DNA of 64,000 nucleotides from Acidimicrobiia bacterium (GTDB lineage Bacteria; Actinomycetota; Acidimicrobiia; Acidimicrobiales; SKKL01): positions 1 to 64,000 of the forward strand of contig JAENWR010000002.1 of assembly GCA_016649895.1 (NCBI GenBank). Reading direction: 5' to 3'. The position numbers and the translations under genes were made by a program. Below, one piece after another: positions 1-64,000 of this stretch. Every line of letters starts with the position of its first letter. The first letter of the stretch is position 1. The notes below the pieces were generated by a model. That model was not told where the DNA came from. It made no database searches and worked only from the letters and a program-made list of their open reading frames with translations.

Positions 1-804
1 ATCTGGGAACGGACCCGCCACACCAACCGGCTGCGTTGCGCCCTGCGCGAGTACTTCCCCGCCGCGCTGTCCACGTTCGAGTCGCTCGCTGATCGCGACA
101 CGTTGGCGGTGTTGGCCAAGGCGCCCGCACCCGGCCCTGCGGCCCGGCTCACACCCGGTCAGGTCCGCAGCGCGCTCAAGGCCGGGGGCCGGACCCGCAA
201 CATCGACACCCGAGCCCAAGCGATCGTCGAAGGCCTGCGTGTCGAAGCCCTCACCGCACCGGAGCCGGTCGTGGCCGCGTTCGCCGCGGCGACCCGGGCC
301 CAGGTCGCGATCATCACCGCGCTCAACACCCAGATCGCGGTGCTCGACGCTGAGCTGGCCACCAATTTTGAGCAGCACCCGGACGCTGACATCTACCTCT
401 CCCTGCCAGGATTCGGTGTCATCCTCAGCGCCCGGGTACCCGCAGAGTTCGGAGACGATCCCAACCGCTACGACAACGCCAAGTCTCACAAGAACTACGC
501 CGGCACGTCACCCATCACCCGCGCCTCAGGCACCCGCCACGTCGCCCTCGCCCGATTCGTCCGCCCCACCCGGCTCGCCGACGCCCTCGACCAAGCCGCG
601 TTCTGCAGCCTCACCAACAGCCCCGGAGCCCGTGCGTTCTACGACCGCCGACGCGTCCAAGGCGACTCGCACCACAAGGCCCTACGGACCCTCGCCAACC
701 GCCAGGTCGGCATCCTCCACGGCTGCCTCACCCACCACACCACCTACAACGAGACCACCGGCTGGGCCCACCGCAACGACCACCCAATCCAAGAAGCTGC
801 TTGA
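1..804 (+). CDS. IS110-family transposase, C-terminal part (cut by window start)
   Basis: The frame is open from base 1 to a TGA at 802-804 and encodes 267 residues; the N-terminal DEDD catalytic domain lies outside the window. The visible part has the Transposase_20 (IS116/IS110/IS902) C-terminal domain from about residue 130, with the landmarks LPGFGVILSARV, KNYAGTSPITRASG and the late segment RRVQGDSHHKALRTLANRQ. IS110 elements move with a DEDD transposase and usually lack long terminal inverted repeats. The 3' end of the element cannot be fixed; it probably lies in the bases just after 804. Intactness of the whole transposase cannot be judged. Confidence 0.88.
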   Translation: MWERTRHTNRLRCALREYFPAALSTFESLADRDTLAVLAKAPAPGPAARLTPGQVRSALKAGGRTRNIDTRAQAIVEGLRVEALTAPEPVVAAFAAATRAQVAIITALNTQIAVLDAELATNFEQHPDADIYLSLPGFGVILSARVPAEFGDDPNRYDNAKSHKNYAGTSPITRASGTRHVALARFVRPTRLADALDQAAFCSLTNSPGARAFYDRRRVQGDSHHKALRTLANRQVGILHGCLTHHTTYNETTGWAHRNDHPIQEAA

Positions 805-847
805 CACTTCCGAACCTGGGGTGTCTGACATCACTCGTGCGATGCGG

Positions 848-1504
848 TCAGTCGACGCCGGCGGGCAGGGTCGACACGTCGAGGGTGGCTCCCTCGACCA
901 GACCGAACTCGTCGAGCTCGCCTTGGGGCACCTCGAGCGCCCAGAGGAACTCGGCGTTGGGTGGGTAGGTGGGACAGGGACCGGACTCGTCCATGCACGG
1001 CTCCATGTCGGCGGTGGCCACCACGTCGCCGGCAGAGCTGACCCACGCGATCGAGAGCGGCAGCGGGGTGTTGCGCATCCAGTAGCCGCTCGACGAGGGA
1101 CTGGCGTAGGCGAACAGCATCCCGTCGAACGGTTCGAGCTCGCGCACCTCCATCAGCCCGCTCGCTCGCCGTGCCCTGTCGTCGGCCACCGCCACGCAAC
1201 GATCGACCGTGTCGCCATCGGGCGCCACGACCGTGATGACCCGCGAGGTGAACTGCGTGAGCACCCCTCCGGGTGTGGGGCAGTCGAGGCCGGGGTCGGT
1301 GGTGGAGGTGCTGGGGGCAGACGGTGAGGTGACCTCGGGATCGCCTGGGTCACCCTCTGTCGAGGAGCGCGTCGGCGGGTCGGCGGTGGAATCGTCGCCG
1401 GAGGTGTCGTCGCCGCACGACCCGAGCAGGGCGGCAGTGAACAGCACGGAGATCACCGCGGCCCCGATCCGGGCGGCGGATCGGGGCAACGGCGAGTCGA
1501 TCAC
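848..1504 (-). CDS. DUF192 lipoprotein
   Basis: A 218-residue exported lipoprotein. Residues 1-30 form a signal peptide ending in the lipobox LLGSC, with Cys30 as the predicted lipidation site, followed by a Ser/Thr/Asp-rich linker. The DUF192 domain follows, with RRASGLMEVRELEPFDGMLF and YWMRNTPLPLSIAWVS. The molecular role of DUF192 is not established. The GTG start overlaps the panB stop by four bases (GTGA, 1501-1504), so the two genes are probably co-transcribed and translationally coupled. I see no functional link between the products. Confidence 0.85.
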   Translation of the reverse strand: MIDSPLPRSAARIGAAVISVLFTAALLGSCGDDTSGDDSTADPPTRSSTEGDPGDPEVTSPSAPSTSTTDPGLDCPTPGGVLTQFTSRVITVVAPDGDTVDRCVAVADDRARRASGLMEVRELEPFDGMLFAYASPSSSGYWMRNTPLPLSIAWVSSAGDVVATADMEPCMDESGPCPTYPPNAEFLWALEVPQGELDEFGLVEGATLDVSTLPAGVD

Positions 1505-2361
1505 GAGGAGAGCTTCCCACCTCCGTAGAGCTGCAGAGCGTCAGCTTCGCTGCTCGACAGGTGGTAGGTCTCGGCCTCGGACGGGAACGCACGGGTGCGC
1601 ACGTCGGCGGCGAAGGCGGTGAGCCCCGCCACGCCGTCGGCCTTGAGAGACGCGTAGCGACGCACGAACTTGGGCGCCACCCGGTCTTCGATGCCGAGCA
1701 CGTCGTGGAACACCAGCACCTGCCCGTCGCAGTCGGCGCCCGCACCGATGCCGATGGTGGGCACGTCGACCGAGTCGGTGATCATCTTCGCCACCGCGTC
1801 GGGCACGCCTTCGAGCACGATCGAGAAGCACCCCGCCGCCACGATGGCCTTGGCATCGGCCACCAGCGCCAACGCCGCTTCGCTCGTCTTGCCCTGCACC
1901 TTGAAGCCGCCCATCTGGTGCATCGACTGCGGGGTGAGGCCGAGGTGTCCCATGACGGGGATCTCGGCGTCGGCGATGGCCTCGATGTGGCGCACGCGCT
2001 TGCGCCCGCCCTCGAGCTTCACGGCTTGGGCACCGGCGCGAATCAGGCGAGCCGCGTTGCGCACGGTGTCGTCGACCCCGAGGTGGTAGCTCATCCACGG
2101 CAGGTCGGACACGACGAACGGCCCAGGCTTGGCCCTGGCCACCGCCGCGGTGTGGTGCACCAGGTCGTCGACGGTGACCTGCAGGGTGTCGTCGTAGCCG
2201 AGCACGACCATGGCGACCGAGTCGCCGACCAGGATGAGGTCGACCCCGGCCTCGTCGGCCATGCGGGCCGACGGAGCGTCGTAGGCGGTCACCATGACGA
2301 GGGGATCGCTGCCGTTGCGAACCTTCGAGGACCGCACCGACGGAGCGGTGATCTTGCTCAT
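1501..2361 (-). CDS. panB: 3-methyl-2-oxobutanoate hydroxymethyltransferase
   Basis: Cytosolic enzyme of pantothenate synthesis that transfers the methylene group of 5,10-methylene-THF to 2-oxoisovalerate to make ketopantoate. The 286-residue TIM-barrel protein shows the family landmarks LVGDS (Asp47), VSDLPWMSY (Asp86), VKLEGG (Glu117), GHLGLTPQS and PTIGIGAG. The frame is open further upstream to 2412, but the ATG at 2361 has a strong GGAAGGAGG ribosome site six bases before it and gives the usual N terminus (MSKITAPSVR). No panC or panD is nearby. Confidence 0.95.
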   Translation of the reverse strand: MSKITAPSVRSSKVRNGSDPLVMVTAYDAPSARMADEAGVDLILVGDSVAMVVLGYDDTLQVTVDDLVHHTAAVARAKPGPFVVSDLPWMSYHLGVDDTVRNAARLIRAGAQAVKLEGGRKRVRHIEAIADAEIPVMGHLGLTPQSMHQMGGFKVQGKTSEAALALVADAKAIVAAGCFSIVLEGVPDAVAKMITDSVDVPTIGIGAGADCDGQVLVFHDVLGIEDRVAPKFVRRYASLKADGVAGLTAFAADVRTRAFPSEAETYHLSSSEADALQLYGGGKLSS

Positions 2362-2442
2362 GTGAGCCTCCTTCCCGTCCAGCGCCAAGGTGGCTGCCGG
2401 CGGTGAGATCACGCTACCCCGCGGGGTGCCGTGCGGCGCCAG

Positions 2443-3162
2443 TCAGCTCGGGAGCTCGTCGAGGAAGGCGACGAGGCTGGCGATGATCTCGGGAGCGGCC
2501 ACCGCCCCCAGGTGATCGCCGGGAACGACCTGCAACCGGGCGTTCGGCAGAGCAGCGGCCAGCCGGTCGGCGCCGGCGGCCAGAGGGTCGCTGTCGCCGG
2601 CCAGGACGAGCGAGGGGACGCCGATGCCGCCGAGGTCGCCGGGTCGGTGCGGGCTCGACCTCAGCACGGCCGCAAGGGCCTGGCGATCGGCCCCGGTGGC
2701 GTCGGCCAGCCGGCGGAACCCGATGGCACCACGGTCGGCGATGGTCGAGGCGTCGTCGGCTTCCATGGCGGCGGCGATGGCCTCGCGGTCGATGGGCGGA
2801 CCCGCGCCGTCGGCGCCCGGCAGCGCACCGGCGCCGATGCCCCCGACCACCAGGGATCGCAGCCGGGTCTCGCGGGTGGCCACCTCGACCGCCACGAAGC
2901 CGCCCATCGAGTAGCCGACGAGGTCGACCCGATCGAGGCCGAGGTGGTCGAGCAGGCTCGACACGTCGGTGGACATGGCGGGAGCGTCGTAGGCCGCGGG
3001 GTCGTGGGGCTTGCCCGACCGACCGTGGCCGCGGGCGTCGAGGGCGATGACCCGCCGTCCCGACTCGACCAGGTGGCCGACGATTCCGGCCGAGGTGAAG
3101 TTGCTGCGCGCGTCGGCGGCGAAGCCGTGGTGCAGCACCACCGGAACGCCACCTTCAGCCAT
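2443..3162 (-). CDS. alpha/beta-fold hydrolase
   Basis: A 239-residue single-domain hydrolase. The oxyanion-hole segment HHGF is at 11-14, DARGHGRSG at 42-50, and the nucleophile elbow GYSMGG places Ser85 as nucleophile. Asp192 (GDSDP) and His217 (GDHLGAV) complete the triad. The cap region is short. The substrate cannot be told from sequence; esterase, lactonase or C-C hydrolase activities all occur in this family. It is followed by panB on the same strand after an 81-base gap. Confidence 0.85.
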   Translation of the reverse strand: MAEGGVPVVLHHGFAADARSNFTSAGIVGHLVESGRRVIALDARGHGRSGKPHDPAAYDAPAMSTDVSSLLDHLGLDRVDLVGYSMGGFVAVEVATRETRLRSLVVGGIGAGALPGADGAGPPIDREAIAAAMEADDASTIADRGAIGFRRLADATGADRQALAAVLRSSPHRPGDLGGIGVPSLVLAGDSDPLAAGADRLAAALPNARLQVVPGDHLGAVAAPEIIASLVAFLDELPS

Positions 3163-3231
3163 CCCATCACAAGCGTCGGTGAGGTCGTGGCGGCGGCCGC
3201 CTCCGAACCTGAACCGACCGGGGACGGGGTG

Positions 3232-5379
3232 CTACTCCCCGTCCTCCCGCGGAACGACCGTCGTGGTGGTGGACGGCGGAGGGGCAGTGGTGGTGGTCGG
3301 CGGCGCCGTGGTCGTGGTGGTCGGCGAGAACGTCTCGGGATCCTCGTCGTCGGGGGCGGTGGTGGACGTGCTCGACGTCGTCGTGCTCGAGTCGGAGGTG
3401 ATCGGCGGGCACAGCTCGATGGGGGTGCCCGGGTCGGTGGTGTCGGTGGAGTCGACCGGGCACTCGAGCTCGACGGTGGTGGTGGGCGCCGGCTCGATCT
3501 CCACGTCGGGGAACGGGCACGGCTCGCGACCCTCGAGCGCCCGGGTCATGAACGCGCTCCAGATCTCGGCGGGGAAGGTGCCGCCGCTCACGGCGATGCC
3601 CCGCACGTTCGACATCAGGCGCGGGTTCCCCTCGGCGTCGGCGGTGGGGAAGCCCATCCACACCGCCGTGCTGATCTCGCAGCTGTAGCCGACGAACCAG
3701 GCGTCGCGGTTGTCGGTGGTGGTGCCGGTCTTGCCGGCGACGATCTGCCCGGGCACCGCGGCGCGCCGGCCGGTGCCGGCCCCGATGACACCCTCGAGGG
3801 AGTGGGTGACCATGTCGGCGATCTCGCCGGGCATCACCCGCTCACGCCGTCGATCGGGCTCCCACAGCACCCGCCCTTCAGGGTCGGTGACCCGCAGGAC
3901 GATCACGGGGTCTCCGTGCTCGCCGTGGTCGCGGAAGGTCGTGTAGGCCGAGGCCATGTCCATCACCGACACCTCGCCGGCGCCCAGCACCACCGACGGC
4001 ACATCGGGGAGGTCGGCCGTCACCCCGCTGCGCTCGGCGATGTCGTTGACACGGGCCGGACCGAGGTCGAGCATCAGCTGCGCGAAGACCGTGTTCGACG
4101 ACACCCGCATCGCGTCGAGCAAGCTCCACTCGCCGGTGGGAGAGCCGCCACCGGTGACCTTCCAGTCCTCGCCGTTGTTCGCCTCGGGGAAGACCTTGAC
4201 CTGCGGCGCGTCGTAGCTGGAGCGGAGCGACATGTCGTCCATCAGCGCCCGCGACAGCGCGAAGGGCTTGTAGGCCGAACCGGGGCCGCGCCCCGACCCG
4301 CCGCCCGACCGTCCGAGCGCCAGGTTCACCTGCGAGGTGGCGAAGTCGGTGCCTCCGACCATGGCGATCACGTTGTTGTCCTGGTCGAGCGACACGAGTG
4401 CGGCGGCCGGCTCGTCGGGGTTGGCGGGATCGAGGGTGCTGGTGATCGACTCGTAGGCGGCGCGTTGCACGTCGAGGTCGAGCGACGTGTACACCCGCAA
4501 CCCGCCGCCGTAGACCGCGGCCGCGCCGAACTCCTCGATGAGCAGCTGGCGCACGTCGTCGACGAAGTACTCCGTCCCGTACTCCGACCCAGTGACGTTG
4601 CCGAGCCCCTCGCGCACCTCACGTGGCAGGACGAGGTCGGCCACCGGAGTGGCGTTCGCCTCGTCCATCTGGTCCTGGGTGATGTGGCCATCGGCGACCA
4701 TCCGCACCAGCGCGTTGTTGCGTCGCCGGTCGGCCTCCTCGGGGAACCTCGTCGGCTCGGCCGACTCGGGCGCCCGGATGAGCCCGGCGAAGAACGCCGC
4801 CTCGGAGATCCCGATCTGCGACGCCGGTCGGCCGAAGTAGGCACGCGACGCGGCCTCGATGCCGTAGGCACCCCGCCCGAAGTAGATCGTGTTGAGGTAC
4901 CGCTCGAGGATCTCCTCCTTGCCGAGCTCGCGCTCGAGCTTCACGGCGAGGGCCGCCTCACGCACCTTCCGCATGAGGGTGCGGTCGTCGGTGAGGTAGA
5001 CGTTCTTCACGTACTGCTGGGTGATGGTGGAGCCGCCCTGAGCGAGCCGCTGGTGGCGGATGTCGGTCCACAGCGCCCGTCCGATGGAGACGGGATCGAG
5101 CCCCGAGTGGGAGAAGAAGTTGCGATCCTCCTGGGCGAGCACGGCGTCGATGACCACGTCGGGCACGTCGTCGAGCTTCACGCTGATGCGGTTCTCGGTG
5201 CCGCTCAACTGGGCGATGGCGTTGTCGGGCCCGCATCCTTCGGTGACGTCGGCTGCGCACACGTAGGAGGTCTGCACCAACGGCTCGGCTGGCGGCAGAG
5301 GCACCTGCGACACCACCCAACCGGCGCCGGCGATGCCGGCGATGAAGAGCAGCCCCACCAGGTAGAAGAGGCGGCGCAT
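3232..5379 (-). CDS. class A penicillin-binding protein (transglycosylase/transpeptidase)
   Basis: Bifunctional peptidoglycan synthase of about 715 residues. After a transmembrane anchor (4-21) comes a GT51 glycosyltransferase domain with EDRNFFSHSG (catalytic Glu84), QGGSTITQQ (114-122) and RKVREAALAVKLER (137-150). The transpeptidase domain has SAYK (nucleophile Ser368, Lys371), SSN (427-429) and KTG (550-552). The C-terminal tail is Thr/Pro/Ser-rich and low-complexity. The start is uncertain: ATG 5379 is used here, TTG 5421 and a CTG at 5463 are in frame, and the extra residues would form an Arg-rich cytoplasmic tail. The CTG overlaps the stop of the upstream DUF5318 gene (CTGA), suggesting coupled expression. 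Confidence 0.92.
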   Translation of the reverse strand: MRRLFYLVGLLFIAGIAGAGWVVSQVPLPPAEPLVQTSYVCAADVTEGCGPDNAIAQLSGTENRISVKLDDVPDVVIDAVLAQEDRNFFSHSGLDPVSIGRALWTDIRHQRLAQGGSTITQQYVKNVYLTDDRTLMRKVREAALAVKLERELGKEEILERYLNTIYFGRGAYGIEAASRAYFGRPASQIGISEAAFFAGLIRAPESAEPTRFPEEADRRRNNALVRMVADGHITQDQMDEANATPVADLVLPREVREGLGNVTGSEYGTEYFVDDVRQLLIEEFGAAAVYGGGLRVYTSLDLDVQRAAYESITSTLDPANPDEPAAALVSLDQDNNVIAMVGGTDFATSQVNLALGRSGGGSGRGPGSAYKPFALSRALMDDMSLRSSYDAPQVKVFPEANNGEDWKVTGGGSPTGEWSLLDAMRVSSNTVFAQLMLDLGPARVNDIAERSGVTADLPDVPSVVLGAGEVSVMDMASAYTTFRDHGEHGDPVIVLRVTDPEGRVLWEPDRRRERVMPGEIADMVTHSLEGVIGAGTGRRAAVPGQIVAGKTGTTTDNRDAWFVGYSCEISTAVWMGFPTADAEGNPRLMSNVRGIAVSGGTFPAEIWSAFMTRALEGREPCPFPDVEIEPAPTTTVELECPVDSTDTTDPGTPIELCPPITSDSSTTTSSTSTTAPDDEDPETFSPTTTTTAPPTTTTAPPPSTTTTVVPREDGE

Positions 5380-5459
5380 GCGCCACAGGAGGCTCCGGCG
5401 GTTGGGGTTGCGCCGGAACAACCGTCGGCTCTCACCTGATGCCGTCGACGAGGTGGCGC

Positions 5460-5864
5460 TCAGGACTCCGTCCCCAGGAGGAAGGTGCGAGCCAGGTGGT
5501 TCCACCAGCACTCGGGGCAGACCTCGACCACGTAGCAGGCGAACTCGCCACCCCGCCGGGCCTGACGGGCGAAGGCCGAGAGCTCCTTGCGCGACGTGAT
5601 GCACCGGCCGTGGCGTGGGAGGCGCGGTCCGAACACGTAGGACACGAGCACGACGTGGGCGTCGGCGCAGATGGGGCAGATCTGCCGAGTGGGTTCGGCG
5701 ACCTGAGCTGCCGCCCGCCGCAGCTCGGGGTGGGCGTCGCACACCTCGTGCTGGGCCAGCCGGCCGCGGCGGTACTGATCGATGACCGACTGGCGGGCCA
5801 GGCGGTAGTCGATCGTGCCCTGCCCGGCTCCAGCGCCGGGGATCGCGTAGGGTGAGAAGCTCAC
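5460..5864 (-). CDS. DUF5318 family protein
   Basis: A 134-residue actinobacterial protein with the conserved opening GTIDYRLARQSVIDQYRRGR, the Cys pair CPIC and a second pair in CYVVEVCPECWWNHLAR, which suggest a small zinc-ribbon-like fold. Function is unknown. In many actinobacteria this gene lies directly upstream of the bifunctional penicillin-binding protein, as here. The GTG at 5864 is chosen because AGGCTA at 5872-5877 reads as the -10-like TAGCCT on the minus strand seven bases upstream and no Shine-Dalgarno is present. Confidence 0.82.
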   Translation of the reverse strand: MSFSPYAIPGAGAGQGTIDYRLARQSVIDQYRRGRLAQHEVCDAHPELRRAAAQVAEPTRQICPICADAHVVLVSYVFGPRLPRHGRCITSRKELSAFARQARRGGEFACYVVEVCPECWWNHLARTFLLGTES

Positions 5865-5871
5865 CGCCAGG

Positions 5872-5877
5872 AGGCTA
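5872..5877 (-). promoter_or_regulatory. -10-like hexamer TAGCCT, leaderless start of DUF5318 gene
   Basis: The hexamer ends seven bases before GTG 5864. The bases between lack an AGGAGG-like element; the nearby CCTCC is the wrong strand sense. Confidence 0.45.
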
Positions 5878-5951
5878 CCGACGAACACCCCACGTCGTCG
5901 GGCAGGCGCCGTGTCCCGACGCCGGCAGGTCGAGCGCGCCAGACTGGCGCC

Positions 5952-6683
5952 ATGAGCACGACACCGCCGAGCGACCACCGACCCGTCACCTTCCCCCTCG
6001 GCACCGACCTCCCGCTCGACCGGATCGTCTACGGCCCCGACGTCGCCGACGAGACCGAGCTGCGGCTGCTCGGCGACCTCAACGGCAAGCGCGTCCTGCA
6101 GCTCGGCTGCGGCGACGGACACACCACCGTGGCCATGCACCGCCAAGGGGCGCGCGTCATCGTCGTCGAGCCGTCGGCGGTTCGGGCGGCCGCCGCCCGC
6201 TGGCTGTTCGAGCGCGAGGAGCTGAAGGTCGAGCTCCACCAGGGCGACCTGGCCGACCTCGCCGGGGTCAGGGCCGACTCGATCGACCTGGCGCTCAGCA
6301 TCTACGCGCTCGCCGGGGTCGACGACCTCCCGAGGGTGTTCCGCCAGGTCCATCGAGTCCTGCGCCCCGAACTGCCCCTCGTCTTCTCGCTCCCCCACCC
6401 GGCGTTCGCCATGGTCGATCCCGCATCGGAGGAGCCGATGCTGGTGCGGCGCTCGTACTGGGACGACACCCCCCGGCAGTGGACGAGCGGCGACGACCGC
6501 GGCATCGACCACAGCCACACGATCAACCAGCTGTTCACCGGACTGACCCGCACGAACTTCCGCGTCGACACCCTGCACGAACCCGAACCACCCAACCAGG
6601 GCGTGCGCAGCCCGCTGTGGAACGAGACGATGCGCTGGGTGCCGTCGACGCTCGTCGTCCGAGCCCGCAAGCAGGGCATCTGA
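5952..6683 (+). CDS. class I SAM-dependent methyltransferase
   Basis: A 243-residue methyltransferase. The Rossmann-like SAM site is VLQLGCGDG (48-56), followed by an acidic ribose-binding residue in VVEPS and a motif-IV-like DSIDLALSIYALAGVDD. The C-terminal half resembles methyltransferase type 11 proteins. The substrate is unknown. The ATG follows CAGACT and a six-base spacer. The stop overlaps the next gene's ATG by one base (TGATG), so the alcohol dehydrogenase is probably co-expressed. Confidence 0.82.
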   Translation: MSTTPPSDHRPVTFPLGTDLPLDRIVYGPDVADETELRLLGDLNGKRVLQLGCGDGHTTVAMHRQGARVIVVEPSAVRAAAARWLFEREELKVELHQGDLADLAGVRADSIDLALSIYALAGVDDLPRVFRQVHRVLRPELPLVFSLPHPAFAMVDPASEEPMLVRRSYWDDTPRQWTSGDDRGIDHSHTINQLFTGLTRTNFRVDTLHEPEPPNQGVRSPLWNETMRWVPSTLVVRARKQGI

Positions 6684-7723
6684 TGCGGGCCACGATCTTC
6701 AACGGCCCCGCCGACGTCACGCTCGAGACGGTCGACGACCCCCGGCTCCCCGATGCCGCATCGGTCATCGTCGAGGTGAGCCACACCGCGATCTGCGGCT
6801 CCGACCTGCACCTCTACCACGGGGTCCACGGCGCGGCCGGCATCCACCTCGGCCACGAGTTCGTCGGCACCATCGTCGAGGCTGGCGGCGACGTCCGCCG
6901 CTTCTCGGTGGGCGACCAGGTGCTCGTGTCGGGCGTCATCGGATGCGGTGAGTGCGCCGCATGTCGCGGTTGGAACCCCGTGCAGTGCCACGGCGGTGGC
7001 GCCCGCGTCTTCGGCAACAGCCTCGATCTTCCGGGGGGCCAGGCCGAGCTGGTGGCGGTGCCCGCCGCCGACACCGCGTGCCACCTCATCCCCGAGGGCA
7101 TCACGCCCGAGCAGGCGGTGATGCTCACCGACATCCTGCCCACCGGCTTCTTCGGCGCCCGCCGGGCCGACATCCGCCCCGGCGACACGGTCGCGGTCAT
7201 CGGGCTCGGGCCGGTCGGTTGGTTCGCCCTCCAGTCGGCGCAGCTGTTCGGGGCGGCGCGGATGCTCGCCATCGACACGGTGCCGGAGCGCCTGGCGGCG
7301 GCCGAGGCCCTCGGCGCCATCCCCGTCGATGCATCCGGCGGCACGCCGCAGCAGGTGCACGAGCTGACCCGCGGGCGGGGCGCCGACGCCACCATCGAGG
7401 CCGTCGGTGTCGACCAGACCGTCACCGACGCCATCTACTCCACCCGCGCCGGCGGCACGGTGTCGGTCATCGGCGCCCACCTGGGCATGGCATTCCCGTT
7501 CCCGATGGCCGTCGCGTTCCTGCGCGACCTCACCTTCCGGGTGAGCCTCTGCCCCGTGCAGTCGACGTGGGACGAGCTGCTGCCCGTCGTCGCCTCCGGA
7601 CGGATCTCCCCCGAGCAGGTCATCACCCACCGGATGGGCCTGTCGGAGGTCACCGAGGCCTACCGCCTGTTCGACGCCCGCGACGACGGCGTCCTCAAGG
7701 TGCTCCTCGACCCCAAGGGCTGA
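6683..7723 (+). CDS. zinc-dependent medium-chain alcohol dehydrogenase
   Basis: A 346-residue MDR-superfamily oxidoreductase. The catalytic zinc site is Cys38, His58 and Glu59 (ICGSD, GHEF). The structural zinc loop has Cys88, Cys91, Cys94 and Cys102. The NAD(P)-binding fold is marked by VIGLGPVG. Overall it resembles threonine/sorbitol/formaldehyde-type dehydrogenases, but the substrate cannot be named. The start overlaps the methyltransferase stop. The open frame extends upstream to 5852, but that part overlaps the methyltransferase and is not used. Confidence 0.88.
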   Translation: MRATIFNGPADVTLETVDDPRLPDAASVIVEVSHTAICGSDLHLYHGVHGAAGIHLGHEFVGTIVEAGGDVRRFSVGDQVLVSGVIGCGECAACRGWNPVQCHGGGARVFGNSLDLPGGQAELVAVPAADTACHLIPEGITPEQAVMLTDILPTGFFGARRADIRPGDTVAVIGLGPVGWFALQSAQLFGAARMLAIDTVPERLAAAEALGAIPVDASGGTPQQVHELTRGRGADATIEAVGVDQTVTDAIYSTRAGGTVSVIGAHLGMAFPFPMAVAFLRDLTFRVSLCPVQSTWDELLPVVASGRISPEQVITHRMGLSEVTEAYRLFDARDDGVLKVLLDPKG

Positions 7724-7911
7724 GCGCGCCGTCGGAGCGGCACGTGCCCTGGCTCGTCCGCTCCGGCGAGAGCGACGAGGTTGTCGACGAGCCGACGCGG
7801 GCCACGAACCGAACGGACGTCGGGAAGAACGTGTCGCAGTTCGACGGCGACTCGACGACCTGCCGGGAGCCCGCCGAATGGTGCGCCCATGCCACGGAGC
7901 GGAGCCGGGCG

Positions 7912-7917
7912 TAGCCT
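7912..7917 (+). promoter_or_regulatory. -10-like hexamer TAGCCT of the DUF433/DUF5615 pair
   Basis: It ends seven bases before ATG 7925. The 201 bases upstream (7724-7924) contain no gene I can support. Confidence 0.5.
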
Positions 7918-7924
7918 TGGCACC

Positions 7925-8155
7925 ATGCGCTTCGAACGGATCACGATCGAGCCCAACAAGATGGGGGGAGTTCCCTGCATCCGCGGTATGCGCATACCCG
8001 TCGCCACGGTCGTCGGCATGGTGGCCGAGGGGATGTCGGTCGAAGAGATCCTCGCTGACTTTCCCGACCTCGAGGCTGGCGATGTTCGCGAGGCGCTGCA
8101 GTACGCGGCCGAGGCCGTGCGCGGACGAGAGCTTCCACTCCGACTCGGAGCGTGA
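7925..8155 (+). CDS. DUF433 protein, probable antitoxin
   Basis: A 76-residue protein with the DUF433 core GGVPCIRGMRIPVATVVGMVAEGMSVEEILADFPDL, a small winged-helix-like fold. DUF433 proteins are commonly paired with DUF5615 PIN-like proteins and are treated as VapB-like antitoxins. The next gene starts with a GTGA overlap (8152-8155) and belongs to that partner family. The antitoxin role is inferred from pairing. Confidence 0.85.
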   Translation: MRFERITIEPNKMGGVPCIRGMRIPVATVVGMVAEGMSVEEILADFPDLEAGDVREALQYAAEAVRGRELPLRLGA

Positions 8156-8442
8156 GGTTCCTCCTCGACGACAGCGCGGCCGATCCCGTGGTCCTGCAAT
8201 TCGCACTGGACCATGACCGAGTCCTGCTGACGGTCGACACCGACTTCGGGACGTTGCTCGCACATTCCGGGGACGTCGTTCCTAGCGTGGTGCTGTTTCG
8301 GGGTGACGTGACCCGGCGACCCGCTGGTCAAGCCTCCCTGCTGCTGGCCAACCTTGAGCAGCTCGAGCCGAACCTCGTAGCGGGCGCCCTGGTCGTCATC
8401 GGCGACGATCGCGTCCGTGTCCGGCGCCTTCCGATCATCTGA
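8152..8442 (+). CDS. DUF5615 PIN-like protein with internal deletion, probable inactive toxin
   Basis: A 96-residue protein with the family start MRFLLDD and core DHDRVLLTVDTDFGTLLAHSG...PSVVLFR. Family members normally carry about 25-30 residues between the LLDxNL segment and the (A)ADPVVLxxA helix; here Asp-Asp is joined directly to SAADPVVLQFAL in frame. The segment missing includes the first Asp-x-Asn region and the GHD/VR strand, so nuclease activity is doubtful. The GTG start overlaps the DUF433 stop. Confidence 0.75.
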   Translation: MRFLLDDSAADPVVLQFALDHDRVLLTVDTDFGTLLAHSGDVVPSVVLFRGDVTRRPAGQASLLLANLEQLEPNLVAGALVVIGDDRVRVRRLPII

Positions 8443-8492
8443 CCAGAAGTACAACTGGACACGAGGACCGACATCGTCCATCACCTCGGCCT

Positions 8493-8514
8493 CGACCCCC
8501 TGCTTGCAAAGGAG
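8493..8514 (+). repeat. att-like direct repeat, copy A
   Basis: It matches 11647-11668 at 20 of 22 positions. Read on the minus strand it is the anticodon loop TTTGCAA, the 3' stem GCAGG and the variable loop GGGTC of a tRNA-Ala(UGC)-like sequence; the 5' anticodon stem is not conserved. The rest of 8443-8685 holds nothing I recognise. Confidence 0.6.
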
Positions 8515-8685
8515 TGCGCCGGGGTGCCGCTGACCTGCGCCGATCCACAACACTGCAGGTCAGACGTGGTGGATCGTGCTGACCGGTGTTGCCGAATCAC
8601 CCCAAATCCCGTCTCGTAAGGTCACGCGTAGGTCATGCCGGGCCAGCGGGCGTCGTCACGCAGCACGGTTGTGGCCGGGAATCGC

Positions 8686-9078
8686 TTACCGCAGCCGGTA
8701 GAGCGCCATGTCGAAGTCGGTGCCGACGAGAGACGAGGTGACCACGGCGCCCTCAGCGCCGGTGAAGGTGATGGCGGAGGCGTGCTCGTTCGAGAAGAAG
8801 GCGCCTTCGACCGGGTACTCGTCGTCGAGGCGCTCGATCTGCTTCGACAGCTCGTTCGAGAGGTACTGGGCGAGGCTGTTGTGCTGCCCGGTGCCGGCGC
8901 CGCCGATCGGCTTGCCGATCGCGGACACGGTGCCTGGGAACCGCCGCTGCATCTCGATGGCGATCTGGTAAGCGCTGACGTACGGCCGGCCGAAGTGGTG
9001 GACGTCGTTGTTGCAGTGCACGTCGGTCAGGATCTGGATGACCTTTTCGGTGAGGTCGTGCTCGGACCACATGCTCAT
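8686..9078 (-). CDS. hypothetical protein in island
   Basis: A 130-residue protein I do not recognise. It begins MSMWSEHDLTEKVIQIL, and AGGGGAGCCGAG before ATG 9078 is a good ribosome site. The sequence has a mixed alpha/beta look, one Cys, no membrane segment, and the patches VHHFGRPYVSAYQIAIEM and GGAGTGQHNSLAQYLSNELS. The composition is less GC-biased at the amino-acid level than the surrounding shadow frames, which supports a real gene. The frame is open to 9504, but that part overlaps the DUF4357 fragment. It may have been the downstream member of an operon with that gene. Confidence 0.6.
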   Translation of the reverse strand: MSMWSEHDLTEKVIQILTDVHCNNDVHHFGRPYVSAYQIAIEMQRRFPGTVSAIGKPIGGAGTGQHNSLAQYLSNELSKQIERLDDEYPVEGAFFSNEHASAITFTGAEGAVVTSSLVGTDFDMALYRLR

Positions 9079-9088
9079 CTCGGCTCCC

Positions 9089-9490
9089 CTATCCGTCGTC
9101 GGCCAAGGTCCCATCAGGAGGTTCCTCATCCAGCGGTCCAGCGACCGGAACGATGTCCGCGAGAGTCTCGGCCTCAATCTGCTTGAGGCTCTTGCCGTCG
9201 GACGCTCGCGTCCAGGTCTGGGGGCCGCTGACCTGGCCTCCGTACAGAACCGCTCCTGCAGCGCTGGGCGATGCGAACACATAGTCACTGGCGAAGACGA
9301 GGACTTGGACATCATCTGGGCTGTCGCCGAGGATGCCCTCAGTCGCCAACTGTTCACGGAGCCGCCGGTAGCCCTCCGAGAGGCTCGGGTTCTCAGGCTT
9401 TCGCGCCTTCGATCCGGCAAGGACAGTGAAACCGTCACGTGTCGGGTATCCCTCACCGGCGGTTTGCCCCAGGGTGAACAAGTACTTGGA
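9089..9490 (-). pseudogene. DUF4357 protein fragment
   Basis: The C-terminal DUF4357 domain is recognisable: GYPTRDGFTVLAGSKAR, ENPSLSEGYRRLREQLATEGIL, YVFASPSAAGAVLYGG and TWTRASDGKSLKQIE. DUF4357 usually sits at the C terminus of longer proteins such as GIY-YIG-type or methyltransferase-associated ones. Here nothing of the N-terminal part remains: upstream of about 9490 the DNA belongs to the HsdR remnant in another frame. A start at 9559 would use out-of-frame HsdR sequence. The fragment ends ten bases before the next gene's start. Confidence 0.7.
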
Positions 9491-9544
9491 TGGTGCCCCG
9501 CCATCGGTCGGCGGCGCCTGGAGTGGCTCGAACGCGGAAACTCC

Positions 9545-10267
9545 GCAGCAACGGTTCATCGAAGCCGGTCTGGAATTTCTCGGCGACGATCAGCACCTGG
9601 AACTCGGCCGGGTCATGCGGCGGCGATGGCTCTCCCTTGAACCGGGCCGCCGTCTGCGACTCAGGCAGGCCGTTCATCGCTGACTCTGTGTAGGACGTCG
9701 CCGGGTCGTCGGGGTCAGTCACCTTGCCGGAGAACGCAACGAGTGCCTTCACATCGGTGATGTGGGCATCGGCGAGGTAGCGGTCGACCGCCTGCTTGTA
9801 GCGCACAGCGTGAAGTCGGCTGGCGGTCACCACCATCGCCTTGCCCTTGCCACCGATCTGGTGAGACACGTGCTGGCGGAAGTGGTCGACGACGATTTTC
9901 GCGCGTTGCGACAGGTTGTGCGGGTGGAGCGAGATCGCCTTGGCGATCTGAGCAGACGCCTTGCCCTTGTCGACCTCGGGGTCGTCGGCGCCCGCCTGCT
10001 TGACCCGCCAGTAGACGCCGAAGGGCGTGTAGTGGCGGAGGACGTCGAGGATGAAGCCTTCCTCGATCGCCTGGCGCATCGAGTAGGTGTGGAACGGCAC
10101 CTTCCGGTCGGCGCCATCGACCACCGTGCCGAACAGCTCGACGGTGCGCGGTTTGGGTGTCGCCGTGAACGCGAAGAACGACAGGTTCTCCTGGTGGGCG
10201 CGTGCAGCTACCGCTCCGTTCAGCTTGTCCTCGGCGGTGACCCGCTCCCCGGTCTGCGACGAGTGGG
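9545..10267 (-). pseudogene. type I restriction enzyme R subunit (HsdR) fragment
   Basis: The central helicase part of a type I restriction R subunit. It opens at HSSQTGERV, the end of the DEAH box, and continues through NLSFFAFTATPKPRTVELFG (SF2 motif III region), RKVPFHTYSMRQAIEEGFILDVLRHY and the late motif VLIVAEKFQTGFDEPLL. The nuclease and first ATPase motifs are gone on one side and the C-terminal region on the other, so it cannot restrict DNA. No hsdM or hsdS is present. The upstream break, at about 10267, abuts the recombinase fragment; the downstream break, near 9540, abuts DUF4357. Confidence 0.8.
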
Positions 10268-10525
10268 TTGCGCCCGAGTTCGACGCGCCAGTCTTCGTGG
10301 GCCCGCGGGGCGGACCTCTTCGAATCGCCACATGGAAGCGCGAGTGGACGCGAGTCCGCCGAGCACTCGACCTCGAGGGCGTGCGACTGCACGACCTGCC
10401 CACCTTGCGGGGACGAGCGCGACGAGGCGATCGCCGACGGCATCGACCGCATCCTCGAAGGGTCACAGCGTGACGACGAGCAGGACACGAACGTGATCCG
10501 CTTCCATCGCGCCGCAGACAGCTGA
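10268..10525 (+). pseudogene. tyrosine recombinase (phage-type integrase) fragment
   Basis: Remnant of the catalytic domain: FDAPVFVGPRGGPLRIATWKREWTRVRRALDLEGVRLHDL, corresponding to the stretch before the HxxR motif. The frame then changes and a typical C terminus follows, DERDEAIADGIDRILEG, ending at TGA 10523-10525. The HxLRH-LGH-Tyr region between is deleted and the N-terminal two-thirds is missing, so it is inactive. This is the probable integration enzyme of the island. Confidence 0.72.
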
Positions 10526-10574
10526 GCCGGCTGTCGGCGCGCGTCGCCTGTCGTGGTCGATCAGAGGCCGCGTG

Positions 10575-11012
10575 TCATACGGCGTCGATCGTCCGGAGCC
10601 GCCCGGTCTCGGCCACGTCAATCCCGAGCGCCGCGGCCACGTCACAGATCCGGGCCAGGCTGGCCGACCGGTACTCGGTCGCCTCGTAGCGCTGGATCTG
10701 CTGCTCGGCGACGCTGAGCTCATCGGCGAGGCGAGCCTGTGTCCACCCGCGGGCGATACGAGCCTTGATGAGCAGCGTCGCCAGTCCGGCGAGGGTGGCC
10801 GCCTCGAAGGTCGACACGTCGCCAGACGAGAGACGTTCGTACTCGTCGATCTCGGCGCGCAGGTCGTCGGCTTGCGCAGTGACTGCGTCGATCTCGAGCT
10901 TCTGGAGCTTGGTCGGCTTCTTGCCGGCGTCGGCCCGCAGGTTTGCGAGCGCCTTCTCGAACTGGGCGAGGTGCGACTTGGTCGAGCGGTACTGGACGTC
11001 GTTGGTGATCAT
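10575..11012 (-). CDS. XRE-type helix-turn-helix protein, probable antitoxin
   Basis: A 145-residue protein. Residues 1-65 are predicted helical/coiled-coil (STKSHLAQFEKALANLR ... AQADDLRAEIDEYERL). Residues about 78-130 form a Cro/CI-type helix-turn-helix (IARGWTQARLADELSVAEQQIQRYE). It is second in a two-gene unit; its ATG overlaps the stop of the nucleotidyltransferase-like gene by four bases (11009-11012). HigA-like antitoxins often have this position and often autoregulate. The role is inferred. Confidence 0.75.
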   Translation of the reverse strand: MITNDVQYRSTKSHLAQFEKALANLRADAGKKPTKLQKLEIDAVTAQADDLRAEIDEYERLSSGDVSTFEAATLAGLATLLIKARIARGWTQARLADELSVAEQQIQRYEATEYRSASLARICDVAAALGIDVAETGRLRTIDAV

Positions 11013-11446
11013 GTCGCTCCTCCGAGCTTCAGGACGACGATTCCCTTGCGGGACCCGTCGCGTTCGTTCTGGAAGAAGTCCGCGAACACGAGGCCGCTGC
11101 CGGCCTCGATGACGTTCGGGAACAGCTCGCCGCCGAAGCGGCGCTTCTGTGCTGCCCGGCCCGCGGTGAGGTCGAGGAACACCGGGTCGATCTCGTCGAG
11201 GTCGACGCCGTCGGTGTCCCAGCAGGCATCGAAGTCGCCGGGTTCGTCCTTGGCCGTGACGAAACTGCCGTTCAGCCAGACCTGCCGGCAGCCGACCGTG
11301 GCGAGCAGCTCCAGCGCCTCAGCCAGGCCGTCGAGCAGCGCTCGTCGCTTCTCGTTCCAGCCGAAGCGCTCCATTACCTCATCCCACGACGCCTTATGCT
11401 CGCCGGGCGGCAAGAGGCCTGAGTCGGGATCGAGCGAAGGCAGCAC
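11009..11446 (-). CDS. nucleotidyltransferase-fold protein (DUF6932-like), probable toxin
   Basis: A 145-residue protein. The segment VWLNGSFVTAKDEPGDFDACWD (residues 57-77) has the GS...DxD arrangement of minimal nucleotidyltransferases: Gly60-Ser61 and Asp71/Asp73. The N terminus LLPPGEHKASWDEVMERFG fits the DUF6932 family as I remember it. It is the first gene of a coupled pair with an XRE-type regulator, an order typical of toxin-first modules. Substrate (tRNA, protein or small molecule) is unknown. Confidence 0.72.
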   Translation of the reverse strand: MLPSLDPDSGLLPPGEHKASWDEVMERFGWNEKRRALLDGLAEALELLATVGCRQVWLNGSFVTAKDEPGDFDACWDTDGVDLDEIDPVFLDLTAGRAAQKRRFGGELFPNVIEAGSGLVFADFFQNERDGSRKGIVVLKLGGAT

Positions 11447-11635
11447 GTCACAACTTTATCATTGTGGTCCTCGAATGGCCACCACTACGGGAATCGCCCG
11501 AGATCCCGCACCGCCAGCGCGCTGGCTCGCTCGGAGTCGTCCCAACCGATGTCGGGGAAATCAGGCAACGAGCCGGCGAGGTGCACGATCGCAGCACCTG
11601 GCTTGCTCACAGCGATGACGCGAAAAGGCGCGCCG

Positions 11636-11670
11636 GGCCGAACGCACGACCCCCTGCTTTCAAAGCAGGA
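11636..11670 (-). repeat. tRNA-like fragment containing att-like repeat copy B
   Basis: Read on the minus strand this is an anticodon arm CCTGC-TTTGAAA-GCAGG, a five-base variable loop GGGTC, T stem GTGCG and TTCG. These match tRNA positions 27-57 with correct spacing, then diverge. No acceptor stem or D arm is present, so it is not a tRNA gene. The 22-base repeat core is 11647-11668. The hairpin lies just downstream of the cca stop and could alternatively act as its terminator. The remainder of 11447-11683 shows nothing else. Confidence 0.55.
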
Positions 11671-11683
11671 CTCCCCAGCCAGC

Positions 11684-13060
11684 TCAAGAGCTCTGGGTCG
11701 CCCACCAGTCGGTGAGGCGGCGGCGGGCTTCGTCGGGGCCGAGCGGGCCCTCCTCCAGGCGCAGCTCCATGAGGAACCCCATGGCCCTGCCCACGTCGGG
11801 GCCCGGTGACAGGCCGAGGGCGTCCATCACCTGGCGGCCGTCGAGGTCGGGCCGGATGGAGGCCAGCTCCTCCTGGGACTGCAGCTCGGCGATGCGCACC
11901 TCGAGCTCGTCCATGCGAGCCGCGAGCGTGGCCGCCTTGCGGGCGTTGCGGGTGGTGCAGTCGCAGCGGGTGAGCTCGATGAGCTCGGAGAGGTAGGGCC
12001 CGGCGTCGCGGACGAACCGACGCACCGCACTGTCGGTCCACCCCATCTTGTAGGTGTGGAACCGCAGGTGCAGGTCGACCAGGCGCGCCACCGCGTCGAT
12101 GTCCTGGCTCGAGTAGCGCAGCGCGGTCATGCGCTTGCGAGCCATGCGTGCCCCCACCACCTCGTGGTGGTGGAACGACACGCCGTTCGGGCCGATGGCA
12201 CGGGTGCGGGGCTTGCCGATGTCGTGGAGCAGGGCGGCGATGCGGACGATGCGCTCGCGCCGGGTCTTCGCGGTGACGGCGATCGAGTGGGCCAGCACGT
12301 CCTTGTGGCGGTGGATCGGGTCCTGCTCGAGCCGCATGGCGCCCAGCTCGGGAAGGAAGTGGTCGGCCAGGCCGGTGTCGACCAGGAACCACAATCCCGC
12401 CGACGGGTCGTCCACCACCAGGAGCTTGTCGAGCTCGTCGCGGACGCGTTCGGCTGACACGATCTCGAGTCGCTCGTGCATCTCGACCACCGCGGCACGC
12501 AGCTCGTCGGTGGGTACGAGGCCGTAGCCGGCGATGAAGCGCGCCGCCCGCATCATGCGCAGCGGATCGTCGCCGAACGAGACCTGCGGGCCCGACGGGG
12601 TGCGAAGAACGCCTGCCGCGAGGTCAGCTGCACCCCCGAACGGGTCGATGAGGTGCGGCTCGGGGAGCGCCAGCGCCATGGCGTTGACGGTGAAGTCGCG
12701 GCGCGAGAGGTCGGCCTCGATGTCGGAGGAGAACTCCACCTCGGGCTTGCGCGAGTCGGACGTGTACACCTCGCCCCGATGGGTGGTGATCTCGTAGGTG
12801 CGCTCCCCCACCTTGGCGCCGATGGTGCCGAACTTCGCTCCCTGGTCCCAGATGGCCTCGGCCCAGCCCTTGAGGACGGCGGTGGTCTGCTCGGGCCGGG
12901 CATCGGTGGTGAGGTCGAAGTCGGGGTGGCGCAGCTCGCGGCCGAGGAGCAGGTCGCGCACGATTCCGCCCACGAGATAGAGCCGGTGCCCGGCCGCCTC
13001 GAACCGCTCGGCGAGCGGGTGCACTTCGTCGAGGATGGGCTGTAGGCGCTCGGGAACCAC
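11684..13060 (-). CDS. cca: CCA tRNA nucleotidyltransferase
   Basis: A 458-residue class II nucleotidyltransferase that adds or repairs the 3' CCA of tRNAs. Landmarks are VGGIVRDLLLGRE (30-42), the metal-binding DFD (Asp47/Asp49), RRDFTVNAMA, and an HD domain in the C-terminal half with LLHDIGKPRT and HHHEVVGARM. The tRNA-Ile in this window lacks an encoded CCA, so this activity is needed. The GTG start has TAGGTT eight bases upstream and no ribosome site. In mycobacteria the orthologue (pcnA) also lies at the outer edge of this origin-proximal block. Confidence 0.94.
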   Translation of the reverse strand: MVPERLQPILDEVHPLAERFEAAGHRLYLVGGIVRDLLLGRELRHPDFDLTTDARPEQTTAVLKGWAEAIWDQGAKFGTIGAKVGERTYEITTHRGEVYTSDSRKPEVEFSSDIEADLSRRDFTVNAMALALPEPHLIDPFGGAADLAAGVLRTPSGPQVSFGDDPLRMMRAARFIAGYGLVPTDELRAAVVEMHERLEIVSAERVRDELDKLLVVDDPSAGLWFLVDTGLADHFLPELGAMRLEQDPIHRHKDVLAHSIAVTAKTRRERIVRIAALLHDIGKPRTRAIGPNGVSFHHHEVVGARMARKRMTALRYSSQDIDAVARLVDLHLRFHTYKMGWTDSAVRRFVRDAGPYLSELIELTRCDCTTRNARKAATLAARMDELEVRIAELQSQEELASIRPDLDGRQVMDALGLSPGPDVGRAMGFLMELRLEEGPLGPDEARRRLTDWWATQSS

Positions 13061-13068
13061 GGCCGACC

Positions 13069-13074
13069 AACCTA
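13069..13074 (-). promoter_or_regulatory. -10-like hexamer TAGGTT of cca
   Basis: It ends eight bases before GTG 13060 in the 38-base gap behind the deacetylase gene. Confidence 0.42.
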
Positions 13075-13098
13075 CCCGGCACCCACCGGCGACCTCGC

Positions 13099-14100
13099 TC
13101 AGGAGAGGTGGAGGAGGGCGACCCTGTCGATGACATCGCGCCCCGGGCCACCCGTGGTGGGGGCCTCGGGGTGCAGCTCGACGCCGGCGAGAGCCGCCAG
13201 GGTCGCAGCGGTGGAGTGCGCGAGCGCCTCAAGGTCGTAGCCACCCTCGAGGAACGCCACCACCCGTCCGGGCGGGACCAGGCCCACCAGCTCACGGGTG
13301 AGGTCGGCGAAGTCGCCCGACGTGAGGCCCATCGAGGTGAGGGGATCGGCCCGGTGGGCGTCGAACCCGGCGGATATGAGGAGCCAGGTGGGCGCGAACT
13401 CGCGCACACGGGGAGCGACGACCACCTCGATCCCGGCCCGGTAGACATCGCCGGTGGCGCCCGATGGGAGTGGCACGTTCACGGTGGTGCCCCGCCCGGC
13501 GCCGGTGCCGACATCGACCATGGCCCCCGTGCCCGGGTAGAGCGGGGACTCGTGGAACGACACGTAGAGGACGCGCGGATCGGACTCGAACGCGGCCTGC
13601 GTACCGTTGCCGTGGTGGGCGTCGTAGTCGACGATGGCGACCCGCTCGCCCCGATCGGCCAGCGCGGCGGCCGCGATGGCCACGTTCGACAGCAGGCAGA
13701 ACCCCATCGCCCGATCGGGGGTGGCGTGGTGGCCCGGCGGACGAACCGCGCAGAACGCGGCATCGGCCTCTCCACGATCGAGCCGCTCGATGGCATCGAG
13801 GCCTGCCCCGGCGGCGAGCAGCGCCGCATCCCACGACGCCGGCACGGCCACGGTGTCGCCGTCGATGTCGCCACCACCACCGGCGCAGAACCGCTCGAGC
13901 GCGTCGAGGAAGGCCCGCGGGTGCACCCGCTCGACCTCGGCACGCGTGGCCGCACGAGCCTCGACCCGCACCACCGCATCCTCGACCCCCGAGGCACGGA
14001 CGCCGTCGAGCACCGCCTGCAGGCGCGCCGGACGCTCGGGGTGACCTGTGCCCGTCTCGTGCTCGAGGTAGCGCGGATGGGTGGTGAAGAGAACGGTCAC
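13099..14100 (-). CDS. histone-deacetylase-family (AcuC/HDAC-like) amidohydrolase
   Basis: A 333-residue class II HDAC-fold zinc amidohydrolase. It shows RPPGHHAT (His124/His125), VDYDAHHGNGTQ with zinc-site Asp160 and His162, SAGFDAHRADPL with the third zinc ligand, and EGGYDL. The start HPRYLEHETGTGHPERPARL is typical. Bacterial members deacetylate polyamines or protein lysines; the substrate is unknown. The GTG start has TAGCGT eight bases upstream. Confidence 0.88.
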   Translation of the reverse strand: MTVLFTTHPRYLEHETGTGHPERPARLQAVLDGVRASGVEDAVVRVEARAATRAEVERVHPRAFLDALERFCAGGGGDIDGDTVAVPASWDAALLAAGAGLDAIERLDRGEADAAFCAVRPPGHHATPDRAMGFCLLSNVAIAAAALADRGERVAIVDYDAHHGNGTQAAFESDPRVLYVSFHESPLYPGTGAMVDVGTGAGRGTTVNVPLPSGATGDVYRAGIEVVVAPRVREFAPTWLLISAGFDAHRADPLTSMGLTSGDFADLTRELVGLVPPGRVVAFLEGGYDLEALAHSTAATLAALAGVELHPEAPTTGGPGRDVIDRVALLHLS

Positions 14101-14108
14101 CGGTGCTC

Positions 14109-14114
14109 ACGCTA
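14109..14114 (-). promoter_or_regulatory. -10-like hexamer TAGCGT of the deacetylase gene
   Basis: It lies in the 111-base divergent gap shared with the acetyltransferase gene at 14212 and ends eight bases before GTG 14100. Confidence 0.45.
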
Positions 14115-14211
14115 CCGGGGGCGAGGGGCGCACCTGCCCGGTCCCGACCGCGGACCTATCCTCGGGCACGCCCGTGCCCGTGCCACGCGGCGCCGGCCCG
14201 AGGGACCGCGC

Positions 14212-14922
14212 ATGCGCCAGTACGAACATCTCCAATGCGGCCCCGACCGCCTACGCGTCGCACCGTGGCGCGCCGACCCCACCATCGCCGAGCTCGGCTA
14301 CGTCGTCAGCTCTCGGCCACCACAGCGCCAGAGCATCGAACGTGGCCTCTACGAGCTGGCACGTCGCGGCTACCGCGGGGTCGTCACCAACGCACTCGGC
14401 GCCGCCGAGCAGAGCGGCTACCTCGCGGCAGGTTTCGTCGTCCACGAACGGCTCCACCTCCTCGCCCACGACCTGACCCGGATCCCCGAGATCGACGGGC
14501 CTCGCCTACGTCGCGGTCGCCGACGCGACCACCCGCAGATCCTCGGGGTCGACTCTGCGGCGTTCAGCAAGTTCTGGCGCCTCGACCACAGCGGCCTCCG
14601 CGACGCCATCGCCGCGACCCCGGCCAGCCGGGTGCGAGTCGACGCAGGGTCGGGCGTCGCCGGCTACGCGGTCACCGGGCGTGCCGCCGGACGTGGCTAC
14701 CTCCAGCGCCTCGCCGTGCACCCCGAACACCAGGGGCAACGCCTCGGAGCCTCCCTGGTGGTCGACTCGCTTCGGTGGCTGCGGCGCCGCGGGTGCCAGA
14801 TCGCGATGGTGAACACCCAGGAGATCAACGAGCGAGCGCTGCACCTTTACCAGGATTTGGGGTTCACCCCCAGGCCCGATGGCCTCGCGGTCCTCCGCTA
14901 CGACCTCGAGACGCCCTCTTGA
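14212..14922 (+). CDS. GNAT-family N-acetyltransferase
   Basis: A 236-residue protein. The C-terminal half is a GNAT domain with YLQRLAVHPEHQGQRLGASLVVDSL as the acetyl-CoA site and NERALHLYQDLGFTPRP near the end. The N-terminal half (SIERGLYELARRGYRGVVTNAL, AAGFVVHERLHLL) looks like a degenerate second GNAT lobe. A GAGGGA ribosome site precedes ATG 14212. It overlaps the DUF6049 gene by four bases (TTGA). Substrate unknown. Confidence 0.82.
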   Translation: MRQYEHLQCGPDRLRVAPWRADPTIAELGYVVSSRPPQRQSIERGLYELARRGYRGVVTNALGAAEQSGYLAAGFVVHERLHLLAHDLTRIPEIDGPRLRRGRRRDHPQILGVDSAAFSKFWRLDHSGLRDAIAATPASRVRVDAGSGVAGYAVTGRAAGRGYLQRLAVHPEHQGQRLGASLVVDSLRWLRRRGCQIAMVNTQEINERALHLYQDLGFTPRPDGLAVLRYDLETPS

Positions 14923-16943
14923 TCGGTTCCACACTGCGTCGAACCGGAGGACGCGTCGTCCTCGCCGTCGCGGCGCTGCTCGCGCTGGTGGCCAGCACAC
15001 CGACGGCAGCGGCGCAGGACGACCAGCCCGACAGCTCCACACGGGGGGGCGGAGCGATGAGCCTGGTGTCGCAGACCACCTGGGTCGCACCCGACGGCAC
15101 CATCAGGCTGGGCCTCGATGTCAGTGGGGCCGAGCCCACCGACCGGCTCACGGTCACCCTCCACAACCGGCTGCGCTCACGGGCGCAGCTCGCCACCACG
15201 GTCTCGGGCGACGGCTTGCCCAGCCGCCTGCGCACCATGGCCGACGTCCCCGTCGCCGAGCTCGACCCCGATGGCGACGGCCGCGTCGAGATCACCCTCG
15301 GCCTGCAGGCAAGCGCCGGCGATCCCGACCGACAGCGCATCTCCGACTTCGGCGGCGTGCACCCGGTGGTGGTCGAGCTGACGAACGGGGACGGCTCCAC
15401 CGACGGCTTCGTCACCTACGTGGTGCGCGTGCCCGACGAGGTCGAGCACCAACTGGGTCTCGCCGTCATCCAGCCACTCCACACACCGCCCGCCATCCGC
15501 CCCGATGGCAGCACCATCTTCGACGATGGCACCCGGGCCCTCCTCACCAACGCCGAGGCGATCTTCGCCCGTGCGCCCGACGTCCCGGTCACCTTCCAGC
15601 TCTCACCCGAGACGCTCAGCGCCCTCGACGGGTCGACCGAGCCACTCGACGGGCAGCTCCTCGAGGGCATCAAGGAGTTGCTCGAGAACGGCCACATCAC
15701 CGCCAGCCCGTTCGTCGACGTCGACGTCACCGCCCTGGTGCGTGCGGGGATGGCCGGCGAGCTCGGCGGCCAGCTCGAGCTGGGGACGGCCGTCCTCTCC
15801 ACCGACCTCGGCACGTCGCCCGACACCACCACCTGGATCGACGACGGCAGCCTCGGTGCGCCGGGGCTCGACGAGCTGGAGCGACGCGGCATCCGTCACC
15901 TCGTGACACCACGCGCCGCGCTCGACGGTGAGCTCCCCGACCTCCTCGTGCGCCCCCTCGACGTCGTCGGAGACGGTGCACGCGTCAGCGCGCTGAGCAC
16001 CGATCCGGTCCTGCAGGCCCACGCCGGGAGCACCGGATCGTCCCTGCTCGACGCCCAGCACCTCCTCGCCGATCTCGCCGCCATCTGGTTCGAACGACCG
16101 GCCTACGAACGAGGGACGGCCCTGGTGCTGCCCGAGGGTGCACTCGACCCGAGTTTCCTCGACCCGTTCCTCACCGGTGTGGCCGACTCACCCCTCGTCG
16201 ACGTCCGTTCGATCCCCGACACCATCGGCCGTTCGGACCCGGCCGCCATCGGCGGCATCGACGAGCAGGTCGAAGAGCCAGCCGACCGGCTCACCGCCCA
16301 GCTGGCCGGCCCCTCCCGGGCGCTCGACCTCGGCCGCCACCGTGACGAGGTGCGCCGCACCCGCGCCCAGCTCGACTCGTTCGCTCGCGTCTTCGCCGAC
16401 GACCCGCTCGTACGGACCGCCTTCGACTTCCGGCTGGCCACCAGCTTCTCCGCGGCCCTCGACGCGGGTGAGCGCCGCCAGTACGTGCGACAGGTGCGCC
16501 ACGAGCTCGACGAGCAGCTCAGCGCGATCAGCCTGCCCGACCGGGGTGCCATCACCCTGACATCGCGCGACGGAGTCATCCCGCTCACGGTGGTGAACGA
16601 CAGCGGCTCTCCCGCCACCGTCGTCATCGAGCTCGAGAGCGACAAGCTCGAGTTCCTCGACGGCGACCGGATCGAGGTGACCCTCACCGAACCTCACACC
16701 TCGCTCACCATCCGGGTGCGGGCCCGGGCGTCGGGGGTGTTCCGGCTCGACACCCGCCTGGTGAGCCCCGACGATCGCATCGAGCTCGCCGAGTCGAGCT
16801 ACACGGTTCGCTCCACCGCGGTCTCGGGGCTGGGCATCCTCCTCTCGGGGGTGGCCGTGCTGGTGCTCGGGGCGTGGTGGATCCGCACCGCCCGGCGGGC
16901 CCGAGCGGCCACCCAGACCGAACAGGACGTCGACGATCGCTAG
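14919..16943 (+). CDS. DUF6049 secreted, membrane-anchored protein
   Basis: A 674-residue protein corresponding in position and type to mycobacterial Rv3909. It has a signal peptide (about 1-30, cleavage near AAAQ), a long extracytoplasmic region with TPPAIRPDG, VTFQLSPETLSAL and WIDDGSLGAPGLDELERRGIRHLVTPRAAL, an Ig-like segment near 560-640 and a C-terminal transmembrane helix (GLGILLSGVAVLVLGAWWI) with a short basic tail. The TTG start overlaps the GNAT stop. Function is unknown; its conserved place next to murJ and sigM suggests a cell-envelope role. Confidence 0.82.
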   Translation: MIGSTLRRTGGRVVLAVAALLALVASTPTAAAQDDQPDSSTRGGGAMSLVSQTTWVAPDGTIRLGLDVSGAEPTDRLTVTLHNRLRSRAQLATTVSGDGLPSRLRTMADVPVAELDPDGDGRVEITLGLQASAGDPDRQRISDFGGVHPVVVELTNGDGSTDGFVTYVVRVPDEVEHQLGLAVIQPLHTPPAIRPDGSTIFDDGTRALLTNAEAIFARAPDVPVTFQLSPETLSALDGSTEPLDGQLLEGIKELLENGHITASPFVDVDVTALVRAGMAGELGGQLELGTAVLSTDLGTSPDTTTWIDDGSLGAPGLDELERRGIRHLVTPRAALDGELPDLLVRPLDVVGDGARVSALSTDPVLQAHAGSTGSSLLDAQHLLADLAAIWFERPAYERGTALVLPEGALDPSFLDPFLTGVADSPLVDVRSIPDTIGRSDPAAIGGIDEQVEEPADRLTAQLAGPSRALDLGRHRDEVRRTRAQLDSFARVFADDPLVRTAFDFRLATSFSAALDAGERRQYVRQVRHELDEQLSAISLPDRGAITLTSRDGVIPLTVVNDSGSPATVVIELESDKLEFLDGDRIEVTLTEPHTSLTIRVRARASGVFRLDTRLVSPDDRIELAESSYTVRSTAVSGLGILLSGVAVLVLGAWWIRTARRARAATQTEQDVDDR

Positions 16944-16979
16944 TCTCGCGGCACCGAGACCCAGGGGAGAGACATCAAC

Positions 16980-17819
16980 GTGACCGTCCGCATCGTCACC
17001 GACAGCGCGTGCGACCTCACCGCCGATGAGGCCGACGGCCTCGGCATCGAGATCGTCCCGCTCACCGTCCGCTTCGGCACCGACGAGCTCATCGACCGCA
17101 CCGAGCTCAGCGTCGACGACTTCTACCGCCGCATGGCCGAGAGCGACGCGCTCCCCGAGACCGCGGCGCCCGCGCCCGGCGCGTTCGAGCAGTCGTTTCG
17201 CCGCCTCCACGACGACGGGGCCGACGCCGTCGTCTGCATCAACCTCTCCTCCGACCTGTCGGCCACCCACCAGTCGGCCCGCACCGCGGCCGCCTCGCTC
17301 GATGGTCTGGTCGATGTCCGCGCCGTCGACTCCCGGTCGATCACCGCCGGGCTCGGCACCCAGGTGCTCCTCGCTGCGCAGGCCGCCCGCGACGGCGCAT
17401 CGGCCGACGAGGTCGTAGCCCTCGTCGAGGCGCTGGTGCCCCGCACCCGGGTCTACGGGGTCCTCGACACCCTCGACAACCTGAAGAAGGGCGGCCGCAT
17501 CGGCGGGGCCCAGGCGCTGCTTGGCAGCATGCTCTCCATCAAGCCCGCCATCGACATCTCCACCGGCTCGGTGAAGGAAGCGGCCAAACCCCGCACCCGC
17601 AAGAAGGGCCTGCAGTGGCTGGCCGACCAGGTGCTCGCCCACGACCACGTCGACGAGCTGGCGATCATGCACGGCAACGCCCCCGACGTCGACATCGTCA
17701 TCGAGCTGCTCTCCTCCAAGTACTCCCCCGACCAGATCCGCGTCGGCCACATCGGCGCGGTCATCGGCACCCACGGCGGGCCGCGGGTCGTCGGTGCCTG
17801 CTTCCTGACCTCCGACTGA
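16980..17819 (+). CDS. DegV family fatty-acid-binding protein
   Basis: A 279-residue DegV protein. The opening VRIVTDSACDLTADEADGLGIEIVPLTV and the central VDSRSITAGLGTQVLLAA and DTLDNLKKGGRIGGAQALLGSMLSIKPAIDI are diagnostic. Family members bind a fatty acid and present it to fatty-acid kinase for phospholipid synthesis. The GTG start has GGGGAGAG upstream. It sits where murJ would be in related actinobacteria. Confidence 0.9.
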   Translation: MTVRIVTDSACDLTADEADGLGIEIVPLTVRFGTDELIDRTELSVDDFYRRMAESDALPETAAPAPGAFEQSFRRLHDDGADAVVCINLSSDLSATHQSARTAAASLDGLVDVRAVDSRSITAGLGTQVLLAAQAARDGASADEVVALVEALVPRTRVYGVLDTLDNLKKGGRIGGAQALLGSMLSIKPAIDISTGSVKEAAKPRTRKKGLQWLADQVLAHDHVDELAIMHGNAPDVDIVIELLSSKYSPDQIRVGHIGAVIGTHGGPRVVGACFLTSD

Positions 17820-17864
17820 GCGCCAACCGGTCCGACGCGGCCCAACCGGGTGAGGGCCGGCCGG

Positions 17865-17870
17865 TACCGT
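17865..17870 (+). promoter_or_regulatory. -10-like hexamer TACCGT of the kinase gene
   Basis: It ends eight bases before GTG 17879, and no Shine-Dalgarno lies between. Confidence 0.45.
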
Positions 17871-17878
17871 AGGCGCCA

Positions 17879-19429
17879 GTGCCCGAACCCAGCTCCCCCG
17901 CGCCGTTCCCGGCCCCTCTCGACCACCGCCTGCTCGGCGGGCGCTATCGCCTGGGTGCCGTGATCGCCACCGGCGGCATGGCCCAGGTGCGCCGTGCCCG
18001 CGACGAGGTCCTGGGGCGCGACGTCGCGGTGAAGATCCTTCACCCCCACCTCGCCGCCGATCCGCTCGTGGTCGACCGGTTCCGACACGAGGCGGTGGCC
18101 GCGGCACGCCTCACCCACCCTGCCATCGTGTCGATCTACGACACGGTGGAGGACGACGGCATCAACGCCATCGTGATGGAGCTCATCGAGGGCATGACCC
18201 TGCGGCAGTACCTCGACGAGCAGGGCGCGCTGCCGCCCCACGATGCCGTCGACGTGGTGGCCGGCGTCGCCGACGCTCTGCAGACGGCCCACGAGTCCGG
18301 GATCGTGCATCGCGACGTCAAGCCGGCCAACATCCTCCTCTGCGACGACCGGCGGGTGATGGTCACCGACTTCGGCATCGCCAAGGCTGCCCTCGACCAG
18401 GACCTCACCCAAGCCGGCACCGTGATCGGCACCGCCAAGTACCTGGCTCCCGAGCAGGTGCGCGGTGAGCGCGTCGACCCCCGCACCGATGTGTACTCCC
18501 TCGGCGTCGTCCTCTACGAGTGCCTCACCGGGCGGCCCCCGTTCGAGGCCGACACCGAGGCCGCCACCGCCCTCGCCCGGCTCCACCGAGACCCGCTTCG
18601 GCCCCGACAGGTGCTGCCGAGCGTGCCGAAGTCGCTCGACGTCATCGCGATGCAGGCGTTGTCACGCGATCCGGAGGGACGGCCGGCCACCGCGTCGGCG
18701 ATGCGCGCCGCCCTGCTCGCCGCGGCCCCCGACGAGGCCGCCAGCGCCGGCACCGACCACACCATCATCGGCTCGCTCGCCGCCGCCGCCGAGACCCCGG
18801 ATTCGTTCGTGCGGAGCGAGCGCAGGTGGCTCCTGCCCACGACACTCGTGGTACTGGTGGGCGGAGCGCTCATCCTGGCTGGTGTGCTCATCGGCCGAAC
18901 CGAGGCCGGCCAGCAGCTCATCGAGAGGGCTCGCGACGTGGTCAGCTCCAACGGCCAAGGGGGTTCGGCTGCATCGACCGACGTGATCACCATCGAACGG
19001 GCCCAGCCCTTCGATCCGTTCGGAAGCGGGCCTCCCGGCGAGAACGACGACCAAGCAGCCTTGGCGGTCGACGGCAACCCCGACACCGCCTGGCCCACCG
19101 AGTTCTACAGCGACCGCCAACTGGGAACGAAGCCGGGCGTCGGCCTCGTGGTGCACCTCACCGAGCCCGCCGACCTCCAGCGCGTCGTGGTCACCTCACC
19201 GAGCGACGACTGGAGCGCCGAGATCTACGTGGCCGAGACCGCACCCGACAGCTTCGAGGCCTGGGGCGAGCCGGTCGCCAGCCGGGCCGGCCTCGCACCC
19301 GGCCCCGTCACCTTCGAGCTGCCCGGTGGGCGCGCCGGAGCGGTGCTCGTGTGGATCACCGACCTCGGTCCCGGCCCCGCCGGCGAGCTGCGGGTCGAGA
19401 TCGCCGAGGTCACGGTCGGGGCCGGCTGA
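17879..19429 (+). CDS. Ser/Thr protein kinase with extracellular discoidin-like domain
   Basis: A 516-residue Hanks-type kinase with catalytic residues intact: Lys52 (VAVKIL), HRDVKPAN (Asp146) and DFG (164-166), with GTAKYLAPEQ after it. One transmembrane helix (317-339) leads to an extracellular domain (about 370-516) with ALAVDGNPDTAWPTEFYSD and GLVVHL, like galactose-binding/F5-8C folds. This kinase-TM-sugar-fold layout resembles the C-terminal portion of mycobacterial MviN (Rv3910), where the kinase is fused to MurJ and inactive. Here it stands alone. It is followed by the ECF sigma gene in the same frame and probably acts in envelope signalling. Confidence 0.88.
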   Translation: MPEPSSPAPFPAPLDHRLLGGRYRLGAVIATGGMAQVRRARDEVLGRDVAVKILHPHLAADPLVVDRFRHEAVAAARLTHPAIVSIYDTVEDDGINAIVMELIEGMTLRQYLDEQGALPPHDAVDVVAGVADALQTAHESGIVHRDVKPANILLCDDRRVMVTDFGIAKAALDQDLTQAGTVIGTAKYLAPEQVRGERVDPRTDVYSLGVVLYECLTGRPPFEADTEAATALARLHRDPLRPRQVLPSVPKSLDVIAMQALSRDPEGRPATASAMRAALLAAAPDEAASAGTDHTIIGSLAAAAETPDSFVRSERRWLLPTTLVVLVGGALILAGVLIGRTEAGQQLIERARDVVSSNGQGGSAASTDVITIERAQPFDPFGSGPPGENDDQAALAVDGNPDTAWPTEFYSDRQLGTKPGVGLVVHLTEPADLQRVVVTSPSDDWSAEIYVAETAPDSFEAWGEPVASRAGLAPGPVTFELPGGRAGAVLVWITDLGPGPAGELRVEIAEVTVGAG

Positions 19430-19435
19430 CCTGGT

Positions 19436-19441
19436 TACCGT
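19436..19441 (+). promoter_or_regulatory. -10-like hexamer TACCGT before the ECF sigma gene
   Basis: It is followed by a six-base spacer GGCGCC and ATC 19448. The same hexamer and nearly the same spacer occur before the kinase GTG 17879, which is the main reason to propose ATC as start. Confidence 0.4.
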
Positions 19442-19447
19442 GGCGCC

Positions 19448-20050
19448 ATCACTCCCCCGGCCGACGACCGCACCCTGATCGACGCCGCCCAGGCGGGCGA
19501 TCGGCGCGCCCTCGAGTCGCTCCTGCGGCGCCACCAGGACCGGATCTACGCCATCTGCCGCCGGCTGGCGGGCAACGACGCCGACGCGAGCGACGCCAGT
19601 CAGGAGGCGCTGATGGCCATCGTGCGTGGGCTGCCGCGCTTCGACCACCGCAGCGCCTTCAGCACGTGGAGCTACCGGGTCGCCACCAACGCCTGCCTCG
19701 ACGAGCTCCGGCGGCGCTCCCGTCGGCCGATCACCGGGCTCGACGTCGAGGTTGCCCAGGCCACCGGCAGCACCCGCGACGATGCACCAGGGCTCGACAC
19801 CTCGCTCGCCGATCGCCTCGACCTCGACGCCGCCCTCCTCGCGCTGGCGCCGGAGTTCCGGGCGGCCGTCGTGCTCCGCGATCAGATCGGTCTCGACTAC
19901 GCCGAGATCGCCGAGGTGCTCGAGATCCCCGCCGGCACGGTGCGCTCGCGCATCGCCCGCGGACGGGCTGCCCTCGCCCGGTCGCTGGCTGTCTCGGTCG
20001 AGGACGGGAACCAGCGGGGCGCCCCCCGACGTCCTACCGCCGAACCATGA
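19448..20050 (+). CDS. ECF sigma factor (SigM-position), non-canonical start
   Basis: About 200 residues. Region 2 is ALESLLRRHQDRIYAICRRL through FSTWSYRVATNACLDELRRR. Region 4 is LAPEFRAAVVLRDQIGLDYAEIAEVLEIPAGTVRSRIARGRAAL. Location between the kinase and trxB matches sigM. The kinase stop (19427-19429) is in the same frame, and the first in-frame ATG/GTG/TTG is ATG 19613, inside region 2, so it cannot be the start. The ATC at 19448 is proposed from the upstream TACCGT spacing; CTG 19475 is an alternative. The stop overlaps the next gene (ATGA). Confidence 0.82.
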   Translation: MTPPADDRTLIDAAQAGDRRALESLLRRHQDRIYAICRRLAGNDADASDASQEALMAIVRGLPRFDHRSAFSTWSYRVATNACLDELRRRSRRPITGLDVEVAQATGSTRDDAPGLDTSLADRLDLDAALLALAPEFRAAVVLRDQIGLDYAEIAEVLEIPAGTVRSRIARGRAALARSLAVSVEDGNQRGAPRRPTAEP

Positions 20051-20952
20051 GCGATCTGACCCCGCCTCCCGACGACGAGCTCGTCTCCGCTGCCCTCGAC
20101 GGCGTCGCCACGCCCGAGGAACGCGCCCGGATCGACGCCGACCCCCGTCTGTCCGACCGCCTGACCGAGCTGGGGCGGGTACACCAACTCGTCGCCGAGC
20201 CGGTCGTTCCCCTCGACGAGGTCACCGCCCGCCGCCAGCTCGACCAGGCCCTGAGCATCCTCGACGAGAGCACCGCCAGCGCTGCCACCGCCAGCGCCAT
20301 GCGGACGACCTCCGCAGCCGGTCCTGCGCCCTCGCATCGTCGCAACCAACTCGCGCCAAAGGTGCTGTCGATCGCCGCTGTCGTGCTGGTCGCCCTGTTG
20401 GCCCTTCCCCTCGTGGCATCGCTCGGCGGTGACGACGACGGCGACCAGTCGGCTGACATGGCCACCAGCGGCGACGCCGTCGAGGAGTCGGCCACCATGG
20501 CCGCCGGCAGCGATGAGGGAGGTTCAGCCGACGGCGCCGACCAGGGCGACCGTCCGGACGACGACGCCGACACCGACACCGCTGACGCCTTGCAGGAGAT
20601 GCTTGAGCCCGGCGCCTACCTCGCCGAGCGCACCCTTCCCTACCTGGGCACGCTCGCAACCGCGGAGGAGGCCGCCGCGGCCGCCCGCTCCGGCGCCGAG
20701 GCCATGATCGACAACTTCAGCACCACCCCGAGCAGCGACACCGAGGGCGGCGGTCAGGAGCGATCTGATCTGGTGTGCCCGATCGCCCCCGTCGGCGATC
20801 GCCTGGTGCTCGAGACCAGCGCCGAGGTGGGCGGCCGCGAGCTGCTCGTGCGGGTCTGGGCCATCGAGGGCATGGGGGCGGCAGGTCCCGATCTCGTCAC
20901 CGAGGCCATCGACGTGAACACCTGTGAGGTCGTCGGCCGCTTCGGGCCCTGA
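20047..20952 (+). CDS. membrane protein, probable anti-sigma partner of the ECF factor
   Basis: A 301-residue protein coupled to the sigma gene by an ATGA overlap. Residues 1-75 (DDELVSAALDGVATPEERARIDAD) resemble the helical N terminus of anti-sigma factors, but the zinc-binding HxxxCxxC motif is absent. One transmembrane helix is at 105-126. The outer part is Asp/Glu/Ser-rich to about 195, then a small folded domain with two Cys (LVCPIAP and VNTCEVV) that may form a disulfide. The role is inferred from position and topology. Confidence 0.72.
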   Translation: MSDLTPPPDDELVSAALDGVATPEERARIDADPRLSDRLTELGRVHQLVAEPVVPLDEVTARRQLDQALSILDESTASAATASAMRTTSAAGPAPSHRRNQLAPKVLSIAAVVLVALLALPLVASLGGDDDGDQSADMATSGDAVEESATMAAGSDEGGSADGADQGDRPDDDADTDTADALQEMLEPGAYLAERTLPYLGTLATAEEAAAAARSGAEAMIDNFSTTPSSDTEGGGQERSDLVCPIAPVGDRLVLETSAEVGGRELLVRVWAIEGMGAAGPDLVTEAIDVNTCEVVGRFGP

Positions 20953-21016
20953 CCTCGGCTCCGCGGGGCATCCGCTCTGTCGACCAGCAACCCTGGGCCC
21001 CATCGCGGTGGGCCGA

Positions 21017-21022
21017 TAGGCT
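21017..21022 (+). promoter_or_regulatory. -10-like hexamer TAGGCT before the membrane protein gene
   Basis: It is followed by seven C residues and then ATG 21030. Confidence 0.45.
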
Positions 21023-21029
21023 CCCCCCC

Positions 21030-21494
21030 ATGTCCTCCGGCGAGCCGACATCCGTCCCCCCACTGCCGCGCGACCCGGCCGCGTTCGAGCCGCCTCTCCA
21101 CGAGCCATCGGGTGACGGCGGCCGACCAGCCGCCACCCGCCCGATGCTTGATCCGGCGCCGATCCGCCGGGCGAACCAGGTCGACCCGCCGCCCGACGGT
21201 GGGGCCGACTGGCCGGCCCAGGCAGCCGACACCATCGTCGACGTGGTCGACAGGGTGCGCAACGCCACCACCGGTCCGGCGCTCACGGTCATGCGGGGCG
21301 TCGTCTACGGGGTGGCCATCGCCATCGTCGGCATCGCCGCCGTGGTGCTCCTGGTCGTGGCCGCGGTGCGGTTCGTCGACGTCTACCTCCCGGGCGGGGT
21401 CTGGTCGGCCCACCTGTTGATCGGCGCGCTCTCCACCGTGGGTGGGCTGGTCCTCTGGTCGAAGCGTCGTCCCGAGGGCTCCTCAGCCGCCTGA
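21030..21494 (+). CDS. small two-helix membrane protein
   Basis: A 154-residue protein. Residues 1-80 are Pro/Asp-rich and disordered. They are followed by a transmembrane helix (GVVYGVAIAIVGIAAVVLLVVAAVRF) and a second hydrophobic stretch (HLLIGALSTVGGLVLW) with a short basic tail. No enzymatic motif is seen. It stands between the sigma unit and trxB. Phage-holin-like superfamily membership is possible but not supported by a clear motif. Confidence 0.65.
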   Translation: MSSGEPTSVPPLPRDPAAFEPPLHEPSGDGGRPAATRPMLDPAPIRRANQVDPPPDGGADWPAQAADTIVDVVDRVRNATTGPALTVMRGVVYGVAIAIVGIAAVVLLVVAAVRFVDVYLPGGVWSAHLLIGALSTVGGLVLWSKRRPEGSSAA

Positions 21495-21499
21495 TGAGG

Positions 21500-21513
21500 T
21501 ACCCCCAGGGGTA
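21500..21513. promoter_or_regulatory. inverted repeat TACCCCCAGGGGTA, CsoR/CstR-like operator
   Basis: Perfect six-base arms TACCCC/GGGGTA around CA. They overlap the first bases of a -10-like TATACT at 21512-21517, about 60 bases before trxB. GC-rich palindromes of this type are the known targets of the CsoR/RcnR/CstR (DUF156) repressors, which sense copper, nickel, formaldehyde or persulfide. No DUF156 gene is in the window. Confidence 0.5.
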
Positions 21514-21517
21514 TACT
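21512..21517 (+). promoter_or_regulatory. -10 hexamer TATACT of trxB
   Basis: It overlaps the right arm of the inverted repeat, so a bound repressor would block the promoter. No clear -35 is visible. Confidence 0.5.
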
Positions 21518-21575
21518 GTGATGAGCCACTTGGTGCTGCCGACCGGCGCCACCTCCCACCTCTCTAGGAGCATCG

Positions 21576-22544
21576 ATGTCCGCCTCCGACGTCCGCGACG
21601 TCATCATCATCGGATCGGGGCCTGCGGGCCTCACCGCCGCGGTCTACACGGCGCGCGCCAACCTGTCGCCGCTCATCATCGAGGGTGAACCGTCGTCGAT
21701 GAGCGACCAGCCAGGTGGGCAGCTCATGCTCACCACCGAGGTCGAGAACTTCCCCGGGTTCCCCGAGGGCATCATGGGGCCCGAGCTCATGATGAACATG
21801 AGGGCGCAAGCCATTCGCTTCGGAGCCGAGGTCCTCACCGAGAAGGTCACCAAGGTCGACTTCTCGGCCCGTCCCTTCGGCGTGTGGATCGGCGATCCCG
21901 ACGCATCGGAGCCCACCTTCCGCGGCCAGTCGATCATCGTCTCGACGGGGGCTCGATCGCTCATGCTGGGGCTGGAGAACGAGTACCGGCTCATCGGCCA
22001 CGGCGTGTCCACCTGCGCCACCTGCGATGGGTTCTTCTTCCGCGGCCACCACATCGCAGTGGTCGGCGGCGGCGATTCCGCCGTCGAGGAGGCCACCTTC
22101 CTCACCAAGTTCGCCGACACCGTCACCATCATCCATCGGCGCGACGAGCTGCGGGCCTCGAAGATCATGCAGGACCGAGCGCTCAACAACCCGAAGATCA
22201 AGTTCCTCTGGAACTCGACGGTCACCAAGGTGAACGGTGACACCAGCCTCAGCGGGATCGACGTGCAGCACCTCCCGAGCGGCGAGACCACCACCCACCC
22301 GTTCACCGGACTCTTCGTCGCCATCGGCCACAAGCCCAACACCGATCTGTTCGCGGGACAGCTCGACATGTTGCCGAGCGGGTACCTCATCACCGCGCCG
22401 GGCAGCACCCGAACCAACGTCGACGGGGTGTTCGCCTGCGGCGACGTGCAGGACTCCATCTACCGCCAGGCGATCACGGCCGCAGGTTCCGGTTGCATGG
22501 CGGCCATCGACGCCGAGCGGTGGCTCGAGGCCACCCTCCACTGA
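21576..22544 (+). CDS. trxB: thioredoxin-disulfide reductase
   Basis: A 322-residue FAD/NADPH flavoenzyme that reduces thioredoxin. It has the FAD site [17 protein letters not shown] (GSGPAG 13-18), the redox-active Cys147-Ala-Thr-Cys150 and the NADPH-site [12 protein letters not shown] (163-172), and ends with the FAD motif [10 protein letters not shown]. The ATG is preceded by TAGGAG with good spacing. trxA follows 71 bases downstream. The upstream palindrome suggests metal- or sulfur-stress control. Confidence 0.96.
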
Positions 22545-22615
22545 TCCGGAATGCCGAGAGCGGCCCCAGCGTTGCTCAGAGCGATGGCCCGCCGACCCAA
22601 CAAGGGAAGAGATAC

Positions 22616-22942
22616 ATGTCCGCATCGATCAGCACACTCACCGAGAGCACCTTCGACGAAGAGGTCGGCGCCGCGTCAGAGCCCGTCCTCGTCGACTTCT
22701 GGGCCGAGTGGTGCGGGCCCTGCAAGATGATCGCTCCCATCCTGGACGAGATCGCCGACGAGCAGGCCGGCAAGGTGCGCATCGCCAAGCTCAACGTCGA
22801 CGAGAACCCCGGCATCGCCCGCAGGTTCGAGGTCATGAGCATCCCCACCCTCATCCTGTTCAAGGACGGGGAACCGGCGCAACGCATCGTGGGCGCCAAG
22901 GGCAAGGCTCAGCTCCTCGCCGACATCACCCCCCATCTGTAG
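22616..22942 (+). CDS. trxA: thioredoxin
   Basis: A 108-residue cytosolic thioredoxin with the active site [10 protein letters not shown] (Cys33 and Cys36), the cis-proline SIPTL and a typical end helix. It has a GGGAAGAG ribosome site. The open frame extends upstream to 22493 without homology. It is the substrate of the TrxB encoded just upstream; the pair probably forms one transcript ending at the palindrome at 22971. Confidence 0.96.
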
Positions 22943-22970
22943 ATCCCATCGTGCTACGGCACCGACGTCA

Positions 22971-23000
22971 ACGACCCCGACCGGATCCGGTCGGGGTCGT
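22971..23000. terminator. perfect 30-base palindrome between trxA and parB
   Basis: Two complementary 15-base arms meet at GGATCC with no loop bases. It lies between convergent trxA and parB, so it can terminate both. No U-tract follows, as is common in high-GC actinobacteria. The rest of the gap to 23116 contains one TGTGGATGA DnaA-box-like sequence near 23048 and nothing else. Confidence 0.65.
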
Positions 23001-23116
23001 CTCGCGTCTGGACTCCGCCAACCGTCACCCACAGCTTTGACCACAGGGTGTGGATGACCCAGAGGCGGAGGTTGAGGGCCCGCCCAGACCGGCGGATCAG
23101 GGTCGAGGGTGAGCCC

Positions 23117-24019
23117 TCAGGCTTCAGGACCTTGAGGTGTCGAAGCCGGATCGATCATCGCCCGATAGATGCGTTCTAGATCGTCCAGGGTGGCGAACTC
23201 GACGACGACCTTTCCCCGCTTCGTCCCCATCGATACCTTCACGCGCGTGTCGAGGTGCTCGGAGAGCAGCTCCTCGAGCTCGAGAAGACCCGGTGGCCGC
23301 AACCGTCGGGTGCCAGGTGCGGGATCGGGCGCCGGTGGGCTCGGGGCAGGAGCTTCGGTGTCGCCGTCTCTGACCACCTCCTCGAGCTCGCGCACGGTCA
23401 TCCCACCATCGGCGGCTCGCTTCGCCAGTGCCTCTTGGAGGCTGCGGTCCGGAGTCCCCAGCAACGCTCGAGCGTGCCCGGCGGTGAGCCGCCCGTCGAT
23501 GATGAGCTTCTGGATCGAGGGCGGCAGCTGGAACAACCGCAGGCTGTTGGCCACGGCGGGTCGGCTCTTTCCGACCCGCCTGGCCACCTGATCCTGGGTG
23601 AGGTCGAACTCGTCGATCAGCTGTTGGTACGCCGCCGCTTCTTCGATGGCGTTGAGATCGGAACGGTGGAGGTTCTCGACCAAGGCCTGCTCGAGCGACG
23701 ACGCATCGTCAACCTCCTTCACCAGTGCGGGTATCGAGGGCAGACCCGCGCGCTTGGCGGCGCGCCACCTCCGTTCGCCGGCGATCAGCTCGTAGCTGTC
23801 GTCGCCGATCTGACGAACGAGGACCGGCTGCAGGACGCCCAGCTCGCGGATCGATGCGGTGAGGCTGACGAGTGCCTCCTCGTCGAACGCCCCCCTTGGC
23901 TGGAACTTGTTGGGTTCGATCTGGCTGAGAGGAATCTCTCGAAGAGACGAGCGAGTGGCGGTCGCCTCGCTCGGGATCAGTGCCCCGAGCCCCTTTCCCA
24001 AACCGCTACGCCGGGCCAC
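23117..24019 (-). CDS. parB: chromosome-partitioning protein ParB
   Basis: A 300-residue CTP-dependent parS-binding clamp protein. The N terminus SGLGKGLGALIP is typical. The CTPase/ParB core has LREIPLSQIEPNKFQPR, LVRQIGDDSYELIAGERRWRAAK and ALVENLHRSDLNAIEEA. The helix-turn-helix is LTQDQVARRVGKSRPAVANSLRL. A C-terminal dimerisation domain ends the protein. The GTG at 24019 has GGAGGT before it and lies inside parA (14-base overlap), so the two are coupled. Confidence 0.95.
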   Translation of the reverse strand: MARRSGLGKGLGALIPSEATATRSSLREIPLSQIEPNKFQPRGAFDEEALVSLTASIRELGVLQPVLVRQIGDDSYELIAGERRWRAAKRAGLPSIPALVKEVDDASSLEQALVENLHRSDLNAIEEAAAYQQLIDEFDLTQDQVARRVGKSRPAVANSLRLFQLPPSIQKLIIDGRLTAGHARALLGTPDRSLQEALAKRAADGGMTVRELEEVVRDGDTEAPAPSPPAPDPAPGTRRLRPPGLLELEELLSEHLDTRVKVSMGTKRGKVVVEFATLDDLERIYRAMIDPASTPQGPEA

Positions 24020-24782
24020 CGCTGACCTCCTTGGCCAACTCGCGGTAGGCAATGGCGCCCCGCGAGGTCGGATCGAATGCGATGATCGGCTGCCCGAAGG
24101 ACGGCGCCTCCGACAGGCGTACGGTCCGAGGGACCACCTGCCGGCACACCTTGTCACCAAAGTGCTCCCGGACCTCCCCCGCCACCTGCTCCGAGAGCTT
24201 TGTACGAGCGTCGTACATCACCAGGATGATGGCCGACACCTCGAGGTCCCGGTTGAGCTGCCGCTGAACCAGATCGACGTTGCGCAGCAGCTGACCCAGG
24301 CCCTCCAAGGCGTAGTACTCGCACTGGATCGGCACCATCACCTCCTGCGCAGCGGCCAAGCCGTTCACGGTGAGCAGTCCGAGCGACGGCGGGCAATCGA
24401 TAAGGACGTAGTCGAACTGATCGCGGACCGATTCGATGGCCAGCTTCAGCCGCATCTCCCGACTGAACGCGGGAACCAGCTCGATCTCTGCGCCGGCAAG
24501 GTCGAGGTTGGCCGGGGCCACGAACAGGTTGCGGACCGACGACGCTTCGATGCAGTCCTCCATCGGCGTGTCGTGCAGCAAGACGTCGTACATGGACCGC
24601 TCGATCGACCGAGGGTCGATGCCCAGCCCGGTGCTGGCGTTCCCTTGGGGGTCGAGATCGACGATCAGGGTCCGGTACCCGAGCTCGGCAAGGCACGCAC
24701 CTAGGTTCACGGCGGTGGTCGTCTTTCCGACGCCACCCTTCTGATTGGCCAGTGCAATGACCCGCGGAAGGGGTCGGGACAT
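24006..24782 (-). CDS. parA: chromosome-partitioning ATPase ParA
   Basis: A 258-residue deviant-Walker ATPase (Soj) with ALANQKGGVGKTTTAVNLG (KGGVGKTT 15-22), LIVDLDPQGNASTGLG and YVLIDCPPSLGLLT. It works with ParB-parS to segregate origins. Upstream are two parS sites and rsmG. Confidence 0.96.
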   Translation of the reverse strand: MSRPLPRVIALANQKGGVGKTTTAVNLGACLAELGYRTLIVDLDPQGNASTGLGIDPRSIERSMYDVLLHDTPMEDCIEASSVRNLFVAPANLDLAGAEIELVPAFSREMRLKLAIESVRDQFDYVLIDCPPSLGLLTVNGLAAAQEVMVPIQCEYYALEGLGQLLRNVDLVQRQLNRDLEVSAIILVMYDARTKLSEQVAGEVREHFGDKVCRQVVPRTVRLSEAPSFGQPIIAFDPTSRGAIAYRELAKEVSGGPA

Positions 24783-24914
24783 GGAACGTCCTCTCCTGCT
24801 GAAAGTGGAGCGAGGGCAGCATCATCGTGCCGCCGCATCGCAGGCCGTCCCGCCATCCTTCCCGGGCGGGAGCATCGGGTCAAGCACCGACACCTCGATT
24901 CACGAGTACCGAGG

Positions 24915-24930
24915 TGTTTCACGTGGAACA
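24915..24930. promoter_or_regulatory. parS site 1
   Basis: TGTTTCACGTGGAACA. On the minus strand this reads TGTTCCACGTGAAACA, an exact fit to the ParB consensus TGTTNCACGTGAAACA. It lies in the parA-rsmG gap. Confidence 0.92.
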
Positions 24931-24951
24931 TCGGGGCCGAGGCGAGCAGTC

Positions 24952-24967
24952 TGTTTCACGTGAAACA
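24952..24967. promoter_or_regulatory. parS site 2
   Basis: TGTTTCACGTGAAACA, a perfect palindromic parS 21 bases after site 1. The two sites probably also sit over the parAB promoter region. Confidence 0.95.
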
Positions 24968-25025
24968 TTCCCCCCTTGTCTCACGGGCGCGGTCCGGCTC
25001 ACGTTGGTCGGGGGTCAGGCCGCCT

Positions 25026-25646
25026 TCATGGGCGCCACAGGGGGCGCTTCCCCGGACGCCCCACTTGCCGGGGGAACCGCTCTGGACACTCCCGCACCAA
25101 TCTGAAGGAGATCCACGGCTGAGCATCTACCGGCGCGGGATCGAGACCCAGTGTGGCCAGCCCATCGTGGCTCCACCGCGACGGGTCCCCGTCCGGCGGT
25201 TCGCTGAGGACGAGGAGTCCTCCTATCCGCAGAAACGGCGCCGCACACTCAGCGGTCACCGCGGGAACCGCGAAGGAGCGTGCCGTCACGACGTCGTAGT
25301 TTCCCCGATGGTTCGGGTCGCGCCCTGTGACCTCGGCACGATCACGCACCACCTCCACCCGGTCTGTGAGACCCATCGACCGCGTTGCACTGGCGAGGAA
25401 CGCGGTGCGCCGGTCCATGGCATCGAGCAGCGTCCAGCGCGAGTGGGGGAGTGCAGTGGCGACGATGAGACCGGGCACGCCTCCACCACTTCCGAGATCG
25501 AGCCCCCTGAGCCCCCCATCGGGCCAATGTCGGTGAAGGAGGTCGATGAGCGCTTGGCTGTGGTCGATGTGGCCCCCCACCGGCCCCGGACCCAGGAACC
25601 CCCACTCTTGCGAGCGGCGGAGGACAGCCAGGATGTCTTCGGTCAT
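25026..25646 (-). CDS. rsmG: 16S rRNA (guanine527-N7)-methyltransferase
   Basis: A 206-residue GidB/RsmG methyltransferase. The SAM site is GLDLGSGGGVPGLIVA, followed by WTLLDAMDRRTAFLASA and VVTARSFAVPAVTAECAAPFL. It methylates G527 of 16S rRNA; loss gives low-level streptomycin resistance in other bacteria. ATG 25646 gives the expected N terminus, MTEDILAVLRRSQEWGFLGPG; the frame is open to 25736. Position between jag and parA is conserved. Confidence 0.9.
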   Translation of the reverse strand: MTEDILAVLRRSQEWGFLGPGPVGGHIDHSQALIDLLHRHWPDGGLRGLDLGSGGGVPGLIVATALPHSRWTLLDAMDRRTAFLASATRSMGLTDRVEVVRDRAEVTGRDPNHRGNYDVVTARSFAVPAVTAECAAPFLRIGGLLVLSEPPDGDPSRWSHDGLATLGLDPAPVDAQPWISFRLVRECPERFPRQVGRPGKRPLWRP

Positions 25647-25746
25647 GGGTGGAGCCTGTCGCGTCGGTCGACCGCCGGCAACATCCGAGCAGGCACGCGC
25701 CACGGCCCCGGTCGAAGCCGGGGCCGTGACGATCAACCCTGGGTGC

Positions 25747-26682
25747 TCAGTCGGGCAGTATCACCACTCGACGGCGGGGCTCGTCGCCCTCCGATGAGGT
25801 GTGCACGCCGTCGATCGAGTTGGCCGTGTCGTGGACCACCTTGCGATCGGCGGGAGCCATGGGCTCGAGCACCTTGGCCACGCCGGCGGCAACGACCTCG
25901 GCCGCCACCTTCTGAGTGAAGCGTTCGAGGGCCTCGCGGCGCTTCTCGCGGTAGCCGGCGACGTCGATCCGGACTCGTCCCTCGTGGTGACCGCTGGCTC
26001 GACGCTGCACCACGGTGCGCGACAGGTCGTGGATGGCCTGGAGGGTGGCGCCCTTCGGACCCACGAGCAGTCCGAGGTCGGATCCCTCGACGTGGACCTC
26101 GACCGTTTCGTCGTCGACCCGAGTGGTGCCCACCTCGGCCTCGAACCCGAACGCATCGACCAGGCCCTCGAGGAACTCCTGGATCATCTCGCCCTGCTCT
26201 TCGACCGTCACATCTTCGTTCATCGTCGGCTCCTCACTGCTGGCTGGTTCGGCCGGGGTGGCCACCTTCCTGGCACGCCCGCGAACGGGGGCGTCAGCGC
26301 CGCTGCTCGCAGCATTGCGACCGCGCCCGCCGCGCCCAGATGGCCTGGGAGCGGGGCCGACGATGGTCTCGTCGTCGGCAATCTCCTCCGGCTCGGTCTG
26401 TGGCACCTCCCCGGCGGGCTCGTCGGGGCGCGAACCCTTGGCCGGACGGGAACCTGCTCCCCGTGGGGGCCGGCGCTTCTCGCGGCGCTCCGCCTTCGGA
26501 CGAGGCTGTACGGGACGGACCCGCGCCCTCACCCGGCCCTCGCCCCGAGTCCGGCCGAAGAGGCCGGGTCGGGGCACTTCGAGCACCTCGAACTCGGCGT
26601 CCTGCTCGTCGACACCCAGGCGATCGAGCGCCAGGTCCTTCGCTTCCTCGACGGTCTTGGCCGTCGTCTCAACCCACTCCAC
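25747..26682 (-). CDS. jag: Jag/KhpB-type RNA-binding protein (Jag_N, KH, R3H)
   Basis: A 311-residue RNA-binding protein. The Jag_N domain is WVETTAKTVEEAKDLALDRLGV with PRPGLFGR. A long basic, Pro/Ala-rich linker (about 60-160) follows, then a KH-like domain (GSDLGLLVGPKGATLQAIHDLSRTVVQRR) and R3H (APADRKVVHDTANSIDGVHTSSEGDEPRRRVVI). GTG 26682 has AGGAGCTGAC before it and starts one base after the yidC stop. It is probably co-translated with yidC and acts in RNA binding linked to envelope growth. Confidence 0.92.
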   Translation of the reverse strand: MEWVETTAKTVEEAKDLALDRLGVDEQDAEFEVLEVPRPGLFGRTRGEGRVRARVRPVQPRPKAERREKRRPPRGAGSRPAKGSRPDEPAGEVPQTEPEEIADDETIVGPAPRPSGRGGRGRNAASSGADAPVRGRARKVATPAEPASSEEPTMNEDVTVEEQGEMIQEFLEGLVDAFGFEAEVGTTRVDDETVEVHVEGSDLGLLVGPKGATLQAIHDLSRTVVQRRASGHHEGRVRIDVAGYREKRREALERFTQKVAAEVVAAGVAKVLEPMAPADRKVVHDTANSIDGVHTSSEGDEPRRRVVILPD

Positions 26683-26683
26683 G

Positions 26684-27685
26684 TCAGCTCCTCTTCTTCT
26701 TGCGGCGCGCGGGCGCCCCTCCAGGGGAGGTCGCACCCCCGCTGCCCTTCGGCGGCGTCACCCGACCACTGGGGGGTCGGGGCCTTCTCGGTGCGCTCGA
26801 CCCGGTGGTGCCCGGGTCACCCTTCTTCGCGCTGTCCTTCTTCGCAGCGTCCTTCGACGTCGCCTTCGGCGATTCTGGTCGGCTCTTGCGCGTCGACTCG
26901 GTCGCGGTGGTGTCGATCGTCGCCGGCGCCGCACCAACGCCTCCGGCACCGTAGATCGCCTTCGAGATGTAGGCCTGCTGCCCAATCCGGTAGAGGTTCG
27001 ACACGAAGAAGTAGATGACCAGGGCGGCCGCGAAGTTGAAGGAGATGAACGCGAAGAAGACAGGCATCACGCGCAGCAGGATCTTCTGCTGCTGGGGCAT
27101 CTCGGCGTTCGGATTGCGGCCCGAGATCTGCTTCTGCTGGATGTAGGAGGTTGCCGCCACCGCCACGATGAGTGCGATGTAGGGGAGACCTTCGACGAAC
27201 GACACCTGTAGGGCCTTGGATGCCGCCCTGGACAGATCGAGGCCCCACGAGACCATCTCGGACTTCTCGGTGAGCGCTTGGTAGAGGGCGCTGTCGTGGC
27301 TGATGTACTTTGGGTCGAACGTGCCGTCGGAGATGCGGGTGAGGCCGTTGATCACCTGGTACAAGATGATGAACACGGGCATCTGCAAGACCAGCGGAAG
27401 GCAGCTGCCCACCGGGTTGATCTTGTTCTCCTTGTAGAAGGCCAGTAGCTCTTCGTTCATCTTCACGCGGTCGTCGGCGTGCTGCTGCTGGATCTTCTTC
27501 ATCTCAGGGCCGAGCGCCTGCATGGTCATCATCGACCGTGTGCCCTTGAGGGTCAGCGGGGTCACGATGATCATCACCGTCAGGGTGAGCAGAACGATGG
27601 CGCCACCGTAGGAGCCGCCGACGACCGGCAACTCGTAGAACCAGGCCAGGAGCCCAGCGATCGCGTTGAAGAACGCGTCGAACAT
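26684..27685 (-). CDS. yidC: membrane protein insertase YidC
   Basis: A 333-residue YidC/Oxa1 insertase without a signal-anchor P1 domain. It has five hydrophobic segments, including GGAIVLLTLTVMIIVTPLTL, LPLVLQMPVFIILYQVINGL, and LLRVMPVFFAFISFNFAAAL followed by IYFFVSNLYRIGQQ. The conserved Arg of the hydrophilic groove lies in GTRSMMTMQALGPEMKKIQQ. A long Lys/Pro/Ser-rich cytoplasmic tail (about 255-333) could contact ribosomes. The start overlaps the yidD stop by one base. Confidence 0.95.
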   Translation of the reverse strand: MFDAFFNAIAGLLAWFYELPVVGGSYGGAIVLLTLTVMIIVTPLTLKGTRSMMTMQALGPEMKKIQQQHADDRVKMNEELLAFYKENKINPVGSCLPLVLQMPVFIILYQVINGLTRISDGTFDPKYISHDSALYQALTEKSEMVSWGLDLSRAASKALQVSFVEGLPYIALIVAVAATSYIQQKQISGRNPNAEMPQQQKILLRVMPVFFAFISFNFAAALVIYFFVSNLYRIGQQAYISKAIYGAGGVGAAPATIDTTATESTRKSRPESPKATSKDAAKKDSAKKGDPGTTGSSAPRRPRPPSGRVTPPKGSGGATSPGGAPARRKKKRS

Positions 27686-28032
27686 CAGCAGGCCTTCCGT
27701 TCGTCGTCCGGCAGGGTGGCCGAACGGGGATGGGGAGATGGGTGGGTTCGCTCAGGCACGAGATCGATGCCGTGGGGGCCCCTGGGCCGGCAGCGGCCGA
27801 GGCGGCGCACGGCGAGCCACGAGCCGCGGCCAGCTCCGTGCACCTCGAGAGCTTCGAGCGCGTAGGTCGAGCACGAGGGGTAGAAGCGACACGGCGACCG
27901 CCGACCAGCGGCGCACCACCGATAGGCGCGCACCAGCCGGTGCAACAGCCCCGCCCGGAGCCCCATGCGTGGGAGATCGACGCCGCCGTCGTGCGCGAGG
28001 TCGAGACGGTGCTCGGTGTGGGTGGCGGTCAC
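27685..28032 (-). CDS. yidD: membrane protein insertion efficiency factor YidD
   Basis: A 115-residue YidD. The diagnostic segment [19 protein letters not shown] is preceded by [15 protein letters not shown] and followed by [24 protein letters not shown]. An extra N-terminal 25 residues and a basic tail flank the core. The GTG start overlaps the rnpA stop (GTGA). Confidence 0.93.
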
Positions 28033-28397
28033 GGTCGATCGACCTGCGCCACTCGAGATGCGCCGGTGATCTGGTCGAGGGCCCGCTGCACGTGTCGTTC
28101 GAGCTCGGGGAACGTGAGGCCCGACGTCGCCACCGACCCGCCGACCAAGTATGCCCCCCGGGGTATGGGAGAGGCCGCGTGGAGCTGCCCGATGATGGCG
28201 CGCGACCGCCGCCGGAGGCGGTTCCGGGTCACGGCGTTGCCCGTTCGTTTGCCGAACGCACAGGCGACGCGCGGAGGGGTGCTCGGCGAGTCGGGCTCAT
28301 CGGGGACATAGCTGATCCACACCGGACCAGAGCGAACCCGCCGCCCATGGCGGCGGAGTTCGTCGAAGGTGGCCCGATCGCGGATGCGCCAGATCAG
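28029..28397 (-). CDS. rnpA: ribonuclease P protein component, no canonical start codon
   Basis: Protein subunit of RNase P for tRNA 5' maturation, about 122 residues. [29 protein letters not shown] opens it and the RNR motif region is [22 protein letters not shown]. The family normally starts two or three residues before WRIRDRATF; at that point the codon is CTG (28397), overlapping the rpmH stop as CTGA. The nearest in-frame ATG/GTG/TTG upstream are GTG 28550 and ATG 28571, which would make the frame span all of rpmH; downstream ones fall inside the conserved core. CTG start with coupling is favoured. Confidence 0.88.
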
Positions 28398-28528
28398 GCC
28401 GACAGCCGGCTCCGGCCCTTGCGGCGACGCGCCTTCAGCACGGCGCGGCCGGCGCGGTCGGCCATGCGATGGCGGAACCCGTGGCGCCTGGCGCGACGAC
28501 GGGTGTTGGGCTGGAAAGTACGCTTCAC
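28394..28528 (-). CDS. rpmH: 50S ribosomal protein L34
   Basis: A 44-residue basic protein, usual length for L34, with [43 protein letters not shown]. The GTG start has GAGGAGG eight bases upstream. It is the first gene of the minus-strand rpmH-rnpA-yidD-yidC-jag unit. Confidence 0.96.
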
Positions 28529-29050
28529 GGAATGGCCTCCTCGGGCCCACGGAACCTGCCGCGGGCGGCACCCCCGCCCACGGGAACCGTGGCAGGGGAC
28601 GATCGTCGAGCGGACACCGACCTCACCGAACCGCCCACACGATGGAACTGTGACGACGACGCGCTCGGATCGGCACGGGGTCGCGCCTGGCGCAAGGCTA
28701 GAGGTACGCATCGGCGATGAGCAACTACACCGGCGTCACCCTCGCGCCGCGGCCGACCGCCCCGATCCCGCCTCCATACCCCCGTGGATGCCCGCCCGAA
28801 ATAACATTCATGTGGTTCAAGGGTGCTGACCAGGGACGATCTTGCCCGGGTTGTGCGCTCGTGCAAGGGGTTCGTGGGCGGTGCTAGGTTCCGATCCTCG
28901 TCAGGAGGGTTCTCCGGACGACCACGAGGTGTCGGTGTCGAGACCTCCCTTGGGACACCCGGGAACCGTTGCCCCGGGCACCCTCATGCGTTTTCCACAG
29001 CTGTGGACCGGGTTGTGGATGTCGAGTCGTTCAGTGGAGGCGTCAGACAG
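28529..29050. other. rpmH-dnaA intergenic region, candidate origin/promoter region
   Basis: The 522 bases between divergent rpmH and dnaA. It should hold the promoters of both units. The only clear feature is the DnaA-box cluster at 28991-29021. The part 28700-28900 holds an AACATTCATGTGG patch that is less GC-rich than its surroundings. No protein gene is supported; frames crossing it are shadows. Confidence 0.6.
28991..29021. promoter_or_regulatory. cluster of three DnaA-box-like sequences upstream of dnaA
   Basis: TTTTCCACA at 28991-28999 on plus, TGTGGACCG at 29002-29010 and TGTGGATG at 29014-29021 on minus, all within 31 bases and ending 29 bases before the dnaA start. This spacing suits autoregulation of dnaA or origin function. 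Confidence 0.65.
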
Positions 29051-30460
29051 GTGCGTGAAGCTGGTGTGCTGTGGGGCGCCTGCTCCGAGATCCTGAGGGC
29101 GCAGGTCTCCGAGGCCGTCTGGCTCACCTCGTTCAACTCCGCCGAACCTCTCGCCCTCGACCACGGCGTGCTCACCCTCACCGTGCCGAGCTCGGTGGTG
29201 AAGGAGCGCATCGAAGGCCGCTACCTCGCTCTGGTGCGCGACGCGCTGGTCGAGGCCGGCGCCGACGACATCGCCCTGGCCATCGAGGTCGCCACCGGGA
29301 TCGCCGAAGCCGATGCCGGCTTCGAGGCGCTCGACGGTGGCGATGCCGACCGCATCATCGCCGAGGTGACCCCGGGCCCCGCCACGATCACCGCACCAGG
29401 CATCGATGATCGGGCCGGTCCGGCGCCCACCCCCGGCGGCGGCGAGCCTCGCTACACCTTCGAGGCGTTCGTCATCGGGTCGTCGAACCGCTTCGCGCAC
29501 GCCGCGGCGCTGTCGGTGGCCGAGCAGCCCGGACGCTCCTACAACCCGTTGTTCATCCACGGGCATGCCGGACTCGGCAAGACCCACCTCTTGCAGGCCA
29601 TCGCCCACTACGTGCGCAGCGTGTACCCCCGCTACACGGTGCGCTACGTCACCACCGAGAACTTCCTCAACCAGTTCGTCGACGCCATCCGCACCAACAC
29701 GCCGAACGACTTCAAACGTCGCTACCGCGAGATCGACGTGCTCCTCCTCGACGACATCCAGTTCATCGAAGGTCGCGAAGGACTCCAGGAGGAGCTCTTC
29801 CACACCTTCAACCACCTCCACGACGCCAACCGCCAGATCGTGCTGTCGTCGGATCGACCCCCCGATGCGATGTCGACCCTCGAGGACCGGCTCCGCAGCC
29901 GCTTCAAGATGGGCCTCATCACCGACATCCAGCCGCCCGACTTCGAGACGCGGCTCGCCATCGTTCGCAAGAAGGCCGAACGGGAGACCACGTGGATCCC
30001 GCCCGACGTGCTCGAGTTCATCGCCACGCACGTGAAGGACAACATCCGCGAGCTCGAGGGGGCCCTCATCCGGGTATCGGCCTACGCGAGCCTCACGAAG
30101 GAGGCACTGTCGGCCGAGCTCGCCGAGCGGATCCTCGGCGACCTCATCGGCGACACCCAACCCCGCCTCATCACCCCGCAGCTCATCCTCGAGGCCACGT
30201 CGAAGATGTTCGATTACCCCATCGAGGAGATCATCGGGAAGAGCCGACGGCGTCCGCTCGTGACCTCGCGTCAGATCTCGATGTACGTGTTCCGCGAGAT
30301 CACCGACCTCAGCTACCCGGCCATCGCCCGCGAGTTCGGGGGCCGCGACCACACCACGGTGATCCACGCGGTCGAGAAGATCTCGGCCCTCATGAAGGAA
30401 CGACGTCAGATCTACGATCAGGTCACCGAGCTGATGCAGGTCATCCGGGGCGCCGACTGA
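29051..30460 (+). CDS. dnaA: chromosomal replication initiator DnaA
   Basis: A 469-residue AAA+ initiator. Domain I (about 1-85, EAVWLTSFNSAEPLALDHGVLTLTVPSSVVKERI), a short linker, and domain III with Walker A GHAGLGKT (171-178), Walker B LLLDD (231-235) and the arginine-finger region EDRLRSRF. Domain IV has the DNA-binding signature GGRDHTTVIHA. GTG 29051 has GGAGG about ten bases upstream; the open frame reaches back to 28823 but lacks homology there. Confidence 0.95.
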   Translation: MREAGVLWGACSEILRAQVSEAVWLTSFNSAEPLALDHGVLTLTVPSSVVKERIEGRYLALVRDALVEAGADDIALAIEVATGIAEADAGFEALDGGDADRIIAEVTPGPATITAPGIDDRAGPAPTPGGGEPRYTFEAFVIGSSNRFAHAAALSVAEQPGRSYNPLFIHGHAGLGKTHLLQAIAHYVRSVYPRYTVRYVTTENFLNQFVDAIRTNTPNDFKRRYREIDVLLLDDIQFIEGREGLQEELFHTFNHLHDANRQIVLSSDRPPDAMSTLEDRLRSRFKMGLITDIQPPDFETRLAIVRKKAERETTWIPPDVLEFIATHVKDNIRELEGALIRVSAYASLTKEALSAELAERILGDLIGDTQPRLITPQLILEATSKMFDYPIEEIIGKSRRRPLVTSRQISMYVFREITDLSYPAIAREFGGRDHTTVIHAVEKISALMKERRQIYDQVTELMQVIRGAD

Positions 30461-30710
30461 TGTCGCGCTGGTCCGGGGACAAACTGGTGGACGAGCTGTG
30501 GGTATCGCCAAGTTCGCGGGGGAGGGCTGGCACTCTGTCCACCGAACGACACGCCTGTGATTTCGCTGCTGTGCATGGCTGGGGACGAACCGCGCGGTTC
30601 GACACCACTGCTGACCTGCGCAGATGTCACGTCATCCACAATCCACAGCGCTTATTACGACCATCACCGGATCAACAGGTTCAGATCAACATAGAAAGCG
30701 GGAACCCAAG
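30461..30710. other. dnaA-dnaN intergenic region, candidate oriC
   Basis: 250 bases. DnaA-box-like sequences are CTGTCCACC (30535-30543), TCATCCACA (30632-30640) and the overlapping CAATCCACA (30639-30647). Just after them is CTTATTACGA and AT-richer sequence up to dnaN, which could be the unwinding region. In many actinobacteria oriC lies exactly here, but the box number is low. Confidence 0.6.
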
Positions 30711-31814
30711 GTGAAGTTCCGATGCGAGCGCGAGGTCCTCGTCGAGGCCCTGGCGACTGCCGGCCGAGCGGTGTCGAACCGTGGCGGCACCCTGACGGCC
30801 CTCACCGGCATCCGTGCCGAACTGGTGGGCGACCGACTGACCCTCACCGGCACCGACCTCGACCTGACGATCTCGGTCGAGCTCGAGGTGTCGGGCGACG
30901 GCGACGGTGTGGTGGTTCTCCCCGCCAAGCTCACCTCCGACATCGTGCGGGCCTTTGGTGAGGGGAAGGTCGAGGTCACGGTTGGCGACGAGGAAGCCGA
31001 GATCGTCTCCGGCGCCGCCACCTTCACCGTGCTCCTGTTGGCACCCGAAGGGTTCCCGGTGCAGAAGCCGAGCGAGGCCGAGGCGGTGAACGTGCCGGCG
31101 AAGTCCTTCGCCACGGCCGTGAAGAAGGTGGTGCGGGCGGCGAGCCGCGACGAGACCCGCTCGGTCGCGCTCACCGGCGTGCTCATGGCGTCCGAGGACG
31201 GCGGGCTGCGGCTGGTGGCCACCGATTCGTACCGCTTGGCTCTCAGCGACCTGCCCGGCGTGTCGCTGCTCGAAGAATCGGCGCAGGTCATCGTGCCGGC
31301 GCGGGCCCTCTCGGAGCTGGTGCGCCTCATCGGCAACAGCGACGACACCGTCGCCGTTCGACTCGACCAGGGCACGGCATCGTTCAGCCTCGGGGCCAAG
31401 CAGATCACCACCCGCCTCATCGAGGCCGAGTACCCGAACTACCGAGGGCTCATCCCGGCGAGCCAACCCAACCGCCTCACGGTCGGTCGCGAGGCGCTGC
31501 TCGAAGCGGTCCGGCGTGTCGCCCTGATGGTGCAGAGCACCCCGACACCGATCCGCCTGGTGTCGACCTCCGAGCAGCTCGAGCTCATGGCGATCACTCC
31601 CGATCGAGGCGAGGCTCGTGAGGGTCTCGATGCCCAGTACGAAGGCGAGGACCTCACGGTGGCGTTCAACCCCGAATACCTTCTCGACGGGCTCGATGCC
31701 ACCCAGGGCGACGAGGTCACCCTGCAGACCGTCGACGGGCTCAAGCCCGCGCTCCTGCGCTCGAACGACGACGAGGGCTTCCTCTACCTGTTGATGCCCG
31801 TCCGGGTCTCCTGA
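30711..31814 (+). CDS. dnaN: DNA polymerase III sliding clamp (beta)
   Basis: A 367-residue clamp of three repeated domains, starting VKFRCEREVLVEALATAGRAVS, with VLTLPAKL-type (VVVLPAKLTSDIVRAF), ATDSYRLALSDLPG, and ending YLLMPVRVS. The GTG at 30711 is preferred; the frame is open to 30624. It interacts with polymerase and many partners through its C-terminal pocket. Confidence 0.96.
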   Translation: MKFRCEREVLVEALATAGRAVSNRGGTLTALTGIRAELVGDRLTLTGTDLDLTISVELEVSGDGDGVVVLPAKLTSDIVRAFGEGKVEVTVGDEEAEIVSGAATFTVLLLAPEGFPVQKPSEAEAVNVPAKSFATAVKKVVRAASRDETRSVALTGVLMASEDGGLRLVATDSYRLALSDLPGVSLLEESAQVIVPARALSELVRLIGNSDDTVAVRLDQGTASFSLGAKQITTRLIEAEYPNYRGLIPASQPNRLTVGREALLEAVRRVALMVQSTPTPIRLVSTSEQLELMAITPDRGEAREGLDAQYEGEDLTVAFNPEYLLDGLDATQGDEVTLQTVDGLKPALLRSNDDEGFLYLLMPVRVS

Positions 31815-31823
31815 CCCGGCGCC

Positions 31824-32933
31824 GTGCGAGTCGATCGCCTCTGGCTCACCGACTTCCGCAGCTACGCCAGCGCCGAGCTCCAGTTGGCGCCGGGGCTGAC
31901 GGCGGTGGTCGGAGCCAACGGCGAGGGCAAGACCAATCTGGTGGAGGCCATCGTGTTCCTGGCCACCCTCGGTTCGTTCCGGGGCGCGCCCAACGACGCG
32001 CTCGTGCGTCTCGGGGCGCATCAGGCGGTCGTCCGGGCGGAGGGGGAGCGCGACGGCAGGGCGCTGCTGATCGAGGCCGAGCTGGCGGCTGGCGGCCGCA
32101 GCCGGGTGCTCGTGAACCGCCAACGCCTGGCGCGCACCCGCGATCTGTTGGGTGCGCTGCGCGTGACGGTGTTCGCGCCCGACGACCTCGAGCTGGTGAA
32201 GGGGGGGCCGGCCGAGCGCCGTCGCTACCTCGATGACCTCTTGGTGGCGGTCGATCCGCGCCACGACCGCACCCGATCGGACCTCGACCGGGTGCTGCGA
32301 CAGCGCAACGCGCTCCTGAAGCAGGTGGGCGGGCGCCTCGACCCCGACGCCGCAGCCACCCTCGACGTGTGGGACACCCGCCTGGCCACGGCCGGCGCTG
32401 CCCTCGGTCGAGCCCGTCGAGAGCTGGTGGCGAACCTGGCACCGCTCCTCGGGTCGGCGTACGACGCGGTGGCGAGCGAGGCAGCCGAGGTGCACATCGT
32501 GCACGCATCGGAGTGGCTGGATCAGGGCTACGCCGAGGTGCTCGCCGAGGGTCGGGCCGCCGACGTACGGCGAGGCCTCACCCTCATCGGGCCTCACCGC
32601 GACGATGTCGAGCTGTCGATCGGACCGATGCCGGCCCGCACCCATGTGTCGCAGGGCGAGCAGCGGTCGTTGGCCTTCGCGCTGCGCATGGCTGGCCACA
32701 CCTTGGTGACCGCCGAGGTGGGCTCCCCCCCGGTGCTCGTGCTCGACGATGTGTTCTCCGAGCTTGACTCCGGCCGTAGCGACTCGCTCCTCGAGGCTCT
32801 CCCCATCGGGCAGACGATCCTGACGACCGCTGGACGCTTGCCGCCGGGTGCACGACCCCAGCTCACGGTGCGGGTCGCCGGGGGCGATCTCACCACCGAC
32901 TCCCCGGGCGTGCCTCCGGTCGGCACCGCCTGA
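31824..32933 (+). CDS. recF: recombination mediator RecF
   Basis: A 369-residue SMC-like ATPase loading RecA at gaps. It starts VRVDRLWLTDFRSYASAELQL, has Walker A GANGEGKT (30-37), the signature THVSQGEQRSLAFALRMA and the Walker B VLVLDDVFSELD. GTG start nine bases after dnaN, with no clear ribosome site, so it is probably reinitiated from dnaN translation. Confidence 0.94.
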   Translation: MRVDRLWLTDFRSYASAELQLAPGLTAVVGANGEGKTNLVEAIVFLATLGSFRGAPNDALVRLGAHQAVVRAEGERDGRALLIEAELAAGGRSRVLVNRQRLARTRDLLGALRVTVFAPDDLELVKGGPAERRRYLDDLLVAVDPRHDRTRSDLDRVLRQRNALLKQVGGRLDPDAAATLDVWDTRLATAGAALGRARRELVANLAPLLGSAYDAVASEAAEVHIVHASEWLDQGYAEVLAEGRAADVRRGLTLIGPHRDDVELSIGPMPARTHVSQGEQRSLAFALRMAGHTLVTAEVGSPPVLVLDDVFSELDSGRSDSLLEALPIGQTILTTAGRLPPGARPQLTVRVAGGDLTTDSPGVPPVGTA

Positions 32934-32955
32934 CCGCAGGTGCGACGATGGCCCG

Positions 32956-33282
32956 ATGCCGTGGTCACCTCTTCCCGATGCCGATGGCCCGCCGCCGCAG
33001 AAGGTTGGCGAGTCGGTCGAGCGGGTGCTCCGCAGTCTCGGCGCTCCTCCCGTGGCGACGCTGAGCCTGCTGTTCGAGGCGTGGCCGGAGGTGGTGGGGG
33101 AGTCGATCGCATCGGCCACTCGGCCGTTGGCGCTCGAGGGTGGCCGGCTCTCGGTGGCGGTCCCCGACGGCGGCTGGGCGAGCCAGTTGCGGTGGATGGA
33201 GGTCGACCTGCTGGGGCGCATCGCGAAGCGCCTCGGCGAGGGTGTGGTCACTGGTCTCGACGTGCGCGTCCGCCCCGGCTGA
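32956..33282 (+). CDS. dciA: DUF721/DciA-like protein
   Basis: A 108-residue protein with the DUF721 core VLRSLGAPPVATLSLLFEAWPEVVGESIASATRPLALEGGRLSVAVPDGGWASQLRWM. DciA proteins help load the replicative helicase DnaB in bacteria without DnaC. The recF-dciA-gyrB order matches mycobacteria (Rv0004). ATG 32956 is chosen because earlier frame residues lack homology. Confidence 0.85.
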   Translation: MPWSPLPDADGPPPQKVGESVERVLRSLGAPPVATLSLLFEAWPEVVGESIASATRPLALEGGRLSVAVPDGGWASQLRWMEVDLLGRIAKRLGEGVVTGLDVRVRPG

Positions 33283-33344
33283 AACCCTCGGGCGACATCG
33301 TCGCTCACCGGCCTCGGTTCGGTCACGAACGGCCTGGCGGCTGG

Positions 33345-33350
33345 TACACT
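33345..33350 (+). promoter_or_regulatory. -10-like TACACT upstream of gyrB
   Basis: In the 171-base dciA-gyrB gap, about 104 bases before the TTG start. It is the best promoter candidate for gyrBA; the -35 is not clear. Confidence 0.35.
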
Positions 33351-33375
33351 CGACCTATCGCGATTCCCGGCCTGA

Positions 33376-38039
<4,664 letters not shown>

Positions 38040-38134
38040 TCGGGCCTCGCTCCTCGGGCCGTGCCAGTCGACGCGGTTCACATTCGAGCAGGACGTCCTT
38101 CCCCCCTCTCCCACGTCACGAGGAGGTTGGGCGC

Positions 38135-38557
38135 GTGCTCATCTCACGACCGAAGTCAGTTCTCGCCGGATCACGAGGCCCCGCGGCGGTGCCGCGTCGC
38201 GACGGCGGCCAGGTGGTACCGCTCATCGCCGTGCTCATCGTGGTGATGGGCGCCATCGCGTTCGGCGTGGTCACCGTCGGAGGTGTCCTGATCGATCGCG
38301 CGGTGGCCCGTTCGGCCGCCGACGCCGCGGCGCTCGCAGCGGCCGCCGGTGACGACACCGATGCCGCCGAGGTGGCTCGCGCCAACGGAGCCGACTTGGT
38401 ACGCGTCGTCCGCGGTGGCGACGAGGTGGAGGTGACGGTCGAGGTGGGTCGCACCCAGGCCCGCGCCCGGGCGCGGGCCGTGCGCACGGTGGTGCCGCCG
38501 CCCGGGGAGGTGGTCACGCCATCCGCCGTGCCGAGGAGCGGCGACGCGATCCCGTAA
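38135..38557 (+). CDS. TadE/TadG-like membrane protein
   Basis: A 140-residue protein with one N-terminal hydrophobic helix typical of Flp-pilus-type pseudopilins (GGQVVPLIAVLIVVMGAIAFGVVTVGGVLIDRAVARSAADAAALAAAAG) and a short hydrophilic C-terminal part. GTG 38135 has AGGAGG nine bases upstream. No other tad genes are nearby, so its partner secretion system is elsewhere or absent. Confidence 0.68.
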   Translation: MLISRPKSVLAGSRGPAAVPRRDGGQVVPLIAVLIVVMGAIAFGVVTVGGVLIDRAVARSAADAAALAAAAGDDTDAAEVARANGADLVRVVRGGDEVEVTVEVGRTQARARARAVRTVVPPPGEVVTPSAVPRSGDAIP

Positions 38558-38560
38558 GCT
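38555..38560 (+). promoter_or_regulatory. -10-like hexamer TAAGCT of the DUF3566 gene
   Basis: It includes the TAA stop of the preceding gene and ends seven bases before ATG 38568. Confidence 0.45.
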
Positions 38561-38567
38561 CCTCCGG

Positions 38568-39272
38568 ATGTCCGATCGTCCAGGGGTGGACGCCCCCACC
38601 GAAGACGGCGCAGGGCCCCAGTCGGGTTCCGGGCCTGCCGATGCCGGACCCGACGCGTCCGACGATCGCCCCACCGATGTGCGCAGCGGCATCAAGGACC
38701 TCTTCGCAGCCGACCTCTTCGGTGCCGGCCCCAGCGATCCGCCGGCCGCACCTTCCCCGAGTCGGCCGGAGGCGGCCGAGCCCACCGAGGCGGCGAGCAG
38801 TGGACGTCTCCGGCTCCGCGAGCTGCTCGGCGGCGACGATCGCTCCGATCAGCAGGAGGACCCGTCGTTGCCGGGCTGGACCCGCGGCAAGCTGCGGGCC
38901 CGCAAGGTGCACCGCATCGTCCGGCGGGTCGACCCGTGGTCGGTGCTCAAGTTCTCGTTGATGTTCTTCTTCTGCGTCTGGCTGATGGCGGTGATCTCGG
39001 GCGTGCTCATCTGGGGCGTCGCCGTCGGGTCGGGCACCGTCGAGAACCTCGAGGGCTTCATCGCGCGACTCCTGTCGTTCGATGAGTTCCACTTCAACGC
39101 CGATCAGATATTCCGCCTCTTCGCCATGGGCGGGCTCATCATGGTGTTCCTGGCCACCGCCCTCGCCGCGATCTTGTCGGTGCTGTTCAACCTCATCAGC
39201 GATCTGATCGGCGGCATCCGCGTCACGGTCATCGAGGAGGAGACCACCCGTCGGATCGTGCGTCGGCCATGA
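38568..39272 (+). CDS. DUF3566 membrane protein
   Basis: A 234-residue protein. Residues 1-100 are acidic and disordered. The DUF3566 domain follows: RKVHRIVRRVDPWSVLKFSLMFFFCVWLMAVISGVLIWG, a loop, then a second membrane segment (IFRLFAMGGLIMVFLATALAAILSVLFNLISDLIGG) and a basic end. The gene downstream of gyrA in mycobacteria (Rv0007) is the same family; these are thought to act with division/envelope proteins, but function is unproven. Confidence 0.88.
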   Translation: MSDRPGVDAPTEDGAGPQSGSGPADAGPDASDDRPTDVRSGIKDLFAADLFGAGPSDPPAAPSPSRPEAAEPTEAASSGRLRLRELLGGDDRSDQQEDPSLPGWTRGKLRARKVHRIVRRVDPWSVLKFSLMFFFCVWLMAVISGVLIWGVAVGSGTVENLEGFIARLLSFDEFHFNADQIFRLFAMGGLIMVFLATALAAILSVLFNLISDLIGGIRVTVIEEETTRRIVRRP

Positions 39273-39337
39273 CCCGCCGTGCACCGGATCTCGGGTGGCC
39301 CGACGTCGTGGTGGGCGACTACGGTGCATCGTCCTGC

Positions 39338-39411
<74 letters not shown>

Positions 39412-39470
39412 CGCAACCAGCTGCCGGTCCCACCGGTCAGCGAACCCGCAGGCCGCCGGAGGGAACCCCC

Positions 39471-39608
39471 GTGACGATGATCCGACGAGCGCTCATGGCC
39501 CTCGGGGTCGCCGGGCTGGTGGCGGCCGTGCTGCGCCTACGAGGTTCGGGCGGCACCCCTCCGAGCGAGGGTGGCTGGCGCGAGCTCAGCGGCCCGGATC
39601 TGCGCTGA
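39471..39608 (+). CDS. 45-residue membrane protein downstream of tRNA-Ile
   Basis: GTG 39471 to TGA 39608, with GGAGGG nine bases before the start. One hydrophobic helix (RRALMALGVAGLVAAVLRLRG) is followed by a short polar tail with Trp (GGWRELSGPDLR). Position after the gyrA-tRNA block and the helix-plus-Trp tail recall the short DLW-39 proteins of actinobacteria, but the C-terminal DLW is not present, so this is only an analogy. The next gene starts two bases later. Confidence 0.6.
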   Translation: MTMIRRALMALGVAGLVAAVLRLRGSGGTPPSEGGWRELSGPDLR

Positions 39609-39610
39609 AG

Positions 39611-40609
39611 GTGCCTGCCCCCCGCATCGCCGTCGTCGGCGTGGGCGCTGTCGGTGCCCGCGCGGCGCGGCAGCTGGTGTCATCCACCGAGGTCGGCACG
39701 GTCGTGCTGCGCGACATCGACGACACCCGGGTCGAGACCGCGGCTCGGTCACTCGGGTCCACCGCGGTCGCCGACCTGGGCCCGCACACGACCCCGCTCG
39801 ACGTCGAGGTCGTGGTCCTGGCCACCCCTGCCGGTACCCATGTCGAGTTGGCGAAGGAGCTCCTCGGCCGCAACATCTCGGTGGTCTCGGTCTCGGACTC
39901 GGTCGACGACGTGCGCGGGCTGCTCGACCTCGACGCCGAGGCACGCGAGCGGGGGCGGTCGGTCGTGGTCGGTGCCGGCTTCTCGCCGGGGCTCACATGC
40001 GTGCTGGCCCGCCACGCTGCATCCTCGTTCACCGAGGTCGATGAGATCCACGTGGCCGTCACGGGCACCGGTGGTCCGGAGTGTGCTCGCCAGCACCACA
40101 GGGCGCTGGGTGGATGGGCCATCGATTGGCGCGATGGCGGCTGGATCTCGCGGCGAGGGGGATCGGGCCGCGAGCTCTGCTGGTTCCCCGACCCGGTGGG
40201 GGCGCAGGACTGCTACCGCGCGGCTCGGCCCGATGCGCTCCTCCTCGCGCCCTCGTTCGAGGGGATCAGCCGGGTCACGGCCCGGGTGTCCGCCACTCGG
40301 CGCGATCGCCTCACCGCTCGCCTGCCGATGCTGCGCAAGCCCCACCCCGAGGGTGGGCCGGGCGCGGTGCGCGTCGAGTTGCGGGGCCGTCAGGGCGACG
40401 CTCGCCAGGTCAGGGTGCTCGGCGCCATGGATCGGCCAGCGGTTGGTGCCGGCGCAGTGGCTGCGGTGGCGGCCATCGCGGTGGTCGGGGGCGACATCAG
40501 CCGCCCTGGCGCCGCGGGTCTGGCCGACCTGGTCGAGCCGGTTGGATTCCTCGCCGAGCTGGCGCGGCGCGGGGTGAAGGCGGCGGTGTTCGAGGGCGTC
40601 GACGCCTGA
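39611..40609 (+). CDS. NAD(P)-binding oxidoreductase, saccharopine-dehydrogenase/Gfo-Idh-like
   Basis: A 332-residue protein with an N-terminal Rossmann fold (RIAVVGVGAVGARAARQL; acidic residue in VVLRDIDDTRV) and VVVLATPAGTHVELAKELLGR. The middle, VGAGFSPGLTCVLARHAA, recalls saccharopine dehydrogenase-like proteins. The C-terminal half is a substrate domain I cannot assign. GTG start directly after the small membrane-protein gene indicates co-transcription. Confidence 0.7.
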   Translation: MPAPRIAVVGVGAVGARAARQLVSSTEVGTVVLRDIDDTRVETAARSLGSTAVADLGPHTTPLDVEVVVLATPAGTHVELAKELLGRNISVVSVSDSVDDVRGLLDLDAEARERGRSVVVGAGFSPGLTCVLARHAASSFTEVDEIHVAVTGTGGPECARQHHRALGGWAIDWRDGGWISRRGGSGRELCWFPDPVGAQDCYRAARPDALLLAPSFEGISRVTARVSATRRDRLTARLPMLRKPHPEGGPGAVRVELRGRQGDARQVRVLGAMDRPAVGAGAVAAVAAIAVVGGDISRPGAAGLADLVEPVGFLAELARRGVKAAVFEGVDA

Positions 40610-40646
40610 CGCCAGCGGGTTCGAACGAGCGCCGAAACCACAACGA

Positions 40647-40821
40647 TGTGACTTACGGTAAATGTCACGTGTGTCACTTGTTCGTGTACCGCGCTCGCCA
40701 TGACGGAGCGTAGCAATCGCGCTCTGAGTGGCCGTTTGGCGTGCTTCTCGACCAGCAAATCGCGAAAACTAGTTCGTTCGACCCTTGTGGGAAGGGGCAC
40801 CCAAAGGGTTGTCTTGTGACA
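40647..40821. promoter_or_regulatory. cluster of GTGAC/TGTCAC motifs upstream of the sigma-28-like gene
   Basis: GTGAC at 40648-40652 and TGTCAC at 40663-40668 form an inverted pair. A direct repeat TGTCAC follows at 40672-40677, and GTGACA occurs at 40816-40821. They lie in the 269-base gap before the sigma gene. The regulator is unknown; CRP/FNR-type or GntR-type sites have similar half-sites. Confidence 0.35.
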
Positions 40822-40878
40822 CCACCCGATAGGGACGTAGACGGTCGAACCGGACCGGTGCAGGAAGGGCGATACACG

Positions 40879-41757
40879 ATGGGCGACACCCAGCAGCTGT
40901 CACAGCGGATCGAGGACCACCTCCCTCTCGTGAAGCACATCGTCTTCCAGGTAGCCGTCCACTTCCCTCGCCACGTCGACCGCGAGGACCTCGCTCGGGC
41001 GGGAGCCCTCGGCTTGGTCGAGGCGGCACGCCGCTACGACGGTGACCGAGGGGTGCCGTTCGAGCGGTTCGCCGCCCAGCGCATTCGTGGAGCGATCCTC
41101 GATGCCGTCCGTGCCGCCGACTGGGCGCCCCGCTCGGTGCGAACGCTCGGCCGCCGGCTCGAGGCCGCCGAGCAGCGTCTCGCCAGCCAGCTGGGCCGGG
41201 TCCCCGACCCCAACGAGATGGCCGACGAGCTCGGTATCTCCACAGCAGAGCTCGACCGGCTGCAGAGCCGCATGTTCCGCTCTGTCGTGCTGGCTCTCGA
41301 GCACGAGGTCAGCGACGACTCCGACGAGGACCTCACGCTCGTCGACGTGCTGACCGATCAGAACACCATCGAGCCGCTCGAGGAGCTCGAGACCCGCGAG
41401 ATGCTCGGCTACCTCCGTGACGCCGTCGAGCTGCTTCCCGAGCGCCAGCGCCTCGTCGTGGTCGGCTACTTCCTCGAAGGCCGCACCTCACAGGAGCTCG
41501 CTCGCTTTCTCGGTGTCACCGAATCCCGCATCTCGCAGCTCCGCTCGGAGGCGCTCGAGATGCTCCGCGAGGGCATCGAGTCGCAGTACGCCGCACCCGC
41601 CGCTTCCGAGCCGGCCGTCGGCCGTGTCGCTCGGCGCAAGGCCGGCTACGCCTCGGCGATCTCCACCGCCAGCGACTGGCGAGACCGCCTCGACTTCGTC
41701 GACGACTACGAGGTCGAAGAAGAGCCGCCGGTGCCCGTCGGGGTTCGCTGGAGCTGA
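40879..41757 (+). CDS. FliA/WhiG-family sigma factor
   Basis: A 292-residue sigma-28-type factor. Region 2 is HLPLVKHIVFQVAVHFPRHVDREDLARAGALGLVEAARRYD...FAAQRIRGAILDAVRAADWAPRSVR. Region 3 is DPNEMADELGISTAELDRLQ. Region 4 is LLPERQRLVVVGYFLEGRTSQELARFLGVTESRISQLRSEALEMLR. A 55-residue tail follows. No flagellar, chemotaxis or anti-sigma gene is in the window, so a WhiG-like developmental or stress role is as likely as motility. ATG 40879 has GGAAGGG upstream. Confidence 0.9.
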   Translation: MGDTQQLSQRIEDHLPLVKHIVFQVAVHFPRHVDREDLARAGALGLVEAARRYDGDRGVPFERFAAQRIRGAILDAVRAADWAPRSVRTLGRRLEAAEQRLASQLGRVPDPNEMADELGISTAELDRLQSRMFRSVVLALEHEVSDDSDEDLTLVDVLTDQNTIEPLEELETREMLGYLRDAVELLPERQRLVVVGYFLEGRTSQELARFLGVTESRISQLRSEALEMLREGIESQYAAPAASEPAVGRVARRKAGYASAISTASDWRDRLDFVDDYEVEEEPPVPVGVRWS

Positions 41758-41782
41758 GCGACGACCTGGCGACCGAGGTTGC

Positions 41783-42514
41783 CTAGATGCGGATCGAGGT
41801 GTGCCAGCGGTCGATCACCGTGGCATCGCCGAACACCTCGAGGCGCGCCAATGGGATGCGTCCGAAGATCATGAGTGCGAGGTCTGACGCAGACCCTCTC
41901 GCCGCGATGTCGCCCTTGCCGTGAGCGTGGGCGACGTCGATCGTCGGCCCCTCCACGCGGATCATCCACTCGCCCTCACCGTCGACCTCGTCGGTTGCGT
42001 GGAGGTGGACCGTTGCCGCAGGGTCGGACCAGGGGTGTCGCTCGAGGCGACGGGGAACGATGACCTCGAACAGCTCGTCGATGATGTCGCCCGCCTGGGC
42101 GCGATCGAGCGGGCGGGGGCTGGTGATGGACGCCTCGGCATCCCAGCGGTGCATGGCGATCTCGTGCGCGGCACGGCGCGCCCAGAACACCGCGGGACGA
42201 GGTCCGAACCACGATGACGTGGGGTGGTCGGGCCCGATCGCAGCCAGTCGATCGGCGACGGCGTCGACCCCGTCGAGGACCCAGTCGGCGAGATCCTCGA
42301 GGTCGGGCTCCGGCTCCTCCGGCGCGCGCTGGAAGAGGTCGGGGTCGTCGGTGGCCACCTGGGCGAGTTGGAACCGCAGGACGCTTCCGACGTGGCGGTG
42401 CAGATCGATCAGGGTCCATCCCGGGCAGGTGGGCACATCGATGTCGACCGGCGTGACACCGGCGAACGCCTCGCCCTCGCGTCGGAGCGCATCGATGAGC
42501 CCGGCGTGTTCCAC
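41783..42514 (-). CDS. maleylpyruvate-isomerase-family, mycothiol-dependent-type protein
   Basis: A 243-residue DinB-like/MDMPI protein. N-terminal four-helix bundle with VPTCPGWTLIDLHRHVGSVLRF (metal His) and the second metal segment RAAHEIAMHRWDAE. The C-terminal SCP2-like domain has SDPAATVHLHATD and ARGSASDLALMIFGRIPLARLEVFGD. Family members use mycothiol for isomerisation or conjugation; the substrate is unknown. GTG 42514 has CAGACT seven bases upstream; a CTG at 42523 overlaps the stop of the P-type ATPase gene. Confidence 0.8.
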   Translation of the reverse strand: MEHAGLIDALRREGEAFAGVTPVDIDVPTCPGWTLIDLHRHVGSVLRFQLAQVATDDPDLFQRAPEEPEPDLEDLADWVLDGVDAVADRLAAIGPDHPTSSWFGPRPAVFWARRAAHEIAMHRWDAEASITSPRPLDRAQAGDIIDELFEVIVPRRLERHPWSDPAATVHLHATDEVDGEGEWMIRVEGPTIDVAHAHGKGDIAARGSASDLALMIFGRIPLARLEVFGDATVIDRWHTSIRI

Positions 42515-42519
42515 GATGC

Positions 42520-44970
42520 TCAGTCTGGCAGGTCGGCACTCGCGAGCGGGTGGACCGGAGGGGGTTCGATCGTGTCGACAGCCACAGGCGGCGACCACCA
42601 GGGAACGATCCGCGGCCCGAGCTCGAGGAGCACCATCCCGAGCAGCCCCACCCCACCGATGTTGATCCACTGCTCGGCGGGCGGCAGGTCGAGCGCGAAG
42701 AACTCGCGGGGAGGTCCCCACGTGAGCGCCACCGCGTACCCGATGGCCATGGCCACCAGGAGCGCGATCCGGTACGTGGTGAGTGGCCGGCACAGCAGGC
42801 TCAGCACGTAGAGACCGAGCACGAGCAGAACGCAGACGGCGACGGTGCGGGCTTCGTCGAGCTCGACGCCGTCGGCGGTTCGGGCGATCTGGTATGCGAC
42901 GAAGGCCGCCAGGCCGCTGACGATCCCGGACGGGACGGAGAAGCGGACCACCCGGTCGACGAACCCCGGCTCGGCCCGGCGCACGTTGGGTTCGAGGGCG
43001 AGGAAGAAGCCGGGGATCCCGATGCTGAACGTGCCGATCAGGGTGAGGTGGCGGGGGAGGAAGAGGAACGGGACCGAGAACACGCCGGTCATGGCGGCGA
43101 GCACCACCGCGTATGCCGCCTTGGTGACGAACAGGTTGGCGACCCGCTCGATGTTGTTGATGACGCGCCGGCCCTCGGCGAGGACGAGAGGCAGCGTGGC
43201 GAAGGAGTTGTCGAGCAGGACGAGCTGGGCCACGGCCCGCGCCGAGGCACTTCCAGCGCCCATGGCGATGCCCATGTCGGCATCCTTGAGGGCGAGCACG
43301 TCGTTCACGCCGTCGCCGGTCATCGCCACCACGTGCCCCTTGTGCTGCAGGGCGGCCACCATGGCCCGCTTCTGATGGGGCGTGACCCGTCCGAAGACGG
43401 TGCTGGCGTCGATCGCCACCGCGAGCTCGGCGGTGTCGGTGGGCAGGTCGCGGGCGTCGCGGGCATCGCCGATGGCCTCGACCCCGACTCGGCGCGCCAC
43501 CGCGGCGACCGTTGCGGGGTGGTCGCCCGAGATCACCTTCAGGGTGATCCCCTGGCCATGGAAGTAGGACAGGATCTCGGCGGCGTCAGGCCGGATCTGG
43601 TCCTCGAGCATCACCAGGGCGACCGGCACCATGTCGCCGGGGAGGGCTAGGGCGGCGGAGCCCTCGTCGAGTGCGATGTCGGTGCGGGTGAGCAGCACGA
43701 TGCGTCGGCCGGCTTCGGCGTGCTCGGCGAGCTCGGCCTCACACTGGTCGATACGTGCGACGCTTGCGGCCGGAACCGCCCCCAGGACGACCTCGGGTGC
43801 GCCCAGGACCCATGTGCCACGACCCTCGAAGCTCACCGCCGCCCACTTGCGTGCCGACGAGAAGGGGACGACTGCGGTGGGCGTCCAACCCGTGGCTGCG
43901 GGGAGGGCATCGCCGATGGCCGTGAGGGTCGCATTGGGGTTGGGATCGGCGTCGACGAGCGAGGCGAGCGCCGCTGCGATGGTGTCGGCATCGAGAGGGG
44001 GGTCGGTGTCGGAACCGAGAGGGACCGTCTCGGCGAAGGAGATCTCGCCGGTGGTGATGGTGCCGGTCTTGTCGAGGCACAGGGTGTCGACGCGCGCCAA
44101 CAGCTCGACCGATGCGAGCTCCTTGGCGAGGGCTTTGCGCCGGGCGAGGCCGAGGATGCCGACGATGAAGGCGATGCTCGTGAGGAGCACCAGGCCGTCG
44201 GGCACCATGGCGACGGCCGCGGCAACCGTGCCGCGCAGCGCGTCCTGCCACCGGTCCTCGGCCCTGAGCAGCGAGATGAACAGGAGCAGCGACACCGGCG
44301 GGATGATGAACGTGAGCCAGCGCAGGATGGTGTTGATGCCCGTGCGCAGCTCGGAGTGGGCCAGCTGGAACCGTCGGGCCTCCTCGGCCAGCGCGCTGGC
44401 ATAGGCCTCGGCACCGATGCGGGTCGCCCGGTAGTAGCCCGATCCGGCGGCGACGAAGCTGCCCGACATCACCTCGTCACCATCGGCTTTGAGCACCGGG
44501 TCGGACTCGCCGGTGAGCAGCGACTCGTTGGCCTCGAGGCCGCGGCTCACGAGGACGACGCCGTCGACGACGACCTGATCGCCGGGTTGGAGCTCGAGCA
44601 CCTCGTCGGCCACCACCGCGGAGACGCCGATCTCGGTGACGGCTGAATCACGCACCACCCGTGCCCTCGGGGCGTTGAGCACGGCCAGCTTGTCGAGCTC
44701 GCGCTTGGCTCGAAGCTCCTGCACGATGCCGATGACGCTGTTGCTCACGACGACGCCGGCGAACAGCGCGTCGGGGCCGGGCGCCGCCACCAGGATGAGC
44801 GCCAGCATCACCAGGATGATGCCGTTCACCGGGGTGACGACGTTGGCACGGACGATCTGACCGAGCGTGCGGCTGGGGGCGTCGGGCACAAGGTTGACGC
44901 GCCCTGATCGGGTTCGATCGTCGACCTCGCTCGCGGTCAGTCCAGGCAGGGGCGGAGCATGCGGGGCCAT
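42520..44970 (-). CDS. CtpE-like cation-translocating P-type ATPase
   Basis: An 816-residue P-type ATPase with no heavy-metal N-terminal domain. The actuator domain has LLTGES (153-156). The phosphorylation site is LCLDKTGTITTGE (Asp300). The hinge is MTGDGVNDVLALKDADMGIAMG. Membrane helix 4 carries MVPDGLVLLTSIAF (256-260), which matches mycobacterial CtpE except PDGL instead of PEGL. CtpE is linked to calcium uptake and envelope integrity. Its N terminus is shortened compared with sarcoplasmic-type pumps. Confidence 0.88.
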   Translation of the reverse strand: MAPHAPPLPGLTASEVDDRTRSGRVNLVPDAPSRTLGQIVRANVVTPVNGIILVMLALILVAAPGPDALFAGVVVSNSVIGIVQELRAKRELDKLAVLNAPRARVVRDSAVTEIGVSAVVADEVLELQPGDQVVVDGVVLVSRGLEANESLLTGESDPVLKADGDEVMSGSFVAAGSGYYRATRIGAEAYASALAEEARRFQLAHSELRTGINTILRWLTFIIPPVSLLLFISLLRAEDRWQDALRGTVAAAVAMVPDGLVLLTSIAFIVGILGLARRKALAKELASVELLARVDTLCLDKTGTITTGEISFAETVPLGSDTDPPLDADTIAAALASLVDADPNPNATLTAIGDALPAATGWTPTAVVPFSSARKWAAVSFEGRGTWVLGAPEVVLGAVPAASVARIDQCEAELAEHAEAGRRIVLLTRTDIALDEGSAALALPGDMVPVALVMLEDQIRPDAAEILSYFHGQGITLKVISGDHPATVAAVARRVGVEAIGDARDARDLPTDTAELAVAIDASTVFGRVTPHQKRAMVAALQHKGHVVAMTGDGVNDVLALKDADMGIAMGAGSASARAVAQLVLLDNSFATLPLVLAEGRRVINNIERVANLFVTKAAYAVVLAAMTGVFSVPFLFLPRHLTLIGTFSIGIPGFFLALEPNVRRAEPGFVDRVVRFSVPSGIVSGLAAFVAYQIARTADGVELDEARTVAVCVLLVLGLYVLSLLCRPLTTYRIALLVAMAIGYAVALTWGPPREFFALDLPPAEQWINIGGVGLLGMVLLELGPRIVPWWSPPVAVDTIEPPPVHPLASADLPD

Positions 44971-45061
44971 CCTGGCCAGACGCTACACGGACGTCTCCGG
45001 TTCCCGGATCGTCCCGTGTCGTCGCTGCTCGCTCCACCCTCGGCGCCGGCTCGGGCCCGGG

Positions 45062-45067
45062 TACCGT
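45062..45067 (+). promoter_or_regulatory. -10-like hexamer TACCGT of the ABC ATPase gene
   Basis: It ends seven bases before GTG 45075, which favours that start over the GTG at 45066 inside the hexamer. Confidence 0.45.
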
Positions 45068-45074
45068 GTTCCGG

Positions 45075-45872
45075 GTGACCGCCGCCGCCAACCGTCCGTG
45101 CCCCGGTGCCGCGGTGGTCGCTGAGGCGCTCACGCTCGCCCGCGGCGGCAACGTCGCTCTGAGCGACGCCAGCTTCTCGATCGCGGCCGGCACTGTCTCC
45201 GCCGTCATCGGCCCCAACGGCGCAGGCAAGTCCACGTTGCTGCACGCCATCGCCGGCCTGCTCGCACCGGCGGCCGGGACGCTCGAGGTGCTCGGCCGGA
45301 CAGCTGGACCGGGCTCGTCCGACGTCGCCTACGTGCTGCAGGGCACCAGGGTGCACGAGCACCTTCCCGTGTCGGTGCGAGAGGTCGTGGCGATGGGTCG
45401 GTATGCCGCTCTCGGCCCGTTCCGCCGGATGCGCCCGGGTGACGACGCGGCCATCTCGAGCGCCATGGAGCGGCTCGACATCGCCGACCTGGCATCTCGG
45501 CAGATCCGCGAGCTGTCGGGCGGACAGCGCCAGAGGGTGTTCGTCGCCCAGGGCATCGCCCAGGAGGCGCCCGTGTTGCTGCTCGACGAGCCGGTCACCG
45601 GGCTCGACCTCGTCTCGCGGCGCAGGATCCTCGAGGTGGTGACCGCCGAGCGGGTTGCGGGCCGGGCGGTGGTGATGACCACCCACGACCTGGGCGAGGC
45701 CGCGCATGCCGACCACGTGCTGCTGCTGGCCGGCCGCGTCGTGGCGAGTGGACCGCCTGAGGAGGTGCTGGTGTCGACGAGTCTGGCCGAGGCCTATGGC
45801 CAGCGGCTGGTGCACCTGGGCGACAACGTGGTCATGCTCGACGACGCGCCGCATCACCACCACCCGCACTAG
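45075..45872 (+). CDS. metal-type ABC transporter ATP-binding protein
   Basis: A 265-residue ABC ATPase with Walker A VIGPNGAGKST, the Q-loop LQGTRV, signature RELSGGQRQRVFVAQG, Walker B VLLLDEPVTGLD and the H-loop TTHDLGEA. Sequence layout (PVSVREVVAMGRY) matches zinc/manganese/iron-type ZnuC/MntB ATPases. The C terminus ends DDAPHHHHPH, a possible metal-binding tail. No permease or binding-protein gene adjoins it: the next gene is convergent. Confidence 0.85.
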   Translation: MTAAANRPCPGAAVVAEALTLARGGNVALSDASFSIAAGTVSAVIGPNGAGKSTLLHAIAGLLAPAAGTLEVLGRTAGPGSSDVAYVLQGTRVHEHLPVSVREVVAMGRYAALGPFRRMRPGDDAAISSAMERLDIADLASRQIRELSGGQRQRVFVAQGIAQEAPVLLLDEPVTGLDLVSRRRILEVVTAERVAGRAVVMTTHDLGEAAHADHVLLLAGRVVASGPPEEVLVSTSLAEAYGQRLVHLGDNVVMLDDAPHHHHPH

Positions 45873-45906
45873 CCATGCACGAGCCCTGGCTCCGGAGGGC
45901 AGCGGT

Positions 45907-46695
45907 TCACCGGTTCATGCGAGGGTTCGCCACCGCGCACACGTCGGCGAAGCCCACCGGCCCTTCGGTGTCGAACAGGTCGCAGCGGCTCACCGCGACG
46001 CCGTCGGTGCCGATGTGGGCGCCGACCTCGAGACCGATCCACTCGCCATCGGGCAGGCGCCCCAGGTACACGGTGATGTCGGCGTTGATGAACGTCAGCC
46101 CGAGGTCGCCCGAGTTGCCGAGCGGGCTGGCGAAGTCGGCGGCGAGCACGGCGCGTTGGAAGGGTGTGAGGGGCTCGCCGTCGAGCAGGGTCCGGTCGTC
46201 GCGGATCCACACTTGCCGCTGGGCGTCCGTGCCCATGCCTCGGCCCTCCACCGCCCTGATCTGCATCGAGCTGATCGAACGCTGGCCGGAGGCGGCTGGT
46301 TCAGCGATGTCGTCGGGATGGGGGACGTCCCAGTTGGCGCGGCTCCAGACGTTGCCTTCGGGGTGGGGACCGGTGCGCAGGAGCACGACCGTGGCGCGTG
46401 CGACGTCGCGCCCACCGACGGCCAGCCACACCTCGACGATGCGGATCCGTCCACCGTCGCGGGTGCGCTCGTGGCGCACCACGACCGGCTCCATGGTGGG
46501 CGAGCGGAACAGGTCGATGGTGAGCCGAGCCGGGCGGAATCCGTCGGTCGCGTGGTCGTCCACCTCGACGGTGCGGGCCACGATGCCGGCCAGGAGGCGG
46601 CCGTGCATCATGTCGGCCGACCAGGGGCTGCGCGCCTCAGGCCGGGGTTCGTAGTTCCCATCGGCGTCGAGGGTGTAGAACGCGTCGAGGCTCAT
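45907..46695 (-). CDS. thioesterase-family (double hot-dog) protein
   Basis: A 262-residue acyl-CoA thioesterase-like protein. The N-terminal half has SPWSADMMHGRLLAGIVARTVE with RPARLTIDLFRSP; the C-terminal half has LTPFQRAVLAADFASPLGNSGDLGLTFINADITVYLGRLPDGEWIGLEVGAHIG. This layout fits the TesB-like (Acyl-CoA_thio_2/4HBT_3) group. The substrate is unknown. The ATG overlaps the inositol-phosphatase-like stop by four bases. Confidence 0.8.
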   Translation of the reverse strand: MSLDAFYTLDADGNYEPRPEARSPWSADMMHGRLLAGIVARTVEVDDHATDGFRPARLTIDLFRSPTMEPVVVRHERTRDGGRIRIVEVWLAVGGRDVARATVVLLRTGPHPEGNVWSRANWDVPHPDDIAEPAASGQRSISSMQIRAVEGRGMGTDAQRQVWIRDDRTLLDGEPLTPFQRAVLAADFASPLGNSGDLGLTFINADITVYLGRLPDGEWIGLEVGAHIGTDGVAVSRCDLFDTEGPVGFADVCAVANPRMNR

Positions 46696-47501
46696 GCCGG
46701 ATTGCCGATGCCGCGGATGAGGTCGAGGAGACCGGCGTGCACCAGGCCGTTGGTGCCGAGGCCGCTGCCGTTGGCCGATCCGTCGCGCCCGTCGGTGGAG
46801 GTGAACCGGCCACCCGCCTCGCTCATGATCACGGGCATGGGAGCCACGTCCCAGATCGCGGCGCCGGGGTCGAGCATCGCCTCGGCCCGGCCCATCGCCA
46901 CCATGGCGTAGCCGTAGCCGTCGCCCCAGGTGCGCACGTGCACGCCGGCGCGCTGCACGGCGTGGAGCAGTTCGGTGGTCCAGTTGGTGAGGCCGCTCGT
47001 CATCAGCCAGGAGTCGCGCACCTCGTGGTGGGTCGACACGTGCGCCGGCTCGCCGTTGGCGAAGCAGCCCAGACCACGGCCGGCCCACACGGTCTCGCCG
47101 AGGGCCGGGATGTTGACGACCCCGATGGCCGGTCCGTGCTCGTCATCGAGCGCCAGCAGGTTCGAGTAGAGGGGCACCCCGTGGGTGAACGCCTTGGTGC
47201 CGTCGATCGGGTCGATGATCCAGGTGCGGCCGCTGGTGCCCTCGTGCGTGGCTTCCTCCTCGCCGAGGATGCTGTCGTCGGGGTAGGCGGCAGCCAAGCG
47301 CTCGCGGATGAGGCGCTCGGCGCCACGGTCGGCGGCGGTGACCGGGGTGCCGTCGGCCTTGTCGTCGATCACGAGGTCGCGCGACCGGAAGTGGCGCAGC
47401 GTGAGCTCTCCGGCCTCGCGCAGGATGTCGACGGCGGCGTCGAGGAGACCGGGGTCGACGGGAGGCGGACCGTCAGGAGGGGACGATGGGGTGTCGTTCA
47501 C
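46692..47501 (-). CDS. inositol-monophosphatase-family phosphatase (HisN-like)
   Basis: A 269-residue Mg-dependent phosphatase with the metal-site motifs ILGEEEAT, WIIDPIDGTKAFTHGVP and AAIWDVAP. The segment FTHGVPLYSNLLAL resembles actinobacterial histidinol phosphatase HisN as well as inositol monophosphatases; no histidine genes are near. GTG 47501 is used; ATG 47525 would add eight residues. Confidence 0.85.
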   Translation of the reverse strand: MNDTPSSPPDGPPPVDPGLLDAAVDILREAGELTLRHFRSRDLVIDDKADGTPVTAADRGAERLIRERLAAAYPDDSILGEEEATHEGTSGRTWIIDPIDGTKAFTHGVPLYSNLLALDDEHGPAIGVVNIPALGETVWAGRGLGCFANGEPAHVSTHHEVRDSWLMTSGLTNWTTELLHAVQRAGVHVRTWGDGYGYAMVAMGRAEAMLDPGAAIWDVAPMPVIMSEAGGRFTSTDGRDGSANGSGLGTNGLVHAGLLDLIRGIGNPA

Positions 47502-47572
47502 GCAAGGATCTTGGCACCACGGCATCGAGCGGTCAGACTCTGCACCTCTACGGCGTCCAGCTTGGGGGCAAC

Positions 47573-48787
47573 ATGACGACCGCTGAACCGATCCTCTACA
47601 ACCCGTTCGAACCCGGGTACTTCGACGACCCGTACGCCCAGTTCGCGCAGCTGCGCGAGCTCGACCCGGTGCACGCCACGCTCGACGGCAACTGGATGCT
47701 GTTCCGCTACGACGACGCCTTCCGGGTCCTGCGCGATCCCACCCTCAGCGTCGACGATCGCAACATCCGTTCGAGCGCCAAGTCCGAGCAGTTCTCCGAC
47801 ATCCGTGGCACCGACAAGGAGGTGCGGTCGATGCTCGGGCTCGACCCGCCCGACCACGACCGGTTGCGACGCCTGGTGTCGAAGGCGTTCACCCCGCGGG
47901 CCATCGAGGCGCTCCGTCCTCGGGTGCAGCAGCTCGTCGACGAGGCGCTCGATCGGGTGGCTGGCTCGGGCCGCATCGACCTCATCGCCGACCTGGCGTT
48001 CCCGCTGCCGTTCCAGGTCATCTCCGAGATGCTGGGCATGCCCGACGCCGACATGCTGCTGATCAGGGAGTGGTCGAACCACCTGGTGGAGACGCTCGAC
48101 CCGATCATCTCCGACGACGACGCCCGCACCGCCATCGAGTCGAGCCTGAGGATGTCGGAGTACCTCCAGGAGGTCATCGCCTGGAAGCGAGCGAACCCGG
48201 CCGACGACATGCTCACCGCGCTCATCGCGGCCGAGGAGGACGGCGACCGCCTCAGCTCGGCCGAGCTCGGCGCCCAGGTGTCGTTGCTGTTCATCGCCGG
48301 ACACGAGACCACGGTGAACCTCATCGGCAACGGCACCCGCGCCCTCCTGCACCACCCCGACCAGTGGGGTCGCCTGCTCACCGAACCCGACCTGATCACC
48401 AGTGGTATCGACGAGCTGCTTCGGTTCGACCCCCCGGTGCAGATCTCGCGGTGCATCACGCTGGCCGACATGGAGATCGACGGCCACACGATCGAGGCCG
48501 GGTCGTTCATGGCCACTGTGCTCGGTTCGGTCAACCGCGATCGGGCCAAGTGGGGCCCCACCGCCGACCAGCTCGACCTCAGCCGCTGCGACGCCGGCCA
48601 GCACCTGTCGTTCGGCAGTGGCCACCACTACTGCCTGGGCGCGTCGCTCGCCAAGCTCGAGGGGCAGGTGGCCATCGGCACGTTCGTGCGGCGGTTTCCC
48701 CACGCCCAGCTCGACGACGGGCCGGCCGAGTGGAACGGCCGCATCAACCTGCGCGGCCTCGAGCGCCTCCCGATCACCCTCGGCTGA
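47573..48787 (+). CDS. cytochrome P450
   Basis: A 404-residue soluble bacterial P450. The I-helix oxygen-binding motif is LFIAGHETTVNLIGNG, the ExxR is in DELLRFDPPVQISR, and the heme-binding loop is SFGSGHHYCLGASLAKLE with ligand Cys354. GGGGG four bases before the ATG serves as ribosome site. No ferredoxin or reductase gene is adjacent. Substrate unknown. Confidence 0.93.
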   Translation: MTTAEPILYNPFEPGYFDDPYAQFAQLRELDPVHATLDGNWMLFRYDDAFRVLRDPTLSVDDRNIRSSAKSEQFSDIRGTDKEVRSMLGLDPPDHDRLRRLVSKAFTPRAIEALRPRVQQLVDEALDRVAGSGRIDLIADLAFPLPFQVISEMLGMPDADMLLIREWSNHLVETLDPIISDDDARTAIESSLRMSEYLQEVIAWKRANPADDMLTALIAAEEDGDRLSSAELGAQVSLLFIAGHETTVNLIGNGTRALLHHPDQWGRLLTEPDLITSGIDELLRFDPPVQISRCITLADMEIDGHTIEAGSFMATVLGSVNRDRAKWGPTADQLDLSRCDAGQHLSFGSGHHYCLGASLAKLEGQVAIGTFVRRFPHAQLDDGPAEWNGRINLRGLERLPITLG

Positions 48788-48801
48788 GGAGGGGGACCGC
48801 G

Positions 48802-49213
48802 CTACTCGGCGTCGGTGGCGGCGACGATGGCTGCTGCGGCGGCGTGGTCGCCGTCGACCTCGAGCGCGGTGAGCGGCATCCGCCGGTAGAGCAGCAGGAC
48901 GAGGTCGGAGGCGTTTCCCCGCACCGTGGCGGCCACCTGACCCTGCCCCCGTGGTCCACGAGCTCCCGGTGTCGGTGGCGTGCAGGCGAACGGCGGGCCA
49001 GATGGTGTCGAGCGCGCCCTCGGTCATGATCGACAGGAACTCCGAGACCCCATCGTCGGCCACGTCGGGATCGAGCGACGTGGTGGTGACGCCGGTGGCC
49101 GATTCGGCATCCCACCGGCAGCCCGGCACCGGCACCGCAAGGTCATCGGCCCCCGCCACCACGGCCGCAAGCCGACCCGACTCGGCCTCGATCACGTCGA
49201 CAGGTTCGAACAC
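48802..49213 (-). pseudogene. maleylpyruvate-isomerase-family pseudogene
   Basis: The start is recognisable (VIEAESGRLAAVVAGADDLAVPVPGC), but the next residues are RWDAESATG, which belong to the HRWDAE motif roughly 90-100 residues further on in the family, so most of the helical bundle including the first metal His is deleted. The SCP2-like part then shifts frame near 48935, after LHATDTGSSWTTGAGSG, to RGNASDLVLLLYRRMPLTALEVDGDHAAAA. Two lesions make it non-functional. It is a degraded relative of the intact gene at 41783-42514. Confidence 0.75.
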
Positions 49214-49302
49214 GGGCAGCAGCGTATGCGCTCCTGGACGGGGTGGCCCGGGTGGTTCCGGCGCGCCGCCCCGGCGTCGCGCAGCGGCCAGACTGGCACC
49301 CG

Positions 49303-50844
49303 ATGATCGATCTTGCCGCCCGCCGACCTCTGGTTCCCGCCGTTCGCACGGTGGGGCTCGTCGCCGTGGCGGCGGTCGTGCTCGCCGTGCTCTCGAGCAG
49401 CGGGTCGGCCGAGACGGCTGGTGACGCTCCGCCCGAGTGGCCCACCGCCGTGCCGTCCGGCACCGGCGACCACTGGGTCGATCCCGCGTCGGCCGGCCAC
49501 CCGTGGGGCGACGCCGTCGACGGGATCCTCACCTTCCGGGGGAACCCCACCCGCACCTTCTACGGCACGGGCCCGTTGCCCACCGACCCGGTGCGACAGT
49601 GGCGCTACCCCGACGCCGCCATGTGCACCGAGTCCGAGGTAGAGCAGGGCGACCACAGCGGCACGTTCAACTGGTGCGGCACTGGCTGGACCGGACAGCC
49701 GTCGGTGTTCGAACGCGATGGGCGCACCTGGGTGGTGTTCGGCGCCTACGACCGCGGCATCCACTTCGTCGACGCGGCCGACGGTTCCGACATCATCCCC
49801 ACGTTCTTCACCGGCGACATCATCAAGGGTTCGGTCACCGTCGACCCCGACGGCTTCCCCCTCGTCTACAGCGGGTCGCGCGACAACCTCATGCACATCG
49901 TGGCCTTCGACGGCGACGAGCCCCGCGAGTTGTGGACCTTCGACGCCGCATCGGTCGATGGGCTGTGGAACGACGACTGGGACGCATCGCCGCTGGTGAT
50001 CGACGACCACATGTTCCAGGTGGGCGAGAACTCGTGGTGGTTCGTGTGGAAGCTGAACCGCGGCTACGACACCGAGGGGCGGGTCACCGTCGACCCCGAG
50101 CTGGTGTTCCAGGCGCGTGGCTGGGACGACGAGCTGCTCGACGACCTGGGCGACGAGCAGGTGTCGATCGAGAGCTCGATCGCCATCTCGGGCGACACGG
50201 CCTACTTCGCCAACTCCGGTGGCCTCGTGCAGGGTTGGGACATCTCCGGTCTGCGCGACGGCGAGGACCCCGAGCGGGTGTTCCGCTTCTGGACGGGCGA
50301 CGACACCGACGCCACCGTGGTGATCGACGACGAGGGCTTCCTCTACGTGGCGAGCCAGCACGAGCGGTTCAACGACCGCGCCGCTGAGGTGGGCCAGATC
50401 ATGAAGCTCGACCCCTCGCGCCCCGACGACCCGCTGGTGTGGTCGGTGCACGACCCCGACGGCAAGGGAGTGTGGGCCACCCCGGCCATCCACCGCGACG
50501 TGCTCATCGTTCCGACCGACGGGGGTCGCATCCTGGCCATCGATCGCGCCACGGGCGAGGTCCGGTGGGACATGTTCCTGCGTGGCCCCACCTGGCAGTC
50601 GCCGGTGGTGGTGGACGACGTGCTCGTACAGGGCGATTGCCGGGGCGGGGTGCTGAGGGGCTTCGATGTGTCCGACACGACGGTGGTTCCGCCCCAGCTG
50701 TGGTCGGTCGAGCTCGGCGGCTGCATCGAGTCGACGCCTGCTGCGTGGAACGGACAGATCTTCGTGGGCACCCGGGGCGGGTTCGTCCACGCCGTGGGCC
50801 AGCGCGAGGACGAACCGCTCGTGAGCCTGCCGGGTGGCGACTGA
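49303..50844 (+). CDS. exported PQQ-like beta-propeller protein
   Basis: A 513-residue protein. A single hydrophobic helix near the N terminus (TVGLVAVAAVVLAVLSSSG) acts as signal or anchor. The rest is repeated beta-propeller blades of the PQQ/quinoprotein type (WVVFGAYDRGIHFVDAADGSDIIP, GRILAIDRATGEVRWDMFLRGPTWQSPVVVDDVLVQ, GQIFVGTRGGFVHAV). No clear PQQ-binding catalytic residues are seen, so scaffold or binding function is more likely. CAGACT lies eight bases before ATG 49303. Confidence 0.75.
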   Translation: MIDLAARRPLVPAVRTVGLVAVAAVVLAVLSSSGSAETAGDAPPEWPTAVPSGTGDHWVDPASAGHPWGDAVDGILTFRGNPTRTFYGTGPLPTDPVRQWRYPDAAMCTESEVEQGDHSGTFNWCGTGWTGQPSVFERDGRTWVVFGAYDRGIHFVDAADGSDIIPTFFTGDIIKGSVTVDPDGFPLVYSGSRDNLMHIVAFDGDEPRELWTFDAASVDGLWNDDWDASPLVIDDHMFQVGENSWWFVWKLNRGYDTEGRVTVDPELVFQARGWDDELLDDLGDEQVSIESSIAISGDTAYFANSGGLVQGWDISGLRDGEDPERVFRFWTGDDTDATVVIDDEGFLYVASQHERFNDRAAEVGQIMKLDPSRPDDPLVWSVHDPDGKGVWATPAIHRDVLIVPTDGGRILAIDRATGEVRWDMFLRGPTWQSPVVVDDVLVQGDCRGGVLRGFDVSDTTVVPPQLWSVELGGCIESTPAAWNGQIFVGTRGGFVHAVGQREDEPLVSLPGGD

Positions 50845-50845
50845 G

Positions 50846-50870
50846 CCGTCGGAGCGGCGTCAGCCGACGG
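50846..50870. terminator. weak hairpin between the propeller gene and the DtxR gene
   Basis: CCGTCGG (50846-50852) pairs with CCGACGG (50864-50870) around an 11-base loop. It overlaps the last codons of the convergent DtxR-type gene; no U-tract follows. Confidence 0.35.
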
Positions 50871-51534
50871 GCGTGACCTGGATGCGCGACGCCACGAACT
50901 CTCCGATGCCCACGTGCTTGCCGTCGATCTCGACGATGGTGGTGCCGTCGGGCGAGACCGAGGCGACGATGCCGACCGTCCCGGGCATCACCGACGAGCT
51001 CTCGAGGAAGTCGAGGAGACCGGAGGTGAACTCGAGCTCCTCGGTGATGCGTCGCACGGTGAACTGGTCGCCCACCTCGACCGCGTCGAGCGTCGTCGTT
51101 CCGGGTGCCACCTCGTAGGCCGAGCCGGGGATCGGGTTGCCGTGCGGGCAGGTGGTGGGCTCGCCGAGCACCCGGGCCATGGCGACCTCGACGTTCTCGG
51201 AGATGATGTGCTCCCACTTGCCAGCCTCCTGGTGGGCCTCGGCCCACGACAGGTGGAGGACATCGGTCAGGAACCGCTCGGCGAGACGGTGGCGGCGCAC
51301 CACGGTGGTGGCCAGCGACTGGCCGTAGTCGGTGAGGCGGATGGTGCGGTCGACGTCGACGAGGCCCTCGGCCTCCATGCGGCGGATCATCTCCGAGACA
51401 GCAGGGCGAGACACCTCGAGCCGTTCGGCGATGCGGGCCTGGATGACGTCGACCTCGTCCTCGTGCAGTTCGTAGATGGTTTCGCAGTATTCCTCGAAGG
51501 CCGGATGGAACTCGGGAGTCTTGTAGATGGCCAT
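50860..51534 (-). CDS. DtxR/MntR-family metal-dependent regulator
   Basis: A 224-residue repressor. The winged helix is HPAFEEYCETIYELHEDEVDVIQARIAERLEVSRPAVSEMIRRMEAEGLVD. The dimerisation/metal region has RHRLAERFLTDVLHLSWAEAHQEAGKWEHIISENVEVAMARVLG and CPHGNPIPG. A C-terminal FeoA/SH3-like domain follows. Family members sense Fe(II) or Mn(II). ATG 51534 has TAGACT seven bases upstream and shares a 57-base divergent gap with a lipoprotein gene, which it may control. Confidence 0.9.
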   Translation of the reverse strand: MAIYKTPEFHPAFEEYCETIYELHEDEVDVIQARIAERLEVSRPAVSEMIRRMEAEGLVDVDRTIRLTDYGQSLATTVVRRHRLAERFLTDVLHLSWAEAHQEAGKWEHIISENVEVAMARVLGEPTTCPHGNPIPGSAYEVAPGTTTLDAVEVGDQFTVRRITEELEFTSGLLDFLESSSVMPGTVGIVASVSPDGTTIVEIDGKHVGIGEFVASRIQVTPVG

Positions 51535-51541
51535 GACCGGG

Positions 51542-51547
51542 AGTCTA
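51542..51547 (-). promoter_or_regulatory. -10-like hexamer TAGACT of the DtxR-type gene
   Basis: It ends seven bases before ATG 51534. The opposing promoter hexamer is at 51580-51585. Confidence 0.5.
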
Positions 51548-51579
51548 CGAGCGGGGTCTGCGTCGTGCGCTGGCTGATC

Positions 51580-51585
51580 TACCGT
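51580..51585 (+). promoter_or_regulatory. -10-like hexamer TACCGT of the lipoprotein gene
   Basis: It ends six bases before ATG 51592; the two divergent hexamers are 32 bases apart. Confidence 0.5.
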
Positions 51586-51591
51586 CGTGGG

Positions 51592-52371
51592 ATGCGAACT
51601 CGAGCGCGAACGATCCTGGTGGCGTCGGTCTTGGTCCTCGGCGCGTGCTCCGACAGCGGCGGCGACGACGAGGGGGCCGAGCCGGCGCCGTCGGTCACCG
51701 AACCGGCCGGCACCACCACCACATCGACCTCCGGCGAGAGCACCACGACGTCCACCGCGGCGGCCACGGGCTGCCCCGACTCGATGCCGATGACCGCCGA
51801 GCTCGGCGATCTCGAGGTCGCCGCCGAGGGGTTCGACGGCGATGGCGACGGCGCCGCCGACGAGCTCTCGGTCGTTGCTACAGCAGACGACGAGTGGCAG
51901 GTGCGGGTGGCCTGGGCGGCAGGTGGCTCGACCGGCGCCCCGATCGTCGACGCGTTCATGGGTGCGCGTCCGCTCGGCGGCCACGACCTCGACGGTGACG
52001 GCATCGACGAGGCGTTCATCGCCATCTCCGGGCCCGCGTCTGGGATGCTGGTGGGCCTCTATCGCACCGACGGCTGCGACCTGGTCCCGGTGCTCGATGC
52101 CGGCACCGGGCAGCCGTTCGTGTTCCCGGTGACCGCTTCCATCGGCGCCTTCTCCGGTGCGTCGTGCGGTTCGATCGGCAACATCGCCCTCATCAACGGC
52201 GAGCTCATCGACGCCGACGCCGGCGAGTACGAGGTGGCCGAGACTCCCTACGTCTACGACAGCACCTCTGGTTCGCTCACCGCCGCACCGGGCGACGGCG
52301 GGTCAGCCGGGTTCGACGAGGCCGGCCGGCTCGCCACCCTCGACTGCGGCTCACTCGACGGCGCGCTGTAG
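51592..52371 (+). CDS. secreted lipoprotein with FG-GAP/EF-hand-like calcium motifs
   Basis: A 259-residue lipoprotein with lipobox LVLGAC at residues 14-19 and a Thr/Ser-rich linker. The mature domain has FDGDGDGAADELSV and HDLDGDGIDEAFIAI, DxDxDG loops typical of FG-GAP or dockerin-like calcium sites. Four or more Cys (GCPDS, DGCDL, ASCGS, LDCGS) may form disulfides. Function unknown. It is divergent from the DtxR-type regulator. Confidence 0.72.
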   Translation: MRTRARTILVASVLVLGACSDSGGDDEGAEPAPSVTEPAGTTTTSTSGESTTTSTAAATGCPDSMPMTAELGDLEVAAEGFDGDGDGAADELSVVATADDEWQVRVAWAAGGSTGAPIVDAFMGARPLGGHDLDGDGIDEAFIAISGPASGMLVGLYRTDGCDLVPVLDAGTGQPFVFPVTASIGAFSGASCGSIGNIALINGELIDADAGEYEVAETPYVYDSTSGSLTAAPGDGGSAGFDEAGRLATLDCGSLDGAL

Positions 52372-52440
52372 CAACGTTCTCCCCCGGGCATGTCGCCGAT
52401 GGCACGCCGGTCGGGCTGGGGTGTCGACGGGCTCGCGAGC

Positions 52441-52446
52441 TAGCGT
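52441..52446 (+). promoter_or_regulatory. -10-like hexamer TAGCGT of the small membrane protein gene
   Basis: It ends eight bases before GTG 52455, 70 bases after the lipoprotein stop. Confidence 0.42.
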
Positions 52447-52454
52447 CGAGTCCC

Positions 52455-52859
52455 GTGAGCACCACCGCCCCTGCCATGGCCACCGCCACCCTTCCCTCCC
52501 GCTCCGGGGCCGATCGAGCCATGCGCCGCCTGCTCCGGCTCCCCGTCGATGCCCCCAAGGCCAGCCTGCTCGACGGGCAGAGCGCCTTCAGCACCTCGAT
52601 CGCCATCTCCGCGACCCGCTGCCTCATCACCTACGTGCTCCTGCCGGTGCTGCGGCCCATCATCGACCTCAGCGGCGGGGTCGGGCCGGCGCTCGGGCTG
52701 TTCGTCGGCGTCGTCTCGATGGCGGCCATCACCTACTCGATGCGGCGGTTCTTCGCCGCCGATCACAAGTACCGGTGGCACTACGCCGCCATCGGCGGCG
52801 CCATCTTCGGGCTCCTCATCGTGCAGACCGTCGTCGACGTCGAGGCCCTCCTCGGCTGA
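52455..52859 (+). CDS. small multi-helix membrane protein
   Basis: A 134-residue protein with three predicted hydrophobic segments (AISATRCLITYVLLPVLRPIIDL, VGPALGLFVGVVSMAAITY, YAAIGGAIFGLLIVQTVV). The motif RRFFAADHKYRWHYAAIG between helices 2 and 3 is charged. I do not recognise a family. It ends 48 bases before ilvA. Confidence 0.65.
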   Translation: MSTTAPAMATATLPSRSGADRAMRRLLRLPVDAPKASLLDGQSAFSTSIAISATRCLITYVLLPVLRPIIDLSGGVGPALGLFVGVVSMAAITYSMRRFFAADHKYRWHYAAIGGAIFGLLIVQTVVDVEALLG

Positions 52860-52907
52860 TCCCCCCGCCGGCGCGGCAGTCCGGCAGGATGGGCACGAGG
52901 AGACCCC

Positions 52908-54467
52908 ATGGCCCAACCCCCGCCCCCGCCCCGACTCGACGAGATGCTGCGCTCGATCCTGACCTCGCGCGTCTACGAGGTGGCGGTCGAGACCCCGCTC
53001 GATCTGGCCCCGCGGCTGTCGGCGCGGCTCGGCTGCTCGGTGCACTTCAAGCGCGAGGACCTGCAACCGGTCTTCAGCTTCAAGTTGAGGGGGGCCCACA
53101 ACAAGATCGCCCACCTCGCGCCCGACGAGCTCGAGCGCGGGGTCATCACTGCCAGCGCCGGCAACCACGCGCAGGGCGTGGCGTACTCGGCCCGTCACCT
53201 GGGCATCCGGGCGCTGATCGTGATGCCCGAGACCACACCCTCGATCAAGGTCGACGCGGTGCGCGCCCTCGGTGCCGAGGTGGTCCTCATCGGCGACAAC
53301 TACAGCGAAGCCCAGGACCACTGCGACACGCTCATCGAGTCGACGGGCATGACGTTCGTGCACCCGTTCGACGACCCTCTCGTGGTGGCGGGTCAGGGCA
53401 CCATCGCCGACGAGATCGTGCGCAAGGCCACCGGTGGGCTGCACGCCGTGTTCGTCCCGGTGGGCGGTGGTGGGCTCATCTCCGGCATCGGCGCCTACCT
53501 CAAGGCCGTCGTACCCACGACGCGGGTGATCGGGGTGGAGTCGATCGAGGCCGATGCCATGACCCGCTCGCTGGCCGCAGGACATCCCGTCGACCTCGAC
53601 GAGGTGGGGATCTTCGCCGACGGCGTGGCGGTCCGCCGGGTGGGCACCTACACCTTCCCGCTGGCCCGCCAGGTCATCGACGAGATCGTCACGGTCACCA
53701 ACGACGAGATCAGCGGCGCCATCAAGGACGTCTTCGACGACACCCGAACCATCGTCGAGCCGGCCGGGGCCTTGTCGGTGGCGGGGATGAAGCGGTGGGC
53801 CGAGGAGCACGACGTGGCGGGCCGGCACCTCGTGGCCGTGCTGAGCGGTGCCAACATGAACTTCGATCGCCTGCGGTTCGTGGCCGAGCAGGCCGAGCTC
53901 GGCGAGGCGCGCGAGGCGCTGTTCTCGGTCACGATCCCCGAGCGGCAAGGTTCGTTCCGTGACTTCTGCGCCACCCTCGGTCGCCGGGTCATCACCGAGT
54001 TCAACTACCGGCTCAATGGCCGCGACGCCGCCCACATCTTCGTCGGCGTCAGCACCGAGTCGCGCCGCGATGCCGCCTCGCTGGCCGACACCCTGCGCGC
54101 TCGTGGGTACGACACCGTCGATCTCTCCGACAACGAGGTGGCCAAGCTCCACGTTCGCCACATGGTGGGCGGGCGCGGCCCCGATGGGCTCGACGAGCTC
54201 CTCTTCCGGTTCGAGTTCCCCGAACGGCCGGGAGCGCTCATGGGGTTCCTCGAGACCCTCGGCGGCCGCTGGAACATCAGCCTCTTCCACTACCGCAACC
54301 ACGGAGCCGACGTCGGTCGGGTCCTCGCCGCGTTCGAGGTGCCCGCCGCCGACCACGACGAGTTCCGCTCGTTCCTCGACGCGCTCGGTTACCGGGCGCA
54401 CAGCGAGGTCGACAACCCTGCCTACGACAGCTTCCTGACCCGACACGAGGGGGGTCGGACGGAGTGA
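52908..54467 (+). CDS. ilvA: threonine ammonia-lyase, biosynthetic
   Basis: A 519-residue PLP enzyme that converts threonine to 2-oxobutyrate for isoleucine synthesis. The PLP lysine is Lys59 (FSFKLRGAHNK), the phosphate loop is VGGGGLISGIG and ITASAGNHAQGVAY is conserved. Two C-terminal ACT-like regulatory domains (about 325-515) indicate the long, isoleucine-inhibited form. GAGGAG precedes the ATG. The GNAT gene overlaps its end by four bases. Confidence 0.93.
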   Translation: MAQPPPPPRLDEMLRSILTSRVYEVAVETPLDLAPRLSARLGCSVHFKREDLQPVFSFKLRGAHNKIAHLAPDELERGVITASAGNHAQGVAYSARHLGIRALIVMPETTPSIKVDAVRALGAEVVLIGDNYSEAQDHCDTLIESTGMTFVHPFDDPLVVAGQGTIADEIVRKATGGLHAVFVPVGGGGLISGIGAYLKAVVPTTRVIGVESIEADAMTRSLAAGHPVDLDEVGIFADGVAVRRVGTYTFPLARQVIDEIVTVTNDEISGAIKDVFDDTRTIVEPAGALSVAGMKRWAEEHDVAGRHLVAVLSGANMNFDRLRFVAEQAELGEAREALFSVTIPERQGSFRDFCATLGRRVITEFNYRLNGRDAAHIFVGVSTESRRDAASLADTLRARGYDTVDLSDNEVAKLHVRHMVGGRGPDGLDELLFRFEFPERPGALMGFLETLGGRWNISLFHYRNHGADVGRVLAAFEVPAADHDEFRSFLDALGYRAHSEVDNPAYDSFLTRHEGGRTE

Positions 54468-54919
54468 CGACGCTGGACCGCTCCATCCGCGACGCCACCA
54501 TCGACGATGTCGACGAGATCCTCACCCTCATCGGCGAGCTGGCCGACTACGAGCACCTCCGCCACGAGGCGGTGGCCACCACCGACCAGCTGCGCGAGCA
54601 CCTCTTCGGCCCCGACCCTGCCGCCCACGTCCTCATCGTCGAGACCCTCTCGGGCGCCGTGGCCGGCTTCGCCCTCTGGTTCCGCACCTTCTCCACGTTC
54701 GTGGGGGTGCCGGGCATCTGGCTCGAGGACCTGTTCGTGCGTCCCGAGCATCGGGGGCACGGTCATGGTCGTGCCCTCATCGAGCGCCTGCGCGCCATGA
54801 CCGATGGTCGCGTCGAGTGGGCGGTGCTCGACTGGAACGAGCCGTCGATCGCCTTCTACCGAGGCTTGGGTGCTCGCCCGATCGAGGGCTGGACCCGCTA
54901 CCGCTGGACCCTCGGCTGA
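54464..54919 (+). CDS. GNAT-family N-acetyltransferase (SSAT-like)
   Basis: A 151-residue GNAT protein. ELADYEHLRHEAVATTDQLREHLFG and GIWLEDLFVRPEHRGHGHGRALIERL resemble spermidine/diamine N-acetyltransferases; the C-terminal NEPSIAFYRGLGARPIEGW completes the acetyl-CoA fold. Substrate not proven. It is translationally coupled to ilvA. Confidence 0.85.
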   Translation: MTTLDRSIRDATIDDVDEILTLIGELADYEHLRHEAVATTDQLREHLFGPDPAAHVLIVETLSGAVAGFALWFRTFSTFVGVPGIWLEDLFVRPEHRGHGHGRALIERLRAMTDGRVEWAVLDWNEPSIAFYRGLGARPIEGWTRYRWTLG

Positions 54920-54995
54920 CGTGCCGAACCGGTCTGTCCCTGGTTTCCGTCGCTGGGCGACGACAACGAGGGACAGTGTGACCCACGCTCCTAGA

Positions 54996-55547
54996 TCAGT
55001 CGTCGGTGATGTCGGTGGTGCCCTGGTCGAAGTAGCCCTGGTGCTGGATCGGCTCGGTGATCGTGGTGATCACCCCAGCGATGTTGGCGATGATGCGCTT
55101 GAGGTAGCGGTGGAGCCCCGCCCGGGGCACCGCGTGGTGGCCGGGGAGGTCGGAGTGCATCCACTCGCGGATGTGCCCCTCCTCCTGGGCGCGCATGGCG
55201 TCGGCACGGGCGCGGAAGTCGGCCACGCGCTGGGGGTCGGGATCGACGAGCAGCTCGGCCACCTCGTCGAGCATCGCCGAGATCGCCATGTGGACGTCGA
55301 TGAACTGCTGCACGTCGTCGGCGCCGGAGAAGTCGACGCCTTCGTCGGAGAGGTCGAAGACGTTCTTGGCCTGGTCGCCGATGCGCTCGATCTTCTTGAT
55401 GAGCAGGATGTAGCCGAGGACGTCGCCGATGTCGTCGGCGCCCTGCACCGTGACGTGCACGATCAGCTCTCGGCGCAGCTCCTGTTCGGCCCGGTTGATG
55501 CGGCTGTCGGTGGAGTGGATCTCGTCGGCGACGTCGGCAGGTGGCAC
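54996..55547 (-). pseudogene. PhoU-domain protein lacking its 5' part
   Basis: The C-terminal PhoU-type part remains: SRINRAEQELRRELIVHVTVQ, LLIKKIERIGDQAKNVFDL and a helical tail. Homologues begin about 40 residues earlier; here coding sense stops at about 55540, exactly where the carotenoid-oxygenase fragment begins on the other strand. A GTG at 55547 could give 183 residues, but promoter and N terminus are lost. Confidence 0.72.
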
Positions 55548-56793
55548 AACGGGCGATACCTCCGCAACGGTCCCAACCCCGTGACCCCGGTCGACCCCAC
55601 CACCTACCACTGGTTCACCGGCGATGCGATGGTGCACGGCATCTCCCTGGGCGAGGGCCGCGCCGAGTGGTACCGGGCCCGCCACGTCCGTTCGACGCGG
55701 GTGTCAGAGGCACTCGACGAGGTTCCGGTGCCGGGTGAGCGCCACGGCGGGATGGAGACGGCCAACACCAACGTCGTCGGCATCGGTGGTCGCACGTTCG
55801 CGCTGGTGGAGGCCGGTGCGCGTCCGGTGGAGCTGAGCCGCGAGCTCGACACCATCGAGCACTCGAACTTCGGCGGCACGCTGCCCAACGGCTACGCCGC
55901 CCATCCCAAGGTGGATCCGGTCACCGGTGGCCTGCACACGATCGCCTACCACTGGGCGCTGCCCGACCTGCAGTACGTGGTGGTGCGACCCGATGCCACG
56001 GTCCGCCAGGTGACCGACGTGCAGGTGCCCGGCAGTCCCATGTTGCACGACTGCTCGATCACCGAGCGGTGGATGGTGGTCTACGACCTCCCTGTGGTCT
56101 TCGACCTCGAGTCGGCGGCGGCCGGCGCCAGCTTCCCCTACGGCTGGGACACCGGCTTACGGCGCTCGGGTCGGGCTCATCCCCCTCGGCGGTTCCGGTG
56201 CTGCCGTCCGCTGGTTCGACGTGGGCCCGTGCTACGTGTTCCACCCGCTCAACGCGTTCGACGACGGCGAGCGCGTGGTGCTCGACGTGGTGCGCTACGA
56301 CCGGATGTTCGATGCCAACCGGCTGGGTCCCGACGACTCGGCGCCCCACCTGTGGCGCTGGACCATCGACACCGCTACGGGCACGACGCACGAGGAGCAG
56401 CTCTCTGACCTGCCGTTCGAGTTCCCCAGGGTCGACGAGCGCAGGGTGGGCCGCCGTCACCGGTATGGCTACGGAACCACGATCGCGCGCGGCACCAGCG
56501 GCAACGAGTTCGCCGGTCAGCTCGTGCGCACCGATGCGAGCGACGGCACGACGCAGGTGGTCGATCTGGGCGCCGGTCGCACCTCGGGCGAGTGGGTGAT
56601 GGTCCCGCGCGACCACGGCAGCGCCGAGGACGACGGATGGCTCCTCAGCCTGGTGCACGATGCGACGACCGACCGCAGCGAGGTCGTGGTGCTGGCCGCC
56701 GATGATCTCGCCGGCGGGCCGGTCGCGGCAGTGGAGCTTCCCAACCGCGTGCCCGTCGGGTTCCACGGCAACTGGGTCGCCGACGATCGGTGA
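55540..56793 (+). pseudogene. carotenoid-oxygenase-family (RPE65) pseudogene
   Basis: It starts inside the family at NGRYLRNGPNPVTPVDPTTYHWFTGDAMVHG, lacking the roughly 30 N-terminal residues before it. The expected metal-His segments are present (AYHWALPD, MLHDCSITERWMVVYDLP). At 56157-56158 an extra T shifts the frame; reading after it gives GARVGLIPLGGSGAAVRWFDVGPCYVFHPLNAFDDG and continues to a normal end at 56793, with FHGNWV. The product would have been an iron enzyme cleaving carotenoid or lignostilbene double bonds. If the extra T is a sequencing error, only the 5' truncation remains. Confidence 0.8.
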
Positions 56794-56804
56794 CCGGACG
56801 CGGA

Positions 56805-56832
56805 AGGGGCCCGGCCGTGTGGCCGGGCCCCT
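56805..56832. terminator. strong GC hairpin between convergent units
   Basis: Twelve-base arms (56805-56816 and 56821-56832) around GTGT. It lies between the carotenoid-oxygenase remnant and the solute-binding-protein gene and can serve both strands. Confidence 0.8.
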
Positions 56833-56874
56833 CGCGTTCAGTCCTCGTTGCTCCTCGAAGAGGAGTGCCTGTTG

Positions 56875-58617
56875 CTACTGGGCGAGGAAGGTCTCGTGGA
56901 AGCGAGCCCGAGCACCAGGGGTGCCCTGGCCCATGCTGCCGTCGGGGAGCGTCCAGTCGGGGATGCCCACGACGTCGTCGCGGTAGCCGATCATGGTCGG
57001 CGTGCCGACGTTCCAGACCACCGGCACGTTCTGGGCGGCGATGCGGCTGATGGTCTCCACCGCGGCGTAGCGCTCGGCGAAGTCTGCGCGGGTGCGCAGG
57101 GTGTCGAGTGCCTCGTCGATCTCGGGCGAGGTGAAGTTGGTGAAGTTGCCCGAGCTGGTGGGGACGGGGCCGAAGAAGCTCTGGAGAGCCGTCAGCGGGT
57201 CGCCCTCACCGCCACCTGCACGGAAGCAGGTGAGCTGGAAGTTGCCGAGGTACGGCGTCTCGGTGTCGGGGCTGCCGACGACGTTGGTGATCATCGTCGA
57301 CTGGTCGACCTGCTCGAGGTTGAGCTCGATGCCGACGTCGCCCCAGAGGCCCTGGAGGAGCTGTGCGCCCTCGAGGAGGCTCGGGTCGGGCTGGCACTGG
57401 TAGTTGATGGTGACGGGGTCGCCGACGGGCTTGCCGTCGGAGCGCTTCGCGTCGTTCATGTACTCCTCGACCAGAGCCCTGGCCGCATCGGGATCGGGAC
57501 CGGCCGGGTACTCCGACACTGCGTCCTCCGAGTACCAGGGGCTGTCCGAGCTGAAGAAGCCGGTGGACGGCGGGACGAGGCCGTCGTCGTCGCGGACGGT
57601 GGCCATGGCCTCCTGGTCATTGGCGAACGCCAACGCCCGACGGATCCGGACGTCGTCGAGCGGCGGCACCAGGGTGTTGATGACCGTGATGGACGACTCG
57701 TTGCCGACGTAGAGGTTGCCGGCGAAGCCGCCCTCGTCGATGAGCGCGCGCACCCGCTTGACGCTCGTGCCGCGCAGGGTCTGGAGCACCTGGATGTCGT
57801 CGGAGGCGAGGCTGTTGACGCGAGCCTCGTCGTCGGGGATGGGGCGGAACTCGATCTCGTCGAGGTACGGCAGCTGCTGGCCGTCGGCCCCCTTCATCCA
57901 GTAGTTCTCGTTCTTGGTCACGATGAGGCGATCGTCGCGACGCCACTCCTGGAACACGAACGGGCCGGTGCCCACCGGGTGCTCGCTGAACCCGACGGGA
58001 TCGGCCTCGTAGGCCACCTGCGACACCGGCAGGCCGGCGTAGGACCGGAGCTGGTCGGGGAACGCGGCGTTCGGCTCGCTGAGGACGTACTTCACCGTCA
58101 GGTCGTCGACCACCTCCATGCCGGTGACGCCAGCGGTCTTGAGGGCACCCTGGTTGCGGACGCCGTCGGCGAAGTGCAGCGTGTCGAAGTTCCACTTGAG
58201 GGTCTCGGCGTCGAGCGGGGTGCCGTCGTGGAAGAGGACGCCCTCGCGCAGCGTGAGGGTCCACTCGGTGAGGTCCTCGTTGGGCTCCATGCTCTCGGCG
58301 AGGAACGGCTTGAACTCACCCTCGGCATCGATGGTGATGAGCGGGTCGTAGAACGTGAGCGCCACGGTCCAGCCGCCGGAGGCGAACTGGCCCGATGCCG
58401 GCGACCACTCGTTGGTCTCTGACTCGAGGCCGACGATGATCTTGCCCCCCGGCGTGATCTCGTCGACTTCGGCGACGGTGCCCTCGGTGCCGGTCTCGAT
58501 CGACCCCTCGGGGCCCTCTGCTTCGGGATCGTCGTCGCCGCCACAGGCCGAGGCGAACAGCCCCAGCAGAGCGAGGACGGCTAGGACGCGCCACCACGGG
58601 CGGCTTGTGTGCTCCAT
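56875..58617 (-). CDS. family-5 ABC solute-binding lipoprotein, copy 1
   Basis: A 580-residue extracellular binding protein of the peptide/nickel (SBP_bac_5) type. The signal peptide ends at lipobox FASAC, followed by an acidic linker. Core landmarks include LTLREGVLFHDGTPLDAETLKWNFDTL, GTGPFVFQEWRRDDRLIVTKNENYW and YLDEIEFRPIPDDEARVNSLASDDIQ. AGGGGAG precedes ATG 58617. It is a close paralogue of the gene directly upstream; no permease or ATPase genes are in the window. Confidence 0.92.
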   Translation of the reverse strand: MEHTSRPWWRVLAVLALLGLFASACGGDDDPEAEGPEGSIETGTEGTVAEVDEITPGGKIIVGLESETNEWSPASGQFASGGWTVALTFYDPLITIDAEGEFKPFLAESMEPNEDLTEWTLTLREGVLFHDGTPLDAETLKWNFDTLHFADGVRNQGALKTAGVTGMEVVDDLTVKYVLSEPNAAFPDQLRSYAGLPVSQVAYEADPVGFSEHPVGTGPFVFQEWRRDDRLIVTKNENYWMKGADGQQLPYLDEIEFRPIPDDEARVNSLASDDIQVLQTLRGTSVKRVRALIDEGGFAGNLYVGNESSITVINTLVPPLDDVRIRRALAFANDQEAMATVRDDDGLVPPSTGFFSSDSPWYSEDAVSEYPAGPDPDAARALVEEYMNDAKRSDGKPVGDPVTINYQCQPDPSLLEGAQLLQGLWGDVGIELNLEQVDQSTMITNVVGSPDTETPYLGNFQLTCFRAGGGEGDPLTALQSFFGPVPTSSGNFTNFTSPEIDEALDTLRTRADFAERYAAVETISRIAAQNVPVVWNVGTPTMIGYRDDVVGIPDWTLPDGSMGQGTPGARARFHETFLAQ

Positions 58618-58645
58618 GTGAAGGATCTCCCCTTGGATGTCTCGG

Positions 58646-58663
58646 CCACCTCGGCCGAGGTGG
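58646..58663. promoter_or_regulatory. 18-base perfect palindrome between the paralogous binding-protein genes
   Basis: CCACCTCGGCCGAGGTGG in the 101-base gap, 29 bases upstream of copy 1. It could be a terminator for copy 2, an mRNA stabiliser or an operator; the sequence alone cannot decide. Confidence 0.45.
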
Positions 58664-58718
58664 GAGATCGTAGCCCGGTCTGACGGGTGCCACCCAAAGC
58701 GGCCGGGATGGCGCGATG

Positions 58719-60467
58719 TCAGTCGGTGAGGAAGACCTGGTGGAAGTGCATCGAGGCACCGGGCGTGCCGTTGCCAGGGGTGCCGTCAGGGAAGCCCCAC
58801 GTGGGGATGCCGATGACGTCCTCTCGGTAGCCGATCAGGGTCGGCGTGGCCTGGTTCCAGGTGAGCGGCACCTGCTCGGCGACGACGAGGCCCAGGTCCT
58901 CGACGGCCTGGTAGCGCTCCTCGAAGTCGGTCGTGCCGCGCAGGCGCTCCAGCGCGTCGTCGATCTCGGGCGAGGTGAAGTTCGTGAAGTTGCCCGAGCT
59001 GGTGGGGACGGGGCCGAAGAAGTTGAGCAGCGTGCTCAGCGGGTCGCCGTCGCCACCGCCAGCGCGCCAGCACGCCAACTGGAAGTTGCCGACGAAGGGC
59101 GGCTCGGTGTCGCCGGTGCCGACCACGTTGCTGATCATCGTCGACTGGTCGACCTGCTGGAGCTCGAGCTCGATGCCGACCTCGCTGTAGAGGCCCTGGA
59201 GGAGCTGGGCGCCCTCGAGGAGGCTCGGGTCGGGTTGGCACTGGTAGTCGATGGTGATGGGATCTCCCCCGGGCAGGCCGTCGGATCGTTCGGGATCGTT
59301 CTTGTACTCCTCGACGAGAGCGGTGGCCTGGTCGACGTCGCGCCCCGCGGCTCCGGGGTACGCCTCGGCGACGACCTCGGAGAACCACGGGCTGTTGGGG
59401 CCGAAGAACTGGGTGGTCAACGGCACCAGCCCGTCGTCGTCGCGCACTGCCGCCATCGCCTCGCCGTCGCCGGCGAACGCCATGGCCTGGCGGATGCGGA
59501 CGTCGTCGAGCGGTGGGATCTCCGTGTTGATCAGCGTCGCCGACGAGGTGTTGCCGACGAAGAGGCTGGCGCGGAAGCCACCCTCGTCGACCATGTCCAT
59601 CACCCGCTTGACGCTCGTCCCGCGCAGGGTTTGGAGCACCTGGATGTCGTCGGATGCCAGTGCCGCGCTGCGGCTGTCGTCGTCGGGGATGGGGCGGAAC
59701 TCGATCTCGTCGAGGTAGGGCAGCTGGTCGCCCTCGGGTGTGGTGAACCAGTAGTCCTCGTTGCGGGTGGCGACGAACCGGTCGTCACGGCGCCATTCCT
59801 GGAACACGAACGGCCCGGTGCCGACGGGGGCGGAGCCGAAGCCCTCCGGGTCGGCCTCGTAGGCGACGCGTGAGATCGGCCATCCGATCTCGCCGCGCAG
59901 CATGTCGGGAAGGCCGGCATGCGGCTCGCTCAGGCGGTAGACGACCGTGAGCTCGTCGACCACGTCGACGCTGGTGACGCCGAAGCTGCGGACCGTGCCG
60001 GCGCTGGGCGAGGTTTCGTCGGTGTGCAGCGTGTCGAAGTTCCACTTGAGGGTCTCGGCGTCGAGCGGCGAGCCGTCGTGGAAGGTCACCCCCGGACGCA
60101 GCTTCAGCGTCCACTCGGTGAGATCCTCGTTCGGTTCGAGCGACTCGGCGAGGAACGGGGCGAAGTCGCCGTCCTCGTTCAGCTGGATCAGGGGGTCGTA
60201 GATGGCGTAGGCGATGCTGCTGCCGCCGCCGGAGAACTGACCGGGGCCCGGCGTCCACTCGTTGCCCTCGGCCTCGATGCCCACGATGAGCTTGCCGCCG
60301 TGCTGCGGTTCGAGGTCGGCGACCTCCTGGTCGCCGACCACCCCGGTGTCGATGGCATCGTCGGTGGCGCCCTCGTCGGAGTCGCCACCGCACGACCCGG
60401 CGGCGAGCGCCAACGTCGTGACCACCGCCAGGGCGCGCCACCGGCGGAGCAAGGTTGTAGTGGTCAA
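58719..60467 (-). CDS. family-5 ABC solute-binding lipoprotein, copy 2
   Basis: A 582-residue SBP_bac_5 lipoprotein with lipobox LAAGSC. It shares long blocks with copy 1: LKWNFDTLH, GTGPFVFQEWRRDDR, DIQVLQTLRGTSVKRV, YQCQPDPSLLEGAQLLQGL and GPVPTSSGNFTNFTSPEID. TTG 60467 is chosen because AAAGGGGGGAACC lies just before it; the frame extends to 60518. Tandem duplication with later divergence is likely. It may bind a different oligopeptide or similar ligand. Confidence 0.92.
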   Translation of the reverse strand: MTTTTLLRRWRALAVVTTLALAAGSCGGDSDEGATDDAIDTGVVGDQEVADLEPQHGGKLIVGIEAEGNEWTPGPGQFSGGGSSIAYAIYDPLIQLNEDGDFAPFLAESLEPNEDLTEWTLKLRPGVTFHDGSPLDAETLKWNFDTLHTDETSPSAGTVRSFGVTSVDVVDELTVVYRLSEPHAGLPDMLRGEIGWPISRVAYEADPEGFGSAPVGTGPFVFQEWRRDDRFVATRNEDYWFTTPEGDQLPYLDEIEFRPIPDDDSRSAALASDDIQVLQTLRGTSVKRVMDMVDEGGFRASLFVGNTSSATLINTEIPPLDDVRIRQAMAFAGDGEAMAAVRDDDGLVPLTTQFFGPNSPWFSEVVAEAYPGAAGRDVDQATALVEEYKNDPERSDGLPGGDPITIDYQCQPDPSLLEGAQLLQGLYSEVGIELELQQVDQSTMISNVVGTGDTEPPFVGNFQLACWRAGGGDGDPLSTLLNFFGPVPTSSGNFTNFTSPEIDDALERLRGTTDFEERYQAVEDLGLVVAEQVPLTWNQATPTLIGYREDVIGIPTWGFPDGTPGNGTPGASMHFHQVFLTD

Positions 60468-60662
60468 AGGTTCCCCCCTTTGTCGACCCGACCGGTTGCC
60501 GATCGGGTGCGGTCTCACCGACCCTAGTGACTCAGGTGCGCCGCGTCATGCGTGATTGACGATTTGTCCAGTGTGCTGCGCATCGGCGGGCGGGTGTCCC
60601 CGCTGGCGCGCTGGGTACGGTGGCTGCAAGGGCGTCCTGCCCACGACGAACGGAGCCCGACG

Positions 60663-62051
60663 ATGACCTACCTGCTGGCGGACGACCCGATCGACTCGCT
60701 CGATCGGTACCTCGGCACCGACACGGGCGGCCTCGGGCTGGCGGCGGCTGTCGACCTGGGCCCGCAAGGGACCATCGAGCTGATCGGCCGATCCGGGTTG
60801 CGCGGGCGTGGAGGTGGCGGCTTCCCCACCGGCCGCAAGTGGGCGGGCGTCGCCAGCCAGACCGGCACCACGCACTACGTGGTGGCGAACGGGGCCGAGG
60901 GCGAGCCCGGCACGTTCAAGGACCGTGAGCTGTTGAGGCACAACCCCTACCAGGTGGTCGAGGGGCTCATCATCGCCACCTTCGCCACCGGGGCGGCCGA
61001 GGCCTACATCTGCGTGAAGGCCTCGTTCGTCGAGGAGGTCGAGCGGCTCACCCGCGCCATCGAAGAGATGCAGGAGGCGGGCATCTGCCGTGACTGCACC
61101 ATCACCGTGGTGCAGGGGCCGGAGGAGTACCTCTTCGGGGAGGAGAAGGCGATGCTCGAGGTGATCGAGGGCAACGCCCCGCTGCCCCGGCTCCTCCCGC
61201 CGTACGAACACGGCCTGTTCGCCACCGCGCCCCAGACCGGCTGGGTGGCCAAGGACCCCGAGCCCGGCCAGACCGGACGCTTCGAGTCGAACCCGACCTT
61301 GGTCAACAACATCGAGACCCTGGCCAACGTGCCCCACATCCTCGCTCGGGGTGTCGAGTGGTTCCGCTCGATGGGCACCGACGACTCGCCGGGCAACGTG
61401 CTGTGCACCATCGTGGGCGACGTCGACTCCCCGGGCGTGTTCGAGGTGCCGCTCGGCACCCCGCTGCGTGCGGTCATCGACCTGGCGGGCACGCCGTCGG
61501 CGGGGGTCAAGGCCGTCCTGTCGGGCGTGGCGAGCCCGGTCGTCACCGCCGAGCACCTCGACGTTCCCCTCACCTACGAGCACTTCCAGGCCATCGGCAG
61601 CGGGATGGGTGCTGCGGGGTTCATGGTGTTCGACGACACCGCCTGCATGGTGGAGGTGACCCGCCAGGCGTCGCGCTTCCTCTGGATCGAGTCGTGTGGC
61701 CAGTGTCCACCGTGCAAGACGGGGTCGGGCGAGATCACCGAGCGGCTCACCCGCATCGAAGCCGGAGCGGGCTCGGTGCGCGACATCACCGAGATCGGCG
61801 GCTGGCTCGGCAAGGTCACCGATGGTGCCCGCTGCTACCTGGCGGTCGAGGAGCAGGTGATGGTGGCGAGCATGTTGCGCGCCTTCCCCGACGAGTTCGA
61901 CGAACACCTCACCGGTGGCCGCTGCCCCCGGCCGCGGCCCGTCGAGCTGCCCAAGCTCGTCGACCTGCGTGACGGTGTGGCCACCTACGACCGCCGACAC
62001 CACCTCAAGCAGCCCGACTGGACCTACCTGCCAGACCCTGTCGCGCCGTAG
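60663..62051 (+). CDS. NuoF-like NADH/FMN flavoprotein
   Basis: A 462-residue protein. The NADH-binding GRGGGGFPTGRKW (48-60), the FMN-binding NGAEGEPGTFKDR (76-88), a SLBB segment and the 4Fe-4S motif ESCGQCPPCKTG (Cys345, Cys348, Cys351) with a further Cys near 391 match complex I subunit NuoF or soluble formate/hydrogenase diaphorase subunits. No nuoE, nuoG or formate dehydrogenase gene is adjacent, so its electron-transfer partner is unknown. ACGGAG precedes the ATG. Confidence 0.85.
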   Translation: MTYLLADDPIDSLDRYLGTDTGGLGLAAAVDLGPQGTIELIGRSGLRGRGGGGFPTGRKWAGVASQTGTTHYVVANGAEGEPGTFKDRELLRHNPYQVVEGLIIATFATGAAEAYICVKASFVEEVERLTRAIEEMQEAGICRDCTITVVQGPEEYLFGEEKAMLEVIEGNAPLPRLLPPYEHGLFATAPQTGWVAKDPEPGQTGRFESNPTLVNNIETLANVPHILARGVEWFRSMGTDDSPGNVLCTIVGDVDSPGVFEVPLGTPLRAVIDLAGTPSAGVKAVLSGVASPVVTAEHLDVPLTYEHFQAIGSGMGAAGFMVFDDTACMVEVTRQASRFLWIESCGQCPPCKTGSGEITERLTRIEAGAGSVRDITEIGGWLGKVTDGARCYLAVEEQVMVASMLRAFPDEFDEHLTGGRCPRPRPVELPKLVDLRDGVATYDRRHHLKQPDWTYLPDPVAP

Positions 62052-62054
62052 CCT
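62049..62054 (+). promoter_or_regulatory. -10-like hexamer TAGCCT of the flavin-reductase-like gene
   Basis: It begins with the last bases of the NuoF-like stop codon (TAG) and ends six bases before ATG 62061. Confidence 0.42.
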
Positions 62055-62060
62055 CATGAG

Positions 62061-62435
62061 ATGAGCGTTCCCGTGGCCACCGATGCACTCGCCGAGCAAC
62101 TCGACCGCTACGGCAGGGTGGCGTTCCTCCTCACGGTCTCACCCGATCAGCGGCCCCACAGCGTCTCGGTGTCGGTCACCTTCACCGATGGTGAGCTGCG
62201 CGCCGCGGTCGGTGGCACCTCGGCGACGAACGCCGAGGCGTCCGGACGGGTCACGCTGCTGTGGCCCTCCAGGCCGGTCGATCCTGGCTACAGCCTCATC
62301 GTCGACGGTGAGGCCCGCGTCGAGCGCGACGGCGATGGTGCTCGCATCGCCGTGACCCCCACCCGCGCCGTGCAGCACCGACAGGCCGACGCCGATCGGT
62401 CAGCGCCCAACTGCATCCCGGTGGAGGCCCCATGA
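62061..62435 (+). CDS. pyridoxamine 5'-phosphate oxidase-like FMN-binding protein
   Basis: A 124-residue single-domain split-barrel protein ([53 protein letters not shown]) of the PNPOx-like group. Such proteins bind FMN, F420 or heme; which one is not clear. The following aldo/keto reductase gene overlaps by four bases, so the two are coupled. Confidence 0.75.
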
Positions 62436-63406
62436 CCACGCCGATGTCGTACCGCCGCCTCGGGTCGTCGGGCCTCCAGGTGAGCGTCCTGTCGTTTGGC
62501 TCGTGGGTCACGTTCGGTACCCAACTCGACTCGGGCCTGGCGCGCGACTGCCTCGCCGCGGCGCGCGAGGGAGGCGTCAACTTCTTCGACAACGCCGAGT
62601 CGTACGCCGGCGGCGACTCCGAGCGCCTCATGGGCCGCGCCATCGCCGACCTCGGCTGGGATCGTCGGTCCTACGTCATCTCCACCAAGTTCTACTGGGG
62701 GATCGACGGCGGCATGGTCAACATGTCGAACACGCTCAACCGCAAGTACCTGAGCCAGGCCATCGACGGGTCGCTCCAGCGGTTGGGGCTCGACTTCGTC
62801 GATCTGGTCTTCTGCCACCGGCCCGACGCCGACACGCCCATCGAGGAGACGGTGTGGGCCATGTCGGACATGGTGGCGGCGGGCAAGGCCCACTACTGGG
62901 GCACATCGGAGTGGAGCGCGGCGCAGATCCGCGAGGCGTGGGACGTGGCCGAGCGCCACCACTTGCACAAGCCGGTGGTGGAGCAGCCGCAGTACCACCT
63001 GCTCGAGCGCCACAAGGTCGAGGAGGACTACGCGCTGCTCTACGACGACATGGGCCTCGGGCTCACCACCTGGAGCCCGCTCGGATCAGGCCTTCTCAGC
63101 GGCAAGTACGTCGACGGCATCCCCGAGGGCAGCCGGGCCACCCTGCCGGGGTACGAGTGGATGCGCGCCGCCGTCACCGACCCGAGCCGCAACGACGTGG
63201 TCCGCCGGCTCATGCCCATCTCCGAGCGGCTCGGCTGCACGATGTCGCAGCTGGCGATCGCCTGGTGCGCGGCCAACCCCCGGGTGTCCACCGTCATCAC
63301 GGGCGCGAGCCGGGTGGAGCAGGTGACCGAGAACCTCGGCGCCCTCGATGCACTCGTCCAGCTGACGCCAGAGATCCTCGCCGAGATCAGGGCGCTGCTG
63401 CCGTAG
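62432..63406 (+). CDS. aldo/keto reductase
   Basis: A 324-residue (alpha/beta)8 NADPH-dependent reductase of the voltage-gated-K+-channel-beta type. Catalytic tetrad residues are in [11 protein letters not shown] (Asp and Tyr), STKFYWG (Lys) and [10 protein letters not shown] (His). [17 protein letters not shown] is typical of this branch. Physiological substrate unknown. Confidence 0.9.
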
Positions 63407-63527
63407 CCGGATGGAGGCTCCGATCAATGTCAGCAGCGACGCGCATTGGTACCCACCTGTCAACAGTTCGTCACATTCGGGGCGTAGAGTCCGATGGGTA
63501 CGCGGAGCCGACGGCGAGGAGACCCCG

Positions 63528-64000
63528 ATGGACGCAGCCCCCAAACCAGTGCGCCTTCGTCCCGACGACCGTCGGGCCGAGATCGTCGAGGCGGCACGCG
63601 GCGTGTTCCTCGCCGACGGCTACCACGGAGCGGCACTCGCCGACGTGGCGACGGCCGGCGAGGTGTCACGGGCCTCGATCTACCGCTACTTTGCCGCCGG
63701 CCGCACCGACCTGTTCGTCGCCGTCGTCGACCACCTCGTCGGCGAGCTGCACGAACGGCTCCGCTACGCCGCATCAGTGCCGTTCTCCCCGTCCACCCGG
63801 ATGGAGCACCTCGTCGGTGCGCTCTTCGCGTTCTTCCAGGAGGAGCCGCAGGCCTATCGGGTGTTGTTCCGCGACGTGTGGTCGGCCGGCGAGGCGCCGG
63901 TCGAGGTGGCCGCCACGACGGCCCGCGCCGTTCTCGTCGGTGAGATCGCCGGTGTGCTCGCAGCGTCCGACGCGTCGGTCGACGAACTGAGCTCCGCCAG
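63528..64000 (+). CDS. TetR-family regulator, cut by window end
   Basis: At least 157 residues. The N-terminal helix-turn-helix is RRAEIVEAARGVFLADGYHGAALADVATAGEVSRASIYRYFAAGRTDLFVAVVDHLV. The ligand domain starts with TRMEHLVGALFAFFQEEPQAYRVLFRDVW and runs out of the window. AGGAG lies eight bases before ATG 63528. The 121-base gap upstream holds TTGGTACCC and TAGAGT but no firm promoter. Confidence 0.88.
   Translation, partial: MDAAPKPVRLRPDDRRAEIVEAARGVFLADGYHGAALADVATAGEVSRASIYRYFAAGRTDLFVAVVDHLVGELHERLRYAASVPFSPSTRMEHLVGALFAFFQEEPQAYRVLFRDVWSAGEAPVEVAATTARAVLVGEIAGVLAASDASVDELSSA

Follow-up and report, generated by a model that had tools for sequence, protein, structure and literature searches.

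What does a 45-codon open reading frame between a tRNA gene and an oxidoreductase gene encode, and with what does its product work? The frame (smORF, 39471–39608 on the plus strand, stop codon included) lies in the window, a stretch of 64,000 nucleotides from an Acidimicrobiia bacterium. Upstream of it stand, on the same strand and in this order, gyrB (33454–35382), gyrA (35382–38039), a CofA-like DUF3566 gene (38568–39272) and a tRNA-Ile (GAT) gene without an encoded CCA (39338–39412, or to 39411 by Rfam). The gyrase genes were placed from the ORF list and Pfam, and the DUF3566 protein scores 72.2 bits against PF12089 (E 6.1e-20; gathering score 22.2 bits). The first-pass annotation had put the smORF behind a gyrA–tRNA-Ile block; both genes are there, but the DUF3566 gene lies between them. 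In the DUF3566 protein of the window, some 110 residues precede the domain as an N-terminal extension, a feature also reported for the Mycobacterium tuberculosis homologue (PMC7205459). At 402–483, near the start of the window, the minus strand matches the actinobacterial small RNA Ms_AS-4 strongly (RF02464, 87.2 bits), and this match overlaps open frames on the plus strand.

The smORF starts with GTG, 7 nt behind the plus-strand sequence GGAGGG (39458–39463), which bears out the strong ribosome site proposed for it, and encodes the 45-residue protein VTMIRRALMALGVAGLVAAVLRLRGSGGTPPSEGGWRELSGPDLR. Residues 7–21, between R5R6 and R22, form a hydrophobic core of 15 residues, ALMALGVAGLVAAVL (plus-strand codons 39489–39533). 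Its length and its low hydrophobic moment (0.10–0.22 over ten windows) make a single short membrane helix likely, in line with the one helix predicted earlier. The conserved tail was delimited from orthologue alignments and counts of the W-R-E residues; it is encoded by 39570–39605 (plus strand) and reads GGWRELSGPDLR in the window and GGWRELxGPDLR in the family. D-L-W near the C-terminus is the hallmark of the actinobacterial DLW-39 family and the source of its name; as had been noticed, the smORF protein ends differently. In the sense of lacking a family model the protein is indeed unannotated: no NCBIfam model matched it up to E 10, and the Pfam search returned only DUF3017, which we rejected as an identity, the match lying under the cut-off (E 0.14) and being confined to residues 4–23.

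The closest association of the smORF is with the gene behind it. The oxidoreductase gene (39611–40609, plus strand) opens with a GTG two bases past the smORF stop codon. In all 104 loci picked by the small gene, some genomes being included twice, a same-strand enzyme match starts no more than 548 nt past the small gene. Among 296 genomes of the class, taken to be Acidimicrobiia because most named relatives carry that label or Acidimicrobiales, the enzyme was found in 110 (E<=1e-40) and the small gene in 108 (E<=1e-3), with both in 105 and neither in 183, an overlap computed from hand-copied genome lists. The enzyme was found alone in five genomes. In four of them (G301, G253, G355, and G437), inspection by eye showed a diverged form of the small ORF between tRNA-Ile and the enzyme, its tail tryptophan being replaced by tyrosine in G253; the fifth (G377) ends at a contig edge. 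Three genomes (G324, G306, and G492) have a small-gene match and no enzyme, the match in G492 being weak and partial. In G324 (L142), the small gene follows tRNA-Ile and precedes an ORF starting MKIAITGASGFIGTALRRAL, presumably epimerase-like, in place of the usual enzyme. In G306 (L145, 1194–1438), it stands directly before a tRNA-Ala gene that ends the contig, an arrangement inside the class that has the order of many DLW-39 loci. When loci were picked by the enzyme, the small gene was present in 80 of 80 named loci (79 by HMM, one by eye), these being the best 80 of 368 candidates and so near relatives.

The two reading frames are also tightly spaced. Six of the 104 loci gave no start; among the remaining 98, the end of the small gene and the start of the enzyme gene share 4 nt in 30 cases and a single nucleotide in 16. 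Once repeats were removed, 27 of 87 loci had the 4-nt and 13 the 1-nt overlap; some of the large gaps are due to wrong automatic starts, as in L016, where the enzyme starts directly after the stop. Near-perfect co-occurrence and overlapping codons support a two-gene unit, and with it the coupling to the oxidoreductase that had been read from the window. The other neighbours are looser: tRNA-Ile and DUF3566 are each found upstream of the small gene in 69 of the 79 named loci, and the pair is intact in loci such as L007–L011, L089, and L090, which have no tRNA-Ile or DUF3566 in the upstream stretch examined. In the G021 assembly, the small gene and an enzyme gene occur together twice (L013 and L066, on contigs C280 and C57), through either contamination or duplication.

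The pair is older than the class. A first profile gave one convincing small-gene match outside the class in the phylum sample (G284), and a wider profile found matches in 8 of 24 genomes of the G284 lineage (f62); seven of the eight (L134, L176–L181) are small genes directly before the enzyme, with DUF3566 convergent behind the enzyme in six of these seven loci. The enzyme profile matches 64 of 292 phylum genomes at E<=1e-20. Outside the class, 25 remoter enzyme homologues were examined: 14 (L198–L200, L206–L214, L221, and L222) have an ORF with one helix and a tryptophan in its tail directly or closely ahead, and no such ORF was seen in the upstream DNA of the other 11 (L201–L205, L215–L220), which may be other paralogues. 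The f97 lineage has the pair in all five loci examined. Two of these, L199 and L200, show the order gyrA, tRNA-Ile, small ORF, enzyme, tRNA-Ala; DUF3566 has no match there.

The partner enzyme has 332 residues, and its best Pfam match is the Rossmann domain PF01408 (Gfo/Idh/MocA NAD-binding fold; 39.2 bits against a gathering score of 24). An AlphaFold model of a relative, L012, aligns with 8deb_A over 320 residues at 2.6 Å and Z 35.4; similarity over most of the chain thus assigns the enzyme a saccharopine-dehydrogenase-like fold. In the same comparison, the model reached Z 35.4 with carboxyspermidine dehydrogenase, 32.6 with lysine dehydrogenase and 26.8 with saccharopine reductase. Meso-diaminopimelate dehydrogenase, the best candidate by sequence, was weakened as an identity by a fold Z of 17–18, against 35 for carboxyspermidine dehydrogenase. 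Going by the fold alone, our guess is that the substrate would be an amine or amino acid. In AlphaFold models of two in-frame relatives (L012 and L260), the tail block of the small protein (residues 31–40) has a pLDDT of only 60 and 71, and docking of the tail on the enzyme gave no confident contact in either.

We lean towards the reading that the smORF is translated into a single-pass membrane microprotein, produced along with the downstream oxidoreductase and acting on it. Taken together, the near-fixed pairing, the coupling and the conserved tail that follows a short helix suggest a small membrane component of the enzyme, most likely a tether or regulatory subunit. The helix would sit in the membrane and the W-R-E tail would face the cytosol, where it could hold or regulate a soluble NAD(P)-type dehydrogenase at the membrane, with tight translational coupling keeping the two proteins in ratio. 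On this view, Actinomycetes would have in DLW-39 a small protein of a like kind that does without the enzyme. Against the enzyme-subunit reading count the low confidence of the tail block in both models, the shortness of the core together with the arginines on both of its sides, which leave the orientation ambiguous, and the 11 distant enzyme homologues without a small ORF.

The main rival starts from the copies that live without the enzyme. Like DLW-39, presumably, the smORF protein might act alone or have CofA (DUF3566) or some other membrane protein as its partner; adjacency to the enzyme would then mean no more than shared expression. The solo copies in G324 and G306, the latter with tRNA-Ala directly after it as in many DLW-39 loci, allow such a role, as does DLW-39 itself: it matches 104 of 148 genomes of the class of Streptomyces at E<=1e-3, and no enzyme match turned up in the roughly 3 kb examined at each of 46 DLW-39-type loci. 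The company of DUF3566, upstream in the named loci and convergent downstream in f62, fits as well. Within the class, however, the enzyme practically never occurs without the small gene, and a fair share of the loci lack tRNA-Ile and DUF3566 upstream. We regard an independent role as unlikely, if a serious contender, and retain the enzyme-subunit reading.

How the smORF relates to DLW-39 was addressed with profiles. The NCBIfam model NF038356 (actino_DLW39, a hypothetical equivalog with a cut-off of 24 bits) gave no match to the window protein up to E 10, matched one of 69 members of the small-protein family (at E 0.55) and none of 21 relatives' genomes, in a run in which no control genome matched. 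It scores above its cut-off in 16 of 246 phylum genomes and in 100 of the 148 genomes of the Streptomyces class. Direct comparison of the smORF family profile with that of DLW-39 gave E 0.0015–0.017, a level that 5 of 300 shuffled decoys reached and that the reversed profile exceeded, and homology from these profiles alone was not accepted. G473 (L112), with its small gene divided between two frames, was left out of this comparison and of the smORF dN/dS calculations.

A bridging set of 16 small proteins located ahead of the enzyme in other actinobacterial lineages gave a different result. Its profile matches the smORF family at E 4.6e-10 and DLW-39 at E 6.9e-6, with none of 200 column-shuffled decoys as high in either case. 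The former value was 5.1e-11 in an initial comparison that had L134 on both sides; the repeat against the smORF family dropped L134 and four diverged sequences. The set was picked by eye, and most f76, f89, and f94 ORFs had been pre-filtered for a tryptophan near the end, whereas no such filter applied when the three f97 ORFs, one f76 ORF (L206) and the f103 ORF were first identified. An f97 and f94 subset reached E 5.2e-7 against the smORF family and 5.1e-7 against DLW-39 (0 of 200 decoys each). By parts, f97 matches DLW-39 at E 4.9e-6 and the smORF family at 1.2e-5, and f76/f89/f103 at 1.7e-4 and 1e-5, respectively. The link to DLW-39 rests mainly on f97, without which E falls to 1e-4, and the small proteins of f62 match DLW-39 poorly (E 0.0021), which counts against including DLW-39 in our preferred explanation. 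The smORF, DLW-39, and bridging sets have in common a core with a median of 15 residues and a W-x-E pattern.

Gene order adds to this comparison. In the wider sense of a DLW-39-like superfamily, the smORF occupies the expected position in the window, behind DUF3566 and tRNA-Ile; the first-pass annotation had likewise placed it where many actinobacteria carry DLW-39-type microproteins. The 46 DLW-39-type loci, a few of them doubtful, contain tRNA-Ile in 23 cases, DUF3566 in 21, tRNA-Ala in 28, and both tRNAs in 19; several Streptomyces DLW-39 loci have neither tRNA-Ile nor DUF3566 within reach. In L175, the DLW-39 gene starts at 1498, directly at the tRNA-Ile end. That the smORF protein is unrelated to DLW-39, sharing only the locus and a converged tail, would agree with the decoy-level scores of the direct profiles, the silence of NF038356 and the poor f62 match. 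It agrees less well with the f97 and f94 intermediates, which match both sides above all decoys, with the equal core length and W-x-E pattern, and with the arrangement of genes: two f97 loci have tRNA-Ile, small ORF, enzyme, tRNA-Ala, which resembles tRNA-Ile, DLW-39, tRNA-Ala, and the small ORF followed by tRNA-Ala in G306 has its counterpart in the loci with both tRNAs. We consider such convergence improbable and remote common descent of the two proteins correspondingly likely. The suggestion of a divergent DLW-39 form thus stands in so far as the bridging proteins match both families, although the window protein falls outside NF038356; it is probably a divergent DLW-39-type microprotein within a two-gene unit.

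Start sites were compared at 90 unique loci; L134, whose upstream DNA was missing, did not enter this comparison. While the window's smORF has a normal ribosome site, many relatives' small genes have none. In 14 of the 90 loci, the small gene starts within 4 nt of the tRNA-Ile end called by ARAGORN, leaving a leader of 1–5 nt by the discriminator base and no SD-like site in any of them. At 42 of the other 76 loci, a TANNNT sequence, resembling a –10 box, ends 5–9 nt ahead of the start, compared with 1 or 2 of 76 in each of four wider control windows further upstream; an SD-like site is found at 23 of these 76. Such features are partly common to related genomes and are hence not independent events. 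In the named set of 79, the start abuts tRNA-Ile in 18 loci, is preceded by the box in 4 and by an SD-like site in 39, and has neither in 18. A start 1–5 nt past tRNA-Ile or 5–9 nt past a –10-like box suggests that many relatives read the small gene from leaderless mRNA, whose 5′ end may be made by tRNA 3′ maturation where the two genes adjoin. For comparison, a study of Streptomyces coelicolor classes leaders of less than 10 nt as leaderless and gives 53 of 65 tRNA genes as lacking an encoded CCA (PMC4681348).

Close spacing could also mean that the smORF serves as a leader or coupling ORF, and that the dehydrogenase depends on the act of translating it and not on its product. The overlapping stop and start codons in 46 of the 98 loci (40 of 87 distinct ones) would suit that function. 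Yet the W-R tail is conserved, amino acids are kept across lineages, solo copies persist, and dN/dS in the three pairs nearest the window is low: 0.13 against L002 (same genus), and 0.09 against L003 and 0.20 against L006 (both same family). A pure leader function is accordingly very unlikely. These close pairs carry the selection argument, since the median dN/dS of 0.48 over 1377 pairs with pS < 0.6 is read as affected by saturation. The protein matches 36 of 59 relatives' genomes at E<=1e-3, the window's own included; R22, W36, and R37 are invariant among 30 aligned orthologues, and R6, G25, G34, G35, W36, and R37 are kept in at least 90% of a wider set of 69 sequences. Entropies at the three codon positions are 1.07, 0.83, and 1.60 bits (91 sequences). 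Loss of the frame in close relatives, named at the outset as the finding that would overturn the claim, was thus not seen, and the smORF is confirmed as a real gene under purifying selection. A chance open frame, conceivable in GC-rich DNA with 115 ORFs of at least 30 aa in 13 kb, is ruled out, to our minds virtually beyond doubt, by this conservation and dN/dS.

Searches of open-licence papers found none on DLW-39 or DLW39 in full text, none on a small membrane protein with saccharopine dehydrogenase in Actinobacteria, and none on Acidimicrobiia with a small protein and gyrA. The smORF family is conserved, outside the family models searched and without a paper found on the two-gene unit. A broader and more tentative picture, which we hold possible but would not yet back, is that of an ancient actinobacterial module beside gyrA, cofA, and tRNA-Ile, in which a one-helix W-R-E microprotein would accompany a membrane-tethered amine or amino-acid dehydrogenase. 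The enzyme would have disappeared from Actinomycetes, where the microprotein would survive as DLW-39. In many species, the microprotein would be translated from a leaderless mRNA with a 5′ end set by a promoter of its own or by tRNA-Ile 3′ maturation, linking microprotein production to the processing of the tRNA. DLW-39 is an orphan family, and a putative relative that practically always travels with one dehydrogenase supplies it with a concrete candidate partner. Leaderless starts abutting tRNA-Ile, if true, would be a simple coupling of an mRNA 5′ end to tRNA maturation.

Three known systems lend themselves to comparison. The carboxyspermidine and lysine dehydrogenases and the saccharopine reductase of structures 8deb, 8h52, 3abi, and 1ff9 have the fold of the partner enzyme (Z 26.8–35.4) at only 16–19% identity and, to our knowledge, come without a membrane microprotein. 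CofA (DUF3566, PF12089), the upstream neighbour, is likewise an actinobacterial membrane protein at the gyrase–tRNA locus. It is a different protein from the smORF product: in Corynebacterium glutamicum it has two membrane helices and serves as cofactor of the cell-wall synthase PBP1a (PMC7205459). DLW-39 differs from the smORF protein in that the latter has G-G-W-R-E, no D-L-W and no NF038356 match, and is followed by the dehydrogenase in nearly all loci examined, as none of the DLW-39-type loci is. The two are alike in their length of about 40 residues, their basic N-terminus, the 15-residue core with basic residues after it and the W-x-E tail, and a few DLW-39 tails (L039, L159, L164, and L175) end in PDLR, as the smORF tail does.
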